A stretch of 64,000 bases of DNA from Poseidonibacter lekithochrous. GTDB taxonomy: Bacteria; Campylobacterota; Campylobacteria; Campylobacterales; Arcobacteraceae. This document shows positions 1 through 64,000 of the stretch, piece by piece; the first letter of the stretch is position 1, and the number at the start of each line of letters is the position of its first letter. The translations under genes were made by a program, and so were the position numbers. The stretch is taken from NCBI RefSeq assembly GCF_013283835.1, contig NZ_CP054052.1, forward strand, positions 930,001 through 994,000, in the 5' to 3' direction. The notes beneath the pieces are model-generated. The model made no database searches. It was not told the origin of the DNA and worked only from the letters and a program-made list of their open reading frames with translations.

Positions 1-298
1 AACCACCATGTGGTCCTGGTTTTAAATTTGCTAATGCTGTATGCCCAGCTTTTGGTACTGATGGTGCTGATCGAACACTTATTAGTTGTGTAGTTGGATC
101 TTTTAACATTATAGATGATACAGAGTTAGGGAGTAATGTTTCTGCAAGGGAGCAGATTTTATCTAAGATTACATCTGTTTTATTATGAGAGTAAACCATA
201 GATAAAATATTTTGTTGAATATCTGATAATTTTGTGAATTGTTCTAATGATATTGGAACTTCATCTACTTGAATTTCATTTAAATTATTGTCTTTCAT
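1..298 (-). CDS. GAF-domain signalling protein, N-terminal part (cut by window edge)
   Basis: Only the first 99 residues are present; the rest lies beyond base 1. The ATG is at 298 and follows a GGTTGAG ribosome site. After a polar N-terminus come about 25 helical residues, then ETLLPNSVSSIMLKDP and a Ala-Pro-Ser-(hydrophobic)-Pro stretch ending in GPHGG. This order is typical of the GAF domains that begin many sensor kinases and diguanylate cyclases. The output domain cannot be seen. It follows sufT on the same strand after a 76-base gap that holds a palindrome and a TATAAT-like element, so it probably has its own promoter. The GAF call is good; the function is open. Confidence 0.7.
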   Translation of the reverse strand, partial: MKDNNLNEIQVDEVPISLEQFTKLSDIQQNILSMVYSHNKTDVILDKICSLAETLLPNSVSSIMLKDPTTQLISVRSAPSVPKAGHTALANLKPGPHGG

Positions 299-351
299 TT
301 TCTCAACCGTTTATTAAAATTAGTGTAGTGTTATAATTTTTTATTATATTA

Positions 352-364
352 GTTACATTGTAAC
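352..364. promoter_or_regulatory. 13-base palindrome upstream of the GAF gene
   Basis: GTTACA-T-TGTAAC is a perfect 6-1-6 inverted repeat. It lies 12-25 bases beyond the sufT stop and just upstream (minus strand) of a TATAAT-like hexamer preceding the GAF gene. It could be an operator for that gene. No T-tract follows it, so it does not look like a terminator. Confidence 0.35.
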
Positions 365-374
365 ATTTTCTGTA

Positions 375-716
375 TTATATTACAGCCCCCGATGCTGCCA
401 TTAGTTCTAGTGCATCATCACTCATTTTATCTTTTGACCATGGTGGTGTAAAAGTTAAACTTACATAACATTCATCTATTTCATCTACTGCTAAAGTTAC
501 ATATTTTGCTTGTTCAACCAAGGCTTCTGCAACTGGACAAGCTGGACTTGTTAGTGTCATAATAATATTACAATATAAGTAATTCTTTTTCTCTTCTAAA
601 CCAATTTCGTATATTAATCCTAAATCATAAATGTTTACTGGTATTTCTGGATCAAACACATTTTTTAGATTTTCAATTACTTTTTCTTTTATTTCTTCAA
701 TTTTTTCTTGCTCCAT
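375..716 (-). CDS. sufT: SufT / MIP18 (DUF59) family Fe-S assembly factor
   Basis: This 113-residue protein belongs to the MIP18/DUF59 family, which helps Fe-S cluster maturation and carrier function. It has the family core FDPEIPVNIYDLGLIY near residues 21-36, and TSPACPVAEAL around 56-66 containing the conserved Cys. The FTPPWSKDKMSDDA segment near the C-terminus is also typical. It is the last gene of the minus-strand suf operon, 12 bases after sufE, so it should be made with the SUF machinery. The length is normal for the family. The symbol rests on operon position; a general MIP18-like role is the safe reading. Confidence 0.88.
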   Translation of the reverse strand: MEQEKIEEIKEKVIENLKNVFDPEIPVNIYDLGLIYEIGLEEKKNYLYCNIIMTLTSPACPVAEALVEQAKYVTLAVDEIDECYVSLTFTPPWSKDKMSDDALELMAASGAVI

Positions 717-728
717 AATTCATCCTAT

Positions 729-1136
729 TTATGCTTTTAATGCATACTCTTTTATTTTTTTAATCATTCCAATTACTCCACTTTGTCTATTTGGAGTAAT
801 CACTTCTGCTAATTTAAGTTCATGAACTATATCCATATCAACTTCTTTTAACTCTTCAATTGTTGCACCTGAGAATATTTCTAAAATCATAAAAACTAGA
901 CCTTTTACAATAATTGCATCAGATGTTCCATTGAAATATAAATTACCATCTTTATTTTCTACAATTAGCCAAACTTGAGAAGTACATCCATGTACTAAAT
1001 TTGCTGGAATTTGATGTGTTTCATCTAAGGGTTTTAACTTTTTACCTAGATCAATAATATATTCATATTTTGATAATTCATCTTCGAAAAAGTCTAAATC
1101 TTCTTTTATTTGTTCTACTTTAGTTTCTATGCTCAT
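729..1136 (-). CDS. sufE: SufE-family cysteine desulfurase activator
   Basis: A 135-residue SufE-like protein. SufE accepts persulfide sulfur from SufS on a conserved Cys and passes it to SufB. That Cys is visible in LVHGCTSQVWL, residues about 48-58. The tail (GLSPNRQSGV-like motif, here ITPNRQSGVIGMI) is typical of the family. It lies 8 bases downstream of sufS and 12 bases upstream of sufT in one operon. Its ATG is well placed after AGGATAAAAA. Length and motifs agree with the family. Confidence 0.93.
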   Translation of the reverse strand: MSIETKVEQIKEDLDFFEDELSKYEYIIDLGKKLKPLDETHQIPANLVHGCTSQVWLIVENKDGNLYFNGTSDAIIVKGLVFMILEIFSGATIEELKEVDMDIVHELKLAEVITPNRQSGVIGMIKKIKEYALKA

Positions 1137-1144
1137 TTTTTATC

Positions 1145-2329
1145 CTAATCTTTTAACATACTTATTGCTTTTTTTAATGCAAGAATTAATTTATCAATAT
1201 CAGTGTAGTTATTATAAAAAGCAAGAGATACTCTAATCGTACCTTTTATTCCTAGTTGTTTCATAATAGGTTGGGCACAATGATGTCCAACTCTAAGAGC
1301 TATTTTCATTTTGTCAACTAAGATTCCAACATCATCATGGATTAAACCTTTTATATTAAAACTTCTGCTACCTACTGAATCTTCTATGTCATTATAAAGT
1401 TCAATATCTGGTATTTCTCTTAATCTTTTATCTAAATATGTATAAACATCTTTTTCTATTGTCTCAATATTTTCATATCCAACATGTTTTATATACTCTA
1501 AGGCTTGAGCAAAACCAATTACTCCTGCAATATTTTGAGTTCCAGCTTCAAACATATATGGTGAATCTAATAGAGTTGAACCGTGATAATCAACTTCATG
1601 AATTGTAGCTCCACCTGTTTGGTATGGTAATAAATCAGCTAAATGTTCTTTTTTTACATATATTGCACCAACTCCTGTTGGTCCAAAAGTTTTATGTGCT
1701 GATATTGCAAAGAAATCAACATCTAAATCTTGAACATCTACTTTCATATGGGCTAAACTTTGAGCTCCGTCTATCATAACAACAGCGCCATATTTATGTG
1801 CTAATCTTGTTATTTCTTTTATATCATGTATTTTTCCAAAGGCATTAGAAATATGAGTAACTGAAACAAAAGCATTTTTATTTTGACTTAGGAGTTTTTC
1901 AAAGTGATCAAAATCAAAAGAAAGATTTTCATCACACTTTACAACCTCTAATCCTTTTCCAATTGTTCTGCCTTGCATATGCCAAGGAACGATATTAGAG
2001 TGATGCTCTAAAGAAGAAATAATTACAGTTTCATATTTACTTACAAAAGAAGATGCTATAAAATTTATTGACTCACTTACACCTTTAGTGAATATAATTT
2101 CTTCATTTCCTGAAGCATTAATAAACTCTTTTAATATTTTTCTTGCACCTTCATAATTTGTTGTTGCTTTATTAGCATCTCCAAAATTACTTCTATGTGT
2201 ATTTGCACAATATTTTTCATAATATTCAACTTGTGCATCAATCACACATTGTGGTTTTTGAGTTGTAGCTCCATTATCTAAATATGCAATTTCAGAATTC
2301 TTAAAATAAGGGAAATCCTTTTTAAACAT
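1145..2329 (-). CDS. sufS: Cysteine desulfurase SufS (group II)
   Basis: This 394-residue PLP enzyme removes sulfur from cysteine, giving alanine and an enzyme persulfide that SufE collects. The PLP lysine is Lys213 in SAHKTFGPTG. The catalytic cysteine is Cys351 in RVGHHCAQP, the group II context, unlike the longer flexible loop seen in the NifS encoded at 7594. Its start overlaps the sufD end by 8 bases, indicating translational coupling in the suf operon. Full length, with no missing key residue. Confidence 0.95.
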   Translation of the reverse strand: MFKKDFPYFKNSEIAYLDNGATTQKPQCVIDAQVEYYEKYCANTHRSNFGDANKATTNYEGARKILKEFINASGNEEIIFTKGVSESINFIASSFVSKYETVIISSLEHHSNIVPWHMQGRTIGKGLEVVKCDENLSFDFDHFEKLLSQNKNAFVSVTHISNAFGKIHDIKEITRLAHKYGAVVMIDGAQSLAHMKVDVQDLDVDFFAISAHKTFGPTGVGAIYVKKEHLADLLPYQTGGATIHEVDYHGSTLLDSPYMFEAGTQNIAGVIGFAQALEYIKHVGYENIETIEKDVYTYLDKRLREIPDIELYNDIEDSVGSRSFNIKGLIHDDVGILVDKMKIALRVGHHCAQPIMKQLGIKGTIRVSLAFYNNYTDIDKLILALKKAISMLKD

Positions 2330-3356
2330 ATTTGCTCCTTGAATAATCTTTGATAAATTCTTTTATTAATATATCATTTATATTATCATATATTTGGCTT
2401 TCAAAAGCTTTTAAAAGCATATCATAAGCCTTTTGTTTTGGTATTCCTCTTGATTGAAGATATAACAATTGTTCTTTATCTAATGTTCCCGTTGTAGCTC
2501 CATGGCTAGCTTCTAATTCATCAATTAAAATCTCTAAATGAGGTTGTGCGTAAATACTTGCATCATCACTTAATAAAATTGTATTAGAGTTTTGAAATGC
2601 TTTTGAAAACAAAGCATTTGGATTTACAATTGATTTAGCTTTAAATACTGCTTTTGCTTCATCTTTTAGTGAATGTTTAAAATTAATATCACTAGTTGAA
2701 CTTTCATTATTGTGAACAGTTTTAATCAAATTTGCTGTATTAGCAGCATTTTGTGATTTTACTAAACCATTTAGATTATATTCAATATTTTTATTATCAA
2801 TAATGTTTATATAGTTGTTTACAACAAATCCAATTCCTAATTCAAAACTAGTAAATTTCACTTTTGAATCATCATCTTGTGTAAAATTAGCATTATATAA
2901 AAGTGAATTGTTTTCACTAATATGTTGAATTTTTGCATATTCAAAATTAGCATTCTTTTCTATATTAAAACTTCTATTTACACTATAAGCACTATTTTCT
3001 GAACTATTAGTAAATACTTCTATTAGTGAGGCTGTAGCACCTTCTTTCACTTCGACTTTTAGTGAATTTACATAAAAAGTATCATCTTCTTTAATTTTGT
3101 GAATTAAACATAAAGGTTCTGGAATATTAGAGTTAATAGTTAAAACTATTTGTTTATCATCAAAATTTCTAGTTATATCAAATAATGAATTTTCATAAAC
3201 TGTTTCATCCTTAATACTTTTTAATCCCATAATATCAAATTCATATGTTTCAATGTTTTTAAATTCACTTGTAAAAAGATTTTTAAAATCTACTTTTTTG
3301 AACTCTTCATCATATTTTGAAGGAAGGTTTAAACCTTCAATATCAATTATTCTCAT
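2322..3356 (-). CDS. sufD: SufD, scaffold partner in the SufBCD complex
   Basis: A 344-residue SufD-like protein. SufD pairs with SufB and SufC in the SufBC2D scaffold on which new Fe-S clusters form. The N-terminal 220 residues are divergent, as is usual for SufD. The C-terminal region carries the family signature: SDDASIYAQPHLEI, then DELEASHGATTG and LYLQSRGI. The gene overlaps sufC by 14 bases and sufS by 8. The ATG follows AGGAATTAAAG. SufD of this group is shorter than the E. coli protein (about 420 residues). Confidence 0.92.
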   Translation of the reverse strand: MRIIDIEGLNLPSKYDEEFKKVDFKNLFTSEFKNIETYEFDIMGLKSIKDETVYENSLFDITRNFDDKQIVLTINSNIPEPLCLIHKIKEDDTFYVNSLKVEVKEGATASLIEVFTNSSENSAYSVNRSFNIEKNANFEYAKIQHISENNSLLYNANFTQDDDSKVKFTSFELGIGFVVNNYINIIDNKNIEYNLNGLVKSQNAANTANLIKTVHNNESSTSDINFKHSLKDEAKAVFKAKSIVNPNALFSKAFQNSNTILLSDDASIYAQPHLEILIDELEASHGATTGTLDKEQLLYLQSRGIPKQKAYDMLLKAFESQIYDNINDILIKEFIKDYSRSKYV

Positions 3357-4098
3357 CTTTAATTCCTATTCCTTCATAACCTTTTTTATCAAGTTCTAAA
3401 GCAAGATTATAATCTCCAGTTTTTACAATTTTTCCATCATTTAAAATATGTACATAATCTGGTTTAATTAATTCTAATAATCTATCATAATGAGTAATCA
3501 TTAATACTGATTTTTTACCATCTAACATTGCATTAATTACATTTGCAACAGTTTTAATTGCATCAACATCTAATCCTGAATCAATTTCATCTAACATGAT
3601 TAAATCTGGATTTAGTAATAAAAGCTGAACTAATTCATTTCTTTTTTTCTCACCACCACTGAATCCATCATTTAAATCTCTTTGTAGTAGTTTTCTATCA
3701 ATATCATATTTTGAAGTCTCTTCTTTAATATGTTTTAAAAACTGCATAGCATCGATTTCTTCTTCACCATTATAAGTTCTTTTTTCATTTAAAGCTGTTT
3801 TTAGGAAGTAACTATTATTTACTCCAGGAACTTCAACAGGATTTTGGAAACTCATAAAGATACCTTCATTAGCTCTTTGGGCAACATCTAGTTCTAATAA
3901 GTCTTTCTTTTTATATGTTACAGAACCTTCTGTTACAACACAGTCATAATGGGCACTAAGAGTTTTAACTAAAGTGGATTTTCCTGCACCATTTATTCCC
4001 ATAAGCGCATGAACTTCACCATCTTTGATATTTAAATCTAGGCCTTTTAAAATTTCTTTATCGTTAATATTTACTTTTAAATTTTTTATTTCTAACAT
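3343..4098 (-). CDS. sufC: SufC, ABC-type ATPase of the SUF system
   Basis: This ATPase energises cluster assembly on SufB/SufD. From the ATG at 4098 it is 251 residues. The Walker A is GINGAGKST (residues 34-42), the ABC signature is FSGGEKKRNE, and the Walker B is LIMLDEIDSGLD. An in-frame GTG at 4110 would add four residues but has no ribosome site; the ATG has GGA eight bases upstream. It lies 20 bases after sufB and overlaps sufD. Confidence 0.95.
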   Translation of the reverse strand: MLEIKNLKVNINDKEILKGLDLNIKDGEVHALMGINGAGKSTLVKTLSAHYDCVVTEGSVTYKKKDLLELDVAQRANEGIFMSFQNPVEVPGVNNSYFLKTALNEKRTYNGEEEIDAMQFLKHIKEETSKYDIDRKLLQRDLNDGFSGGEKKRNELVQLLLLNPDLIMLDEIDSGLDVDAIKTVANVINAMLDGKKSVLMITHYDRLLELIKPDYVHILNDGKIVKTGDYNLALELDKKGYEGIGIKDENN

Positions 4099-4118
4099 AG
4101 TATTTTCCACGTATTGGT

Positions 4119-5555
4119 TTAACCAACACTTCCTTCTAATGATATATTTAATAATTCTTTTGCTTCTGCTGCAAATTCCATAGGAAGTTCTTTTAAAACC
4201 TCTTTACAAAAACCATTTACAATCATAGATACGGCATTCTCTGCGCTAATACCTCTTTGTTGTACATAGAATAATTGCTCATCTGAAATTTTAGAAGTTG
4301 TAGCTTCATGTTCTATTTGAGCACTCATATTTTTTATTTCATGATAAGGATAGGTATGGGCATTACATGTATTCCCTATTAGTAATGAATCACATTCAGA
4401 GATGTTTCTTGCATTATGTGCATTTTTCCCAACTCTTACTAATCCTCTGTATGCATTAACTCCATGCATTGCTGAAATACCTTTAGATATTATAGTTGAT
4501 TTTGTATTTTTTCCTAAGTGAATCATTTTTGTTCCAGTATCAGCTTGTTGAGCTTTTGAAGATATGGCAACAGAATAAAATTCACCAACAGAATTATCAC
4601 CTTTTAAAACACATGAAGGATATTTCCATGTTAAAGATGAACCTGTCTCAACTTGTGTCCATGATATTTTTGAATTATCACCTTGGCATAAACCTCTTTT
4701 TGTAACGAAGTTTAAAATACCACCTTTTCCAGTTTCATCACCTGGATACCAGTTTTGAATAGTTGAATATTTTATTTGTGCATCTTTTAGGGCAACTAAT
4801 TCTACGACTGCGGCATGAAGTGGTCTTTCATCTCTACTTGGAGCGGAACAGCCTTCATTATATGAAACGTAAGAACCTTCATCAGCTATGATAATAGTTC
4901 TTTCAAATTGACCTGTATCTAAGGCATTGATTCTAAAGTAAGTTGATAACTCCATTGGACAGTGAGTATTTGGTGGAATATATACAAAACTTCCATCTGT
5001 AAATACTGCCGAGTTTAAACAGGCAAAATAATTATCTCCCACTGGAACTACTGAAGCCAAATATTTTTTTAGAATTTCTGGATGATTGTTTGCGGCTTCT
5101 GAAATAGAACAGAAGATAATTCCTAATTTTTCTAACTCATCTTGATATGTTGTTTTAACTGATACTGAATCAAATACAGCATCAACTGCAACACCTGCAA
5201 GTTGCTTTTGCTCTTCAAGTGGAATCCCTAACTTCTCATATGTTTTTAAAATCTCAGGGTCTACTTCATCTAGTGAATCTAAAGCTTTTTTAGGTGCTGA
5301 ATAATATGCGATATCTTGGTAATCGATTTTTGGATATTTTAAATTTGCCCAAGATGGCTCACTCATTTTTTGCCAACGCTTAAATGCTTTTAGTCTAAAG
5401 TCAAGTAACCATGAAGGTTCTTCTTTTTTTGCTGATATTGCTTTTATAACATTTTCATTTAATCCCTTAGCAAAAGTATCACTTTGTACTAAAGTCTCAA
5501 ATCCTAATTTATAATCACTATTTATAACGTCATGTAGCTGTTTGTTTTTGCTCAT
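4119..5555 (-). CDS. sufB: SufB, Fe-S cluster scaffold
   Basis: SufB is the main scaffold of SufBC2D, receiving sulfur from SufE. From the ATG at 5555 the protein is 478 residues. It contains [36 protein letters not shown] and the C-terminal [25 protein letters not shown], all hallmarks of SufB. A TTG at 5567 is in frame, but the TTGGAG there is better read as the ribosome site for the ATG. This is the first gene of the suf operon. Two dyad operators at 5586-5604 and 5644-5662 precede it, one of which recurs before nifS. Confidence 0.95.
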
Positions 5556-5585
5556 AACAGACTCCAAATTATGTTGAATTTTAAA

Positions 5586-5604
5586 TAGGACAATATTTGT
5601 CCTA
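5586..5604. promoter_or_regulatory. Fe-S regulon operator, suf proximal site
   Basis: TAGGACAA-TAT-TTGTCCTA is a perfect 8-3-8 inverted repeat ending 31 bases upstream of the sufB ATG. Its layout matches two other sites (5644-5662 and 7484-7502) in front of Fe-S assembly operons. The position close to the start suits a repressor. An Rrf2/IscR-type regulator is a plausible binder, but that is inference. Confidence 0.7.
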
Positions 5605-5643
5605 AATTCAATATAACAGTAAAATAATTAAAAAAAACTTAAA

Positions 5644-5662
5644 TAGGATAAAATTTGTCTTG
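5644..5662. promoter_or_regulatory. Fe-S regulon operator, suf distal site
   Basis: An imperfect 8-3-8 dyad, TAGGATAA-AAT-TTGTCTTG. On the sufB sense strand, bases 5661-5640 are identical over 22 bases to 7485-7506 upstream of nifS. This exact reuse, in an otherwise unrelated leader, is strong evidence for a shared regulatory site. Confidence 0.7.
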
Positions 5663-5689
5663 TTTAAAAAGAACTAGAATAAATTAAAT

Positions 5690-6481
5690 TTATTTAATAT
5701 TGTTTTCTAGTCTTTTTGTATAATAAGAAATAGGGTAAGTAAGTGCTAAATACCCAATAGCTAGGGGAATATAACTCTCTAAAGTTGAATAAGTAATAGC
5801 ATCAACTTCTTGTGCATTCATAGTAAATTCACTAATAGCAATAATAGATAATAGTGAAGAATCTTTGATAATAGAAGCAAATTGACCTGTTAATGCAGGC
5901 AACATTCTTTTAAAAGCCTGAGGAAAGATAATATATCTATACATCTGAAAATTTGACATTCCAAGACTTAAACTTGTTTCAAATTGTTCTTTCTCAATTG
6001 ATTGAATTGCAGCTCTAATAATCTCAGATACATAAGCTCCTGAAAAAATAGCAAGTATAAATGTTCCTACTATATATCTATTTTCAAAACCTAAGTTATT
6101 TGCAAATACATAAAAGAAAATAAGTATCTGTACTAAAAGAGGAGTTCCTCTAATAATTTCAATATAAAATCTTGAAAAAAATCTTAATATGATTACTTTT
6201 GAGTTTTGTGCATAAGCAAAAAATAGACCAATAATAAAACTAAGAATCAAAGCAAAAAATGAGATTATAATAGTCATTATAAAACCATTAATAAACTTTT
6301 GTTTGTATTCATATACATGAGCCCAGTTAAAGTTATATGAAATATTTGAAAACATCAAATAAATAGGAGTAATAACAATTATTGCTAAAAATAGAAGATT
6401 GAAGAAATAAACTCCCCTTGATAGGGAGTTTGTTTTTTTATAATTCAATTCATTTATAAATAAGTTTTTAAATTTAAAAAT
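5690..6481 (-). CDS. Polar amino-acid ABC transporter permease (HisM family), ATT start
   Basis: This inner-membrane permease carries several hydrophobic segments and the conserved EAA-loop region (SLGMSNFQMYRYIIFPQAFKR). It works with the binding protein encoded just upstream. The frame is open back to the TAG of that gene. The first usual start, TTG at 6448, has no ribosome site. ATT at 6481 lies seven bases after AGGA and gives 263 residues beginning MFKFKNLF, a plausible cytosolic N-terminus. No ATPase gene is nearby; the next gene downstream is sufB. Family is sure, start is likely, and the substrate (perhaps cystine, given the Fe-S neighbours) is inference. Confidence 0.85.
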   Translation of the reverse strand: MFKFKNLFINELNYKKTNSLSRGVYFFNLLFLAIIVITPIYLMFSNISYNFNWAHVYEYKQKFINGFIMTIIISFFALILSFIIGLFFAYAQNSKVIILRFFSRFYIEIIRGTPLLVQILIFFYVFANNLGFENRYIVGTFILAIFSGAYVSEIIRAAIQSIEKEQFETSLSLGMSNFQMYRYIIFPQAFKRMLPALTGQFASIIKDSSLLSIIAISEFTMNAQEVDAITYSTLESYIPLAIGYLALTYPISYYTKRLENNIK

Positions 6482-6490
6482 AATTTGTTC

Positions 6491-7294
6491 CTAGAAAAAG
6501 AATGGGATATTTAACTCATCAAAAGTAGCTTTTGCTTCTTTTAAATGTTTATTTGCAAAAGTTGCAAATGTACCATCTTCTTTTGCTTTTGTAATAAATG
6601 CATCAACTTTAGTTTTTAATGGATCATTTTGTCTTAGTGCAACTCCCCAGTATTCAAAGTCAATTTGAAATGGTTTTAATAAAGCAATAGTTGTATCTTT
6701 ATGTTGTACATAGTTTTTGTAAATAGTTAATTGATCGTAAAGAAAACCATCTGCTTTCCCTTGAACTACTTCTAATACACAAGTATTTTCTTTATCAAAT
6801 ACTAAAATCTCTGCATTTTTTAAATTCTTACTTGCATATACATGTCCAGTAGAACCTTTTTTAACAGCAATCTTTTTACCTTCTACATTTAATTCGTTAA
6901 TAGAATTAACATTAGAATCTTTATTAACTAAAATTGCTAAAGAAGATTGTGCATAAGGAATTGAGAAGTCAATTGACTTTTTTCTCTCTTCTGTAATAGT
7001 CATTGATGAAATGATTAAATCAATTTTACCAGTTTTTAAAGAAGGAATTAATCCAGACCAAGCTGTATTTTCAATAACAACTTCCATTCCTAATTCTTCA
7101 CCTAGTTTTTTAGCAAAGTCTACAGATACACCTTGAGGAATACCTTCTTTGTCACTCATTTCAAAAGGAGGGTAAGCTAATTCCATTCCAACTTTTAAAA
7201 CCTTTTTCTCTTCTTTTACCTCTGTTTTGTTATCACACGCAGTAAAAAACACAGATAAAAAGCTAATCATTATGATTGATAATAGTTTTTTCAT
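6491..7294 (-). CDS. Amino-acid ABC transporter substrate-binding lipoprotein
   Basis: A 267-residue SBP_bac_3 family protein that captures an amino acid outside the inner membrane. The signal peptide ends in a lipobox, FFTAC, with lipidated Cys20. The family core is visible: MELAYPPFEM, then FAKKLGEELG, and GKIDLIISSMTITEERKKSI, typical of glutamine, arginine or cystine binders. It is first in a two-gene operon with the permease, 9 bases before that gene's probable ATT start. It is divergent from nifS across a 299-base gap. The ligand cannot be read from sequence; cystine would fit two adjacent cysteine desulfurases. Confidence 0.9.
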   Translation of the reverse strand: MKKLLSIIMISFLSVFFTACDNKTEVKEEKKVLKVGMELAYPPFEMSDKEGIPQGVSVDFAKKLGEELGMEVVIENTAWSGLIPSLKTGKIDLIISSMTITEERKKSIDFSIPYAQSSLAILVNKDSNVNSINELNVEGKKIAVKKGSTGHVYASKNLKNAEILVFDKENTCVLEVVQGKADGFLYDQLTIYKNYVQHKDTTIALLKPFQIDFEYWGVALRQNDPLKTKVDAFITKAKEDGTFATFANKHLKEAKATFDELNIPFFF

Positions 7295-7483
7295 AAATTT
7301 CCTTATTTAATAATTGTTATATTATCCCATACTAAACTTAACATTTGTTTATTAAAAGTCGATTTATTTATCAAAATTTGAATATAATATTCGCGAATTT
7401 TATAATTTATATTAATAATATTTATATTTACTTTTACTGTATTGTGTTACAAAATGGAATAAATTTTTTCTTGGAAAGACAAT

Positions 7484-7502
7484 TAAGACAAATTTTATCC
7501 TA
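7484..7502. promoter_or_regulatory. Fe-S regulon operator upstream of nifS
   Basis: TAAGACAA-ATT-TTATCCTA has the same 8-3-8 layout as the two suf operators. Bases 7485-7506 are identical to the suf distal site read on the sufB sense strand. It sits just upstream of a TAGAAT -10-like hexamer, so a bound protein would cover the -35 region. Confidence 0.7.
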
Positions 7503-7509
7503 TTTAGAT

Positions 7510-7515
7510 TAGAAT
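7510..7515 (+). promoter_or_regulatory. Probable nifS -10 element
   Basis: TAGAAT lies eight bases after the operator dyad and about 80 bases before the nifS ATG. It is one mismatch from TATAAT. No clear -35 hexamer is seen, as is usual in this group. Confidence 0.4.
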
Positions 7516-7566
7516 ACAAAAAATCAAATAAGAAATATAAAAAATAATTATAAATAAAAGTGATAA

Positions 7567-8793
<1,227 letters not shown>

Positions 8794-8823
8794 GAAAAAA
8801 TAGAAGATTAAAAGGAAAGACTA

Positions 8824-9804
8824 ATGGCAAAAAATGATTTAATTAGCGGATCTATTTGGGATGAATATTCAGACCAAGTTGTAAATAGAATGAACAACCC
8901 TCAACACCAAGGTGAAATTACAGAAGAGAGAGCAAAAGAATTAGGAACAAAATTAATTGTTGCTGACTTCGGTGCTGAATCATGTGGTGACGCAGTAAGA
9001 TTATACTGGGCTGTAAATGAAACAACAGATGAGATTGTTGAATCTAAATTCAAATCTTTTGGTTGTGGTACTGCAATTGCATCTTCTGATGTTATGGCTG
9101 AGTTATGTGTTGGTAAAACTGTAGATCAAGCTGTAAAAATTACTAATATTGATGTTGAATTTGCTTTAAGAGATAATGCAGATACTCCAGCTGTTCCACC
9201 TCAAAAAATGCACTGTTCAGTTATGGCTTATGATGTTATCAAAAAAGCTGCATCTGAGTATAAAGGTGTAGATATGGAATCTTTTGAAACTGAAGTTATT
9301 GTATGTGAATGTGCAAGAGTTTCATTAGCTACATTAAGAGAAGTTATTAGAATTAATGACTTAAAAACTGTAGAAGAAATTACTGACTTTACTAAAGCAG
9401 GAGCTTTCTGTAAATCATGTATTAAGCCTGGTGGGCATGAAGAAAAAGAATATTACTTAGTTGATATTTTAGCTGACACTAGAGCACAAATGGAAGAAGA
9501 AAAATTAAAAACTGCTGCAGATGCTTCTGAATCTGGAGAATTAACATTTGATAAAATGACTTTAGTTCAAAGAATTAAAGCAATTGATACATTATTAGAT
9601 GAAGAAATCAGACCAATGTTAGCAATGGATGGTGGAAACATGGAAATTATTGATATTAAAGAAAACATTCCTCACTATGATTTATACATTAGATACTTAG
9701 GTGCTTGTTCAGGATGTGCGTCTGGTTCGTCTGGAACTTTATATGCAATCGAATCTGTATTAAAACAAAAAATTGATGAAAACTTAAGAGTTTTACCAAT
9801 CTAA
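8824..9804 (+). CDS. nifU: NifU-type modular Fe-S scaffold
   Basis: A 326-residue three-domain scaffold. The N-terminal IscU-like domain has its three cysteines in GAESCGD, FGCGTAI and KMHCSV. The central [2Fe-2S] domain has CECAR and FCKSCIKPGG. The C-terminal Nfu domain has the CxxC of GACSGCASGS. It receives sulfur from the adjacent NifS and assembles clusters for apoproteins. The ATG follows AAAGGAAAG. A strong hairpin terminator lies 40 bases after the stop, closing the nifSU operon. Confidence 0.96.
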   Translation: MAKNDLISGSIWDEYSDQVVNRMNNPQHQGEITEERAKELGTKLIVADFGAESCGDAVRLYWAVNETTDEIVESKFKSFGCGTAIASSDVMAELCVGKTVDQAVKITNIDVEFALRDNADTPAVPPQKMHCSVMAYDVIKKAASEYKGVDMESFETEVIVCECARVSLATLREVIRINDLKTVEEITDFTKAGAFCKSCIKPGGHEEKEYYLVDILADTRAQMEEEKLKTAADASESGELTFDKMTLVQRIKAIDTLLDEEIRPMLAMDGGNMEIIDIKENIPHYDLYIRYLGACSGCASGSSGTLYAIESVLKQKIDENLRVLPI

Positions 9805-9844
9805 TAATTTAATAAATACTGATATAAATATAAACAATTATTCA

Positions 9845-9877
9845 AAAGGTCTGTGCTTTTAGCACAGGCCTTTTTTT
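9845..9877 (+). terminator. Intrinsic terminator of nifSU
   Basis: A 12-base-pair stem (9845-9856 with 9862-9873, one G-T pair) with a TTTTA loop is followed by a run of T. It lies 40 bases after the nifU stop. It is the clearest intrinsic terminator in the window. Confidence 0.9.
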
Positions 9878-9926
9878 ATGTCTAATAAATATATGCTTTA
9901 TACGTAATTTTCACATAACTTTTTGA

Positions 9927-9932
9927 TATAAT
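9927..9932 (+). promoter_or_regulatory. -10 element of the TSUP gene
   Basis: TATAAT lies 25 bases before the ATG at 9958, downstream of the nifSU terminator, so this gene starts its own transcript. Confidence 0.6.
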
Positions 9933-9957
9933 CAAGAAAAAATATTAAAGAGAATAT

Positions 9958-10725
9958 ATGGAATTTTTAGAAAATATAACAACTTCATGGATAATTATAT
10001 TTATACTTACAGGTTTTATTGCTGGATATATTGATTCAATAGCTGGAGGAGGGGGAATGATACAAGTTCCTGTTCTTTTATATAGTGGAATCCCACCTAT
10101 CTTTGTTTTAGCTACAAATAAAATGGCAAGTCTATTTGGTACATTAATGGCAACAATCAAATACTATTTAAGTAATAAGATTTCTTTAAAGGTAGTTAGT
10201 ATTGCAATAATACCTTGTTTATTAGCATCTTATATTGGTAGTGAACTTGTAATGTACGTGCCTGATAATATAATTCAATGGGCAATTCTTATCTCTATTC
10301 CAATTGCATTAATTTTTTTATTGAAAAAAAGTAAAGAATTTAAAGAAGAAAAAACAGAATTATCAAAAAAGAATATTGTATTGGCAACTGCTCCTATTGG
10401 TTTTTATGATGGATTATTAGGACCTGGAACTGGAACATATATGACTATTTCTATGAAGAAGTTTTTACACTTAGATTATATTATTTCAACTGCTTCTACA
10501 AAACCTTTAAACTTAGCAACTAATATAGGATCAGCAATTGCTTTTATGATGGCTGGAAAGGTATTATGGATGATTGCTATTCCTATGGCTATATCAAATA
10601 TGTTAGGCTCTTATGTTGGAAGTCATTATGCTATTAAAGGTGGCGAAGCCTTTATTAAAAAAGTATTGATATTTGTACTTGTATTTATGTTAGGTGCTAA
10701 TATTCTTAAAATTATTTTTACTTAA
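9958..10725 (+). CDS. TSUP family (TauE/SafE) membrane exporter
   Basis: A 255-residue multi-pass inner-membrane protein of the TauE/SafE/TSUP family, which moves sulfite, sulfonates or other organic anions. The duplicated family motif is visible: GFIAGYIDSIAGGGGMIQVPVLL near the start, and the second half has IGFYDGLLGPGTGTYMTI. About eight hydrophobic segments alternate with short loops. It has its own TATAAT promoter. The gene follows nifSU, but the terminator between them argues against joint transcription. A role with sulfur compounds is the family norm; the substrate is not known. Confidence 0.88.
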   Translation: MEFLENITTSWIIIFILTGFIAGYIDSIAGGGGMIQVPVLLYSGIPPIFVLATNKMASLFGTLMATIKYYLSNKISLKVVSIAIIPCLLASYIGSELVMYVPDNIIQWAILISIPIALIFLLKKSKEFKEEKTELSKKNIVLATAPIGFYDGLLGPGTGTYMTISMKKFLHLDYIISTASTKPLNLATNIGSAIAFMMAGKVLWMIAIPMAISNMLGSYVGSHYAIKGGEAFIKKVLIFVLVFMLGANILKIIFT

Positions 10726-10757
10726 GTTTATGCTATAATAATAAAAAAGGATATTTT

Positions 10758-10937
10758 ATGACAGCACAAGATAAAGAACTAAAACAATTACATGATGGAA
10801 TAGTTGATGATGTAAACTCTTTGGTTTCAAAGTATATGTCAATTGTTGGATTAGATGTTCCAGAAAATGATGAACCAGAAGCTAAAAGAAAAATTATAGC
10901 TATTATTAAAGAAGCAATCAATAATTTAGAGAAATAA
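10758..10937 (+). CDS. Small acidic protein, 59 residues
   Basis: A short frame from ATG at 10758 with AAAAAAGG eight bases upstream, ending at TAA. It is soluble, helical-looking and highly charged, beginning MTAQDKELKQLHDGIVDD and ending EAINNLEK. It has no membrane segment and no motif I recognise. The good ribosome site, the codon use like its neighbours and the close fit between the TSUP gene (33 bases) and the FNR-type promoter support a real gene. Function unknown. Confidence 0.7.
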   Translation: MTAQDKELKQLHDGIVDDVNSLVSKYMSIVGLDVPENDEPEAKRKIIAIIKEAINNLEK

Positions 10938-10941
10938 ATTA

Positions 10942-10955
10942 TTGATTGTTATCAA
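10942..10955. promoter_or_regulatory. FNR/CRP-type box
   Basis: TTGAT-TGTT-ATCAA is a perfect match to the FNR consensus TTGAT-N4-ATCAA. Its centre is about 40 bases before the start expected from the TATAAT at 10976-10981, the class II activator position. It should make the hemerythrin and the following membrane-protein gene respond to low oxygen or nitrosative conditions through a CRP/FNR-family regulator. Confidence 0.75.
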
Positions 10956-10975
10956 TGAAAATAATCACTTATTCT

Positions 10976-10981
10976 TATAAT
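10976..10981 (+). promoter_or_regulatory. -10 element of the hemerythrin operon
   Basis: TATAAT lies 31 bases before the ATG at 11012 and 21 bases after the FNR-type box. The spacing suits class II activation. Confidence 0.65.
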
Positions 10982-11011
10982 ATTCCTATAAATAAAATAA
11001 AAGGTATTTAT

Positions 11012-11446
11012 ATGGAAACAATCTCAACTTTTTTAACTCACGATCACAGAGCATGTGATGAAGAATTCGCAAATATGGAAAATGCAGTATCTCAAGAAAA
11101 CTGGGATGAGGCAAATGAAAAGTTTAATAAATTTTCATCTGACTTACTTCACCATTTTGATATGGAAGAAAAAGTTATGTTTGTAGCTTTTGAAGATAAA
11201 ACTGGAATGACTCAAGGTCCAACAATGATGATGAGAATGGAACACGAACAAATGAAACAAATTCTTGATCAGTTAAAAGATGATTTAGTTTCAAAAGATC
11301 AAAATCATTTCTTTGGTGTAAGTGAAAGTTTAATGATGTTAATGCAACAACATAATATGAAAGAAGAACAAATGTTATATGCAATGGCAGATGCTCATTT
11401 AGCTGATGATGTTGCCAATGTTGTAGAGAATATGAAGGCTTTATAA
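11012..11446 (+). CDS. Hemerythrin-like di-iron protein
   Basis: A 144-residue hemerythrin HHE-type four-helix protein that should bind a di-iron centre and O2 or NO. Candidate metal ligands are the His in LTHDHRACDEE (about 9-19), HHFDMEEKVMF, MRMEHEQM and QQHNMKEEQM with the nearby Glu residues. A longer frame opens at 10946, but that start lies inside the FNR box and upstream of the promoter. The ATG at 11012 has AAGG seven bases upstream. The gene for a multi-pass membrane protein follows 4 bases after the stop, so they are an operon. Likely a role in NO or oxygen handling, which the FNR box supports. Confidence 0.88.
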   Translation: METISTFLTHDHRACDEEFANMENAVSQENWDEANEKFNKFSSDLLHHFDMEEKVMFVAFEDKTGMTQGPTMMMRMEHEQMKQILDQLKDDLVSKDQNHFFGVSESLMMLMQQHNMKEEQMLYAMADAHLADDVANVVENMKAL

Positions 11447-11450
11447 ATAG

Positions 11451-12719
11451 ATGTTCAATAAAGGACTTAGCTTAGATCAAGCACCACCAATATCAATACC
11501 ATTTAGATTTTTTATGACAGCACCAATATTTGGAATATTATTAGGATTAGTTTTCTTTTTCTCTCCTTTTGAAACTATATCAAACCAATACTCTTCCTTA
11601 GCAATTGGGGCTGTTCATTTATTTACTTTAGGTATTTTAGCGATGATAATTTTTGGTGCTATGCAACAAATGATGCCTGTTTTAGCTGGAGTAGTTATTC
11701 CAAATCCAAATGTATTTGCAAATATTGTACATACTTCACTTACTTTGGGTACTTTAGCATTTAGTGCTTATTTTATATTTAATATAAAAATTGCACTTCA
11801 TATAGCAGTATTATTACTAAGTATTTCTTTTTTAACTTTTTTTGTTTATTCAATAAAGTTACTATTTAAAGTAGAGTTTTTAACTTCTACAGTTAAAGCT
11901 ATGAAGTTATTTGCCTTATGTGGTCTAATAACAGTGCTTTTAGGAGCTTATATAGCTAGTGGACACATAAGTTCAAATATATCAGATAACCACTACGTTT
12001 TTGTTAATGCACATATACTATTTGCATTATTTGGTTTTGCTGTATTACTTATTATGGGAGTTTCGTTTCAGGTGATTCCTATGTTTTATGTTGCTTTAGA
12101 TTTCCCCAAATTAATGCAAGATAAAATGCCTCTAGTTTTATTTATTCTATTATGTATCAGTTTTGTATTTTTTTATATGGAACTTGATATGTTTTTTATA
12201 AAAGCACTATTTTCAATACTTCTTTGCTCTTTTGCTTTGTTTGGGATTAAGTCTTTAAACAATAGAAGAAGACCAGTATTTGATGTAACACTTTGGTATT
12301 GGAAATTATCATTATCTATGTTACTTATCTCAATTCTTATTTGGTTAAGTAATGCAATGGAAGATAATTATATATTAGCTATTATATTTGCTTTAGGTTT
12401 TTTATATTCATTATTACAAGGAATGGTTTATAAAATAATTCCATTTTTATCATGGTTTCATTTAACATCAAAAGGTTACTTTAACGTCCCAACTATTAGA
12501 GAATTTATTGATGAAAAATTTATTAAATACCATTTCTTTTTACACCTATCATCTATAGTATTATTTGTATTGTCATACTATATAAATGGAGTTATATTCT
12601 TAGCTTCAGTTGTATTTATTGCTTCAAATATTCTATTTTTTATTAACTGTGTAAATGGTGGATTAAAATATAAAGAAATAGCAAAAACTGACCCAATGGA
12701 TATGTCTGCTTTTAAATAA
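11451..12719 (+). CDS. Multi-pass membrane protein, possibly NnrS / haem-copper-oxidase-like
   Basis: A 422-residue very hydrophobic protein with about twelve predicted membrane helices. Histidines lie at helix ends in AVHLFTLG, VHTSLTLG, ASGHISSN and NAHILFALFGF, followed by LIMGVSFQVIPMFYV. This pattern resembles haem-binding membrane proteins such as NnrS or subunit-I-like proteins, but I cannot assign a family firmly. It is cotranscribed with hemerythrin behind the FNR-type box, pointing to NO or respiratory stress. The start is ATG at 11451; no strong ribosome site, so coupling to the upstream stop is likely. Confidence 0.65.
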   Translation: MFNKGLSLDQAPPISIPFRFFMTAPIFGILLGLVFFFSPFETISNQYSSLAIGAVHLFTLGILAMIIFGAMQQMMPVLAGVVIPNPNVFANIVHTSLTLGTLAFSAYFIFNIKIALHIAVLLLSISFLTFFVYSIKLLFKVEFLTSTVKAMKLFALCGLITVLLGAYIASGHISSNISDNHYVFVNAHILFALFGFAVLLIMGVSFQVIPMFYVALDFPKLMQDKMPLVLFILLCISFVFFYMELDMFFIKALFSILLCSFALFGIKSLNNRRRPVFDVTLWYWKLSLSMLLISILIWLSNAMEDNYILAIIFALGFLYSLLQGMVYKIIPFLSWFHLTSKGYFNVPTIREFIDEKFIKYHFFLHLSSIVLFVLSYYINGVIFLASVVFIASNILFFINCVNGGLKYKEIAKTDPMDMSAFK

Positions 12720-12726
12720 TCTCACT

Positions 12727-12765
12727 TATGTTATAATACGCGAAAATTAAGCTTATTATAACATA
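12727..12765. repeat. 12-base perfect inverted repeat overlapping the argH promoter
   Basis: TATGTTATAATA (12727-12738) and TATTATAACATA (12754-12765) are exact reverse complements, 15 bases apart. The left arm contains TATAAT (12732-12737), a good -10 for argH, and the right arm ends at the AGGG ribosome site. It could be an operator, for instance for an arginine repressor, or an RNA hairpin in the leader. No T-tract follows. Confidence 0.6.
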
Positions 12766-12774
12766 GGGATATAG

Positions 12775-14169
12775 ATGTCAACTCAAAACAATCAAATATT
12801 AAAAAATACTAACGCACAAATTCTTGATGAATTTAATGCTTCTATTATGTTCGATAAAGAACTTTATTCTCAAGATATCAAAGGTTCTATTGCACATTCA
12901 CAAATGCTTTGTGAAAGAGGTGTATTAACAAAAGATGAGCAAGAAGTTATTGAATCTGGTTTATTACAAGTTAAAGAAGAAATAGAATCAGGTAAATTTG
13001 AATTCTCATTAGCTTATGAAGATATTCATATGGCAGTTGAAAATAGACTTACTGAAATTATTGGAGAACCAGGAAAAAGACTTCATACTGCAAGAAGTAG
13101 AAATGACCAAGTTGCAACTGATTTTAGATTATATGTTCAAGAAAAGTCTTTGTCAATTAAAGCTCAATTACAAGAGTTAGTAGAAACATTTGTATCTGTG
13201 GCTTCAAAGCATACTGAAACTTTAATTCCTGGTATGACTCACTTACAACATGCACAACCTCTTAACTTTGGTTATCACATGTTAGCATATGCAAATATGT
13301 TCAAAAGAGACTTCCAAAGATTTGAAAGCTCACATGAAAGAAATAACTACTCTCCATTAGGGAGTGCAGCACTAGCTGGAACTCCACATAATATTGATAG
13401 AGATAGTACTTCTTCAAAACTTGGATTTACAGCACCTACAGCACATGCTATGGATACTGTATCTGATAGAGATTTTGCTTTAGAAATTTTATTTAATATT
13501 TCCACTTCAATGATGCATATTTCTAGAATTTCTGAAGAGTTAGTTACTTGGTCTTCTTATGAGTTCCAATTTGTTAGAATGAGTGATGAGTATGCTACAA
13601 CTTCATCTATTATGCCTCAAAAGAAAAATCCAGATGTTCCTGAACTTTTACGTGGTAAAACTGGTAGAGTTTATGGAAACATGATTTCATTATTTACTGT
13701 AATGAAAGGTTTACCATTAGCTTATAATAAAGATACTCAAGAAGATAAAGAGGGTGTTTTTGACTCAGTACGAACTATTGAAATTTCATTAAAGATTTTA
13801 AATGAAGTTATTAAAACTATGATTGTAAATGTTGATAAAATGGAAGGTGCTTGTAAAATTGGACACTTATCTGCAACTGATTTAGCTGACTTCTTAGTTC
13901 AAAAACAAAACATGCCATTTAGAACTGCTTATTATATTACTAAAGATGTAGTTGAAAAAGCGAACTCTTTAAACAAAGATATTTCTGAGCTTACAATTGA
14001 TGAGATTAGAGAATCAAATGATGAAGTAAAAGATATTGATGAAGAAATTATTATGTATTTAGATTTAAGAAACTCTATGAATGCTAGAACTTCATTTGGT
14101 GGAACTTCAACACAACAAACATTAAATCAAATTGATGTATTTAAAGAATGGTTAGAAGAAAATAAATAA
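12775..14169 (+). CDS. argH: Argininosuccinate lyase
   Basis: This enzyme splits argininosuccinate into arginine and fumarate, the last step of arginine synthesis. At 464 residues it is full length. The superfamily signature [11 protein letters not shown] is present, with [13 protein letters not shown] and MTHLQHAQP upstream. It is monocistronic: it has its own promoter inside an inverted repeat, and the minus-strand cheV converges on its 3' end. argC is nearby at 16412 but not adjacent. Confidence 0.97.
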
Positions 14170-14213
14170 TAAAAATCTAGGGGGAGAATAAATCCTCTGG
14201 ATGAGAATTTAGA

Positions 14214-14249
14214 ATAAAAAAGAATTAGATGAGATTATCTCATCTAATT
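14214..14249 (-). terminator. Terminator of cheV
   Basis: Arms 14223-14235 and 14237-14249 are perfect 13-base reverse complements (effectively an 11-pair stem with a 5-base loop) overlapping the cheV stop. On the minus strand a T-run follows (complement of 14215-14220). It may also help end argH from the other side. Confidence 0.8.
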
Positions 14250-15150
14250 ATAAAAACTTTTTAGTCATTTCAAATAGTGTTTGAATGTCAGTTTTTCCTA
14301 CAAATGCATCAACGCCAATTTGATTCATTTTTCCTCTTACTGCATCAGTTGTCATAGATGAGTTTACTATAACTGGAATATGTGCATATTTTGCAGTATT
14401 TTTAACATAAGATGCTACTTGGTATCCATCAGTTCCTGGCATTTCAATATCAGTAAGAACCATACCTACTGTTTCTGGATCTAATTCATCTAATCTATTG
14501 ATTAATAAACTACCATTTGCATAAATCTCAAATCTTGCACCTGTTTTTTTGAAGAATTTATTTAACACTTCTCTTGCAACTCCTGAATCTTCAGCAGCTA
14601 AGATTAGTTTGTTTGTTTCGATTTTATCATCAACAAACTTTTTAACATCATCTTCTCCATCATCAGTCCAACCAACATCTCTTAATAGTTGCTCAGCATT
14701 AAATACAGTACATAGTTCGTCTTTTTCATCAACTTTAACATATGTTGTATATGTGATTTTTGAATTAGTCTCTTCTGTATGTCTTAATTCATCTGTAGTT
14801 TTTTCTACAATATCTAACATATCTCTTACTAAGAAACCAATCTTCTTATGATTGAATTCACAATAGATGATTAGTTTATATTCACTCATTTCAAGTGCTT
14901 TTAAACCTAACCATACATCTAAATTAATTAAAGTAACAGGTTCACCTCTAATAGTTGCAATACCTGCAATCACTTCACTCTCTTTTGGAGTATCATTAAT
15001 TGTAACTTCTTCTGTAATTATAAATGCTTTTACTTTTGCAATGTTGATTGCATAAATATTATCGTGACCAGTGTAAAAAACAGCCAACTGTTGAACATTT
15101 CTAAGGTGCGCTTGAGTCATTTGCTCAACACTGCCACTAATACCGCTCAT
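14248..15150 (-). CDS. cheV: Chemotaxis coupling protein CheV (CheW-REC)
   Basis: A 300-residue CheV. The N-terminal CheW-like domain (about 15-160) has GIATIRGEPVTLINLDVWLG and couples chemoreceptors to CheA. The C-terminal receiver domain (about 178-300) has LILAAEDSG, the phosphoacceptor Asp in VLTDIEMPGTDGYQ, and VGKTDI with the conserved Lys. Campylobacterota usually have several CheV proteins; which paralogue this is cannot be told. The gene is monocistronic with a strong terminator overlapping its stop. Confidence 0.95.
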   Translation of the reverse strand: MSGISGSVEQMTQAHLRNVQQLAVFYTGHDNIYAINIAKVKAFIITEEVTINDTPKESEVIAGIATIRGEPVTLINLDVWLGLKALEMSEYKLIIYCEFNHKKIGFLVRDMLDIVEKTTDELRHTEETNSKITYTTYVKVDEKDELCTVFNAEQLLRDVGWTDDGEDDVKKFVDDKIETNKLILAAEDSGVAREVLNKFFKKTGARFEIYANGSLLINRLDELDPETVGMVLTDIEMPGTDGYQVASYVKNTAKYAHIPVIVNSSMTTDAVRGKMNQIGVDAFVGKTDIQTLFEMTKKFL

Positions 15151-15213
15151 GTGAATCCTTTAATAAGTATAAACTTATTTATTATATATCTTTTATTCTT
15201 TAAGTAACTTTAA

Positions 15214-15864
15214 TTATTTTTCCATTTTTCTTAGTAGTTTTTGCATAGTTACTGAAGCCATCATTAATCCGAATGAACCCGTCACTCCCTCAAAGCTTCC
15301 TTTTTCTATACACTTAGGATCTTCAGATGAAAAAATTACTTTAAATTTCCTTTTAAAGCCTTCTTCTTTCAGTTGATTTCTAATTTTTTTGATAAATGGA
15401 TCGTTGTATGTATCCCAAATTGATTTGTATTCAATTTTACTTGGATCAATTCTTTTTGCTGCACCAGAAGTTGTGATTACTTTTGTGTAATATCTTTTAA
15501 TTAAATGAACTTTTGGTTTAACATCATCAATGGCATCTAAAATATAGTTGTATTGAGAAAAATCAAAGTTATCAATCCACTCAGGAGTTACTTTTGCGTG
15601 AATTGCAGTAACCTCTGGATATTTTTCTTTTAAAGCATCAACTTTTACTCTACCAATATTTCCAACACTTCCAAGTTGTCTATTTGTATTTGATATTTCA
15701 TAAGTATCAAAATCAACAATTGTTATGTTTTTAATACCAGTATTATATAAAGCATCAAGGGCAAAACTACCAACTCCACCAACACCTAATAAAATAAGCT
15801 TTACATCTTTAAATTTATTGAATTTTTCTTCACCAAATAGTTTTATTGTTCTATCGTATTGCAT
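15214..15864 (-). CDS. tcdA: tRNA threonylcarbamoyladenosine dehydratase TcdA-like (ThiF/MoeB fold)
   Basis: This E1-like adenylating protein probably cyclises t6A37 in tRNA to ct6A. From the ATG at 15864 it has 216 residues. The nucleotide fold shows LLGVGGVGSFALDAL and VDFDTYEISNTNRQ, with ILDAIDDVKPKV after it, and VTGSFGLMMAS near the C-terminus. An in-frame start at 15948 would add 28 residues and run into greA; MQYDRTIKLFGEEK is the normal beginning for this family. The gene is divergent from greA. Its TATAAT at 15893-15898 is followed by CCG. Confidence 0.87.
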   Translation of the reverse strand: MQYDRTIKLFGEEKFNKFKDVKLILLGVGGVGSFALDALYNTGIKNITIVDFDTYEISNTNRQLGSVGNIGRVKVDALKEKYPEVTAIHAKVTPEWIDNFDFSQYNYILDAIDDVKPKVHLIKRYYTKVITTSGAAKRIDPSKIEYKSIWDTYNDPFIKKIRNQLKEEGFKRKFKVIFSSEDPKCIEKGSFEGVTGSFGLMMASVTMQKLLRKMEK

Positions 15865-15892
15865 ATAATCTACTCTTTTAAAATTTTTCGGT

Positions 15893-15898
15893 ATTATA
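15893..15898 (-). promoter_or_regulatory. -10 element of tcdA
   Basis: On the minus strand TATAAT is followed by ACCGAAAAATT, close to the argH sequence after its own TATAAT. It lies 29 bases before the ATG at 15864. Confidence 0.55.
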
Positions 15899-15926
15899 TC
15901 ATAAATTATAATTTTGGGAGACATTG

Positions 15927-16412
15927 ATGGATAAAGAACCAATGACAAGTGCAGGGTACGAAAAGATTACAGGAAGTTTAGATTTTCTAAAATCTCAAGA
16001 GAGACCTACTACCGTAATTGAGCTTGATGAAGCAAGACAATTAGGGGATTTAAAAGAAAATGCAGAATATCATGCTGCAAAAGAAAAATTAGCGCTAATT
16101 GATGTTCAAATTGCAGAATTAGGTTCAATTATTTCAAAAGCAATAATTATTGATCCTTCAACTCTTCCCCATAACAAAGTAAGTTTTGGTTCAACAGTTG
16201 AACTAGTAAATACTGATACAGATGAAGAATTTATTTATTCAATTGTTGGTGGAGTAGAAGCAAACGTAGATAATGGTTTGATTTCTTTTAACTCACCTTT
16301 AGCAAAACAACTATTAGGAAAAGAAGAGGGTGATGAAATTACTGCTACTTTACCTGGTGGAGTTAAAACTTTTGAAGTATTAGGTGTATCTTACAAGGAG
16401 CTAGTAATCTAA
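15927..16412 (+). CDS. greA: Transcription elongation factor GreA
   Basis: GreA rescues backtracked RNA polymerase by stimulating transcript cleavage. The 161-residue protein starts at ATG 15927, seven bases after GGGAG; a TTG just upstream is less likely. The N-terminal coiled coil contains DEARQLGDLKENAEYHAAKEK with the acidic tip, and the C-terminal FKBP-like domain ends in FEVLGVSY. The stop overlaps the argC start by one base, so the two are translationally coupled. Confidence 0.97.
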   Translation: MDKEPMTSAGYEKITGSLDFLKSQERPTTVIELDEARQLGDLKENAEYHAAKEKLALIDVQIAELGSIISKAIIIDPSTLPHNKVSFGSTVELVNTDTDEEFIYSIVGGVEANVDNGLISFNSPLAKQLLGKEEGDEITATLPGGVKTFEVLGVSYKELVI

Positions 16413-17416
16413 TGAATGTAGCAATTATTGGAGCGAGTGGTTATACAGGATTAGAGTTAATCAAAATTTTATTAACTCATCCAAAATTTAACATCACTTA
16501 TATCGCAAATTCAACAGGGGAAATGAATGTACAAGAACTTCACCCTTGTTTACAAGATGTTGTAAATATTGAAGTATCAAAAGCAAATGCAAAAGATGTA
16601 GCAAAAGCTGCTGATTTAGCATTTTTAGCTTTACCTCATAAAACATCTATGTCTTTTGCAAAAGAGTTATTAGAACTAGATGTAAAAGTAGTGGATTTAT
16701 CTGCTGATTATAGATTAGAATTAGATACTTATGAAGAACATTATTGTGATCATGAAGACAAAGAGAATATTAAAGATTCTGTTTATGGATTACCTGAATA
16801 TTATTCTGAAGATATTAAAGGCTCAAAACTTGTAGCAAATCCAGGATGTTATCCAACAGCATCACTATTAGCATTATTACCTTTTGTTGATTTTATTCAA
16901 GAGGGAACGCCAATTTTTATTGATGCAAAATCAGGTGTTTCTGGAGCTGGAAAAAAACTAAGTGAAATAGCTCATTTTGTAAATCTAAATGAAAATACAC
17001 TTGCTTATAATCCATTCAAACATAGACATATGCCTGAAATTGAAGAAAAAATTAAACTAGTTAAAAATAAAGAGTTCCAAATAAACTTTGTTCCTCATTT
17101 ATTACCAGTTACTAGAGGAATGTTAGTTTCTGTTTATGCAACATTAAAAGATGAAATTGATGTTGAGCAGATTTTAGAAGATACTTATGCAAACTCTGAA
17201 TTTGTAAGAGTTAGAAAATCACCAGTTGATTTAAAATCAACAGCAGGTACAAACTTCTGTGATATTTTTGTTGCAAGAAATAAAAAAGCACTATTTATTA
17301 ATTCTTCAATTGATAATTTACTAAGAGGAGCTTCATCTCAAGCTGTAGTAAATGCAAATATTATGTGTGGTTATGAAGAAAACGAAGGTATCCCAAAAAT
17401 AGCCTATGTACCTTAA
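16412..17416 (+). CDS. argC: N-acetyl-gamma-glutamyl-phosphate reductase
   Basis: The third step of arginine synthesis: NADPH-dependent reduction of N-acetylglutamyl phosphate. The 334-residue protein begins MNVAIIGASGYTGLELI (nucleotide fold). The catalytic cysteine is in NPGCYPTASLLALLPF and the active-site His in KHRHMPEIEEK. It overlaps greA by one base upstream and the phosphoesterase gene by 11 bases downstream. Confidence 0.96.
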   Translation: MNVAIIGASGYTGLELIKILLTHPKFNITYIANSTGEMNVQELHPCLQDVVNIEVSKANAKDVAKAADLAFLALPHKTSMSFAKELLELDVKVVDLSADYRLELDTYEEHYCDHEDKENIKDSVYGLPEYYSEDIKGSKLVANPGCYPTASLLALLPFVDFIQEGTPIFIDAKSGVSGAGKKLSEIAHFVNLNENTLAYNPFKHRHMPEIEEKIKLVKNKEFQINFVPHLLPVTRGMLVSVYATLKDEIDVEQILEDTYANSEFVRVRKSPVDLKSTAGTNFCDIFVARNKKALFINSSIDNLLRGASSQAVVNANIMCGYEENEGIPKIAYVP

Positions 17417-18104
17417 TATTAATGAATCAGCTATTTTCGTAGCTGATTCTCACTTCAATAAAAAAAATCAACAATTCTTAATATTCTTAGAAAAACTTCA
17501 AAATGAAGAAATCTGTACTACTCAATTATTTTTGATGGGTGATATGATTGATTTTATTTCAGGTGAAAGTAAATACTTTATAAAAGAGAATAAAAAAGTT
17601 ATTGATATTCTAAATTATCTTTCTTCAAAAATACAGATTGTTTATTTAGAAGGAAACCATGATTATAATCTTGCAATATTATTTCCTAACATAAAAGTAA
17701 TCAAAAGAGAAAATCAACCATTCTTTGCTCAATATAAGAATAAAAGTGTTGCTTTATCTCACGGAGATAATTTTATTAATTGGCATTATAATTTATATTG
17801 TAAATTTATTAGAAATACAATCTTCCTTCGATTTATGAATCTTATTGATTTTAATTATAAAATCTCTAAGAAAATTGAGAACTCTTTATTGGGAAAAAAC
17901 ATTTGTCATAGAATGAATGATTTTGAGCGACTTGTAAAAAGAAGAGTTTCTTTTTATGAAAGTGATATAATTATAGAAGGACATTATCACCAAGGTGGCA
18001 CATATAATGTAGATAATAAAACTTATGTAAATATTCCATCTTTATGTTGTGATAATAAATTTATGAGATTAATTGACAATAAATTTATAGGAGAACAAAT
18101 ATGA
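17406..18104 (+). CDS. Calcineurin-like metallophosphoesterase (LpxH-like)
   Basis: A 232-residue metallophosphoesterase with all the two-metal motifs in order: VADSHF, LMGDMIDF, EGNHDYN, SHGDN and EGHYHQGG. This motif set and length resemble UDP-2,3-diacylglucosamine hydrolases of lipid A synthesis, but related proteins act on other phosphoesters. It overlaps argC by 11 bases and the next gene by four (ATGA), so it is part of the greA-argC-uvrB run. The lipid A role is inference. Confidence 0.75.
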   Translation: MYLNINESAIFVADSHFNKKNQQFLIFLEKLQNEEICTTQLFLMGDMIDFISGESKYFIKENKKVIDILNYLSSKIQIVYLEGNHDYNLAILFPNIKVIKRENQPFFAQYKNKSVALSHGDNFINWHYNLYCKFIRNTIFLRFMNLIDFNYKISKKIENSLLGKNICHRMNDFERLVKRRVSFYESDIIIEGHYHQGGTYNVDNKTYVNIPSLCCDNKFMRLIDNKFIGEQI

Positions 18105-18661
18105 ATATTTTATTTTTTGCTATTGTTATCCCCGTATTAATTCTATTAATTCTTTTGGTAATTATTTTAATAAAAAAGAATAATTCAAAATCTACTACTG
18201 TAAAAACAAATACTACAAGTATCCAAAAAGATGAAGAACCTAAAACTATGTGTTCTGATTTGAAACTACCAAATAGGGTTGAAAAGTTTGATAATCATAC
18301 TTTATTTCAAGCTTGTAATAAAATATTTGATACTTTTAAAGCTTTAGATTATGCTTCAAAACAAGAGAGTTTTTTAGATAAAAAAGAGTGGCATACTTGG
18401 CAAGTATCACTACTTTTAAGAACTGTAAAAATTAAATACAATTTTTATGTGCCAACACAAAAAGGTACTTTTCATCCATCTATTGAAAATCAACCCAATG
18501 AAAATATTTTAGGATTAATGAAAAGAATTGAAAGTAAGTATCTAAATCAAGTAAATGTTGATAGAAATAAAGATGAATTATGTAATGAAATTATTTGGAC
18601 AAGTAGAGATGTTTCGGTAATTTTTTATTATTTAATCAATAGAAATAACTTCAAGGAGTAA
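18101..18661 (+). CDS. Membrane-anchored protein of unknown function
   Basis: A 186-residue protein with one N-terminal membrane helix (about 2-25), a low-complexity Lys/Thr/Ser linker (26-50), and a soluble domain of about 130 residues beginning at TMCSDLKLPNRVEKF. The domain contains EWHTWQVSLLL and ENILGLMKRIESKY. I recognise no family. It overlaps the phosphoesterase by four bases and its TAA lies only three bases before the uvrB start codon, in the same frame, with the uvrB ribosome site inside its last codons. Confidence 0.75.
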   Translation: MNILFFAIVIPVLILLILLVIILIKKNNSKSTTVKTNTTSIQKDEEPKTMCSDLKLPNRVEKFDNHTLFQACNKIFDTFKALDYASKQESFLDKKEWHTWQVSLLLRTVKIKYNFYVPTQKGTFHPSIENQPNENILGLMKRIESKYLNQVNVDRNKDELCNEIIWTSRDVSVIFYYLINRNNFKE

Positions 18662-18664
18662 GTC

Positions 18665-20638
18665 ATAGCAAAGTTTGAAGTAGTAAGTGAATATGAACCA
18701 GCAGGAGATCAACCACAAGCAATAGAAGCTTTAAGTGATTCTATTCTCGAAGGTAATAAATATAATACACTTTTAGGTGTTACTGGTTCTGGTAAAACAT
18801 ATACAATGGCTAAGGTTATTGAAAAAACTCAAAAACCTACATTGATTATGACTCATAATAAAACACTAGCAGCACAGCTGTATTCTGAGTTTAAACAATT
18901 TTTCCCTAATAACCATGTTGAATACTTTATTTCGTACTATGATTATTATCAACCGGAAGCTTATATTCCAAGAACTGATTTATTTATTGAAAAAGATTCC
19001 TCTATTAATGAAGAATTAGAGAGACTAAGACTTAGTACTACTGCTTCATTACTTTCTTTTGATGATGTTATTGTTGTAGCTTCTGTATCTGCTAACTATG
19101 GTTTAGGAAATCCTGAAGAGTATAAAGCAATGGTTCAAAGAATTGAAGTTGGATATGAATACTCACAAAGAGAATTTTTACTAAAACTAGTAGAGATGGG
19201 TTATAAAAGAAACGATAAGTTTTTTGATAGATCTGATTTTAGAGTAAATGGTGATGTAATTGATATTTACCCAGCTTATTATGAAGATGAATTTATTAGA
19301 GTTGAATTCTTCGGTGATGAAGTAGAATCTATTACAAAACATGAATATCTTACAAATAATAAAACTCAAGGGGTTGAAGAAGTAATTATCTATTCTGTTA
19401 ATCCCTTTGTTGTATCAAATGATAAATTAGCAGTTGCTGTAAAACAAATAGAAGAAGAATTAGAAGAGAGATTATTTAATCTAAAAGAGAATGACAAGCT
19501 AGTTGAACATCAAAGATTAAAACAAAGAGTCGAGTTTGATTTAGAGATGATTGAAGGTACTGGAATGTGTAAAGGTATTGAAAACTATGCTCGACATCTA
19601 ACTGGTCAAAAGCCAGGTGAAACTCCATACTCACTAATGAACTATTTTGAATCAATGACTGACGAGTTTTTATTAATTGTTGATGAATCACATGTATCCC
19701 TTCCTCAATTTAGAGGAATGCATGCAGCTGATAGATCTAGAAAAGAAGTATTAGTTGATTATGGATTTAGACTTCCAAGTGCTATGGATAATAGACCACT
19801 AAAGTTTGATGAGTTTATTGAAAAGAAAGCTTCATATCTTTTTGTATCGGCAACACCAAATGAACTAGAAGTTGAGAAATCAACGGTAGTAGCTGAACAA
19901 ATTATTAGACCAACTGGATTAGTTGAACCAAAAATAGAAATTATGGATTCTGAATTCCAAGTTGAAAAACTACATGATGAAATCAAAAGAGTTGTTGCTA
20001 AAAACGAAAGAGTTTTAGTAACAGTTCTTACTAAAAAGATGGCAGAAGAATTAAGCTCATACTATAGTGATTTAGGTATCAAAGTTAAGTATATGCACTC
20101 TGATATTGATGCAATTGAAAGAAACCATATTATTAGACAACTAAGACTTGGTGAGTTTGATGTACTTGTTGGAATTAACTTACTTAGAGAAGGTCTTGAT
20201 ATTCCAGAAGCTTCACTTATTGGTATTTTAGATGCAGATAAAGAAGGGTTCTTAAGATCACGTACAGCACTTATTCAAACTATGGGTAGAGGTGCTAGAA
20301 ATGAAAATGGTAAAGTAATCCTTTTTGCTAAAAGAATAACAGACTCTATGCAGTTTGCAATTGATGAAACTAATAGAAGAAGAAAAATCCAAGAAGCTCA
20401 CAATAAAGAGCATGGAATTATTCCAAAATCAACTAAGAGAAGATTAGATGGAAGTCTAAAACTTGAAGAGTATGATGAAACAGCTTGGAAAAAAGAAAAA
20501 GTTGAAAAAATGCCAGCCTCTGAGAGAAAGAAAATCTTAGTTGAGTTAAATAAACAAATGAAAAAAGCTTCAAAAGATTTAAATTTTGAAGAAGCAATTA
20601 GATTAAGAGATGAAATAGATAAAGTTAAAAAGATTTAA
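18665..20638 (+). CDS. uvrB: Excinuclease UvrB with an ATA start codon
   Basis: UvrB is the damage-verifying helicase-like subunit of nucleotide excision repair. The first usual start in frame is ATG 18806, but that removes the Walker A. Reading upstream gives [20 protein letters not shown], the normal UvrB N-terminus, and GVTGSGKT (38-45). The codon before AKFE is ATA at 18665-18667, six bases after AAGGAG (18653-18658). No ATG, GTG or TTG exists between the upstream TAA and residue 48. The full protein is 657 residues, with the beta-hairpin [10 protein letters not shown], helicase motifs and a C-terminal UVR domain. Either a true AUA start or a mutated ATG. Confidence 0.92.
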
Positions 20639-20662
20639 TTTTAATTTTTTATAGGACAGATA

Positions 20663-21310
20663 ATGAAAAAAGCCACAAAAAAAGAAATAGAAATTATAAA
20701 AGATGCATTTGTAGAGAAATACTCAGATGCAGTTACGGAGTTAGATTATAAAAATGATTATGAGTTATTAATAGCTATTATACTTTCAGCTCAATGTACA
20801 GATAAAAGAGTAAATATTATAACTCCGGCACTTTTTGAAAAATACCCAAGTGTTAAAGAACTTGCCTTTGCTAATGTAGGTGAAGTAAAAGATTTACTTA
20901 AATCCTGTTCATTTTTTAATAATAAGTCAAAAAATATTGTAAAAATGGCTCAAACAGTATTAGAAGATTATGATGGTGAAATCCCTCATATTCAAAAAGA
21001 GCTTATGAAGCTTTCAGGTGTTGGAAATAAAACTGCAAATGTATTTATGATTGAATTTGAAGGTGCAAATCTAATGGCCGTAGATACTCATGTATTTAGA
21101 GTTTCTCATAGACTTGGACTTAGTGATGGTAAAACAGTTGAGATTACTGAGGCTGATTTAGTGAAGAAACTAAAAGGTCATGATTTACATATTTTCCATC
21201 AAGCAATGGTTTTATTTGGAAGATACATTTGTAAGGCTGTAAAACCTGATTGTGATAACTGTCTTTTCCCTCATGTTTGTAAAACAACACAAAGTTTTAA
21301 ACCTGCATAA
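20663..21310 (+). CDS. nth: Endonuclease III
   Basis: A DNA glycosylase/AP lyase for oxidised pyrimidines. The 215-residue protein has the helix-hairpin-helix LSGVGNKTANVF with the catalytic Lys, the catalytic Asp in AVDTHVFRV, and the C-terminal [4Fe-4S] ligands spaced C-x6-C-x2-C-x5-C (CKAVKPDCDNCLFPHVC). It follows uvrB by 24 bases, giving a small DNA-repair pair. The ATG follows TAGGACAG. Confidence 0.96.
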   Translation: MKKATKKEIEIIKDAFVEKYSDAVTELDYKNDYELLIAIILSAQCTDKRVNIITPALFEKYPSVKELAFANVGEVKDLLKSCSFFNNKSKNIVKMAQTVLEDYDGEIPHIQKELMKLSGVGNKTANVFMIEFEGANLMAVDTHVFRVSHRLGLSDGKTVEITEADLVKKLKGHDLHIFHQAMVLFGRYICKAVKPDCDNCLFPHVCKTTQSFKPA

Positions 21311-21326
21311 TGAAACATTAGTTTCA

Positions 21327-22211
21327 TTATTGCACTAAATAAATACTTTTATCTTCCGCAAAATTTATTTTGCCTTCGTAATATTTTCTTATCTCTTTTT
21401 TTGTAATATCTTCTTTTCCTAATGTTCTTAGCATTCTATGTGATAAAACAAGATTTTTAACCTTTGCTTCTTTTGCTATATATCCTATAATATCTGGTGT
21501 CATATGTAAGTTTTTTGCAACACCTTGAGCACCTTTTGGAACTGCATTATGTGCGATTAGAATATTACTATTTACAGCTAGTTTTTCTAAAGTACTGTAT
21601 TTCCCACTCATATCTCCTGAGAACGTGATACTTTTACCATCTATTGATACTTTATATGCAGTTGCAGGAATAGGGCCGTGATTTACACTAATAGCTTCTA
21701 TTTTGATATTATTTTTATCATATATAGTTTTTATCTCTTTTGAGAAAGGAATAACTGTAGTTTGCAGTTTAAATTGAGCATTTCCATCTAAGAAATCTCC
21801 CATATATTCCCAAGCACCTTTTTTATTTTCAAAAAGTCTATTTATGAAAGTTTTTGTATCTGGAACAAATAGTCCTTTATCAGGTCCATATATTTCTATA
21901 TCTTTAAATCTATTAGAGAAAAAACTAGCTTTGAGTAAGGCTGGTAAATCTGCTGTATGATCTATATGTAAGTGAGTTAATAAGATTATATCAAGGTCTT
22001 CAATTTTTGCTTTTACTTCTTCGAATCTAAGTGCAGCTCCCCCACCAAAGTCTACAAGTATTTTACTTTTATTATCTACCCAAATAATATATGCACTAGA
22101 AGCTCTATTATCATTTAACTCAGGACCTCCTGAACCTAAAACTTGTACTTTTATATCACGGGCAAAGGCAGATGCAATAAGAAATAGAAAAACTAATATT
22201 AGTTTTTTCAT
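21327..22211 (-). CDS. Exported MBL-fold metallo-hydrolase
   Basis: A 294-residue metallo-beta-lactamase-fold protein. The N-terminus is a clear signal peptide (MKKLILVFLFLIASAFA, cleavage before RD), so it acts in the periplasm. The metal motif is LLTHLHIDHTADLPALL, with later metal-binding His in FSGDMSG, NHGPIPAT and LSHRML. Overall it resembles the RNase Z / arylsulfatase-like branch, but the export signal rules out tRNA processing. Its start overlaps the acyl-CoA-dehydrogenase-like gene by four bases. Substrate unknown. Confidence 0.85.
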   Translation of the reverse strand: MKKLILVFLFLIASAFARDIKVQVLGSGGPELNDNRASSAYIIWVDNKSKILVDFGGGAALRFEEVKAKIEDLDIILLTHLHIDHTADLPALLKASFFSNRFKDIEIYGPDKGLFVPDTKTFINRLFENKKGAWEYMGDFLDGNAQFKLQTTVIPFSKEIKTIYDKNNIKIEAISVNHGPIPATAYKVSIDGKSITFSGDMSGKYSTLEKLAVNSNILIAHNAVPKGAQGVAKNLHMTPDIIGYIAKEAKVKNLVLSHRMLRTLGKEDITKKEIRKYYEGKINFAEDKSIYLVQ

Positions 22212-23173
22212 TTTAGAAAATCTTCTATAAATAACTCTTTTATTTTACTGTTTAAACCATTTGAATTAAACATTATTAATTCTCTATAATATCTTTGTAG
22301 TTGTCGCTGTCTTAAAATTGATTTTCCACCATTATATATCATAGCTGTTGTAATCATTTTTTGAATTAGATTAAATAGTTCAACTCTTAGTTTATCAAGT
22401 TGTGTTCCATCATTAGATTCTAAGAAAGCTATTTTTTGTTTTTCTAATCTTTTTTTAGATACTTTTTGTAAATCTACATCTTCTATATGATTTAATACAC
22501 CTTTTCCTAATCCATAAAGTGAGTAATGAATAGTTTTTGATAAGGATTTATTTTTTGTATAGTTACCTATTTTATTAGAAGATATAATATCTTCATCTTT
22601 TACAAAATAGTTATGTAGTTCAATATTTACAGTATTTAAACTCTGACCAACAAAAGTTTTAGGAGTATCTACTATTCTAAAACCTTCACTTTCTTCAAAC
22701 TTTGTAAGAACTTCATACTCATGACATTCATAATGAAAACCAATTAATAAAGTATCAAATATTTTATATCCACTAGCCCAAGTTAAAATACCATTTAGTT
22801 TATATCCACCTTGGCATTTTCTCGCTACTACTTTTGTCTCTTTTGATCTTAAGTGATTTATAGCAATACCACATTTTTTATTGAAGTATTTTTTTCTTTT
22901 TTTGAACTTGTTTTTATTCATAATTGAATTGGCTGCTAATATCTGAATAACTAGAAAAGATAAACTTCCACTATATTGTGTAAGTGATGAAAATAGTTTT
23001 AGTTTTAATTCATCCTGAACTTTACTATCATAATCATATAAAGCTAAAAGCTCATTCTCATAAGTGATATCAAAAGCTTTTTTTAAAGTTTTTACTTTAT
23101 AGTCTAGCTTATCACTATCTAGTTTTTCTATTTCATTTATTGCATATTCAAGGTTTTCATTATAATCATTCAT
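22208..23173 (-). CDS. Shortened acyl-CoA-dehydrogenase-like protein
   Basis: A 321-residue protein. The middle section, GGYKLNGILTWASGYKIFDTLLIG and then VDTPKTFVGQSLNTVNIELHNYFVKDEDII, follows the beta-domain of acyl-CoA dehydrogenases. The N-terminal helices (TQYSGSLSFLVIQILAANS) and the C-terminal helices also fit. It is 50-80 residues shorter than usual and I cannot find the catalytic base or a clear FAD pocket, so it may be a flavin monooxygenase-like or non-catalytic relative. It directly abuts the upstream gene (TAG then ATG) and overlaps the MBL gene. Fold likely, function open. Confidence 0.6.
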   Translation of the reverse strand: MNDYNENLEYAINEIEKLDSDKLDYKVKTLKKAFDITYENELLALYDYDSKVQDELKLKLFSSLTQYSGSLSFLVIQILAANSIMNKNKFKKRKKYFNKKCGIAINHLRSKETKVVARKCQGGYKLNGILTWASGYKIFDTLLIGFHYECHEYEVLTKFEESEGFRIVDTPKTFVGQSLNTVNIELHNYFVKDEDIISSNKIGNYTKNKSLSKTIHYSLYGLGKGVLNHIEDVDLQKVSKKRLEKQKIAFLESNDGTQLDKLRVELFNLIQKMITTAMIYNGGKSILRQRQLQRYYRELIMFNSNGLNSKIKELFIEDFLK

Positions 23174-23572
23174 CTATTTTTTTCTACATTCTTCTTTATA
23201 TTCTTTGAAAACATATTCGTCTTCTATTAATTGTGCTTCAACATCTTTTGCTTCACAAACGAACTCTTTTCCATCTTTATTTATTATATAAATAAAATTA
23301 TAGATCTCTTTACTATTACTTAATACTTCAAAACTTGTTTGTTTTATTGATAGTTTTAATATCTCAGTATTTTTTTGTTTAAGATAGTTTGCTTTGAAAG
23401 TATCTGGTAGTTTGTTTTCATTTTCATTATTAGCGTATACTAATCCTGCAATAATAATTGCTATTACTGAAAAGAATATAGTAAGCTCTTTTTTTGTAAA
23501 CGTTTTTTTTATTTTATAAATAATATAAACAATTAGTGCAATAATAATTAGTGAAAATATTAAAATTTGCAT
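23174..23572 (-). CDS. Small membrane protein of unknown function
   Basis: A 132-residue protein with two N-terminal membrane helices (about 2-20 and 31-48, separated by a short KKTFTKKE loop) and a soluble tail of about 80 residues with one Cys pair (FVCEAKD and EECRKK). No family recognised. It is in an operon, with the ATG after AGAAGGATTCAA and the stop touching the next start. Confidence 0.75.
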   Translation of the reverse strand: MQILIFSLIIIALIVYIIYKIKKTFTKKELTIFFSVIAIIIAGLVYANNENENKLPDTFKANYLKQKNTEILKLSIKQTSFEVLSNSKEIYNFIYIINKDGKEFVCEAKDVEAQLIEDEYVFKEYKEECRKK

Positions 23573-23582
23573 TTGAATCCTT

Positions 23583-23831
23583 CTATTTTGATGATTTGTT
23601 TAGTTTTTCTCTATATGCTGCTTTTGATAAATATTTTGATGTAGTAGTTGGTTTTGCAATAAATTCATCTTCTAAGATAGCTTGTTTAACAGCTTTTTTA
23701 CCTTGCATTGAATTTGTGATTACTTTATTATCAACATTTATATTTTTAACTAACCCAGCTTTTAAATTATTTAAAATAGTTAATACTGTATTTACATCTT
23801 TCTTATCAACATCTAAAGTGATCTTACTCAA
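23583..23831 (-). CDS. Small protein of unknown function (TTG start)
   Basis: An 82-residue basic protein starting at TTG 23831, with AAGGA six bases upstream and no ATG in that region. The first 35 residues look like a beta strand and a helix (SKITLDVDKKDVNTVLTIL), followed by a basic tail. The beginning is reminiscent of small antitoxin-like proteins, but no toxin gene is adjacent and I do not claim this. It is first in the operon running to the MBL-fold gene. Confidence 0.7.
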   Translation of the reverse strand: MSKITLDVDKKDVNTVLTILNNLKAGLVKNINVDNKVITNSMQGKKAVKQAILEDEFIAKPTTTSKYLSKAAYREKLNKSSK

Positions 23832-23913
23832 ATCGTTTCCTTTTTTTATTAGTATTATATCTCATGTTAGCAAAAAATGTTATACTAAATATTATTACAT
23901 AAGGAAATAAATT

Positions 23914-25512
23914 ATGAATTTAGTTAATAATAATTCTTTTGATATTATAGTCATTGGTGGGGGAGCCACTGGGGCTGGAATTGCATTGGATGCTAGTAGT
24001 AGGGGACTTAGTGTTTTATTATTAGAACAAAATGATTTTGCTTCAGGAACTAGTTCTAAAAGCTCAAAGCTAATTCATGGGGGAGTTAGGTATTTAGAGA
24101 AAGCAATAAAACAATTAGATAAAGAACAATTTAATCTTGTAAAAGAGGGTTTATATGAAAGAGCCTTATTTATCAAAAATGCTCCTCATCTTGCAAAAAA
24201 ACTAAAATTAGATACTCCCATATATAATAACTTTGAAATAATCTATGTATATATAGGTTTATTACTTTATAAATTGATCTCAGGGAAGAAAAGTATAGGA
24301 AGTAATACATTTATCAATAAAACCTTATTAAGTCTCTTGCAGCCAAGTATAAAGAAAAAAGACCTTGTAGGTGCTGTATCTTTTTTTGATGGAAGGTTTA
24401 TAGATTCTCGTATGGTTATTGCTTTATTGCAAAGTGCTCAAAATTATGGAACAGTTGTTAGAAACTATAGTGAAGTAAAAGAATTTATATATGATAGTGA
24501 ACATAAAATAAAATCATTAAAATATACAAATAAAATTACAGATGAAGAGTTTAGTGTAGATGCTTCATATATAATAAATGCTACTGGGGCTAATGTAGAT
24601 AATATAAGATTATTAGATGATGAGAAAGTAGAAGAAATATTAAGTTTAAGTTCTGGTATTCATTTGATTTTAGATAAAAAGTTTCTTCCTAGTGATGAGG
24701 GGATATTAATTCCACAAACCTCAGATGGTAGAGTGATATTTATTTTACCTTACTTGGGTAAATGTCTAATTGGTACAAGTGATGAAAAGACAGTATATAC
24801 AAAAGAACCAAAAGCATCTAATGAAGAGATAGAGTATTTATTAAAACATATAAATGAATACTTTGATATTAAAATTTGTAAAGATGATATATTATCTGTA
24901 TGGAGTGGAATAAGACCTCTTGTAAAACCTCTTAGTAATGGACATACAGAAGAGATAGTAAGAGAACATAAAATACTAAGTTCAGATAGTGGATTAATTT
25001 CAATTGCTGGAGGTAAGTGGACTACTTATAGAAAAATGGCAGAAGAGTTAGTTGATTATGTATGTGAAAAAGGTATAAATAAAAAAGTTAAAAAAAGTAA
25101 AACAAAACATCTAAAAGTACATGGTTCAAGGAAAAATCTAAAAAAAATAAAAAAAGAATTAGAAATACATGATAAGTTATCAAAACAAACAAAACAGAGT
25201 TTATTAAATCTATATGGAAGTGAGGCTTTAGGAATTTTATCAATAGCTTATGTATATAATGCTTTTGAATTAATACATAAGGATTTACCTTTTATAAAAG
25301 CAGAGATAATTTACTGTATAAAACATGAGTTTGCAAAGAAGCCAATTGATTTTTTAGCAAGAAGAATATCTTTATGTTTTATAGACAAAAAGAAGTCTTT
25401 AGAGTGTTTGCTTATGGTATGCCAAACCTTTAAAGTTCAACTTTTATGGAGTAATGATAAATTCCAAAATGAGTTAAATGAATCTAAAAAACTAATAGAA
25501 GAACTATTCTAA
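23914..25512 (+). CDS. glpD: Glycerol-3-phosphate dehydrogenase, FAD-dependent
   Basis: A 532-residue membrane-associated flavoprotein oxidising glycerol-3-phosphate to dihydroxyacetone phosphate and feeding electrons to quinone. The FAD motif VIGGGATGAGIALDASSRG is at residues 12-30, followed by LLEQNDFASGTSSKSSKLIHGGVRYLE, a GlpD hallmark. LIGTSDEKT and SIAGGKWTTYRKMAEELVD are also typical. It is monocistronic and divergent from the operon ending at 21327; TATACT lies about 30 bases upstream of the ATG. No glpF or glpK is visible nearby. Confidence 0.93.
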   Translation: MNLVNNNSFDIIVIGGGATGAGIALDASSRGLSVLLLEQNDFASGTSSKSSKLIHGGVRYLEKAIKQLDKEQFNLVKEGLYERALFIKNAPHLAKKLKLDTPIYNNFEIIYVYIGLLLYKLISGKKSIGSNTFINKTLLSLLQPSIKKKDLVGAVSFFDGRFIDSRMVIALLQSAQNYGTVVRNYSEVKEFIYDSEHKIKSLKYTNKITDEEFSVDASYIINATGANVDNIRLLDDEKVEEILSLSSGIHLILDKKFLPSDEGILIPQTSDGRVIFILPYLGKCLIGTSDEKTVYTKEPKASNEEIEYLLKHINEYFDIKICKDDILSVWSGIRPLVKPLSNGHTEEIVREHKILSSDSGLISIAGGKWTTYRKMAEELVDYVCEKGINKKVKKSKTKHLKVHGSRKNLKKIKKELEIHDKLSKQTKQSLLNLYGSEALGILSIAYVYNAFELIHKDLPFIKAEIIYCIKHEFAKKPIDFLARRISLCFIDKKKSLECLLMVCQTFKVQLLWSNDKFQNELNESKKLIEELF

Positions 25513-25569
25513 AAACTTATATTACTTAACATTTAATTAACAAAAAATTAATATTAAATTAACACCTCT

Positions 25570-25597
25570 TTGTGATAATCTCACTAATTTATCACAA
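25570..25597. repeat. 9-base inverted repeat upstream of the copper-receptor gene
   Basis: TTGTGATAA (25570-25578) and TTATCACAA (25589-25597) are exact reverse complements 10 bases apart. The left arm includes a possible extended -10 (GTGATAAT) and the right arm runs into AAGGAA, the ribosome site for the ATG at 25609. It may be an operator or a leader hairpin controlling the receptor. Confidence 0.5.
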
Positions 25598-25608
25598 GGA
25601 AATTTTAA

Positions 25609-27564
25609 ATGAAAAAGATTGTTTCATTATCACTTGTTTGTACTGCAATGATACTAAATGCAAGTGAAACAACATTAGAAGATATTAGTGTTGTAGAAAA
25701 AGTAAATATGAAGACTGTTAAAGATGTAAGCGCGAATCAAATTAAGTCTGCTGATTTAGCAGAAGCTTTAACAAAAAATATTCCTTCGGTTTCACTAGTA
25801 AGAAGATCAGGTATTGCTAATGATATTATTTTAAGAGGTGCTAAAAAAGATAATATCAATGTATTAATTGATAATAGTAAAATCTATGGGGCATGTCCAA
25901 ATAGAATGGATCCTACAACATCTCATGTATTAACAAACAATATTGAATCAGTTGAAGTAATTGAAGGTCCTTATGATGTTGAAAACTTTGGTACGTTAAG
26001 TGGTGCTGTTAAGATTAAAACAAAACAACCAAGCAAAGACTTTAAAGGTGAAGTAAATCTAAATGTTGGAAGTTTCTCATATAGAAAATTATCAACTACT
26101 ATTCAAGGTGGTAATGAAAGAGTAAAATTATTGATTTCTGCTTCTACAGAAGAATCAGATCCATATAAAGATGGAAATGGTAATAATTTTAAAGAACAAC
26201 AAAAGAAACACGGTGTGCCAATGGCAAATCAATACTCATCAGAAGCAGATAATAAAAAAGCTTATGAAAAGAAAACATTATTAACAAAAGCCTTAGTAAA
26301 TATTGATGATAGTTCAGAATTAGCTTTATCTTATACTTTAAATAGAAGTGATGAGGTAATGTATCCAAATACTCCAATGGATGCTGATTATGATGATTCT
26401 GATATTTATACAATATCTTATACGAAAAGAGATTTAGGTAAATACTCAAAAGAGTTAAAAGCTGAATATTACTACTCTAAAGTTGATCATCCAATGAGTG
26501 TAAAACTAAGAAACAATGCAACTATGATGAAAGAAATGACTAACCATATGAAATCATCAATTTGGGGTGCCAAAGTTAAAAATACAATGAATTTAAATGA
26601 TTCACTTTTAACTTTAGGTTTAGATACTAGTATTAGAAATTGGAAAGGTAGAAAGTTCAATAATGACTTAAGTGTTGATATGACAAGTTTACCTTCAACT
26701 GATACAACAAACAAAGCTATCTTTGCAAAACATGAAAGTTCATTTGGTAATATCGATTTAGAAGTTGGTACTAGATTTGATAATACTAAAATAGATACAG
26801 ACTCAAGTACAAAAAAAGACAATAAATATAATTCATTAAATGGACATATCTTTGCTGTTTTAAATGCTAATGATACTACAAAATATTTTGCAGGAATTGG
26901 TAAATCATCAAGAGTTCCAGATGCAAGAGAGTTATATTACAGTGGTAGTGGAAATGAAGATTTAGATGATACTAAAAACTATGAGTTAGATTTAGGTTTC
27001 CAAAAAAATTATGAAAACTCTATGTTAAAAACAAAAGTATTCTATTCTGTATTAAAAGATTATGTTTACAATAATAATGGAACAACATTTGAAAATATTG
27101 ATGCTAAGATTTATGGAATTGAAATAAGTGGTTTATATGCTATCAATGATGAGTTTACTTTAGATTATGGAACTTCATACTTAAAAGGTAAAAAAGATGA
27201 TCCGTTAGCGGGTCAAAGTGATAAAGATATGGCAGAGATTCCACCATTAAAAGCTAATTTATCATTAACTTATGAAAATAACAAATCAAAGTTTACTACA
27301 CAAGTTTTAGCAGTTAAATCTTGGAGTGATTATGATTCAGATAATGGGGAGCAAGAATTACCAGGATATGCAGTGTTTAATGTAAAATATGATTACATGG
27401 TTAATAAGCATTTTGAATTAGCTGCTGGAATTGATAATATTTTTGATAAAACTTATGCAAGTACAAATACATATAATGATATTAAATATATTGGAACTGG
27501 TGATACAGAATTAATTAATGAACCAGGTAGATACCTTTACACTAATTTAAAATTTAAATTCTAA
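25609..27564 (+). CDS. TonB-dependent copper receptor (OprC/NosA type)
   Basis: A 651-residue outer-membrane TonB-dependent receptor. A signal peptide (MKKIVSLSLVCTAMILNASE) precedes the plug, with SVSLVRRSGIANDIILRG, and the barrel ends in Phe. The plug has GACPNRMDPTTSHV, the mark of OprC/NosA copper receptors, with Cys96 and Met100 as a CxxxM pair. The barrel has DHPM, giving His294-x-Met296. In OprC, a CxxxM and an HxM motif bind copper, so copper uptake is the best reading. Such receptors serve copper enzymes like nitrous oxide reductase. The gene has its own promoter and an inverted repeat. Confidence 0.87.
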   Translation: MKKIVSLSLVCTAMILNASETTLEDISVVEKVNMKTVKDVSANQIKSADLAEALTKNIPSVSLVRRSGIANDIILRGAKKDNINVLIDNSKIYGACPNRMDPTTSHVLTNNIESVEVIEGPYDVENFGTLSGAVKIKTKQPSKDFKGEVNLNVGSFSYRKLSTTIQGGNERVKLLISASTEESDPYKDGNGNNFKEQQKKHGVPMANQYSSEADNKKAYEKKTLLTKALVNIDDSSELALSYTLNRSDEVMYPNTPMDADYDDSDIYTISYTKRDLGKYSKELKAEYYYSKVDHPMSVKLRNNATMMKEMTNHMKSSIWGAKVKNTMNLNDSLLTLGLDTSIRNWKGRKFNNDLSVDMTSLPSTDTTNKAIFAKHESSFGNIDLEVGTRFDNTKIDTDSSTKKDNKYNSLNGHIFAVLNANDTTKYFAGIGKSSRVPDARELYYSGSGNEDLDDTKNYELDLGFQKNYENSMLKTKVFYSVLKDYVYNNNGTTFENIDAKIYGIEISGLYAINDEFTLDYGTSYLKGKKDDPLAGQSDKDMAEIPPLKANLSLTYENNKSKFTTQVLAVKSWSDYDSDNGEQELPGYAVFNVKYDYMVNKHFELAAGIDNIFDKTYASTNTYNDIKYIGTGDTELINEPGRYLYTNLKFKF

Positions 27565-27567
27565 TCA

Positions 27568-27593
27568 AAGTAGGGAAGATAACTTCTCTACTT
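27568..27593. repeat. Stem-loop between convergent genes
   Basis: AAGTAGGGAAG (27568-27578) and CTTCTCTACTT (27583-27593) pair over 11 bases with one G-T and an ATAA loop. It lies between the receptor stop and the HD-protein stop. There is no T-run on either side, so it would be a weak terminator at most, or a transcript-end stabiliser. Confidence 0.5.
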
Positions 27594-28818
27594 AATCAAA
27601 ATCCATTCTTATTTGGGTTTGTCCTGTTGTTCCAAACTCATGATCTATTTGTTTTGCTATCTCTTTGAAGTTTATTCCTTGTACTTCTTTTAGACTTTTT
27701 AAAATCTGTTTTTTACCATTTATTAACTCTTTAGATTTTATACCATGGGAAATAGATAAACTAGCTTCCACAAATGCTGATAATTTATCACATTGTTTTA
27801 ACGCTTCTCCATCAATTGCATTGTATTTATCATCATTGTATTTTGAGATATCATCTACTACTTTAATTTTATCTTCATATATTTTATTTAAAAATTCATC
27901 TTTTGAACCATCATATAAACCTAATATATATGAGAATTCATCATGCAAAGATTCTGGTACATTTGGTAAAATATCATCTTCAATTTTTATTATTTCATAC
28001 TCAGCAATAATATCTGATAGTTCATCTACTGAATATTTTACAGGTGAAATAATATCTCGAGTAAGGGCTTCAGGTAAATCATGGAATAGGGCTGTAAAAA
28101 AGTTGTTTTGAAGTCGTTTTTCCCCTGCATTTATATCAATAGAATAAAAGTAGCTAAAAACGGCAACAGTAAGCATATGACCTAATACAGAAGTTTCTGG
28201 AACTCTAGGAGTTTGTGCCCAACGTTTTTGAAATCTAAGTCTTCCACTTAAATCTATAACCTTTGCGAGTTTTTTATTAAGTGCTATTTTTCTAACTGCT
28301 ATTAATTCATAATAATCTTCTATTTCTTCTTCAACAGATTTTTTTACATCTTCTATATCACTTAAAAATTGACTTGTTTGATATACAATAGAAAATTCCC
28401 ATTTAGTTGCTAAATAAGAAGCTGCTTTTAGAATAAACCGCTCTTTTTTATACATATCTGGGTTACTTAGGTATTCTTCAAATCTTTGTAAAAATTTACC
28501 ATTGTTAATATCTTTAAGTGAGGGGGAGAGTTTTGAGATAACCCAAGTGTTTATCTCTTTAGATTTTTTTTGTAGAGCTTTTCTGAAGACATCTGGTCTA
28601 ATATCTGTTACAACTATTCGCCGTAAGAATTCAAATATACCTGCTTCAATTAAGTGGGTGTAGTTTACATCTTTTTCTAACTTAGCAATAAAGTAAGCGA
28701 TTATAAACTTGTGAGCTTGTTTATCAAGCTCTACAAGTTCAACCATCCTAGGATAATCATTCCATCGCTGGATTGATGCAGAAGAGAATATGTAATCTAT
28801 AATCCTTGGATTTATCAT
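27592..28818 (-). CDS. HD-domain phosphohydrolase-like protein
   Basis: A 408-residue cytosolic protein. An HD-superfamily metal site is visible in the middle: ETSVLGHMLTVAVFSYFYS (His), then FFTALFHDLPEALTRDII (HD), and later DKIKVVDDISKYNDDKYNAI and CDKLSAF, matching the YfbR/5'-nucleotidase-like branch. The first 180 residues are helical and less familiar. Its ATG overlaps the stop of a 45-residue membrane-protein gene (ATGA), so the two are coupled. Nucleotide hydrolysis is inference. Confidence 0.8.
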   Translation of the reverse strand: MINPRIIDYIFSSASIQRWNDYPRMVELVELDKQAHKFIIAYFIAKLEKDVNYTHLIEAGIFEFLRRIVVTDIRPDVFRKALQKKSKEINTWVISKLSPSLKDINNGKFLQRFEEYLSNPDMYKKERFILKAASYLATKWEFSIVYQTSQFLSDIEDVKKSVEEEIEDYYELIAVRKIALNKKLAKVIDLSGRLRFQKRWAQTPRVPETSVLGHMLTVAVFSYFYSIDINAGEKRLQNNFFTALFHDLPEALTRDIISPVKYSVDELSDIIAEYEIIKIEDDILPNVPESLHDEFSYILGLYDGSKDEFLNKIYEDKIKVVDDISKYNDDKYNAIDGEALKQCDKLSAFVEASLSISHGIKSKELINGKKQILKSLKEVQGINFKEIAKQIDHEFGTTGQTQIRMDFD

Positions 28819-28952
28819 GTTTCATCCTTTGGGTCATTTTTATCTTTTGTGTCATCTTTATTTTTTCCATCAAAAAACATCATCTTTTTCCCAAGTAGCA
28901 TCAAAGCTACCACGACAGTCATCATTAGATATACTTGCCAAGGTTCTCTCAT
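28815..28952 (-). CDS. 45-residue single-pass membrane protein
   Basis: A short frame from ATG 28952, with AAAGG six bases upstream, to TGA. It begins MREPWQVYLMMTVVVALMLL, one membrane helix, followed by GKKMMFFDG and a highly charged Lys/Asp tail. Its stop overlaps the HD-protein start as ATGA. The ribosome site, helix and coupling make it a convincing small gene. Function unknown; it may anchor or regulate the HD protein. Confidence 0.8.
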   Translation of the reverse strand: MREPWQVYLMMTVVVALMLLGKKMMFFDGKNKDDTKDKNDPKDET

Positions 28953-28981
28953 AATAAATCCTTTATGTGATTATTTGATTG

Positions 28982-29437
28982 TTATGCTCTACACGATCCC
29001 ATTTTTGAAAGTGCATTGATTTTCTCAACTCTACCTTCATGTCTTCCACCTTCAAAAGATGCGTTATTCCATGAATCAATAATAGCTTCAACCATTCCAA
29101 ATCCTGAAACTCTTTCACCCATACAAATTACATTAGCATCGTTGTGTTCTCTAGCCATTTTTGCAGAATATTCATTGTGACATAATGCTGCTCTAATTCC
29201 ATCAAATTTATTTGCAGCCATAGACATACCAATACCAGAACCACAAATTAAAATACCTTTGCTTCCTTCTTCAGCTAATACACTTTCACATACTTTTGCT
29301 GCGTAATCTGGATAATCAACTCTATCTTTTGTATTTGGTCCTAAGTCTACTACTTCGTGACCTCTTGCTTCAAATAGCTCTTTTACATAAGCTTTGATAT
29401 CAATACCAGCGTGATCTGCACCAATAAAATATTTCAT
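28982..29437 (-). CDS. rpiB: Ribose-5-phosphate isomerase B
   Basis: It interconverts ribose-5-phosphate and ribulose-5-phosphate. From the ATG at 29437 the protein is 151 residues beginning MKYFIGADHAGIDIK. The catalytic Cys and glycine loop are in ILICGSGIGMSMAANK, with HNEYSAKMAREHNDANV after it. A longer reading from TTG 29464 would overlap lepB. The gene follows lepB directly and is probably in the folD-lepB-rpiB operon. Confidence 0.95.
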   Translation of the reverse strand: MKYFIGADHAGIDIKAYVKELFEARGHEVVDLGPNTKDRVDYPDYAAKVCESVLAEEGSKGILICGSGIGMSMAANKFDGIRAALCHNEYSAKMAREHNDANVICMGERVSGFGMVEAIIDSWNNASFEGGRHEGRVEKINALSKMGSCRA

Positions 29438-29438
29438 A

Positions 29439-30224
29439 TTAATAAATTCCTTCTTTGTGTTCAATTTTTTGTGACTTTTCGTCCATTTCTTTTTCTATAG
29501 AATCAACAGTTTTTAAAACTCTGTCCCATCTAATTTCTTTATTTTCATCCCAAGAGAAATATACTACCCATGGAGTTCCTACAATAAATTTATAAGGAAC
29601 AGTTCCCCAGAATCTTGAATCATTTGAATGATCTCTATTATCACCCATCATAAATGTTTCATCTTCAGGAATTTTAATTGGTAACATATTAAATAATTCA
29701 CTAGGATTTAATCCATTATTTACAACAGTTGGATCATTGTGAATACCGGGATGTTCTCTTTTGTATGGATTTACAACCCATAATCTATCTCCAACTTTGA
29801 TAATGTCTTCTTTTGCATAATTTGCTTTGATAAAGTCATTACCTTCTTTTGGATGTAATAAAAGATTTTTATTTTGTAAAGCAACTAAGTCTCCACCTGT
29901 TGCTACGGCTCTTTTTACATAATGAATAGCATCGTTTTTAGGATATCTAAATACAACGATGTCACCTCTTTTTGGTCTATCACCTTCAATTAAGTGACCA
30001 TTATCATTAAAATCAGGTAATACTTTTAATTCAATCCATGGAATTCTTGGTGTTGGAATACCATAAGAGAATTTTTTAACAAAAAGCATATCTCCAATTA
30101 AAAGAGTATTTTTCATAGAACCACTAGGAATTACAAAAGCCTGTGCTACGAAGAAAATAATTGTAAGAACAATTACAATCGTACCAGTCCAAGAAGAGGA
30201 CCAGTTATATAGTTTTCTTAACAT
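29439..30224 (-). CDS. lepB: Signal peptidase I
   Basis: It removes signal peptides at the outer face of the inner membrane. The 261-residue protein has a membrane helix at about 15-33 and then the catalytic Ser in PSGSMKNTLLIGD. The catalytic Lys is in YVKRAVATGGD, and the third motif is MGDNRDHSNDSRFWG. Its start lies two bases after the folD stop. It is likely to process the many exported proteins in this window. Confidence 0.96.
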   Translation of the reverse strand: MLRKLYNWSSSWTGTIVIVLTIIFFVAQAFVIPSGSMKNTLLIGDMLFVKKFSYGIPTPRIPWIELKVLPDFNDNGHLIEGDRPKRGDIVVFRYPKNDAIHYVKRAVATGGDLVALQNKNLLLHPKEGNDFIKANYAKEDIIKVGDRLWVVNPYKREHPGIHNDPTVVNNGLNPSELFNMLPIKIPEDETFMMGDNRDHSNDSRFWGTVPYKFIVGTPWVVYFSWDENKEIRWDRVLKTVDSIEKEMDEKSQKIEHKEGIY

Positions 30225-30226
30225 AT

Positions 30227-31087
30227 TTATTTACTTTCTCTTTTATCTCTTAACTTAGCAGCTTTAAGAGTATTTTTAAGAAGCATTCCAATAGTCATAG
30301 GTCCAACTCCACCTGGAACTGGAGTAATGTAAGAACATTTTTCTTTACAATCTTCAAAGTCAGCATCACCAGTTAATTTTCCAGTATCTAATCTATTAAT
30401 ACCAACATCAATAACAATTGCACCTTCTTTTAACATATCAGCTTTAAGTAAATGAGGAACACCTACCGCAATTACAACAATATCAGCAGCTTTTGTATGA
30501 GCTGATAAGTCTTTAGTTCTTGAATTACATACTGTAACTGTAGCTTTTGCATTAGTTAAAAGTGATGCCATTGGTTTACCAACAATATCAGATGAACCAA
30601 TAACGACTGCATTTTTTCCTGATAACTCAATATTATATTCTTCGAACATTCTCATTACACCAAATGGTGTTGCTGGTAAAAATGCATCTAGATTTGAAAC
30701 CATTTTCCCTACATTGTATGGGTGGAAACCATCAACATCTTTTAAAGGATTAATTGCTTCTAATACAATTGTTGTATCAATATGTTTTGGTAATGGCAAT
30801 TGAACTAAAATACCATCTAATTTTGGATTATTATTCATGTCTTCAATTAGAGCTAATAACTCTTCTTGAGTAATTGAAGAATCTTTTGTTACTACTTCTG
30901 AATAAATTCCTGCTGCTTCACAAGATTTATGTTTGCTATTTACATATGTTGCACTTGCAGCATCATCACCAACTAAAATAACTGCTAGACCAGGTGTTAC
31001 ACCTACCTGCTCTTTAAACTGAGCAACTTCAACTTTTACTTCTTCTTTGATTTTTGCCGATAACGCTTTACCATCAATTATTGTCAT
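30227..31087 (-). CDS. folD: Methylenetetrahydrofolate dehydrogenase / cyclohydrolase
   Basis: A bifunctional one-carbon enzyme producing formyl-tetrahydrofolate. The 286-residue protein has the catalytic Lys in TYVNSKHKSCEAAGI, with GILVQLPLPKH and DVDGFHPYNVG. The NADP site GSSDIVGKPMA and PVPGGVGPMTIGMLL complete the family marks. It is first in the folD-lepB-rpiB run and divergent from rplY. Confidence 0.97.
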   Translation of the reverse strand: MTIIDGKALSAKIKEEVKVEVAQFKEQVGVTPGLAVILVGDDAASATYVNSKHKSCEAAGIYSEVVTKDSSITQEELLALIEDMNNNPKLDGILVQLPLPKHIDTTIVLEAINPLKDVDGFHPYNVGKMVSNLDAFLPATPFGVMRMFEEYNIELSGKNAVVIGSSDIVGKPMASLLTNAKATVTVCNSRTKDLSAHTKAADIVVIAVGVPHLLKADMLKEGAIVIDVGINRLDTGKLTGDADFEDCKEKCSYITPVPGGVGPMTIGMLLKNTLKAAKLRDKRESK

Positions 31088-31204
31088 GGGGTTTGAACCT
31101 TATGTATGTTTTATTTTAATGAGATATATTATCTAAAATTCATTTACAAATAGTTAAATTCAATATTAGAATAAATCTTAAAGAAAGTTTTAGCAAAGTT
31201 TCTA

Positions 31205-31210
31205 TATAAT
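31205..31210 (+). promoter_or_regulatory. -10 element of rplY
   Basis: TATAAT is followed by CTCGCC, a GC-rich spot before the expected start, 33 bases upstream of the rplY ATG. Such discriminators are typical of growth-rate-controlled promoters in other bacteria. Confidence 0.65.
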
Positions 31211-31242
31211 CTCGCCTCAAATTAAAATATAAAAGGATAGTT

Positions 31243-31779
31243 ATGTTAGAGGGTATCGTAAGAGATAGTATGACAAAACAAGCTACAAAAACTTTAAGAA
31301 GAGATGGTTTCTTAATTGCGAACATCTACGGAAAAGGTTTAGAAAATGTTTCTGCTGCATTCAAAAAAAATGAATTCATTAAATTCTTAAGAGTTAAAGA
31401 AGAGATTGCTTTTGAAGTTAGCGTTGCAGGTAACACTTACAAAGTTGTAGTTCAAGAATATCAAAAATGTCCATTAACTTCAGATTTATTACATGTTGAT
31501 TTAATGGTTGTTCAAGCTGGTGTTATTGCATCTTATAAAGTTCCTGTTAATACTACAGGTCTTGCTAAAGGGATCAAAAATAAAGGTCTTCTAATGGTTC
31601 ACACTAACAGAGTTCCAGTTAAATGTGCTTTCGAGAACTTACCTCAAAGCTTCACATTAGACGTTACTGAGTTAGATACTGGTGATAATATCTTAATTAG
31701 AGATTTAGATTTCCCAGCTGACGTTAAGTGTTTCTTAGATCCAAGAGTTCCAGTTGTTGGTATCATTAAAGCTAAGTAA
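31243..31779 (+). CDS. rplY: Ribosomal protein bL25 (Ctc form)
   Basis: A 5S-rRNA-binding large-subunit protein. The 178-residue length is the long Ctc form with an extra C-terminal beta domain. The N-terminal domain has GTRK-like [15 protein letters not shown], and the C-terminal domain has [19 protein letters not shown]. It leads the rplY-pth-lptG run; the rplY-pth pairing is common in bacteria. Confidence 0.95.
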
Positions 31780-31787
31780 TTAGATTA

Positions 31788-32342
31788 ATGCATTTAATAA
31801 TTGGTCTTGGAAATATTGGTGATAAATACCAATTAACACGACACAATGTAGGGTTTTTAGTAATCGATGAGATTACTAAAAATCTTACTACTGCAAATAT
31901 AAACAAATCAAACTTTCAATCTACACTTTTAAAATCAGGTTATAACCTTTTTTCAAAACCAACTACTTATATGAATAATTCTGGTATTGCAGGTCATGCA
32001 ATTAAAGAATATTATAAAATAGACTTAGAAGATATTATTGTTATACATGATGATTTAGATTTACCTTTTGGAACTGTAAAGTTCAAAATTGGTGGTGGTC
32101 ATGGTGGTCATAATGGACTTAGATCTTTAGATGCTCATATTGGTAAAGAGTATATTAGAGTTAGAATTGGAATTGGTAAACCACAAGAAAAAGGTGATGT
32201 TGCAAATTATGTATTAAGCAACTTTTCAAAAGAAGAATTAAATAAACTACAAGATATAATAACTCATACTATTAAAGCCATAGATGCACTAAAAAAGGGT
32301 GCAGATATAGTCGAAGTAAAATCAAAATTTACATTGAAATAA
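31788..32342 (+). CDS. pth: Peptidyl-tRNA hydrolase
   Basis: It recycles tRNA from stalled peptidyl-tRNA. The 184-residue protein shows GLGNIGDKYQLTRHNVGF with the catalytic His, KPTTYMNNSG and HDDLDLPFGTVKFKIGGGHGGHNGLRS. It lies 8 bases after rplY and two bases before lptG. Confidence 0.97.
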   Translation: MHLIIGLGNIGDKYQLTRHNVGFLVIDEITKNLTTANINKSNFQSTLLKSGYNLFSKPTTYMNNSGIAGHAIKEYYKIDLEDIIVIHDDLDLPFGTVKFKIGGGHGGHNGLRSLDAHIGKEYIRVRIGIGKPQEKGDVANYVLSNFSKEELNKLQDIITHTIKAIDALKKGADIVEVKSKFTLK

Positions 32343-32343
32343 A

Positions 32344-33411
32344 ATGAGCATATTAACTAAATACATATTAAGAAAATACCTACTAAATTTTATCATTGTT
32401 CTTGTATCGTTGGAGTTATTTTTTGTTGGAATTGATTTTCTACAAAATTTCAAAAAACTTCCAGATTCTGCCAATCTACAACTATTATATTTATTATATA
32501 ATTCATTTTTTACACTAACATTGGCTCTACCTTTATCTATTGTATTTGGATGGATAATTACTTTAGTAATATTTACTCGTAATAATGAACTTGTTGCTTT
32601 CCATGCTGTTGGAAGTACTAGTAATAAGATATATGCACCTGTTGTAAAGATTTCATTATTCCTAATTACACTATTAATTGCACTGCAAGCTACACCATTG
32701 GCTTATTCTTATGAACAAAAAAGAAAAATTGCAAATGGCGAGTATTTTATTAATACAAAAACAGATATTTTTTTAAAATATAATGATAATTATGTATATT
32801 TTGAAAAACTATTGCCTTTGGAAAAAAAGGCTGAAAATATCCACATTTATAAAATTAAAGGTGATGATATTATTCAAACTATTATTGCTAGAAATGCATA
32901 CTTCCAAAAAGATAAATGGTATGTTGTAGATGCAAAAATAATAAATAAACCACAAGAATTAGACTTTGAAAACTCTAAATTAGATATTAGATATGAAAAG
33001 TTTTTACATACCTTAGAGGGCTTTAAACCGAAGATTCTAGACAATGTTTACGAATCGAAATCAAACTTCTCTATAATAGATGCAACATCAGCATTAATAC
33101 TTTTATCAAATCAAGGTATTAATACTGATAAAATCAGAGGAATTTTATATAACCAAGTTTTCGTACCATTTTTTGTAATACCAGTACTTTTATTGGTATT
33201 TGCCTATTCATCATTAAATAGTAGGTTTTTTAATATTGGTAAATTTACTTCTTTTTCAATCTTTGGTACATTAATAGTATGGGGAATCTTCTTTATATTA
33301 TTTAAATTTACTAGTGGTGGAGTAATTATTCCAGAATTTTCAATCCTATTACCAATGGTATTATGGGTACTTGGTGCATTGCTATTTTATAGAAAAAAAA
33401 TGAACTCTTAA
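32344..33411 (+). CDS. LPS export permease, LptF/LptG (YjgP/YjgQ) family
   Basis: A 355-residue inner-membrane permease of the LptF/LptG family, which moves lipopolysaccharide to the periplasmic bridge. It has the typical plan: about three N-terminal helices with LSIVFGWIITLVIFTRNNELVAFHAVG, a periplasmic domain (about 115-245), and three C-terminal helices. It begins two bases after pth. Whether it is LptF or LptG cannot be told from this window; the N-terminal charge pattern favours neither clearly. Confidence 0.88.
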   Translation: MSILTKYILRKYLLNFIIVLVSLELFFVGIDFLQNFKKLPDSANLQLLYLLYNSFFTLTLALPLSIVFGWIITLVIFTRNNELVAFHAVGSTSNKIYAPVVKISLFLITLLIALQATPLAYSYEQKRKIANGEYFINTKTDIFLKYNDNYVYFEKLLPLEKKAENIHIYKIKGDDIIQTIIARNAYFQKDKWYVVDAKIINKPQELDFENSKLDIRYEKFLHTLEGFKPKILDNVYESKSNFSIIDATSALILLSNQGINTDKIRGILYNQVFVPFFVIPVLLLVFAYSSLNSRFFNIGKFTSFSIFGTLIVWGIFFILFKFTSGGVIIPEFSILLPMVLWVLGALLFYRKKMNS

Positions 33412-33422
33412 AAGGTAGATTT

Positions 33423-33869
33423 ATGAAGTCACATATCAAAGCATATGGTGTAGTTCCTTATTTAGTTGAGAAAAATGATATAAAGATTTTATTATGTAAA
33501 TCTGTAATGAGTAGGGAAAACTGGGGTTGTTTAAAAGGTCTTAGAATTAAAGACGAAACAGCTTTTGAATGTGCTAAAAGAGAGTTTTTTGAAGAGAGTT
33601 CAATAGATGTTGAAATAGCTTTATTTGAAGACTACTTTGAACAAATTAATTTAGAAAAAGATATTGGTATTTGGTTAGTGAATTCTGCTAATCTTGAAAA
33701 CTTAGATGAAATGTTTACTGAGTATAAATTGAAAAGCAATCATTTATCATGGGAAAACTCTAAAGTGAAATATTTCTCTTTAGATGACTTGCCTCCTATT
33801 AAGAAGAAGCAAGTAACTTTAATAAAAGAGATTAAGGATTTTTTGAAAAGTAAGAATCTACACCATTAG
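33423..33869 (+). CDS. Nudix hydrolase
   Basis: A 148-residue Nudix protein cleaving some nucleoside-diphosphate derivative. The Nudix box is GLRIKDETAFECAKREFFEESSI: the REFFEE metal core is intact, but the glycine after it is Ser. The N-terminus HIKAYGVVPYLVEKND resembles Nudix proteins of the Ap4A/RppH side. Its 3' end overlaps the convergent amidase gene by 38 bases. Confidence 0.85.
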   Translation: MKSHIKAYGVVPYLVEKNDIKILLCKSVMSRENWGCLKGLRIKDETAFECAKREFFEESSIDVEIALFEDYFEQINLEKDIGIWLVNSANLENLDEMFTEYKLKSNHLSWENSKVKYFSLDDLPPIKKKQVTLIKEIKDFLKSKNLHH

Positions 33870-35604
33870 CAATTCCATTTGCTAATAATTTCTGGTATTT
33901 AGTACTATAAAGCCTTTTACTCTCAGTTGGATGTGAAATATATCCTAACTCTATTAGAATAGAAGGCATTTGAGCACCTACAAGGACCCAAAATGGTCCT
34001 TCTCTTACTCCTGAGTCTTTTACTCCTCTAAAGCTCTTTTTAACTGATTGTAGCATTCCAGCTTGTGTATCAATAGCAAGTTTATGAGAGGCTGTAATTC
34101 TAGGTCTATTTAGTGATTCTAAAAATACTTTTTTAGTTGAATTACTCATTTTTCTAATATCAGTTCTATTCTCTTTTGCTGCAACTCTTTTAGCTCTTTC
34201 ACTTCTTGCTGGGCTTAAGAAAAATGTTTCAATTCCTTGAATTCTATGAGCTTTACTTTTAGGAACTGAGTTTGCATGGACAGAAATAAATATATCAGCA
34301 TTCTTTTTATTAGCTAAAATAGTTCTATTATTAACTTTAATAAATCTATCTTTATGTCTTGTAAGAAAAACTTTATGACCTCTTTGTTTTAAAATACTAT
34401 ATAGATATTTTGCTACTTTTAAAGTAACAACTTTTTCATATCTTTTATTAGGTCCTACTGCTCCTACATCTTTTGCCCCATGTCCTGCATCTATAACTAT
34501 AGTTTTACTTGTGAAGTTTGCATAAGGCAGAGCAGGCGTAATGCTTGTTTGATTTGTATTTTTTAAATTAAGAATTTTGATTACCAATTCTCTTTTTTTC
34601 AAAGTATAAATAACTCTATAGTCTTTTTTATCACTTACTCTAATTCTAAGAGTTGAGTTATTCTTTTGACCAATAGAAATTTTCTCTAAACCATCTATTT
34701 TTAACTTTATTGGTTTAGCGTATTTGAACTTACCTTTTATATCAAAAATGTCTTGATATCTATTATTTGATTTATATGCAGTGTATTTTAAATCTCTATT
34801 TGAAAAGTTTTTATTAAATTGAACAACAATAGTGTTGTTTTTTGTAAACACTGTTTTGATTGAGTTTTTTCTATCAATATAAATATTTTTAAAAGTATCG
34901 CTTTTTTTAACAAAAACAGATTCATTTTTTGTTTTACTTATTATTTTTGTTTTTTTAGTAGTTTTTTTTAAATCATCAATAGAAATTACAACTTGTTTGT
35001 TATTTACCGAGAATGATGTTTTAAGATTTTTCTTATTTGCTATTACTACTCTTAATGTATCTGATTTAAATTGTCCTACAACAATTTTTTCTACACCTTT
35101 GATTTTTAATTTAGTACCTCTTACATGTGAATAAGCACCTTTTAAATCATATACATCTTTGTGTTGTGGTTTTTGTTTTAATTCAAAGAAACGAACTATA
35201 TCTTTGGAAATATTATGTGTATAATTTATTACTATAGTATTTTCAAAAGTATAAATTGATTGAATTGCATTAAACTTGTAATTAGTTTTTTTATTGTCAG
35301 TTTTTTTTACAAGAGTATTTTGTTCAATTTTTATAGGAGCAATTTTTTTACCTAGAGTTTTATTTTGCCTCTCTATTAAAATTTCTAATTTCTTTTTATC
35401 TGGAGTTGTGTTTTTGTTTAGTTTTTCACCTAGAACTATTAGTTTTTTAAGTTCTTTGATTTTTGTTTCATGATCTTTTTTTAGTACTGCTTTAAGATAA
35501 TTCATTCGTGAAGAATGATACTCATCTTTCAAATTCTCTTGTGCTAATGCAGAAAAAGAGAAAATGAATGATAAGGAAATAAGAATAAAAAATTTTTTAA
35601 AAAT
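33832..35604 (-). CDS. N-acetylmuramoyl-L-alanine amidase with AMIN repeats, ATT start
   Basis: A periplasmic cell-wall amidase. Two related AMIN-like beta units (about 90-190 and 240-340) target it to the wall. The amidase_3 domain (about 370-590) has zinc ligands in VIDAGHGAKD, NKRYEK and SVHAN and the catalytic Glu in ILIELGYISHP. The first usual start, TTG 35532, cuts off a perfect signal peptide: upstream in frame reads FKKFFILISLSFIFSFSALAQ. An ATT at 35604, seven bases after AAGGAG, gives 590 residues with that signal. An ATA at 35610 is also in frame but only one base from the ribosome site. Its start is three bases after the upstream TAA. Confidence 0.9.
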   Translation of the reverse strand: MFKKFFILISLSFIFSFSALAQENLKDEYHSSRMNYLKAVLKKDHETKIKELKKLIVLGEKLNKNTTPDKKKLEILIERQNKTLGKKIAPIKIEQNTLVKKTDNKKTNYKFNAIQSIYTFENTIVINYTHNISKDIVRFFELKQKPQHKDVYDLKGAYSHVRGTKLKIKGVEKIVVGQFKSDTLRVVIANKKNLKTSFSVNNKQVVISIDDLKKTTKKTKIISKTKNESVFVKKSDTFKNIYIDRKNSIKTVFTKNNTIVVQFNKNFSNRDLKYTAYKSNNRYQDIFDIKGKFKYAKPIKLKIDGLEKISIGQKNNSTLRIRVSDKKDYRVIYTLKKRELVIKILNLKNTNQTSITPALPYANFTSKTIVIDAGHGAKDVGAVGPNKRYEKVVTLKVAKYLYSILKQRGHKVFLTRHKDRFIKVNNRTILANKKNADIFISVHANSVPKSKAHRIQGIETFFLSPARSERAKRVAAKENRTDIRKMSNSTKKVFLESLNRPRITASHKLAIDTQAGMLQSVKKSFRGVKDSGVREGPFWVLVGAQMPSILIELGYISHPTESKRLYSTKYQKLLANGIANGVDSYFSKNP

Positions 35605-35606
35605 TT

Positions 35607-36689
35607 TTATTCTCCTTGAGTAAGTTTTTCAATTAATTCTTTAACTGAAATAATCTTATCAATTTTATAACCATTTGCACCTGTGAAGAACAGACCTGTA
35701 TCTTCATCACCGTTATATGCAGCACCAAGTCTATCAGCAATACAATAACCAACAGCTTTAGCTTCAACACCTCTATTACAAGGAGCTACACAGTTTGAAA
35801 TACACTGTACTTTTGGTGCTGTATTATTTTCCATAGAGAATTGTAAATTAGTTCTAACAGATCTTGCTGGTAATCCAACAGGAGATTTTCCTAATTTAAT
35901 ATCATCTTCTTTTGCATTTAATAATACATTTTTTAAGTTTGCGTGAGCATCACACTCGTAAGTACCAATAAATCTAGTTGCCATTTGTACCCCAGTACAA
36001 CCTTTAGCTTGGAACTTTTCAATATCTTTTTTGTCCCATACTCCACCAGCAGCAATAATAGGAATATCTTCTCCCCAGTTTTTTGCTTCTTCAATTACAG
36101 GTTCAACTATATTTTCTAATTGGAATTCTTCTTTGAAACAATCTTCATATTTGAAACCTTGATGACCACCACTTAATGGACCTTCAACGATAATTGCATC
36201 TGGAACTCTATTATATTTTTTCCATTTTTTACAAATTAGTTTTAATGCTCTTGCACTTGAAACGATTGGAACTAATGCTACATCTGGAAAGTCTTGTGTA
36301 AATTCTGGCATATTTGTAGGAAGTCCAGCTCCCGTGATAATAATATTAATACCAGCTTCACAAGCATCTTTTACCATTCTTCCATAATCATTACATGCAT
36401 ATAAAATATTACAAGCTAATGGAGCATCTCCACAAATTTTTCTTGCATTTGCTACAATTTCAAAAAATGATTCTCTTGAATAAAAGTTCATTGCATCTTT
36501 TGGTTTATCTTTTCTCATTACTACTTGAACATTTTCACTCATGTTTCTGTAGTAACCAGTACCAACTGATGAAATTACACCTAATGCACCTTCTTTACTT
36601 ACGTTTCCAGCTAATTGATCCCAACTTATTCCAACACCCATTCCACCTTGGATGATTGGGTGTTTAATCTCATATTTACCTATTCTCAA
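35607..36689 (-). CDS. Nitronate monooxygenase / 2-nitropropane dioxygenase-like flavoprotein
   Basis: A 360-residue FMN TIM-barrel protein. It has PIIQGGMGVGISWDQLAGNV at the start, VEGPLSGGHQGF with the catalytic-type His, and PIIAAGGVWDKKDIEKFQAKGCTGVQMATRFIGT. The family oxidises nitronates; some members are enoyl reductases (FabK). The start is TTG at 36689, six bases after AAAGGG. It lies just downstream of tyrS, and its last codons carry the ribosome site of the amidase gene. Confidence 0.87.
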   Translation of the reverse strand: MRIGKYEIKHPIIQGGMGVGISWDQLAGNVSKEGALGVISSVGTGYYRNMSENVQVVMRKDKPKDAMNFYSRESFFEIVANARKICGDAPLACNILYACNDYGRMVKDACEAGINIIITGAGLPTNMPEFTQDFPDVALVPIVSSARALKLICKKWKKYNRVPDAIIVEGPLSGGHQGFKYEDCFKEEFQLENIVEPVIEEAKNWGEDIPIIAAGGVWDKKDIEKFQAKGCTGVQMATRFIGTYECDAHANLKNVLLNAKEDDIKLGKSPVGLPARSVRTNLQFSMENNTAPKVQCISNCVAPCNRGVEAKAVGYCIADRLGAAYNGDEDTGLFFTGANGYKIDKIISVKELIEKLTQGE

Positions 36690-36699
36690 AATTAGCCCT

Positions 36700-37917
36700 T
36701 TATTTTATTAATATCTTAGCGAAATTCTTTTTACCTTTTTGTAAAATATACTCGCCTTGCTCTAAATTTAGCTTATCATCTGTTACTTTTTCTTGATTAA
36801 GTTTAACAGCACCTGCTTTTATGTCTCTTCTTGCTTGTGATGTAGAATTTACAAGTTTTGAATCAACTAATGCTGCACCAATCCAAGTTCCTGCTTCAAA
36901 AGTATATTCATCCATTTCTGTTGGAACATCTTTTTTTGCAAATACTTTTTTGAATTCAGCTTTTGATTCTTCACCTTTTCCCTCACCGTGGAATCTATCA
37001 ACAATTTCAATTGCTAATGAATCTTTTACATCTTTAGGATGTAGAGTTTTATTCTCAACACCAGCTTTTAATTCTTCAATTTCATTTAATGATTTTGTAG
37101 ATAATAATTCGTAGTATCTCCACATTAATTCATCTGAAACCGATAATACTTTTCCAAACATATCAAATGCTTCATCTGTAACACCAATATAATTACCTAA
37201 TGATTTAGACATTTTTTGAATACCATCTAAACCTTCTAAAATAGGCATCATTAATACTGCTTGTTGTTTTCCACAGTTATATGCTTTTTGTAGTGTTCTT
37301 CCCATAAGTAAGTTAAACTTCTGATCTGTTCCACCTAATTCTATATCAGTTTTCATTGCAACTGAATCATAACCTTGAAGTAATGGATATGTAAACTCAC
37401 TTACTGCTATTGGTGTATTTGTAGAATATCTTTTTGAGAAATCATCTCTTTCTAACATTCTAGCTACTGTTAAGTTTGATGCCAATGCAATTAATCCACC
37501 AGTACCTAGTTCTTTTAACCACTTAGAGTTAAACATAACTTCAGTTTTTGCAGGATCTAAGATTTTGAATACTTGTTCTTTATAAGATTGAGCATTATCT
37601 AAAACATCTTGTTCACTTAAAACTTTTCTAGTTTCACTTTTACCTGTTGGGTCACCAATAGTTGCTGTGAAATCTCCAATTAAAAATTGAACAATTCCTC
37701 CAAATCTTTGGAATGTTGCTAATTTTTGAATTAGTACTGTATGTCCTAAGTGTAAATCAGGTGCAGTTGGATCAAATCCAGCTTTTACATAGAAGTTTTC
37801 ACCTGTTTCATAATATCTAGTAATTAATTTCTCAATTGCTTCGATATCAATTATTTCTGATGTTCCTCTTTGTATTTCATTTAATGCTTCTTGAACTTTC
37901 TTTTCCATTAACTTCAT
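36700..37917 (-). CDS. tyrS: Tyrosyl-tRNA synthetase
   Basis: A class I aminoacyl-tRNA synthetase of the TyrZ-like type, 405 residues. HLGHT (HIGH motif) follows [14 protein letters not shown] is in [13 protein letters not shown]; and an S4 RNA-binding domain ends the protein ([12 protein letters not shown]). ATG 37917 is three bases after AAAGGA, so the second ATG at 37908 is a possible alternative. It lies 12 bases after rsh. Confidence 0.96.
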
Positions 37918-37929
37918 CTATCCTTTTAC

Positions 37930-40074
37930 CTAATTTTTATATGCATCTTTTTTTGAAAAGAATTCTATAACTTTTACTTTTTTTTCTACTAATTTTCTAA
38001 CTTCATCTATATTTGATTTATTTATTTCAAATTCTATATCACAATATTGTCGATATGAATGTTTTTGTCTACCATAATCTACAGATAAAATATAACCTGC
38101 ATATTGTGACATATATGTTAATAATCTTGCTAATTCACCTTTTGTATTTGGTAAGCTAACAACCATCTTGTATTGGTACAATGTGTCCTTTGTCCATTTA
38201 CAAAATAGCATTTGATGTTTTGTTCTAATTTTATCATAAGCTTTATCACACATTTTATGGTGAATAATCGCTTCGTTTCCATTTCTAAATGCTACAATAT
38301 CATCTCCAAATTTTGGGTGACAACAGTGGTCAAATGATACAGAATTTATACTAAAATTAGAATATATTAGAATGTTGTCAAATTTAAATTCTTTAACTTT
38401 ACTAGTTAAGATTTTAAATCTAGTCATTATTCCTCTATCTCTTACTATTTTTTTCTCAATAGTTTGTTTTACATGTTTAAAATAGTCAAGAATTTGAGGT
38501 ATTTTATATGGTGTATCTATTTCATGTTTTTTTGAAATTTCATTATGATATCTTGAAAAGATTGTATCAATAATATTTTTTCCATACATTACATCAATTT
38601 CTTTTTGTCTATGAGCACATAAAAGTCTTATTTGTTTTTTTGCACGAGAAGTTTTAACCATATCGTACCAAGAACATCTAGCTATTTCTTCTTCACTTGT
38701 CTCAACTGATACAATATCGGTACTTTTAAGCTCTGTTAATAGAGGTTTCTTGATTTTATTGATGTAACACGTTGTTGCTTTTTTACCAATATCAGTATGT
38801 ACTGCATAGGCAAAATCGTAAGCAGTTGAACCAAGAGGTAAACTAAAAGTTTCACCTTTTGGAGAATAAACAACTATATCTTCGCCGTGTAAATCATCTT
38901 TTGTTTCTTGATAGAATTCTTCTACATTTTCATTAGAAAATTCTAGAGATTTTAACCAGTTTAAATTAGTTGTTTGTTTTGCCCCAGATTTGTATTTCCA
39001 GTGGGCTGCAATACCAAATTCTGCTACCTTATTCATCTCAAAAGATCTGATTTGAATCTCATAAATTTTAGAATTACAGAAAACAGTTGTATGTATCGTT
39101 TGGTAACCATTTTCCTTAGGTGTAGCAACATAATCTTTAAATCTAGAGATTAAAGGTTTATACTCTAAATGAATAAACCCTAACACTTTATAACAATCAA
39201 TGTCATCTTCAACTAATATTCTAATTGCAAATAAATCAAGAACTTCATCAATAGAAATTCCCTTTCTTTGTAGTTTTAAATAAATAGAATAGTGATGTTT
39301 TATTCTGCTATAAATTTTAATTTTTTCCAAATCAAAACCATTTTTTTCAAGAAGCGATTTTGTTGTTGATATAAAATTATTAAATGTTAATTGAATTGCA
39401 TGTTGCTGTTCTTTTAAGAAGGTATCAATTTTTTTATATTCATTTGGATAAATATAAAAAAATGCTAAATCTTCAAGAGTATTTTTAAGTGTAGAAATAC
39501 CAAGTCTATTTGCAATTGGTACATAAACAACTAAAGTCTCTTCTGCAATTCTTTTTTGTTTATTAGCAGGTAATGCTGACAGTGTAAGCATATTATGTAG
39601 TCTGTCACATAATTTAACAACTAAAACTCTAACATCATCAATTGATGCAATTAACATTTTTCTAAATGTTAAAGCTGAAGATATTAGTTTTGAGTCGTTA
39701 TTGCTTGATGATGGTATAAACTCATTTTCTCTAATTTCTACAATCTTAGTAAGACCGTCAACCATATGAGCAATATCATTTCCCCATCTTTGTTCAATGT
39801 AATCTAGTGAAAAATTAGTATCTTCCACAACATCATGAAGCAGGGCAGTTGCAATAATAGGTTCATCTTGTGAAAAGTGTGCAGTAATACAAGCAACAAG
39901 AATTGGATGCACGCAATAAGGTTCACCGCTTTTTCTATATTGTCCTTCGTGGGCTTCAATAATAAAGCTTATTAAGTCTTGTAATTTAGGAGTTATAGTA
40001 GTTTGATTACGAAGTTCTTCTAGAGCTTCCTCAACAGTATTGATATTTTGAATTTTGTGTATAAATGGATCCAT
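37930..40074 (-). CDS. RelA/SpoT-family (p)ppGpp synthetase/hydrolase
   Basis: The long Rsh enzyme that makes and probably degrades the stringent alarmone. From the ATG at 40074 it has 714 residues. The hydrolase domain has GEPYCVHPILVA and ATALLHDVVEDT (HD intact). The synthetase domain has IKIYSRIKHHYSIYLKLQRKG and GYQTIHTTVFCNS. A TGS domain (DIVVYSPKGETFSLPLGSTAYDFAYAVHTDIG) and a C-terminal ACT-like region follow. Intact motifs suggest a bifunctional enzyme. It is in the pyrH-rpoZ-rsh-tyrS run, an arrangement like rpoZ-spoT of other bacteria. Confidence 0.93.
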   Translation of the reverse strand: MDPFIHKIQNINTVEEALEELRNQTTITPKLQDLISFIIEAHEGQYRKSGEPYCVHPILVACITAHFSQDEPIIATALLHDVVEDTNFSLDYIEQRWGNDIAHMVDGLTKIVEIRENEFIPSSSNNDSKLISSALTFRKMLIASIDDVRVLVVKLCDRLHNMLTLSALPANKQKRIAEETLVVYVPIANRLGISTLKNTLEDLAFFYIYPNEYKKIDTFLKEQQHAIQLTFNNFISTTKSLLEKNGFDLEKIKIYSRIKHHYSIYLKLQRKGISIDEVLDLFAIRILVEDDIDCYKVLGFIHLEYKPLISRFKDYVATPKENGYQTIHTTVFCNSKIYEIQIRSFEMNKVAEFGIAAHWKYKSGAKQTTNLNWLKSLEFSNENVEEFYQETKDDLHGEDIVVYSPKGETFSLPLGSTAYDFAYAVHTDIGKKATTCYINKIKKPLLTELKSTDIVSVETSEEEIARCSWYDMVKTSRAKKQIRLLCAHRQKEIDVMYGKNIIDTIFSRYHNEISKKHEIDTPYKIPQILDYFKHVKQTIEKKIVRDRGIMTRFKILTSKVKEFKFDNILIYSNFSINSVSFDHCCHPKFGDDIVAFRNGNEAIIHHKMCDKAYDKIRTKHQMLFCKWTKDTLYQYKMVVSLPNTKGELARLLTYMSQYAGYILSVDYGRQKHSYRQYCDIEFEINKSNIDEVRKLVEKKVKVIEFFSKKDAYKN

Positions 40075-40113
40075 TTTCCCCAACTTTAGTTATAAAAGCT
40101 TACGCTTTTATAA

Positions 40114-40329
40114 CTATTCTTTATCTACAAGACCTTCGATTTTAAGTAATCCACCTGCAATTTCATCAATTGCAATGTCTGTATATTTCATGTTCTGAGT
40201 GTTTTGCTCTAATAAAGGTTTAGCACCTTTACTTAATTCATCCGCTCTTTGTCCAACAGCAATAGCTAAAATATATCTATCATTATTTACTTGCTTTAAC
40301 GCTTTTGACATTCTTTCTTCTAATCTCAT
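40114..40329 (-). CDS. rpoZ: RNA polymerase omega subunit
   Basis: A 71-residue omega subunit, which helps assemble the beta-prime subunit and mediates ppGpp binding in some bacteria. MRLEERMSKALKQVNNDRYILAIAVGQRADELSKG is the normal core. It lies directly upstream of rsh, the classic rpoZ-spoT order, and 22 bases after pyrH. Confidence 0.93.
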   Translation of the reverse strand: MRLEERMSKALKQVNNDRYILAIAVGQRADELSKGAKPLLEQNTQNMKYTDIAIDEIAGGLLKIEGLVDKE

Positions 40330-40351
40330 TAAAAATCCTTCGATAAATTTT

Positions 40352-41101
<750 letters not shown>

Positions 41102-41124
41102 TTAATCTTTGTTTAACATTAAAT

Positions 41125-42192
41125 TTAACTAAGTGCCCATTCATAAAAAGGAAGTACAGATATTTCAAAGTTTTTATGAGTTATTTTCTCATCATTCGAA
41201 ATTGTTATAATATTTAATTCTTTTATTTCGTATTCATCCATGACTTTATATATCTTTTTTAGTGTTGAACCCATTAAGAAAGTGTTAAAAAATGGGATGG
41301 CAACTATTGCTAAAGCTTTTGACTTAATATAAAAATCTATATTATCTAGATAGTGTAAATTTTTATATTTATTTACTAATTCTAAAAAAATCATATTTGA
41401 AAATTCATTTTTAAATTTTTTATTATGAGAAATTGCATTTAAAAAAGAGTGATTATATGAATACAATTTTTTTGTTGCTTTATCTTGGTTATATTTAGCT
41501 AAAAAATATATAGTTTTATTGGTTTCTAGTTTTTTACAAGTATCATAAAATTTATCTTTTGAAATTTTTATTTTAGATTTTAAAGTATTAAACATCTGTA
41601 ATAAAGATTTTTTTTCATCAATATTTTCAAATAAAATCTTTAAAATTTCAAAATGAGTGTCATTTAATGATTGAAGTTTTAATATTTCTTGTAGTCTATG
41701 AATTTTTTTATATTCATCCACATGGAGAACTCCAGGTAAATTTCCATATTTTAAAAAAACATTAAAACTTTGAGTAATATTTTGGTGTCTATGATCATGT
41801 AATAAATATTCCTCAAAATCTAAGCCAGTTACAATTGCATTTTTATAACCTTTTAATTTTTTTTCCATATTTGTAGTAATAATTATATTTTCACAATATG
41901 GTAAATCAAATTCAAAAGAGAAGTTTTCTAAAACCAATGTCTTAATTTTCTTTTGTCTAAGAAAACTATCTAAAAACTCTTCAATTTCTAAAATATTATT
42001 TCTTGAATCTTTTATATCAATATATAGGTATTCGTCATTTTTAAATTGAGATAAATAATCATAAATTAAAAAACTTTTGCCTGTTTTTGCTGCACCTGTT
42101 ATTATTGTTTTGGGGTGAGTGATTTTGATTTTTCGTTCCATGAAATTAATTTTTGAAAAATTAATTTCATAACAGGCTTCTAGTGTTTTCAT
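41125..42192 (-). CDS. AAA-type ATP-binding protein of unknown role
   Basis: A 355-residue ATPase. The Walker A is TGAAKTGKSFLIYDYL at about 33-47 and the Walker B region is IKTLVLENFSF. The central and C-terminal regions (for example LLHDHRHQNITQSFNVFLKYGNLPGV) resemble the ATPase/DUF4143 group, in which a P-loop domain precedes a restriction-like or winged-helix part. It overlaps pdxA by four bases and appears to be the last gene of that operon. Function unknown. Confidence 0.75.
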   Translation of the reverse strand: MKTLEACYEINFSKINFMERKIKITHPKTIITGAAKTGKSFLIYDYLSQFKNDEYLYIDIKDSRNNILEIEEFLDSFLRQKKIKTLVLENFSFEFDLPYCENIIITTNMEKKLKGYKNAIVTGLDFEEYLLHDHRHQNITQSFNVFLKYGNLPGVLHVDEYKKIHRLQEILKLQSLNDTHFEILKILFENIDEKKSLLQMFNTLKSKIKISKDKFYDTCKKLETNKTIYFLAKYNQDKATKKLYSYNHSFLNAISHNKKFKNEFSNMIFLELVNKYKNLHYLDNIDFYIKSKALAIVAIPFFNTFLMGSTLKKIYKVMDEYEIKELNIITISNDEKITHKNFEISVLPFYEWALS

Positions 42193-43112
42193 TTACTGTT
42201 TATTAGTGTAATTGCTTCTTTGATTGCATTTACATAAGATTTTGTATTTAGTTTTTCATTTTTATATGCAATATTAAATGCAGTTCCATGATCAACTGAT
42301 GTTCTAATAATTGGTAAGTTAAGACTTACATTAATACTTTGATCAAAATATAGTGCTTTTAGTGGAGCTAAACCTTGGTCATGGTACATTGCAACAAAAT
42401 ATTTGTAGTTTTTCCTAGACATTGGAGAAAAGGCTATATCTGGCACTAATGGCCCTTTAAAGATATTAGAACCTAAAGTTTTATTAGCATTTTTAATAGC
42501 TTTAAAAATATGAACTTCTTCATCACCTAAAACTCCATTATCACTTGCATGTGGATTTAAACCTAAAACACCAATATTATCACTTTTTACATTATTGTAA
42601 TAATCAATAAAAAATTGAGTTAAATCTTTTTCATTAACTTTTTTTGCAACTTTTCTTAATGGTATATGTTCTGTAAATAATCCAACAAACATTTTTTTAC
42701 AACCTAACATCATTATTGCATTTTTACCAAAATAATCTCGAAGTACTTCTGTATGGCCTTTATATTTAATATCAGCTTTATTCCATGCTTCTTTATTAAT
42801 TGGTAAAGTACAAATTGCATCAACTTCTTTTTTATCAGCTAAATCAATTGCTTGCATAAATGAGTCATAAGAAAATTTACCAGATTTTTCACTAACTTTC
42901 CCTGCTTTAATTTCAAAGTCACCTTTTGTTTTAGCAATATTAAAATTTTTGGGAACTTCTAAATCTAACTCTTTTGCTGCTCTTTTTAGCATCTTATTAT
43001 TAATACAATATATTGGTTCACATAGTTTTGATATTTTTTCATGAGATTTAAATGCAATTTCAATTCCAATCCCATTTAAGTCCCCAACACTAATAGCAAT
43101 TTTAGGTTTCAT
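42189..43112 (-). CDS. pdxA: 4-hydroxythreonine-4-phosphate dehydrogenase
   Basis: An early pyridoxal-5'-phosphate synthesis enzyme, 307 residues. ISVGDLNGIGIEI begins the fold; metal-binding His are in YKGHTEVLRD, and AMYHDQGLAPLKAL is the family signature. It is 8 bases after pdxJ, whose product uses the PdxA product. The many PLP enzymes here (SufS, NifS, GlyA) are users of the cofactor. Confidence 0.95.
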   Translation of the reverse strand: MKPKIAISVGDLNGIGIEIAFKSHEKISKLCEPIYCINNKMLKRAAKELDLEVPKNFNIAKTKGDFEIKAGKVSEKSGKFSYDSFMQAIDLADKKEVDAICTLPINKEAWNKADIKYKGHTEVLRDYFGKNAIMMLGCKKMFVGLFTEHIPLRKVAKKVNEKDLTQFFIDYYNNVKSDNIGVLGLNPHASDNGVLGDEEVHIFKAIKNANKTLGSNIFKGPLVPDIAFSPMSRKNYKYFVAMYHDQGLAPLKALYFDQSINVSLNLPIIRTSVDHGTAFNIAYKNEKLNTKSYVNAIKEAITLINSK

Positions 43113-43120
43113 TTTTAGCC

Positions 43121-43900
43121 TTACTTAATTAAGTTTTTCATATCTATAATTGCATCTTTTAAACCAGTGAAAACTGATCTAGCAATTATACTTTGCCCAA
43201 TGTTTAACTCTTCTATTTCTTTAATTGTAGAAATTAATGTAACATTTTGATAGTTTAATCCATGTCCCGCTGCTACTTTTAAATTATTTTTAACGGCATG
43301 TTTAGAAGATTTTTTAATTTCTTTAATTGAAGCATCTAGTTTTGAAGATAACTCTTTTTTAGATAATTCTAAATCTTTAATACTATGGTGTGTATTTCTT
43401 AGATTTGAATTTAACATTGCATAAACATTTGCAAATGTTCCTGTATGTAGTTCAATCCACTCAACTTTTAATTTTGAAGACAATTCAATAATCTCTTTAT
43501 TTGGATCAATAAATAGTGATACTTCAATTTCATGTTCATGTAGTTTTTTAATAGCTTTTTGAAGTTTTTTATAACTTCCTTTTACATCAAGTCCACCCTC
43601 TGTTGTAACTTCTTCCCTTTTTTCAGGTACAAGTGTAGCCCGTGCTGGTTTTAATTTACAAACAATATCAATGATTTCTTCATCAATAGAACACTCTAAG
43701 TTTACTGGTAATGATGATTGTTCAATAATTACTTTTGCATCATTATCATGAATATGACGTCTGTCTTCTCTTAAATGAATAGTAATTTGGTCAGCACCTG
43801 ATAGTTTACAAATAGGTAGTGCATCTAATGGGTTTGGATCGTTTATTTTTCTAGCTTCTCTTAAAACTGCGATGTGGTCTATATTTACGCCAAGTAACAA
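43121..43900 (-). CDS. pdxJ: Pyridoxine 5'-phosphate synthase
   Basis: It condenses the PdxA product with deoxyxylulose phosphate. The 259-residue protein has GVNIDHIAVLREAR, DQITIHLREDRRHI and VAAGHGLNYQNV. The start is TTG 43900, six bases after AAGGA; no ATG is available nearby. A long hairpin (43912-43954) lies just upstream, and pdxA follows 8 bases downstream. Confidence 0.96.
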   Translation of the reverse strand: MLLGVNIDHIAVLREARKINDPNPLDALPICKLSGADQITIHLREDRRHIHDNDAKVIIEQSSLPVNLECSIDEEIIDIVCKLKPARATLVPEKREEVTTEGGLDVKGSYKKLQKAIKKLHEHEIEVSLFIDPNKEIIELSSKLKVEWIELHTGTFANVYAMLNSNLRNTHHSIKDLELSKKELSSKLDASIKEIKKSSKHAVKNNLKVAAGHGLNYQNVTLISTIKEIEELNIGQSIIARSVFTGLKDAIIDMKNLIK

Positions 43901-43911
43901 TGTGAGTCCTT

Positions 43912-43954
43912 TAATATTAGCATTATTTTAGTTTTGAAATAATAGCTAATATTA
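43912..43954. repeat. Long stem-loop between trpE and pdxJ
   Basis: TAATATTAGC-ATTATTT (43912-43928) pairs with AAATAAT-A-GCTAATATTA (43937-43954): 17 pairs with a single bulged A and an 8-base loop. It lies between the trpE stop and the pdxJ start. No T-run follows on the minus strand, so it may be a weak terminator or a leader element. A 13-base direct repeat (43923-43935 and 43970-43982) overlaps it. Confidence 0.6.
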
Positions 43955-43982
43955 AATAAAGAAGAGAAGTTATTTTAGTTTT

Positions 43983-45392
43983 TTAAGATAAATCTTTTAG
44001 TGTAGCAATATTTGCAGCTAGTTTATTATGTACTTCTAGGTATTCGTCTTCTGGCTTAGAATCAGCAACAACTCCTGCTCCTGCTTGGAAGATTACTTTA
44101 TCTTCTGTAAGCATAGTTGTTCTAATTGTAATTGCAGAATCCATATTTCCATCGAATCCAAAGTAAGCAATACTTCCTGAATAGAAGTTTCTTTTAATTC
44201 CTTCAAATTGTGCAATTAATTCCATAGCTCTAATTTTTGGAGCTCCTGTCATTGTTCCTGCTGTAAAAGTAGCAGCAAACAGATCAAACATGTCGTATTT
44301 GTCATCAATAACAGCTTCTACATCAGATACGATATGCATTACGTGTGAGTATCTTTCAATCCTCATTAGGTCAGTTACTTTTACAGTTCCTGGTTTTGCA
44401 ACACGTCCTACATCATTTCTACCTAAGTCAACAAGCATTAAATGTTCAGCTCTCTCTTTAGTATCATTGATAAGTTCAGTTTCCATTTCTAAATCTTTAT
44501 CAATTGTTTTACCTCTTTTTCTAGTACCAGCAATTGGTCTTAAAAGTAAGTGTCCATCAGTAAGTTTAATCATAACTTCTGGTGAAGATCCTGCAATAGA
44601 AAAGTCTTCAAATTCTAGGAAAAACAGATAAGGACTTGGATTTTTTGATCTTAATGCTCTATAGAAACTTAAGTGATCTACTTTTGCTTTTTGAATAAAT
44701 CTATTAGACATTAGAATTTGGAATACATCTCCACTTCTTACCATCTCTTTAGATTTTGCAACCATATTAAAAAACTCTTCTTTTGAGAAATTGAATTTCC
44801 CTTCATCTAATATTTCTGCTTTTTTAAGTGGTGTGAATTGATAAGGTGTAAATAATTCATCTTCAATTACTTGAAGTTCTTCTTTTAAATCATCAATTGA
44901 AGTAACCATAATTAATTTAGATGTTTTATGAGAAAAACCTAAAATAATTTTTGGTCTAATTAAATCTAAATCAGGAATATTAAGTTGATCAACTAAATTA
45001 TTCATAGAACCTTTTAGTTTTGGTTCAAACTCTTTTCCAATATCATAACCTATATTTCCAATAAATCCATCAACTAATCCAATTCCTAATTCTTGTGCTT
45101 TTGCTTTATAGAATTCTTTGTCAAAGTTTTTGTAATATTCTTTTAGAAATGATAGTGGATTTGATTCTACTTCTTCTACATTCCCTTCTTCGTTTTTATA
45201 GAAACAAGTATTATTTTCGTACCAAACTCGCTCTCTATCTCCAATTGCTATAAATGAGTAATTCCCATCACTTGAGTTAATAGTACTTTCGAATAAAAAA
45301 GTTACCTCATTTTTATATAATGATTTAACTTTTTCGTAAATTGAAACTGGTGTAAATTGGTCTAAAAATAGTTCTTTACTATAAAAATTCAT
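43983..45392 (-). CDS. trpE: Anthranilate synthase component I
   Basis: It converts chorismate to anthranilate with a glutaminase partner. The 469-residue protein has FLFES near residue 32 (equivalent of the LLES tryptophan-binding motif), SSPEVMIKL, RPIAGTRKRG, RAEHLMLVDLGRNDVGRV and GAPKIRAMELIAQFEG. No trpG or other trp gene is visible nearby. PabB is the alternative, but the FLFES motif and full length favour TrpE. Confidence 0.9.
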   Translation of the reverse strand: MNFYSKELFLDQFTPVSIYEKVKSLYKNEVTFLFESTINSSDGNYSFIAIGDRERVWYENNTCFYKNEEGNVEEVESNPLSFLKEYYKNFDKEFYKAKAQELGIGLVDGFIGNIGYDIGKEFEPKLKGSMNNLVDQLNIPDLDLIRPKIILGFSHKTSKLIMVTSIDDLKEELQVIEDELFTPYQFTPLKKAEILDEGKFNFSKEEFFNMVAKSKEMVRSGDVFQILMSNRFIQKAKVDHLSFYRALRSKNPSPYLFFLEFEDFSIAGSSPEVMIKLTDGHLLLRPIAGTRKRGKTIDKDLEMETELINDTKERAEHLMLVDLGRNDVGRVAKPGTVKVTDLMRIERYSHVMHIVSDVEAVIDDKYDMFDLFAATFTAGTMTGAPKIRAMELIAQFEGIKRNFYSGSIAYFGFDGNMDSAITIRTTMLTEDKVIFQAGAGVVADSKPEDEYLEVHNKLAANIATLKDLS

Positions 45393-45408
45393 TCTTCTTT
45401 ATCTGCTC

Positions 45409-46317
45409 TTAAAATTTTAATACATAAGCACTTGAAATACTTAGTTTTTTCTTTATATTATCTATATTCTGTTTTGCTACTGCTCTTGATGAATATGGGC
45501 CAATTAATACTTTGTTATAAAGTTTACCTTTAATATCTACTTGATGTACTTTATATTTTAAACTGGCATTTCTGATTTTTGAAATATAACTATCTGAAGG
45601 TTTCTTTGTAAAAGCACCAACTTGAACAAAATAACCTTTTGGTGATGAAGTTGATGAACTATTTACTAAGTCTTTGATACTTTTCTTTGGTTCAACTTTT
45701 TTAACTACTTTTTTTACAATAGGTTTTTTTTCTACAACTTTTTTAACAACTGCTTTTTCAACAGTTTTCTTTTTTTGCTCAATTTTTTTGATAGTTTCAT
45801 CTAAGTCATCATTAGTAATAACTTCTTTTACTTCTTCAATTTTATTAGTTTCTTTAATAGAATTTAGTTTCTCTTCTGAAAGAGTTTCTTCTTTCTTTTC
45901 ACTAGCTTTTTTCTTAATACTATCATTCATGATTTTTTGGAAGTTCTCATCGATATTACTATCTTCTTGAGACTTATTCACTTCAATAGAATTAGGTTTG
46001 TTTGCAGTAAAAGGATCTTCTTGTGTACTATCAGTTAAAAGGCGAATAACAATAATAGTTAATAAAAATAATACAATTAGAATAACCCCAAGTACTAAAT
46101 ACTTCTTTTTATTCTCTTCATTTGAAGCTGTTGTTTCTAACATAATATTACCAAGTTCTTGTTCGTTTGGCTCTTCACTTATTGTCTTATTTGACGTTGG
46201 TGGAGTATTACTTATTGTAGACTCAACTTCTTCTAATTCATTTAACTTCTGTTCAAGTTCTTCACGTTCTTGTTGAACTTGAATTCTCTTTAAAAAATCA
46301 TCGCCTTTTATTTCCAT
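45409..46317 (-). CDS. SPOR-domain membrane protein
   Basis: A 302-residue bitopic protein. About 70 charged cytosolic residues precede one membrane helix (about 75-91, LVLGVILIVLFLLTIIV). A long Lys/Glu/Val-rich periplasmic linker (about 95-220) follows, and then a C-terminal SPOR domain (GYFVQVGAFTKKPSDSYISKI to the end). SPOR domains bind peptidoglycan lacking stem peptides at division sites. It may therefore work near the cell-wall amidase encoded at 33832, but not in the same operon. Confidence 0.85.
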   Translation of the reverse strand: MEIKGDDFLKRIQVQQEREELEQKLNELEEVESTISNTPPTSNKTISEEPNEQELGNIMLETTASNEENKKKYLVLGVILIVLFLLTIIVIRLLTDSTQEDPFTANKPNSIEVNKSQEDSNIDENFQKIMNDSIKKKASEKKEETLSEEKLNSIKETNKIEEVKEVITNDDLDETIKKIEQKKKTVEKAVVKKVVEKKPIVKKVVKKVEPKKSIKDLVNSSSTSSPKGYFVQVGAFTKKPSDSYISKIRNASLKYKVHQVDIKGKLYNKVLIGPYSSRAVAKQNIDNIKKKLSISSAYVLKF

Positions 46318-46342
46318 TACTGATCCTTATTCATTAAAAATA

Positions 46343-47605
46343 TTAGTAAGTTGATTGGTTGTAAATAACAAAGTTATTAGCTAAGTCTTTAAGCTCTGAT
46401 TTAATAGAAGCTTGTAACTCAGTGTTTTCAATATCATCTAATACATCACAAATTTTATTTGCAATTAATTCGAATTCTTTCTCACCCATTCCTCTTGCTG
46501 TTAATGCAGGAGATCCAATTCTAACACCTGATGTTACAAATGGAGATCTTGTTTCACCTGGTACTGTGTTTTTATTTACAGTAATACCAGCATTTTGTAA
46601 TGCAGCATCTGCATCTTTTCCTGAGAATTCTTTATTTAAGAATGATACTAAGATTAAGTGATTATCTGTTCCATCAGAAACAACATCATATCCTCTTGCC
46701 ATTAATACTTCTGCTAATTTAGATGCATTTGCTTTTACTTGTACTGCATATGCTTTCCATTCAGGAGCTAAAATCTCTTTAAATGCTACTGCTTTTGCTG
46801 CCATTACGTGAACTAATGGTCCACCTTGTAATCCTGGGAAGATTGCAGAGTTAAGTTTCTTAGCAATATCTTCATCATTACACATAATCATTCCACCTCT
46901 TGGACCTCTTAAAGTCTTATGAGTTGTAGTTGTAACTACATCTGCGTAAGGGAATGGAGATTGGTGCTCGTCTGCTGCTACAAGTCCTGCAATGTGTGCG
47001 ATATCAGCAAATAAAATTGCTCCAACTGCATCTGCGATTTCTCTAAATTTAGCGAAATCAATTTCTCTTGCGTATGCTGAAGCACCACAAACAATAATTT
47101 TTGGTTGAACTGTTTTAGCAATTTCCATTACTTTTTCATAGTTAATTCTACCATCTAATTCTACACCATAGTAAAATGCAGAGTAGTTTTTACCTGAGAA
47201 TGATGGTTTAGAACCATGAGTTAAGTGACCACCGTGAGATAAATCCATACCTAAGATTTTATCACCAGCTTTTAATAATGCTGCATATACTGCACCATTT
47301 GCTTGAGAACCTGAATGAGGTTGTACATTTGCATATGAACATCCAAAGATTTCACAAGCTCTATCAATAGCTAATTGCTCAGCTGCATCTGCGAATTCAC
47401 ATCCACCATAATATCTTTTGTATGGGTAACCTTCTGCATATTTGTTAGTAAATACTGAACCCATTGCTTCCATAACTGCTGGTGAAGTAAAGTTTTCACT
47501 TGCAATCATTTCTAAGTGTGTTGTTTGTCTATCTAATTCTGCTTCTACGATATCGAATATCTCTTTATCTGCTGACTCTAAATTTGCGCTTGATATATAA
47601 CTCAT
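46343..47605 (-). CDS. glyA: Serine hydroxymethyltransferase
   Basis: A PLP enzyme converting serine to glycine and charging tetrahydrofolate. The 420-residue protein has [25 protein letters not shown]-type N-terminal residues, [11 protein letters not shown], and the PLP lysine in [14 protein letters not shown]. It follows lysS after a 38-base gap containing a hairpin. It supplies one-carbon units also used by FolD. Confidence 0.97.
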
Positions 47606-47634
47606 GTTTCTTACTCCTTAGATTTTTTTGTTTG

Positions 47635-47658
47635 TCTAGCGAATTATTTTTCGCTAGA
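47635..47658 (-). repeat. Stem-loop at the lysS 3' end
   Basis: TCTAGCGAA (47635-47643) and TTCGCTAGA (47650-47658) are perfect 9-base arms with a TTATTT loop, overlapping the last lysS codons. On the minus strand it is followed by CAAACAAAAAAATC, without a T-run. It could adjust glyA expression within the operon. Confidence 0.55.
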
Positions 47659-49173
47659 TTCTTCATCATCATGAAGATTGATTTCATTTTTAATTGGTTT
47701 CATTGCTGGGAATAATAATACATCTCTAATTGAGTGCTCATTTGTAAGCATCATTACTAATCTATCAATACCAATTCCTTGACCAGCACAAGGTGCCATA
47801 CCATATGATAATGCATTTACGAAGTCTTCATCCATTTCATGAGCTTCATCATCACCACCTGATTCTTTAGCTGCCATTTGACCTTCAAATCTTTCTAATT
47901 GATCTAATGGATCATTAAGCTCAGAGAATGCATTTGCAATTTCTTTTCCTGCAATGAATAACTCAAATCTATCAGTTAAATGAGGTTTATCATCACTTCT
48001 TCTAGCAAGTGGAGAAATCTCAACTGGGTATTCTGTAATAAATGTAGGGTTAATTAATTTGTCTTCAACATATTCATCAAATAATTCACCTTGTAATTGA
48101 CCTAAATTCATTTTTTCATTTACATCTACATTTGCAGCTTTTAAATATGCAATAATTTTATCTTTATCTTCTGTAATATCAGCTGGAACTCCACCAATAG
48201 TTGTTAAAGATTCAATTAATGGAACTTCGCTGAATTGTGTAAAGTCAACTTCTAAATCTCCATATGGTAATGTAGTAGGTAAGTCTAAATGTTCAAATAA
48301 ATATTCAAAATATTCTTTTGTTAAAACAATTAAATCTTTATATGTTTTATAAGCCCAATAGAACTCAATTGAAGTGAACTCAGGATTGTGTGTTGCATCC
48401 ATTCCTTCATTTCTAAAACATCTATTGATTTCAAATACTGCTTCAAATCCACCAACGATACATCTTTTTAAATATAATTCAGGTGCAATTCTTAAGAATC
48501 TATCAACACCTAAAGCATTATGATGAGTTGTAAATGGTTTAGCATTTGCTCCTCCTGCAATTGGGTGCATCATTGGAGTTTCAACTTCTAAGAAACCTTT
48601 GTCTTCAAAGAATCTTCTAGTTAAAGAAACAACTTTAGATCTCACATGGAATGTTTTTCGAACTTCTGAGTTCATAATTAAGTCTAAGTATCTTTGTCTA
48701 TATCTTAACTCTTTATCTTGGATACCATGGTATTTCTCAGGTAGTGGAGAAATTGATTTTGTAAGAATTTTTAAACCATCAACATGTAAAGATAATTCAC
48801 CTTTACCTGTTACAAATGGATATCCTGATACTTCAATAATATCTCCAACTTCTACAGTTTTCTTGAAGATGTTATTATAGAAACCTTCTGGAAGATTATC
48901 TCTTGATACATAAATTTGTAAGATACCTGATTCATCTTCAATTTTTAAGAAAGATGCTTTTCCCATAAGTCTGAAGAATTTAATTCTTCCTGCAACTGTA
49001 TAGTTTCTATTTTCATCTCTTTTATCTTCAGTTTGAAAGATATCACTATTAACATTTAAATATTTTGAAATTGTTGTATTTCTTGTACTATCGTTTGAAT
49101 AAGGATTAACCCCTAACTCTCTTAATTTATCAGCTTTTTCTATTCTTTGTTGTATATATTTATTTTCGAACAA
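47644..49173 (-). CDS. lysS: Lysyl-tRNA synthetase, class II
   Basis: A 509-residue class II enzyme. An N-terminal OB domain has [23 protein letters not shown], then motif 2 ([24 protein letters not shown]) and motif 3 ([24 protein letters not shown]). The start is TTG 49173, eight bases after AAGGA. It lies 21 bases after cvpA and upstream of glyA. Confidence 0.96.
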
Positions 49174-49193
49174 TATATATTTCCTTCTATTTA

Positions 49194-49976
49194 TTAATTA
49201 TTTTCTTCTTTGTTTGCTATGCTTTGTAATTTCTCTTTTACAGTATCAATTTGTTCTTGCGTAGCTTTTTTTGTGTTTTGTATTGATTCTTCTACTTGTT
49301 TTACTACTTCTTCTTGAATAGACTCTTTTACATCATTTACAGTTTCATTAACTGAATTTTCAATGTCTTTTTTTGTTTCATCTATTGTTGAATCAATTTT
49401 TTCTGACGTTGTTTTTTCATCTTTATTTGTAGCTTTTTTTGTTGTATCAACAACTGTATCAACTGCTGATCCCACAGAATCTGTAATTACAGATGTATCT
49501 AACTTGATAATAAATGAACCTACACTAATTAAGTGTGGCATTACAAATGAACCTGCTGTTTTATTATCAATAGCTTTTTTAAACGATTCAACTTGGTATA
49601 AAGCATAAGCAATAACTGAAAAAATTAAAAATACTTTTGCTGCTCCAAATAGGAATCCAAAAATTCTATCAACTAAACCTAATCCACTTGCCGAGAATAT
49701 TTTACTTACGATTACACCTAATACATAAACAATTGCCCAGAAGCCAACTAGTGCTATAATAAATCCAATTAATTTAATTGTTGTTTGATTCTCTAAAGCT
49801 AAAAAAGGCGCGATTAAATTCCCAATATCACCTGAAATTCTAGATGCTACAAATATTGCACCAATGATTCCAATAATTCCAAAAATTTCTTTGATAAGTC
49901 CCCTAAAAAGACCTTTAAGTCCTAAAACTAAAGTAATACCAAGTACTACCATATCAAAAATAGTAAACTCTTGCAT
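49194..49976 (-). CDS. CvpA-family membrane protein with long helical tail
   Basis: A 260-residue protein. The first 165 residues are a CvpA domain of about four membrane helices ([33 protein letters not shown]). The last 80 residues are a charged, repetitive coiled-coil-like tail ([23 protein letters not shown] and on). CvpA proteins are linked to envelope integrity and biofilm or colicin sensitivity; the exact activity is unknown. It is first in the run with lysS and glyA and divergent from ispG. Confidence 0.85.
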
Positions 49977-50001
49977 AGATTTCCTTTACATAATATGCGA
50001 T

Positions 50002-50007
50002 AGTATA
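50002..50007 (-). promoter_or_regulatory. -10 element of cvpA-lysS-glyA
   Basis: TATACT on the minus strand is followed by ATCGCATATT and lies 25 bases before the cvpA ATG. Confidence 0.5.
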
Positions 50008-50067
50008 TCTAATTTTTTCAAAATAAAAGTTTAAAAAAGTTTTGTCTTAAATTTAAACTTTTTTAGA

Positions 50068-50073
50068 TAAAAT
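50068..50073 (+). promoter_or_regulatory. -10 element of ispG, very close to the ATG
   Basis: TAAAAT ends six bases before the ispG ATG. A start seven bases after it would coincide with the A of the ATG, so the transcript may be leaderless. Confidence 0.5.
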
Positions 50074-50079
50074 CACAAG

Positions 50080-51141
50080 ATGATAAAAAGATACCCAACA
50101 AAACAAATATTCGTAGGAAATGTTCCTGTTGGAGGTGACGCTCCAATCCCCGTACAATCAATGTGTTTTACAAAAACATCAGACATTGATGCAACAGTTG
50201 AACAAATAAGGGCTTTACACTTTGCAGGTGCAGATATTGTAAGACTTGCTGTTCCAAATAAAGAAGCAGCACTTGCATTAAAAGAGATTAAAAAACAAGT
50301 AGATTTACCAATTGTAGCTGATATTCATTTTCACCATAAGTTAGCACTTATTGCTGCTGAATCTGTGGATTGTATTAGAATTAATCCAGGAAATATTGGT
50401 GATAAAAAAAGAGTACAAGAAGTTGTAAAAGCTTGTCAACAAAGAAATTTACCAATTAGAATTGGTGTAAATTCTGGATCTTTAGAAAAACAATTTGAAG
50501 ATAAATATGGTCAAACTCCGGAAGGTATGGTTGCTTCTGCAGATTATAATATTAAATACTTAGAAGATTTAGGTTTTACAGATTTAAAAGTATCACTAAA
50601 AGCTTCTGATGTTCAAAGAACAGTTCAAGCTTATAGAACTTTAAGACCTATGAATAATTATGCATTTCATTTAGGTGTTACTGAAGCTGGAACAGAGTTC
50701 CATTCGACTATTAAATCTTCAATTGCTTTAGGTTCATTATTACTTGATGGTATTGGTGATACTTTAAGAGTTTCTATGACAGGAGCTTTAGAAAAAGAGA
50801 TTGAAGTAGGAAAAGCAATTTTAAAAGATGTTGGAATTGTAAAAGAGGGATTAAATATTGTTTCTTGTCCTACATGTGGAAGAATTGAAGCTGATTTAGT
50901 TTCTGCTGTTGCAGAAGTTGAAAAAAGAACTGCACATATTAAAACACCTCTAGACGTGTCTGTTATGGGATGTGTTGTAAATGCAATTGGGGAAGCGAAA
51001 TCTGCTGATGTTGCTATTGCATTTGGTAAGGGATCTGGTTTAGTTATGAAAAAAGGTGAAATTATTGCAAAACTTTCTGGAGATGCTTTAATCAATAGAT
51101 TTATTGAAGAAGTTGAAGACGAAGTTGAAAAAAGAAAATAA
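50080..51141 (+). CDS. ispG: 4-hydroxy-3-methylbut-2-enyl-diphosphate synthase (GcpE)
   Basis: A [4Fe-4S] enzyme of the MEP isoprenoid pathway, so a client of the SUF/NIF machinery. The 353-residue protein has [28 protein letters not shown] and the cluster cysteines in SCPTCGR and [13 protein letters not shown]. There is no Shine-Dalgarno sequence before its ATG and the -10 element is immediately upstream. Its stop overlaps the dnaB ATG by one base. Confidence 0.97.
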
Positions 51142-52589
51142 TGGATAGTGTATATAGTATAAATATAGAACGAGCTGTACTAAGTTCTGTTCTATTTAAT
51201 CCAGAAGAACTAGAAGAAATATTAGGTGTTTTAAAACCTAAGGACTTCTATTTACCTGCACATCAAAAAATTTATGAAGTAATGATGAATCTTCATGGCG
51301 AAGATATGCCTATTGATGAAGAATTTATTAGAAAAAGACTTGATAATAAAGAAGTTGACGATTCAATTTTAATTGAGATTTTATCTGCAAATCCTATTAC
51401 TAATACAATTGCTTATGTAAAAGAAATAAAAGATGGTTCAGTAAAAAGAGAACTTGCAACACTAGCAACTACTATTAAAAAAGTTGCAATTGAAGATGAA
51501 GTAACTGCCAATGATGCACTTGACACTATTCAAGGTGAACTTTATAAAATTTCAACTGATAGTGCTACTTCTGAATTAAAAGATATGCATGTAATTACAG
51601 GGGATACTCTTTCTTATATTGAAAGAATGAAAAAACTTGGTAATAAACATCTTATTGGAGAAACTACTGGATTTGAAGCCTTAGATAGAAGAACAACTGG
51701 ATTTAATGAAGGGGATTTAATTATTATTGCTGCACGTCCAGCTATGGGTAAAACTGCATTAGTATTAAACATGGCTCTTAAAAATGTTGAATCAAATAAA
51801 GGTGTTATTTTCTTCTCACTGGAAATGCCAGCAGAACAATTAATGTTAAGAATGCTTGCTGCAAAAACTTCTATTCCTTTACAGAATTTAAGAAAAGGTG
51901 ATATGGATGACTCTCAATGGTCTCATTTAACTGGGGCTTTTGATGATTTAAACCAAAAGAAACTTTTTGTGGATGATGGTGGATCAATTAATATTAACCA
52001 ATTAAGAGCAAGGGTTAGAAAACTAGCTCAAAATGAAGATAATAATATTAAATTAGTAATTATCGATTACCTTCAACTAATGCAAGGAACTGGAAATAAA
52101 GATAGACACCAAGAGGTATCTGATATTTCAAGGGGTCTTAAGATGCTTGCAAGGGAGATGAAAATTCCTATAATTGCACTATCTCAGTTAAACAGGGGAT
52201 TAGAGAATAGACCTGATAAAAGACCAATGCTTTCAGATTTAAGAGAATCTGGAGCCATTGAGCAGGATGCGGATATTATTATGTTTGTATATAGAGATGA
52301 TGTATATAAAGAAAGAGATGAAGCCAGAAAAGAAAAAGAAGCTAAAGATAAAGGTGAAGAGTATAAATCTTCATTTGTTAATAAACCTGTTGAAGAAGCT
52401 GAAGTTATTATTGGTAAACAAAGAAATGGTCCTATAGGTACTGTAAAACTTGATTTCCAAAAAGAGCTTACAAGATTTATTGATAAAGAGAATGATATGG
52501 GTGGAGGATCTGCTCCTATTGAAACAGTTTTTGAAAATATAGCTGATATTGAAAAAGAAACTCAAATCGATATGCCAGATATTATTTAG
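51141..52589 (+). CDS. dnaB: Replicative DNA helicase DnaB
   Basis: The hexameric fork helicase. The 482-residue protein has an N-terminal primase-binding domain (ERAVLSSVLFNPEELEE). The RecA-like domain has Walker A ARPAMGKTAL, Walker B KLVIIDYLQLM and ALSQLNRGLENR. It overlaps ispG by one base (TAATG). A 70-residue C-terminal extension rich in Lys and Glu includes the usual VEEAEVIIGKQRNGP. Confidence 0.97.
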   Translation: MDSVYSINIERAVLSSVLFNPEELEEILGVLKPKDFYLPAHQKIYEVMMNLHGEDMPIDEEFIRKRLDNKEVDDSILIEILSANPITNTIAYVKEIKDGSVKRELATLATTIKKVAIEDEVTANDALDTIQGELYKISTDSATSELKDMHVITGDTLSYIERMKKLGNKHLIGETTGFEALDRRTTGFNEGDLIIIAARPAMGKTALVLNMALKNVESNKGVIFFSLEMPAEQLMLRMLAAKTSIPLQNLRKGDMDDSQWSHLTGAFDDLNQKKLFVDDGGSININQLRARVRKLAQNEDNNIKLVIIDYLQLMQGTGNKDRHQEVSDISRGLKMLAREMKIPIIALSQLNRGLENRPDKRPMLSDLRESGAIEQDADIIMFVYRDDVYKERDEARKEKEAKDKGEEYKSSFVNKPVEEAEVIIGKQRNGPIGTVKLDFQKELTRFIDKENDMGGGSAPIETVFENIADIEKETQIDMPDII

Positions 52590-52638
52590 TTAAGATAATT
52601 TTAAATATTATTAATTAAGCTTTAATTAAAGAAGAGAT

Positions 52639-52678
52639 AAATATAATCTAATATATTATTAAAAATTGGATTATATTT
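52639..52678 (+). repeat. Inverted repeat ending at the pseudopilin ATG
   Basis: AAATATAATC (52639-52648) and GATTATATTT (52669-52678) are exact 10-base reverse complements, and the right arm touches the ATG at 52679. It includes the only weak ribosome site (TTGGA), so a hairpin in the RNA would hide the start. Confidence 0.45.
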
Positions 52679-53086
52679 ATGAAAAAAGCATTTACACTAC
52701 TTGAACTTATTTTTGCAATACTTATTCTTGGAATTATTGCATCCTACGCTGTACCAAAATTCTTACACACAAAAGATTCCGCATTGTCTGGTACAATTAA
52801 AAGAGATATTATTTCTGCTCAAACAGCAATTCAGTCTTATACATTATTGAATAAAGAAATAGAAAATATTGATGATGCTATTACCTTAAATAGTAATAAT
52901 TGGGAATTAGAAACTTCATTAAAAGCGACTTTTAAAGATCATGGCAAGGACTGTATTACTATTTCGGTAATTAGTGAAGATGGCGCTAAATATTTTGATG
53001 TAAAGATTACTGATAATAGTGGTGCTGTATGTACAAAATTAAGAGATTCTGAAAAGATAATTAATACAAAATACTTTTTATATTAA
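52679..53086 (+). CDS. Type II/IV pseudopilin
   Basis: A 135-residue pseudopilin. The short leader MKKA is followed by FTLLELIFAILILGIIASYAVPKF, the prepilin peptidase site and the conserved Glu5 with the assembly helix. The C-terminal part has two Cys (KDCITI and AVCTKL) that could form the usual disulfide. It could belong to a transformation pilus or type II secretion. The secreted DNA ligase gene converges on its 3' end with no gap, which fits DNA uptake, but no other pilus gene is here. Confidence 0.88.
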   Translation: MKKAFTLLELIFAILILGIIASYAVPKFLHTKDSALSGTIKRDIISAQTAIQSYTLLNKEIENIDDAITLNSNNWELETSLKATFKDHGKDCITISVISEDGAKYFDVKITDNSGAVCTKLRDSEKIINTKYFLY

Positions 53087-53893
53087 TTATTCTTCTTTTC
53101 TTATTCTTAAAAAAGATGCAAATTTTGGTTTTTTGTATTTTGTTAATCCATAATATTTAAAAGTAACTATATCTCCAATTTTTGGATGATTTATTTTTTC
53201 TTTATTTGAAAAACCTCCACCTAAATTAAATATTATATTATTACTAAGTTGTATTTTTAAACTTTTAAATGTATTATTTATATTATAGTTAATAGCTATT
53301 ACTTTACCTTCCATATCTTTGAATTTTTTTACTTTCAGTATATTTTTATTTCTACCTGTAAAGTAAGATATATCAGGGTTTTTGATTATTATTCCTTCAG
53401 CTTTTTTATCTAGTAGAATTTTTAAATATGTGTTAAGATGTTTTTTGTTTTTGCACTTTATTTGATTAATAACTCTAATATTTGTATTTTTATTAGTTTT
53501 AATCCAATCTTTTAATGCAGTTATTCTTTGATTGAAATTTCCTTTCTGATTTGGAACTTCAAAAATATTATATGTTATTTCTTCCCATTTTTTTGTTGGA
53601 GTTTTATCTAGTACTATACTTTGAATATTTTCAAAATCATTTCTTTTAGTCCATAATTCTCCGTCTAAATGAAAAATAGGATAATTCTTAATTAGTTCTT
53701 TAGGTATATAAATTTTATTACCATTTTTTGTAAGTAATTCTTTTCCATTCCAATACGCTCTTATTCCATCAAGCTTTTCACTCATTAACCAGTTTTGGAT
53801 ATTGTGTTCATTTTTGTTGTAGACTTTTGGCTTTTGAATATCTAAAGCTAATGAGTTAATAAATAAAATTGAGAATATAATTGAAAATTTAAT
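53087..53893 (-). CDS. Secreted ATP-dependent DNA ligase, ATT start
   Basis: A small ATP-dependent DNA ligase (Lig E-like). The nucleotidyl motif SEKLDGIRAYWNG has the AMP-accepting Lys, then HLDGELW, EGIIIKNPD and the C-terminal OB fold. The ATG at 53785 falls just before the motif and lacks the normal N-terminus. Reading upstream gives KFSIIFSILFINSLALDIQKP, a signal peptide, then VYNKNEHNIQNWLMSEKLDG. The frame has no ATG, GTG or TTG before that; ATT 53893 lies five bases after AAAGGA. The 268-residue protein would be periplasmic. Related ligases are known in Campylobacter and Neisseria and are linked to DNA uptake. Confidence 0.9.
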   Translation of the reverse strand: MKFSIIFSILFINSLALDIQKPKVYNKNEHNIQNWLMSEKLDGIRAYWNGKELLTKNGNKIYIPKELIKNYPIFHLDGELWTKRNDFENIQSIVLDKTPTKKWEEITYNIFEVPNQKGNFNQRITALKDWIKTNKNTNIRVINQIKCKNKKHLNTYLKILLDKKAEGIIIKNPDISYFTGRNKNILKVKKFKDMEGKVIAINYNINNTFKSLKIQLSNNIIFNLGGGFSNKEKINHPKIGDIVTFKYYGLTKYKKPKFASFLRIRKEE

Positions 53894-53921
53894 ATAAATC
53901 CTTTGTATAACAAAATAAATT

Positions 53922-53927
53922 ATTATA
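53922..53927 (-). promoter_or_regulatory. -10 element of the DNA ligase gene
   Basis: TATAAT on the minus strand lies 28 bases before the proposed ATT start and would be badly placed (137 bases away) for the internal ATG at 53785. This supports the longer reading. Confidence 0.55.
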
Positions 53928-54018
53928 CTTTTTATTGTATTACAATTAGTTTATAGTATTTAAAGTGTTTAATTATATTTTTATGATAACATATCTCAAA
54001 AATTCACAAGGGAAATAA

Positions 54019-56640
54019 ATGAGGGTTATATATAGTTTATTACTAATTTGTAGTCTTGCTTTTTCAGCAACTTTAACTCCATCGCAAATGCAATTAGCAA
54101 AAAGTGCAGGTTTTAGTGATGCGGATATAAAAAAAGGTTTAAATAAGAACTCAAAAAAAGAGTCAATAGATATCGGGAAAAAACAAGTTGTAAGAAATGA
54201 CGTAAAAAAAATAACTGAGACTAAAAAAAATATTGAAGAAGGTACACGTATAAAAAGATATGGTTCATTGTTTTTTAATAACAAAAACAAATTAGATCCA
54301 TATTCTGTTCCAACACCAAATAATTACAATATTAATTATGGAGATAAATTATCACTTAAAATTTATGGTGCAAAAAATGAATCATTCGAATTAGAAGTTG
54401 ATAAAAATGGTAATATTAATATCCCTCAAGTAAGTGAATTAAAAATAATAGGACTACAGTATAAAGATATACAAAAACTTGTAATGGATGAAGTGAAAAA
54501 AGCTTATCCTAATAGCACAAATATTTTATTAAATATTTCTGAATTTACTTCTATTCAAGTAACTATTACAGGACTTGTGAATGCTCCTGGATTATATAAC
54601 CTTTCTTCATTTTCTACAATTAAAGATGCTTTAATAACTAGTGGTGGAATATTAAAAAATGGTTCTTATAGAAATATTTATCTAAAAAGAGCTGGTAAAA
54701 CTTATAAAACTTTTGATTTATACTCACTGATTAGATATGGAAATACTAATATTGATACTGTATTAAAATCTGGTGATGTAATTTTGGTTAAGCCAATTAA
54801 TAAAGAGATTAAATTAACAGGTGAGGTTAATTACAATGCTTTATTTGAATTAAAAAATGGTGAAAATTTTAGAGATTTATTGAATTTTGCAGCTGGATTT
54901 AACCCTAAGGCTAATAAAAATGCAATAAAACTAAAAAGATATGAAAATAATTCAATTGAAGTATATACTCTAAGTAAAGATGAATTGTATAAATATACTC
55001 CCAAAAGTGGAGATGAAATTCATATATATCCTACAAGTGAACTTTCTGCTAAGCTAGTGAAGATTGTAGGTAATGTAATAGTACCTAGTGAAAAATCAAT
55101 CCCAGGTGATAATAAATTATCGACTTTATTAAAAAATGAATTAAAACAGTTTGGTAAAAATGGTTATTTTTTAAATGATACAAATTATGAATTTGCTGTT
55201 GTAAAAAATGACAATAACTTACAAGGTTTTAATATTGACAATGTTTTAAATAAGAAAGAAGATATAGACTTAAAAATTGGTGATGTTATTACAATTTTTA
55301 AAAATTCAGAATTCAAAGAAAAACCATATGTATATGCAAACGGTGAAGTTGTAAATGATAAAAAAAGAAAATATGATTTTTCTGATGGAATGACTATTTC
55401 AAACTTATTTGATATGGTAGGTTTTAATAGTGAAATAATTGAAAAAGATTCTAACTTTAGAACAACACTAAATGTAGATAAAAGCAAAGTTCAGATTACT
55501 AGATATGAAAACAATAGTAAAACTACATTTCTTGTAAACACTAATACAAATAAAAATTTTAAGCTAAAAAAATATGATGAAGTGAAATTCTTTGATTTTT
55601 CAAAAGTTAATGATGAAATGAAAGTAAGTATTAAAGGTGAAGTATTTATTCCTGGTAGTTATAATATTAATGAAAATACAACTATCAATGATATTGTAAA
55701 TATTTCAGGTGGATTAACAAAAAAAGCTTTAATGGCTAGGTTTGAAATAAGCAGATATTATACTGAAGGGAATGAGAGAAAAAGAAAAGTTCTTGCTTTA
55801 GATATGAATAAAGCATTAAATTTAAAAATTAAAATTTTTGAAGATGACGAAATTACAATTTTCCCAATAGCTAATTGGAATGAAAAAATGTATGTAGAAC
55901 TAAAAGGTTTAGTTCGATATCCAGGAAAGTATGCAATTGAACAAGGTGAAAAACTGTCAAGTGTTATTTTACGTGCGGGTGGTTTTCTTCAAAACTCCTT
56001 TGTTGAGGGTGCAGTATTTACAAGAGAAGAGATCAGATTACTTCAAGAAAAAAGATTAGAAGAATCTCTTGATAGACTAAATGATCAAATTGTAAAATCT
56101 TCAGCTGATGCTCAAGGATTAGGTGAAGAAAAAGATGGCGCTGTAAAAAAACTTCAAGCAGTTAAACAGCTAGAAAAACAAGCTAAAGCAAATAGACCAA
56201 TTGGTAGAGTATCTTTAAATTTATATTATGATTTAAATAGATTTATGAATTCAACTTACGATTTAGTATTAAAAGATAAAGATATATTATATATTCCCTC
56301 TATTAATGATACTGTATCAGTTGTAGGTGAAGTTCTAAATCAAAATACTTTTGTTTATGATAGTGAGTTAGATACAGATGATTATTTATCAAAAGCTGGT
56401 GGTATTACCGATCTTGCACATGAAGAGTATATTTATATTGTTAAAGCAAATGGTGAAACACAAAAATATGAATCAAATTACTTTTGGGGTAATGATAAAA
56501 AAATGTTTAAAGGTGATACTATAGTAGTACCTATGCAGTTTGATAGTATGTCTGATATAAAATTTGCAAAGGATGTATCTCAAATACTTTACCAATTTGC
56601 TATTACAGCTGCTTCTCTTAAAACTGTAGGTGGTATCTAA
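54019..56640 (+). CDS. Large SLBB-domain polysaccharide export protein
   Basis: An 873-residue exported protein of the outer-membrane polysaccharide export (Wza/KpsD-like) group. A signal peptide (MRVIYSLLLICSLAFSA) is followed by a poly_export domain (about 100-175: NNYNINYGDKLSLKIYG and ITGLVNAPGLYNL). Several SLBB domains run to the end, recognisable by repeats of the type GEV-x-x-PG-Y and SGG, for example IKGEVFIPGSYNI and LKGLVRYPGKYAI. It is more than twice the length of Wza. It begins the polysaccharide locus, followed with one-base overlap by the Wzz-like gene. Confidence 0.88.
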   Translation: MRVIYSLLLICSLAFSATLTPSQMQLAKSAGFSDADIKKGLNKNSKKESIDIGKKQVVRNDVKKITETKKNIEEGTRIKRYGSLFFNNKNKLDPYSVPTPNNYNINYGDKLSLKIYGAKNESFELEVDKNGNINIPQVSELKIIGLQYKDIQKLVMDEVKKAYPNSTNILLNISEFTSIQVTITGLVNAPGLYNLSSFSTIKDALITSGGILKNGSYRNIYLKRAGKTYKTFDLYSLIRYGNTNIDTVLKSGDVILVKPINKEIKLTGEVNYNALFELKNGENFRDLLNFAAGFNPKANKNAIKLKRYENNSIEVYTLSKDELYKYTPKSGDEIHIYPTSELSAKLVKIVGNVIVPSEKSIPGDNKLSTLLKNELKQFGKNGYFLNDTNYEFAVVKNDNNLQGFNIDNVLNKKEDIDLKIGDVITIFKNSEFKEKPYVYANGEVVNDKKRKYDFSDGMTISNLFDMVGFNSEIIEKDSNFRTTLNVDKSKVQITRYENNSKTTFLVNTNTNKNFKLKKYDEVKFFDFSKVNDEMKVSIKGEVFIPGSYNINENTTINDIVNISGGLTKKALMARFEISRYYTEGNERKRKVLALDMNKALNLKIKIFEDDEITIFPIANWNEKMYVELKGLVRYPGKYAIEQGEKLSSVILRAGGFLQNSFVEGAVFTREEIRLLQEKRLEESLDRLNDQIVKSSADAQGLGEEKDGAVKKLQAVKQLEKQAKANRPIGRVSLNLYYDLNRFMNSTYDLVLKDKDILYIPSINDTVSVVGEVLNQNTFVYDSELDTDDYLSKAGGITDLAHEEYIYIVKANGETQKYESNYFWGNDKKMFKGDTIVVPMQFDSMSDIKFAKDVSQILYQFAITAASLKTVGGI

Positions 56641-57578
56641 TGGTAGAAAATAAGAATAATTTAAGATATGTAGAAGAAGATGAAATAGACTTAAAAGAGT
56701 TGTTTAATACTATTTTAAAATACAAATATAAAATAGCTCTGTTCGTTTCTTTTATAACTATTCTTACTTTTATTTATACTCTGAGTATTCCTAACTTGTA
56801 TAAGTCTGAGATTGTTTTATCTCCTCAGGAGAGTCAAAAAAGTGTAGGGGGTGGTCTATCTTCTCTTGCTTCTTTAGCTGGAGTTAGCTTAGGTGGAGGT
56901 AGTTCTAAAGATCCCTTTATTATGATGAAGACAACACTAAATGATTACTTATTTAATGAAAAGGTAATAAAAAAATATAATTTAATAGAAAAATTAGAGA
57001 CTAAAAAAAATTTAGTTTTTGCACTTAATATTGATTCTATTTATAATATGTTTAACTCAAAAAGTCAAAAAACTGAAGATAAAAGATCCGAAAAAGAAAA
57101 AATATTTTCAACAATTAATAGTATAAAATCAATTTTGAGTATAGCAAGTGATAAAAAAAGTTCTCTTATTATAATCAAGGCTGAATTAGTAGATAGATAT
57201 ATGGCCAAAGAATTAGTAGATATATACCTAACAGAGATTATTAATAAAATTAAACTTGAAGATATGAAAGAAATAGATGCTCAAATTAAGTATTATAATA
57301 AAGAATTATCATCTACATATGATGTTTCACTAAAAGAACAATTAAGTAAATCTTTATCAGGTTTATACCAAAAAAAGGTATTCTCTCAAGCTAATGACTA
57401 CTATTTTGTATCAAAAGTGGTAGATAGCAGAGTTTCGTATATCAAAGAAAAAACTAAACCAAAAAGAGCTTTAATATTAATAGTGTCTTTTATGACTTCT
57501 ATTTTTCTAGCTATATTTATAGTTTTTTTCTTAGAGTTTTTAAGAAGTGATAAAGAAAATGAAACTAAAAACTCTTAG
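56640..57578 (+). CDS. Wzz-like chain-length determinant
   Basis: A 312-residue polysaccharide co-polymerase (PCP) inner-membrane protein. One helix lies at about 30-50, the PNLYKSEIVLSPQES motif follows, then a large periplasmic helical domain, and a second helix (about 283-303) is preceded by the Pro-rich TKPKRALIL. It has no C-terminal kinase domain, so it is not a Wzc. It overlaps the SLBB gene by one base and the following outer-membrane protein gene by 20 bases. Confidence 0.88.
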   Translation: MVENKNNLRYVEEDEIDLKELFNTILKYKYKIALFVSFITILTFIYTLSIPNLYKSEIVLSPQESQKSVGGGLSSLASLAGVSLGGGSSKDPFIMMKTTLNDYLFNEKVIKKYNLIEKLETKKNLVFALNIDSIYNMFNSKSQKTEDKRSEKEKIFSTINSIKSILSIASDKKSSLIIIKAELVDRYMAKELVDIYLTEIINKIKLEDMKEIDAQIKYYNKELSSTYDVSLKEQLSKSLSGLYQKKVFSQANDYYFVSKVVDSRVSYIKEKTKPKRALILIVSFMTSIFLAIFIVFFLEFLRSDKENETKNS

Positions 57579-59697
57579 TTTTTTATCACTATTTGTTTTT
57601 TGTGATTTATATGCACAAAAAGCGGATAATTTATCTGCCGCATATAATGGTAATACAGGTGTTTTCGAAACACCAAATGCAAGAATTTTAGATGATTGGT
57701 CTATGAGATTTTTTTTAAATATAGATAAACCTTATAGATATTATGGTGTTGTTGCCACTCCTTTACCTTTTTTGGAAGCTAACTTTCATATGACAGAAGT
57801 AGATGGTATTGCTGGATTTTCAGATAGTGATGGCTATGGAAACTATAAAGATAAGTCTCTAGGAATTAAGATATTATTAAAAGAAGAGACAAAGTATACT
57901 CCCTCTGTGCTATTTGGTATTGATGATATGTGGGGTACAGCACTTTATACTTCTAAATATATAGCAATGTCTAAAAATATTAGTTATTTTGACATAACTT
58001 TTGGGTATGCTAAAGGTAGATTAGGTGGAGAAGATTTAAGAAAGTATACGGCAAATACAAATAATAGCGGTAGTTTCAATAATAACTCTATTACATTTTT
58101 AAAAGATAGAGACTGGGGTGGAGGTAAGCCTTTTGGAAGTATTGTTTTCAATCCTAGTCCAAAATTATCACTAATAGGTGAATATTCACCTATAAATTAC
58201 TCAAAAGACAAAATTAATCCATTTTTAAATGGTAAACAATATGAGCTTCCTAAATCAAAATGGAATTATGGTCTAAAATATAAGTATAGCAAAAATACAA
58301 TATTATCATTATCTTATCAAAGAGGTAATCAAATATCATTTGGTTACACATACCAGTTTAGTTTTGATAGAACGGGGATGTTTGATCATTTAGCAGATTC
58401 AAAATGGAAAGCAGATAAAAAGAAAAAAAGTGAATATAAAAATATAAGCACAAAACAATTATCAGAAAAACTATCAAATGAAGTAGCTGCAGAAAAGTTC
58501 AAAAATGTAAAAACAGCGGTTCATGATAATAAAATATGGTCGGAAATTAATAACTCAAGATACAACAATGACTTACAAGCAGTAGGTAGAGCAATATCTA
58601 CTATAGATGAAGTCGCTCCAAAGAATTATGATACTATTTATTTGACACTCAAAGACAAAGAACTGCCTCTTAAGACATTTAAAGTTAATAGAGTTGAATT
58701 TGATATGTATGAAAATGAGAAACTTAGTGATAATTATATGCAAAATGCACTTATTATTACTGACAATATAGAAAAATCTTATGATGAATTCTCTAATAAA
58801 AAAGATGTATTTAAAACAAAATCTTACAATGATAATAGATTTAATTTTGACCTAGCTCCAAAAGTTAGAACAATACTAAATCATAAAGATAAACCTTTTG
58901 CTATGAAATTAGCATTAAGAGCTACAAGTTCGTATGCTATTAGTGAATATCTTAACCTTAATGCTGCTCTTGAGCACCCCTTTTATAATAGTGGAAAAGA
59001 CTTGACAAGTGAACCATTGGAAGATGAACGACTCTCATTACGTAGTAATGTAACTGATCATTTTATTTACAATGAAACACAATTACCATATTTAAGTACT
59101 ACTTTTAGTAGTCGATTACCTTTTAACTCTTTTTTTAAAACAGAGTTAGGATATTTAGAATATGCATTTGCAGGCATTGATCTAGAATGGTATAAACCAT
59201 TGCTAGAAGAAACATTTGGTGTTGGATTACAATATCAAAACGTATACAAACGTAAAATTGATGGCATGATAAAAGTAAATAAAGACTATAGTTATGATGC
59301 TAAATTCCTGAATTTATATGCATTGATAAGTCCTAAATATGATATTCATATGGGACTGAAAATTGGCCAGTTCTTAGCTGGAGATAAAGGTGTTAAGTTA
59401 GATCTTTCAAGGCATTATAAAAACTTTACTATTGGATTATATGCTACGTATACTAATTCAAAAGAAGTATTTAAAAATGAAGAAAATCAAGGTTATATTG
59501 ATAAAGGTGCATATTTAAAAGTTCCTTTAGAAGTGTTTACTTATAAAAATGTAAAAAAAAGATTAACATATGGTTTAAGTCCTTGGACAAGAGATGTTGG
59601 TCAATATGCTAGAACATTGAACAGTTTACATCCTATGAATAATAGTGAAAATAATACACAGATACAAAAAAAATATATTCAAAATTTAAAAAAATAA
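57559..59697 (+). CDS. YjbH/GfcD-like outer-membrane protein
   Basis: A 712-residue exported protein resembling the YjbH/GfcD exopolysaccharide family. The start ATG 57559 gives MKLKTLSFLSLFVFCDLYAQ, a signal peptide. The early motif GNTGVFETPNARILDDWSMRF and the beta-rich barrel-like body (FGSIVFNPSPKLSLIGEYSPINY) are typical. A second domain with barrel character runs from about 430 to the end. It overlaps the Wzz gene and is followed by a YjbE-like gene, matching the order in yjbEFGH/gfc operons. Confidence 0.8.
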   Translation: MKLKTLSFLSLFVFCDLYAQKADNLSAAYNGNTGVFETPNARILDDWSMRFFLNIDKPYRYYGVVATPLPFLEANFHMTEVDGIAGFSDSDGYGNYKDKSLGIKILLKEETKYTPSVLFGIDDMWGTALYTSKYIAMSKNISYFDITFGYAKGRLGGEDLRKYTANTNNSGSFNNNSITFLKDRDWGGGKPFGSIVFNPSPKLSLIGEYSPINYSKDKINPFLNGKQYELPKSKWNYGLKYKYSKNTILSLSYQRGNQISFGYTYQFSFDRTGMFDHLADSKWKADKKKKSEYKNISTKQLSEKLSNEVAAEKFKNVKTAVHDNKIWSEINNSRYNNDLQAVGRAISTIDEVAPKNYDTIYLTLKDKELPLKTFKVNRVEFDMYENEKLSDNYMQNALIITDNIEKSYDEFSNKKDVFKTKSYNDNRFNFDLAPKVRTILNHKDKPFAMKLALRATSSYAISEYLNLNAALEHPFYNSGKDLTSEPLEDERLSLRSNVTDHFIYNETQLPYLSTTFSSRLPFNSFFKTELGYLEYAFAGIDLEWYKPLLEETFGVGLQYQNVYKRKIDGMIKVNKDYSYDAKFLNLYALISPKYDIHMGLKIGQFLAGDKGVKLDLSRHYKNFTIGLYATYTNSKEVFKNEENQGYIDKGAYLKVPLEVFTYKNVKKRLTYGLSPWTRDVGQYARTLNSLHPMNNSENNTQIQKKYIQNLKK

Positions 59698-59729
59698 TTT
59701 GGAACTAATAAAATTTATATTATTTATAG

Positions 59730-59735
59730 TATAAT
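59730..59735 (+). promoter_or_regulatory. -10 element of the Ala/Gly-rich protein gene
   Basis: TATAAT lies 26 bases before the ATG at 59762, in the gap after the YjbH-like gene. This would let the repetitive protein be made independently. Confidence 0.55.
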
Positions 59736-59761
59736 AAAGCAAAAATTAACAAGGAATTAAA

Positions 59762-60049
59762 ATGAAAAAATTATTATCAATTGTTTTCGCTACGTCTTTA
59801 ATGGTTACTAGTGCATTAGCACAAACTGGAGCAGGTGCTGGAGCAGCAGGTTCTGCATCAGGTGCAGGTGCAGGTGCTGCAGGTGCAGGTGCTGCAGGAG
59901 CAGGTGCAGGAGCAGCAGGAGCAGCAGGAGCAGCAGGAGTAGCTGGTGGTATTTCTGCAGGTATGGCAGCAGCAGCAGCAGCAGCAGCAGGTGTGGCAGC
60001 AGCAGCTGCAGCAGACAGTAGTTCTAATTCTACTACTTCTCACCACTAA
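59762..60049 (+). CDS. Ala/Gly-repeat secreted protein (YjbE/GfcA-like)
   Basis: A 95-residue protein. The signal peptide is MKKLLSIVFATSLMVTSALA, followed by a mature part of almost only Ala and Gly (GAGAGAAG-type repeats, then an Ala run) and a Ser/Thr/His tail. This plan matches small secreted YjbE/GfcA proteins that accompany YjbH. Its GCA and GGA codons make it much richer in GC than the surroundings. Eight GCA triplets in a row are at 59966-59989. A strong terminator follows. Role in the exopolysaccharide is inference. Confidence 0.78.
   Translation: MKKLLSIVFATSLMVTSALAQTGAGAGAAGSASGAGAGAAGAGAAGAGAGAAGAAGAAGVAGGISAGMAAAAAAAAGVAAAAAADSSSNSTTSHH
59826..60017 (+). repeat. GCA/GGA/GGT triplet-repeat tract
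   Basis: This is a compound triplet repeat within the Ala/Gly-rich gene, with an uninterrupted (GCA)8 at 59966-59989. Slippage by whole triplets would change protein length without shifting frame. Confidence 0.85.
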
Positions 60050-60055
60050 TCTTAT

Positions 60056-60094
60056 AACATGGAAGAAAAAATTTCTTTCATGTTTTCTTTCTTT
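60056..60094 (+). terminator. Intrinsic terminator after the Ala/Gly-rich gene
   Basis: A 13-pair stem (60056-60068 with 60072-60084, one G-T) with an AAA loop is followed by TTCTTTCTTT. It separates the export part of the locus from the sugar-nucleotide genes. Confidence 0.8.
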
Positions 60095-60162
60095 AAAATC
60101 ACTCTTATTAAAAACTAGATATAATTTCCAATTAAAAACTATTAGATTGGAGAACAAACAAA

Positions 60163-61332
60163 TTGAAAATAGCAATAGCAGGGACAGGTTACGTCGGCTT
60201 ATCAAATGGAATATTACTTTCTCAAAATAATGAAGTAATAGCGTTAGATATTATTCCAGAAAAAGTAGAGCTAATAAATCAAAAGAAATCTCCAATAGAA
60301 GATAAAGAGATAGAAGAATACTTATCTACTAAAGAGCTAAATTTCAAAGCAACACTAAATAAAAAAGAAGCATATACAAATGCAGAATTCATTATCATAG
60401 CAACTCCAACTGATTATGATCCCGAAACAAACTATTTTAATACGAAATCAATAGAATATGTAATATCAGATGTACTTGAAATAAATCCAAATGCAACAAT
60501 GGTAATAAAAAGTACAATACCGGTAGGATATACAAAAGAATTAAAAAAGAAATTTAATACAGAAAATATAATTTTTTCACCAGAATTCTTAAGAGAAGGG
60601 AAAGCACTATTTGATAACTTATACCCATCTAGAATAATTGTAGGTGAAAAATCAAAAAGAGCTCAAACTTTTGCAAATTTATTAGCAGAAGGTGCAATTA
60701 AAGAAAATATTGATATTCTTTTCACAGATTCAACAGAAGCCGAAGCTGTAAAGCTGTTCTCGAATACATATCTTGCTATGCGAGTATCATACTTTAATGA
60801 ATTAGACTCTTATGCTCAATCACATGGACTTGATACAAAACAAATAATTGAAGGAGTAGGACTAGATCCAAGAATAGGAAGTCATTATAATAATCCTAGC
60901 TTTGGATATGGTGGATATTGCCTACCAAAAGATACAAAACAATTAAAAGCAAATTATCAGGATATCCCAAACTCATTAATCTCTGCAATTGTAGATGCTA
61001 ATTCTACTAGAAAAGATTTCATAGCAGACTCAATTATTTCTAAAAAACCGAAGATTGTAGGTGTGTATAGATTAGTGATGAAAGAAGGAAGTGATAACTT
61101 TAGATCTTCAGCAATACAAGGTATTATGAAAAGAATTAAAGCTAAAGGTATAGAAGTAGTAGTATATGAACCAGTATTTGAAGAAGAAGAGTTTTTTAAC
61201 TCAAGAGTAATAAAAGACATCGACGAATTTAAATCAATATCAGATGTAATAGTAGCAAATAGAATATCAGAAAATATAAAAGATGTAGAAGAAAAAATAT
61301 ATACTAGAGATATTTTTAACTCTGATTCCTGA
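60163..61332 (+). CDS. ugd: UDP-glucose 6-dehydrogenase
   Basis: An NAD-dependent oxidation of UDP-glucose to UDP-glucuronate for surface polysaccharide. The 389-residue protein starts at TTG 60163, nine bases after GGAGA. The NAD motif is [13 protein letters not shown] and the catalytic Cys253 is in [22 protein letters not shown] is also typical. A related UDP-ManNAc dehydrogenase is possible, but the 389-residue length fits Ugd. galU downstream makes its substrate. Confidence 0.9.
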
Positions 61333-61431
61333 TTGATTATTATAAAAATTATTTTAATAACATACAAAGTTTGAAATGGCTAAAATACTGCCGATAATAA
61401 AAAGAAAATTATCAAAAGGATATGATTAATT

Positions 61432-62262
61432 ATGATAAAAAAATGTTTATTTCCAGCTGCTGGGTATGGTACTAGATTTTTGCCAGCTACTAAAGCTACT
61501 CCAAAAGAGATGTTACCAGTACTTACTAAGCCACTTATTCAATATGGTGTTGAAGAGGCTTTATCAGCTAATATTGACACTATGGCAATAGTTACAGGCA
61601 GAGGGAAAAGGGCAATTGAGGATCATTTTGATATATCTTATGAATTAGAACATCAAATCAAAGGTACTAGTAAAGAACACTATCTTACCGAAATAAGGGA
61701 TGTTATTACTAAATGTACCTTTTCATATACTAGACAAATAGAGATGAAAGGTCTAGGTCATGCAATATTATGCGGTGAAACACTAATAGGTAATGAACCT
61801 TTTGCTGTAATACTTGCTGATGACCTATGTGATAATACCTGTAATGAAGGTGGAGTACTATCCCAGATGGTAAAGCTATATGAAAAATATAAATGTTCAA
61901 TAGTAGCAATAGAAGAAGTACCAAAAGATGAAACCCAAAAGTATGGAGTAATAGCAGGTACTCTTGAAGAAGAAGGTGTATATAAAGTATTTGATATGGT
62001 AGAAAAACCAGATCCAAAAAATACACCATCAAATCTAGCTATTATAGGAAGATATATTTTAACCCCTGATATTTTCGATATCTTAAAAGCTACAAAACCA
62101 GGAAAAGGTGGAGAGATTCAAATTACAGATGCCTTACTTGAGCAATCAAAACAAGGAAAAGTAATGGCATACAAATTTAAAGGTGATAGATTTGACTGTG
62201 GTAGTATAGATGGTTTTGTAAAAGCTACAAACTATTTTTATGAAAAAGAGAGTAATATATAG
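61432..62262 (+). CDS. galU: UTP-glucose-1-phosphate uridylyltransferase
   Basis: It makes UDP-glucose from UTP and glucose-1-phosphate. The 276-residue protein has FPAAGYGTRFLPATKATPKEMLPVL, EALSANIDTMAIVTGRGK, FAVILADDLCD and EKPDPKNTPSNLAIIGRYIL. It lies between ugd and pgi, forming a UDP-glucose/UDP-glucuronate supply set. The 99-base gap before it has a TAAAAT element and no terminator. Confidence 0.96.
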   Translation: MIKKCLFPAAGYGTRFLPATKATPKEMLPVLTKPLIQYGVEEALSANIDTMAIVTGRGKRAIEDHFDISYELEHQIKGTSKEHYLTEIRDVITKCTFSYTRQIEMKGLGHAILCGETLIGNEPFAVILADDLCDNTCNEGGVLSQMVKLYEKYKCSIVAIEEVPKDETQKYGVIAGTLEEEGVYKVFDMVEKPDPKNTPSNLAIIGRYILTPDIFDILKATKPGKGGEIQITDALLEQSKQGKVMAYKFKGDRFDCGSIDGFVKATNYFYEKESNI

Positions 62263-62263
62263 T

Positions 62264-63472
62264 ATGTATTACAATAAGAACTTCTATCAAATTAAATCAA
62301 ATAATGAGATATTTGACAAAATAGTAGAAGAAAAAAGTAGTGTTGGATATTATAAATTACCTTATCAAGATACTGTTTATATAAAAGAATTCTCAAAAAC
62401 TGTAAAGCAAAAAGATATAGTAGTAGTTGGTATTGGTGGTAGTAGTCTGGGCACATACGCAATTCATCAGTTTTTGCAACATAAAGAAAATGATAAAAAA
62501 CTTCATTTCCTAGAATCAACAGATCCATTAGATTTACAAAGAAGAATTAGTAAGATAGATTTAGAAGACGTACTTTTTATAATTATAAGTAAGTCAGGAA
62601 CTACAATAGAAACAATAAGTATCTTAAAATATTTACACTGTATTACTAGAATTGACTCAAACAATACAGTATGTGTAACAGAAAATAATAGTAAATTAAA
62701 TGATTTTGCAAAATCAAAAAACATAAAAACTTTTGAAATACCTAAAAATGTAGGTGGTCGATTCTCAGTATTCTCAAATGTAGGATTATTACCACTAGCT
62801 ATTATGGGACTAGATATTGATAAACTGCTATCTGGATGTGCTGAAGTATCAAATAGCTTTTTTAATAAAAATGAGTATTTTGATACTTTGATGGAAAAAG
62901 CTAGATTTATTGTTGAAAATAAAAGTAGATTTAATATAAATGTACTTTTTTCATATTCCTCATCTTTAGAGGGATTTAATAAGTGGTATGTACAACTATG
63001 GGGTGAAAGTCTAGGCAAAATCAATATTAATGGTACAAAACAAGCTCTAACACCAATAGGATTGATAGGACCTGTCGATCAACACTCTTTTCTTCAGCTA
63101 ATAATTGAAGGGAAAAGAGATAAAACAGTAACATTTATAAAAGTTGATGATTTTAAAAATGATATGAAAATACCTGAAATATCACTTGCTTACTTAGATG
63201 AATTAGATTATATAAATAATCTAGAATTTAAAGATCTAATAAATAAACAAGCGGATGCAACTATTAAAGCAATAGAAGATTTAGAAGATATCCCATGTGA
63301 TACAATCATCTTAAAATCACAAGATGAACATAGTATTGGAAAACTTATGTTTTCATATGAATTATTAACTTCTATTGTTGGAAGTTTTGTGCAGATTAAT
63401 TCATACGACCAACCAGGTGTTGAATCTGGTAAAATTATTTTAAAAAAAGTATTAAAAAAGAAAATTAAATGA
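62264..63472 (+). CDS. pgi: Glucose-6-phosphate isomerase
   Basis: It interconverts glucose-6-phosphate and fructose-6-phosphate. The protein is 402 residues from ATG 62264. An upstream in-frame ATG at 62240 would add eight residues and overlap galU by 23 bases. Motifs: [47 protein letters not shown] and QLWGESLGK. This is shorter than E. coli Pgi (549), as in other Campylobacterota. It overlaps wecB as ATGA. Confidence 0.92.
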
Positions 63473-64000
63473 AAAAAGTGCTAGTAGTGTTTGGAACAAG
63501 ACCAGAAGCAATTAAAATGGCACCATTGGTTAAAGAGTTTGAAAAAGCTAAAGATATTGAATTAAAAGTATGTGTAACAGCACAACATAGAGAGATGTTA
63601 GATCAAGTTCTTGAAATGTTTGATATCACACCTGATTATGATTTAAATATTATGAAACCAGGACAAGACCTTTTTGATGTGACAGCTAATGTTCTTTTAG
63701 GCCTAAAAGATGTATTAAGTGATTTTAATCCTGATATTGTATTAGTTCATGGAGATACTACAACTACAAGTGCTAGTAGTTTAGCAGCATTTTATAATAA
63801 AATAAAAGTAGGACACGTGGAAGCAGGTCTTAGAACAGGTGATTTACATAGCCCCTGGCCAGAAGAAGCAAATAGACAAATAACTGGAGTATTAGCTAAC
63901 TATCATTTTGTACCAACAACTACAAGTCAAAAAAATCTCCTAAAAGAAAATAAAGAACCTAAAAATATTATAGTAACAGGTAATACAGTAATTGATGCAT
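63469..64000 (+). CDS. wecB: UDP-N-acetylglucosamine 2-epimerase (cut by window edge)
   Basis: The first 177 residues of a non-hydrolysing UDP-GlcNAc 2-epimerase, which makes UDP-ManNAc for surface glycans. It begins [21 protein letters not shown] and has [28 protein letters not shown] and [12 protein letters not shown]. The ATG overlaps the pgi stop. The gene and probably the locus continue past base 64000. Confidence 0.94.

Follow-up and report, generated by a model that had tools for sequence, protein, structure and literature searches.

Two operons for Fe-S cluster assembly, suf and nif, lie close together on the chromosome of Poseidonibacter lekithochrous, and this locus raises the question of whether one operator family controls both and, if so, which protein reads it. 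The stretch of DNA analyzed here, hereafter the window, comprises 64,000 nucleotides (contig NZ_CP054052.1, positions 930,001 to 994,000) and belongs to a complete chromosome of 3.57 Mb. Its assembly genes are as follows, in window coordinates.

375-716, minus strand: SUF-associated (MIP18/SufT-like) protein; TIGR02945, below cut-off
729-1136, minus strand: sufE-like; NF006792, below cut-off
1145-2329, minus strand: sufS-like cysteine desulfurase; TIGR01979, 443.6 bits, slightly below cut-off
2322-3356, minus strand: sufD-like; TIGR01981, 186.9 bits, below cut-off
3343-4110, minus strand: sufC; TIGR01978, 337 bits, above cut-off
4119-5555, minus strand: sufB, with its ATG at 5555; NF008773, 860.9 bits, above cut-off
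7594-8793, plus strand: nifS, epsilon type (TIGR03403, nifS_epsilon), 649 bits, above cut-off
8824-9804, plus strand: nifU; TIGR02000, 218 bits, below cut-off

Between the two operons, at 5690-7294, lies a polar amino acid ABC transporter whose substrate-binding protein is nearest to the cystine and lysine/arginine types, below their cut-offs. This transporter could supply cysteine to the desulfurases.

Three probable operators at the predicted suf and nif promoters

A sequence-only reading of this region had described three dyads of 8-3-8 layout, at 5586-5604, 5644-5662 and 7484-7502, and all three are present at these coordinates. The 22-base identity that it noted between the distal suf site (5661-5640, minus strand) and the nifS site (7485-7506, plus strand) is likewise exact. 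Its consensus fared less well and agrees in full with a single site of the three; mismatches to TAGGACAAN3TTGTCCTA number 0, 3 and 2, in the order of the coordinates above. The conserved unit is instead a slightly asymmetric 25-mer, and the true operator, derived from one hundred sites, is the 25-bp AAWTARGACAAWWWTTRTCCTAWTT. The sites and the predicted promoter elements around them are listed below; the promoters, and the transcription starts from which the spans are counted, are inferred from sequence.

5583-5607, minus strand: proximal suf operator (19-bp dyad 5586-5604), overlapping the predicted transcription start, about -4 to +21
5610-5618, minus strand: predicted extended -10 of the suf operon, TGTTATATT
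5641-5665, minus strand: distal suf operator (19-bp dyad 5644-5662), upstream of the predicted promoter and its -35, about -62 to -38
7481-7505, plus strand: nifS operator (19-bp dyad 7484-7502), covering the predicted -35 region, about -41 to -17
7510-7515, plus strand: predicted -10 of nifSU, TAGAAT

The dyads had been thought to occur only upstream of sufB and nifS. This holds within the window, where a scan returned no further good sites and the next best match, at 35060, has a score that chance alone would give, but not for the genome as a whole, in which mrp, tpx and other genes carry the operator as well.

A wider predicted regulon in the genome

When the chromosome was searched with the extended pattern TAAGACAANNNTTATCCTATTT, allowing up to three mismatches, 28 matches were found versus 6 for a reversed control, and the best of them are intergenic. 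They indicate a broader regulon than suf and nif, with operators at the following chromosomal positions.

162450: before mrp/ApbC, an Fe-S carrier gene
589733 (L004 1501-1519): before a 123-aa ORF and a siroheme-synthesis gene, divergent from napA
824367: before the thiol peroxidase gene, tpx
1079043: before the superoxide reductase gene, sor
2042613: before a HAD-family gene, less certain
2423218 (L006 1294-1519; G000:C1:2423014-2423236): before a 53-aa rubredoxin gene

The 123-aa ORF is of unknown function. As the additional genes are mostly functionally related, the dyad is not a common feature of unrelated genes. Most of the weaker matches fall within coding sequence and are regarded as chance. 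One further match, at 81408 (AGGAGAAAAATTCTCCT), was rejected as an operator; it sits directly behind a gene and resembles a terminator. The rubredoxin operator is near-perfect, with a score of 25.7 on a matrix trained on this genome's own sites, those of the window included. Its orthologues in relatives lack the site, and we therefore consider rubredoxin a member of the regulon at species level only, apparently through recent gain of the operator or its loss elsewhere.

Might such repeats arise by chance, or as structural features of promoters, with no dedicated regulator? AT-rich promoters in this group are rich in weak dyads. However, the window holds three matches with at most three mismatches where 0.35 are expected (none of 100 shuffles gave three), the genome-wide excess over the reversed control points the same way, and the operator is conserved in many families of the order. 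We give this explanation almost no credence.

Conservation across Campylobacterales

The operator recurs in Campylobacterales before nifS, sufB, mrp, tpx and sor. At nifS it is present in L028 and, among the nine closest Campylobacterota loci (L019-L027), in all but L026, as well as in 26 of the 31 Rrf2-bearing genomes tested, many of which belong to other families; G013, G049 and G050 carry the Rrf2 gene and have no operator at nifS. For the other targets, scores on the same matrix of at least 10, a threshold set after the scores were seen, were obtained upstream of sufB in 19/22 cases, tpx in 25/30, superoxide reductase in 22/29 and mrp in 23/30. Within Arcobacteraceae, a TATAAT-like -10 follows the operator within a few bases at mrp, tpx and nifS. 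The sites make up a regulon shared by Arcobacter and its relatives, most likely under an Rrf2-type regulator that acts in the manner of IscR and extends to genes for the detoxification of peroxide and superoxide.

A candidate Rrf2 regulator

Three Rrf2 genes are encoded in the genome. Our candidate is a 133-aa protein (G000:C1:611293-611691) whose gene lies downstream of rpsO, outside the window. It matches the Rrf2 superfamily (PF02082 / TIGR00738) above cut-off, with 110.9 bits to TIGR00738 against a cut-off of 73.3, and its structural model fits CymR, IscR and RsrR chains with Z about 15 to 16 over 112-124 residues (rmsd 1.5-2.7). DNA-bound IscR is among the structures fitted (Z about 16), and by sequence, too, IscR is the nearest of the solved structures. 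Of the 60 Campylobacterales genomes searched, 55 have a clear orthologue; Cys91, Cys98 and Cys106 are present in all 55, and Glu8 in 53.

Two further observations connect this gene to the operator. First, the site occurs in the Rrf2 gene's own promoter in G021 (15.5, at 52 bp), G019 (15.1), G010 (13.5), G055 (17.3), G046 (15.1), G029 and G035, and more weakly in others, while in G052 a single operator (18.6) lies in the intergenic region between Rrf2 and mrp and is common to both genes. The expectation that an Rrf2 gene would bear the same site in its promoter is thus borne out in genomes of several genera, where the gene may be autoregulated, but not in this one or in Arcobacter proper, where the gene's own promoter is without the operator. 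Second, site and gene co-occur. Counted by hand at the threshold of 10 in genomes outside the own family, the operator is found in 0/12 upstream regions of Rrf2-lacking genomes and in 37/51 of those with the gene (Fisher 3.6e-6), or, by genome, in 0/4 versus 16/17 (p = 0.0008); being related, these genomes do not count as independent samples, and the completeness of G037 is only 83%. Within the family, G032 lacks the Rrf2 gene and retains a weak nifS site (10.6).

Taken together, the invariant cysteines of the orthologues, the own-promoter operators and the co-occurrence of gene and site strongly support the Rrf2/IscR-like regulator suggested by the sequence-only reading. We propose that the three dyads are very probably operators of this IscR-like protein, encoded elsewhere on the chromosome.

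The other two Rrf2 proteins, one NsrR-like (G000:C1:2376112-2376492) and one CymR-like (G000:C1:3545265-3545546), could conceivably recognize similar dyads as members of the same family. Yet neither promoter carries the operator, the NsrR-like gene and norCB diverge from an intergenic region with a different repeated dyad, ACTACCTTNAGGTAG, and the CymR-like protein lacks the cluster cysteines, its gene lying between metY and cysK. A reader among these two is, in our view, very improbable. The ACTACCTTNAGGTAG dyads of the norCB region (L018 1880-2160; G000:C1 about 2376490-2376770) are likely a separate operator; the neighbors of the CymR-like gene (L016, G000:C1:3545265) are an O-acetylhomoserine sulfhydrylase-like gene and cysK.

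Alternatively, the site could serve an iron or peroxide response and be read by Fur, PerR or a similar Fur-family protein, or by some other regulator. The genome holds four Fur-family genes, and a set comprising Fe-S assembly, tpx and superoxide reductase genes is compatible with an iron or oxidant regulon. None of the four Fur-family loci examined has the operator, though, and its core, GAC-N7-GTC, matches IscR type-1 sites; nor would a Fur-family reader account for operators in Rrf2 promoters or for the absence of sites where the Rrf2 gene is absent. We regard this possibility as improbable.

Proposed mode of regulation

The simplest reading is that the 133-aa Rrf2 regulator follows the logic of Pseudomonas aeruginosa IscR: it would occupy its sites while clusters are plentiful and leave them once clusters become damaged or scarce. 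Cys91, Cys98 and Cys106, perhaps with Glu8 of the partner subunit, probably ligate an Fe-S cluster in the regulator; because Asp8 of the other subunit is the fourth ligand in the [4Fe-4S] protein ScNsrR of Streptomyces coelicolor (PMC5411485), Glu8 is a reasonable candidate. In its cluster-loaded form it would bind the 25-bp site and block RNA polymerase, over the -35 region at nifS and over the transcription start and the upstream site at suf. Loss of the cluster through iron limitation, oxygen, superoxide or peroxide would release the regulator, and thiol peroxidase and superoxide reductase would then rise along with SUF, NifSU and the Mrp carrier. The sequence itself shows where the sites lie, how they are conserved, which genes they precede and how site and gene are linked; from there we infer binding, repression, the cluster and its signal.

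The same regulator could instead activate some promoters, for example in its apo form. E. coli IscR activates the suf operon as apoprotein, and the position of the distal suf site, upstream of the predicted -35, would fit activation. Against this, both the nifS site and the proximal suf site fall on predicted promoter elements, and in sequence the sites are type-1-like rather than type-2-like. Activation is accordingly unlikely, with a small but real chance of applying, and repression by the cluster-loaded Rrf2 protein remains our preferred reading.

A possible counterpart in Campylobacter jejuni

In Campylobacter jejuni, Cj0883c presumably adjoins rpsO, matching the position of the Rrf2 gene here, and we take Cj0883c and CJJ81176_0891 to be the same gene. 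Going by annotation and this presumed position, its product is perhaps the counterpart of the 133-aa protein. Both designations are annotated as Rrf2 family (PMC11202532, PMC5438104), and the gene is among the fitness determinants of a transposon screen, with a value of -7.14 (PMC5438104). The papers searched report no function for it, and an IscR-like regulon may explain its fitness role. In a literature search that left subscription journals largely outside, no IscR-type regulator or operator was described for Campylobacterota, and nifS, sufB and Fe-S genes go unmentioned in a paper on the response regulator CemR in A. butzleri and C. jejuni. We see an even chance that Campylobacterales, perhaps including C. 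jejuni, possess a distinct Rrf2 subfamily, marked by Glu8 and three cysteines, that couples SUF, NifSU and Mrp with superoxide reduction and peroxide removal. The candidate gene, the defined 25-bp operator and the list of targets now allow direct tests of how these bacteria adjust Fe-S assembly to oxygen and iron.

Comparison with IscR and other Rrf2 regulators

The closest parallel is IscR of E. coli and P. aeruginosa, with which the present system shares the Rrf2 fold, three conserved cysteines, a 25-bp operator with a GAC-N7-GTC core, promoter-overlapping sites, and a regulon, here predicted, of Fe-S assembly genes, tpx and a cluster carrier. In P. aeruginosa, IscR acts as a repressor of isc, nfuA and tpx from type-1 sites lying across part or all of the -35, and inducing oxidant treatment lifts this repression (PMC6599224); both gene set and site geometry are similar here. 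The operator had been said to differ from the E. coli IscR site, which is correct mainly for the flanks (ATASYY in E. coli, AAWTAR here): aligned with the type-1 site ATASYYGACTRWWWYAGTCRRSTAT, it has equal length and the same GAC-N7-GTC register, with differences in the inner T/A and the flanks. The type-1 core GACTRWWWYAGTC is exact in some relatives only, at nifS of G040 (GACTAATTTAGTC) and G059 (GACTAAAATAGTC), where the inner T and A are kept.

IscR ligates its cluster through C92, C98, C104 and H107, with x5/x5 spacing of the cysteines (PMC6599224), whereas here the spacing is x6/x7, no His stands at +3 after the last Cys, and Glu8 replaces Arg8. The regulon would comprise NifSU and SUF with no isc operon, and, unlike iscR, the regulator gene is not beside the assembly genes. 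The 133-aa protein also falls well below the IscR equivalog cut-offs (TIGR02010, 75.8 of 207.55 bits; PRK10857, 51.3 of 275), and because of these scores and the other ligand spacing we describe it as IscR-like and do not file it as IscR proper.

NsrR resembles it in combining three cysteines with an acidic residue at position 8, but has NO detoxification targets, and in this genome a separate NsrR-like gene sits at norCB with another dyad. The 133-aa protein reaches only 34.6 of 182 bits against NCBIfam NsrR, and the genes behind its operator serve Fe-S assembly and oxidant defense. RirA of Alphaproteobacteria, a [4Fe-4S] Rrf2 protein that senses iron via its cluster and represses when iron-replete (PMC10510648), would share cluster-based sensing with it but controls iron uptake; the 133-aa protein scores 55.6 bits against a cut-off of 193. 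Overall, these comparisons point to an IscR-like regulon run by a distinct Rrf2 subfamily, with putative operator binding and a putative Fe-S cluster.
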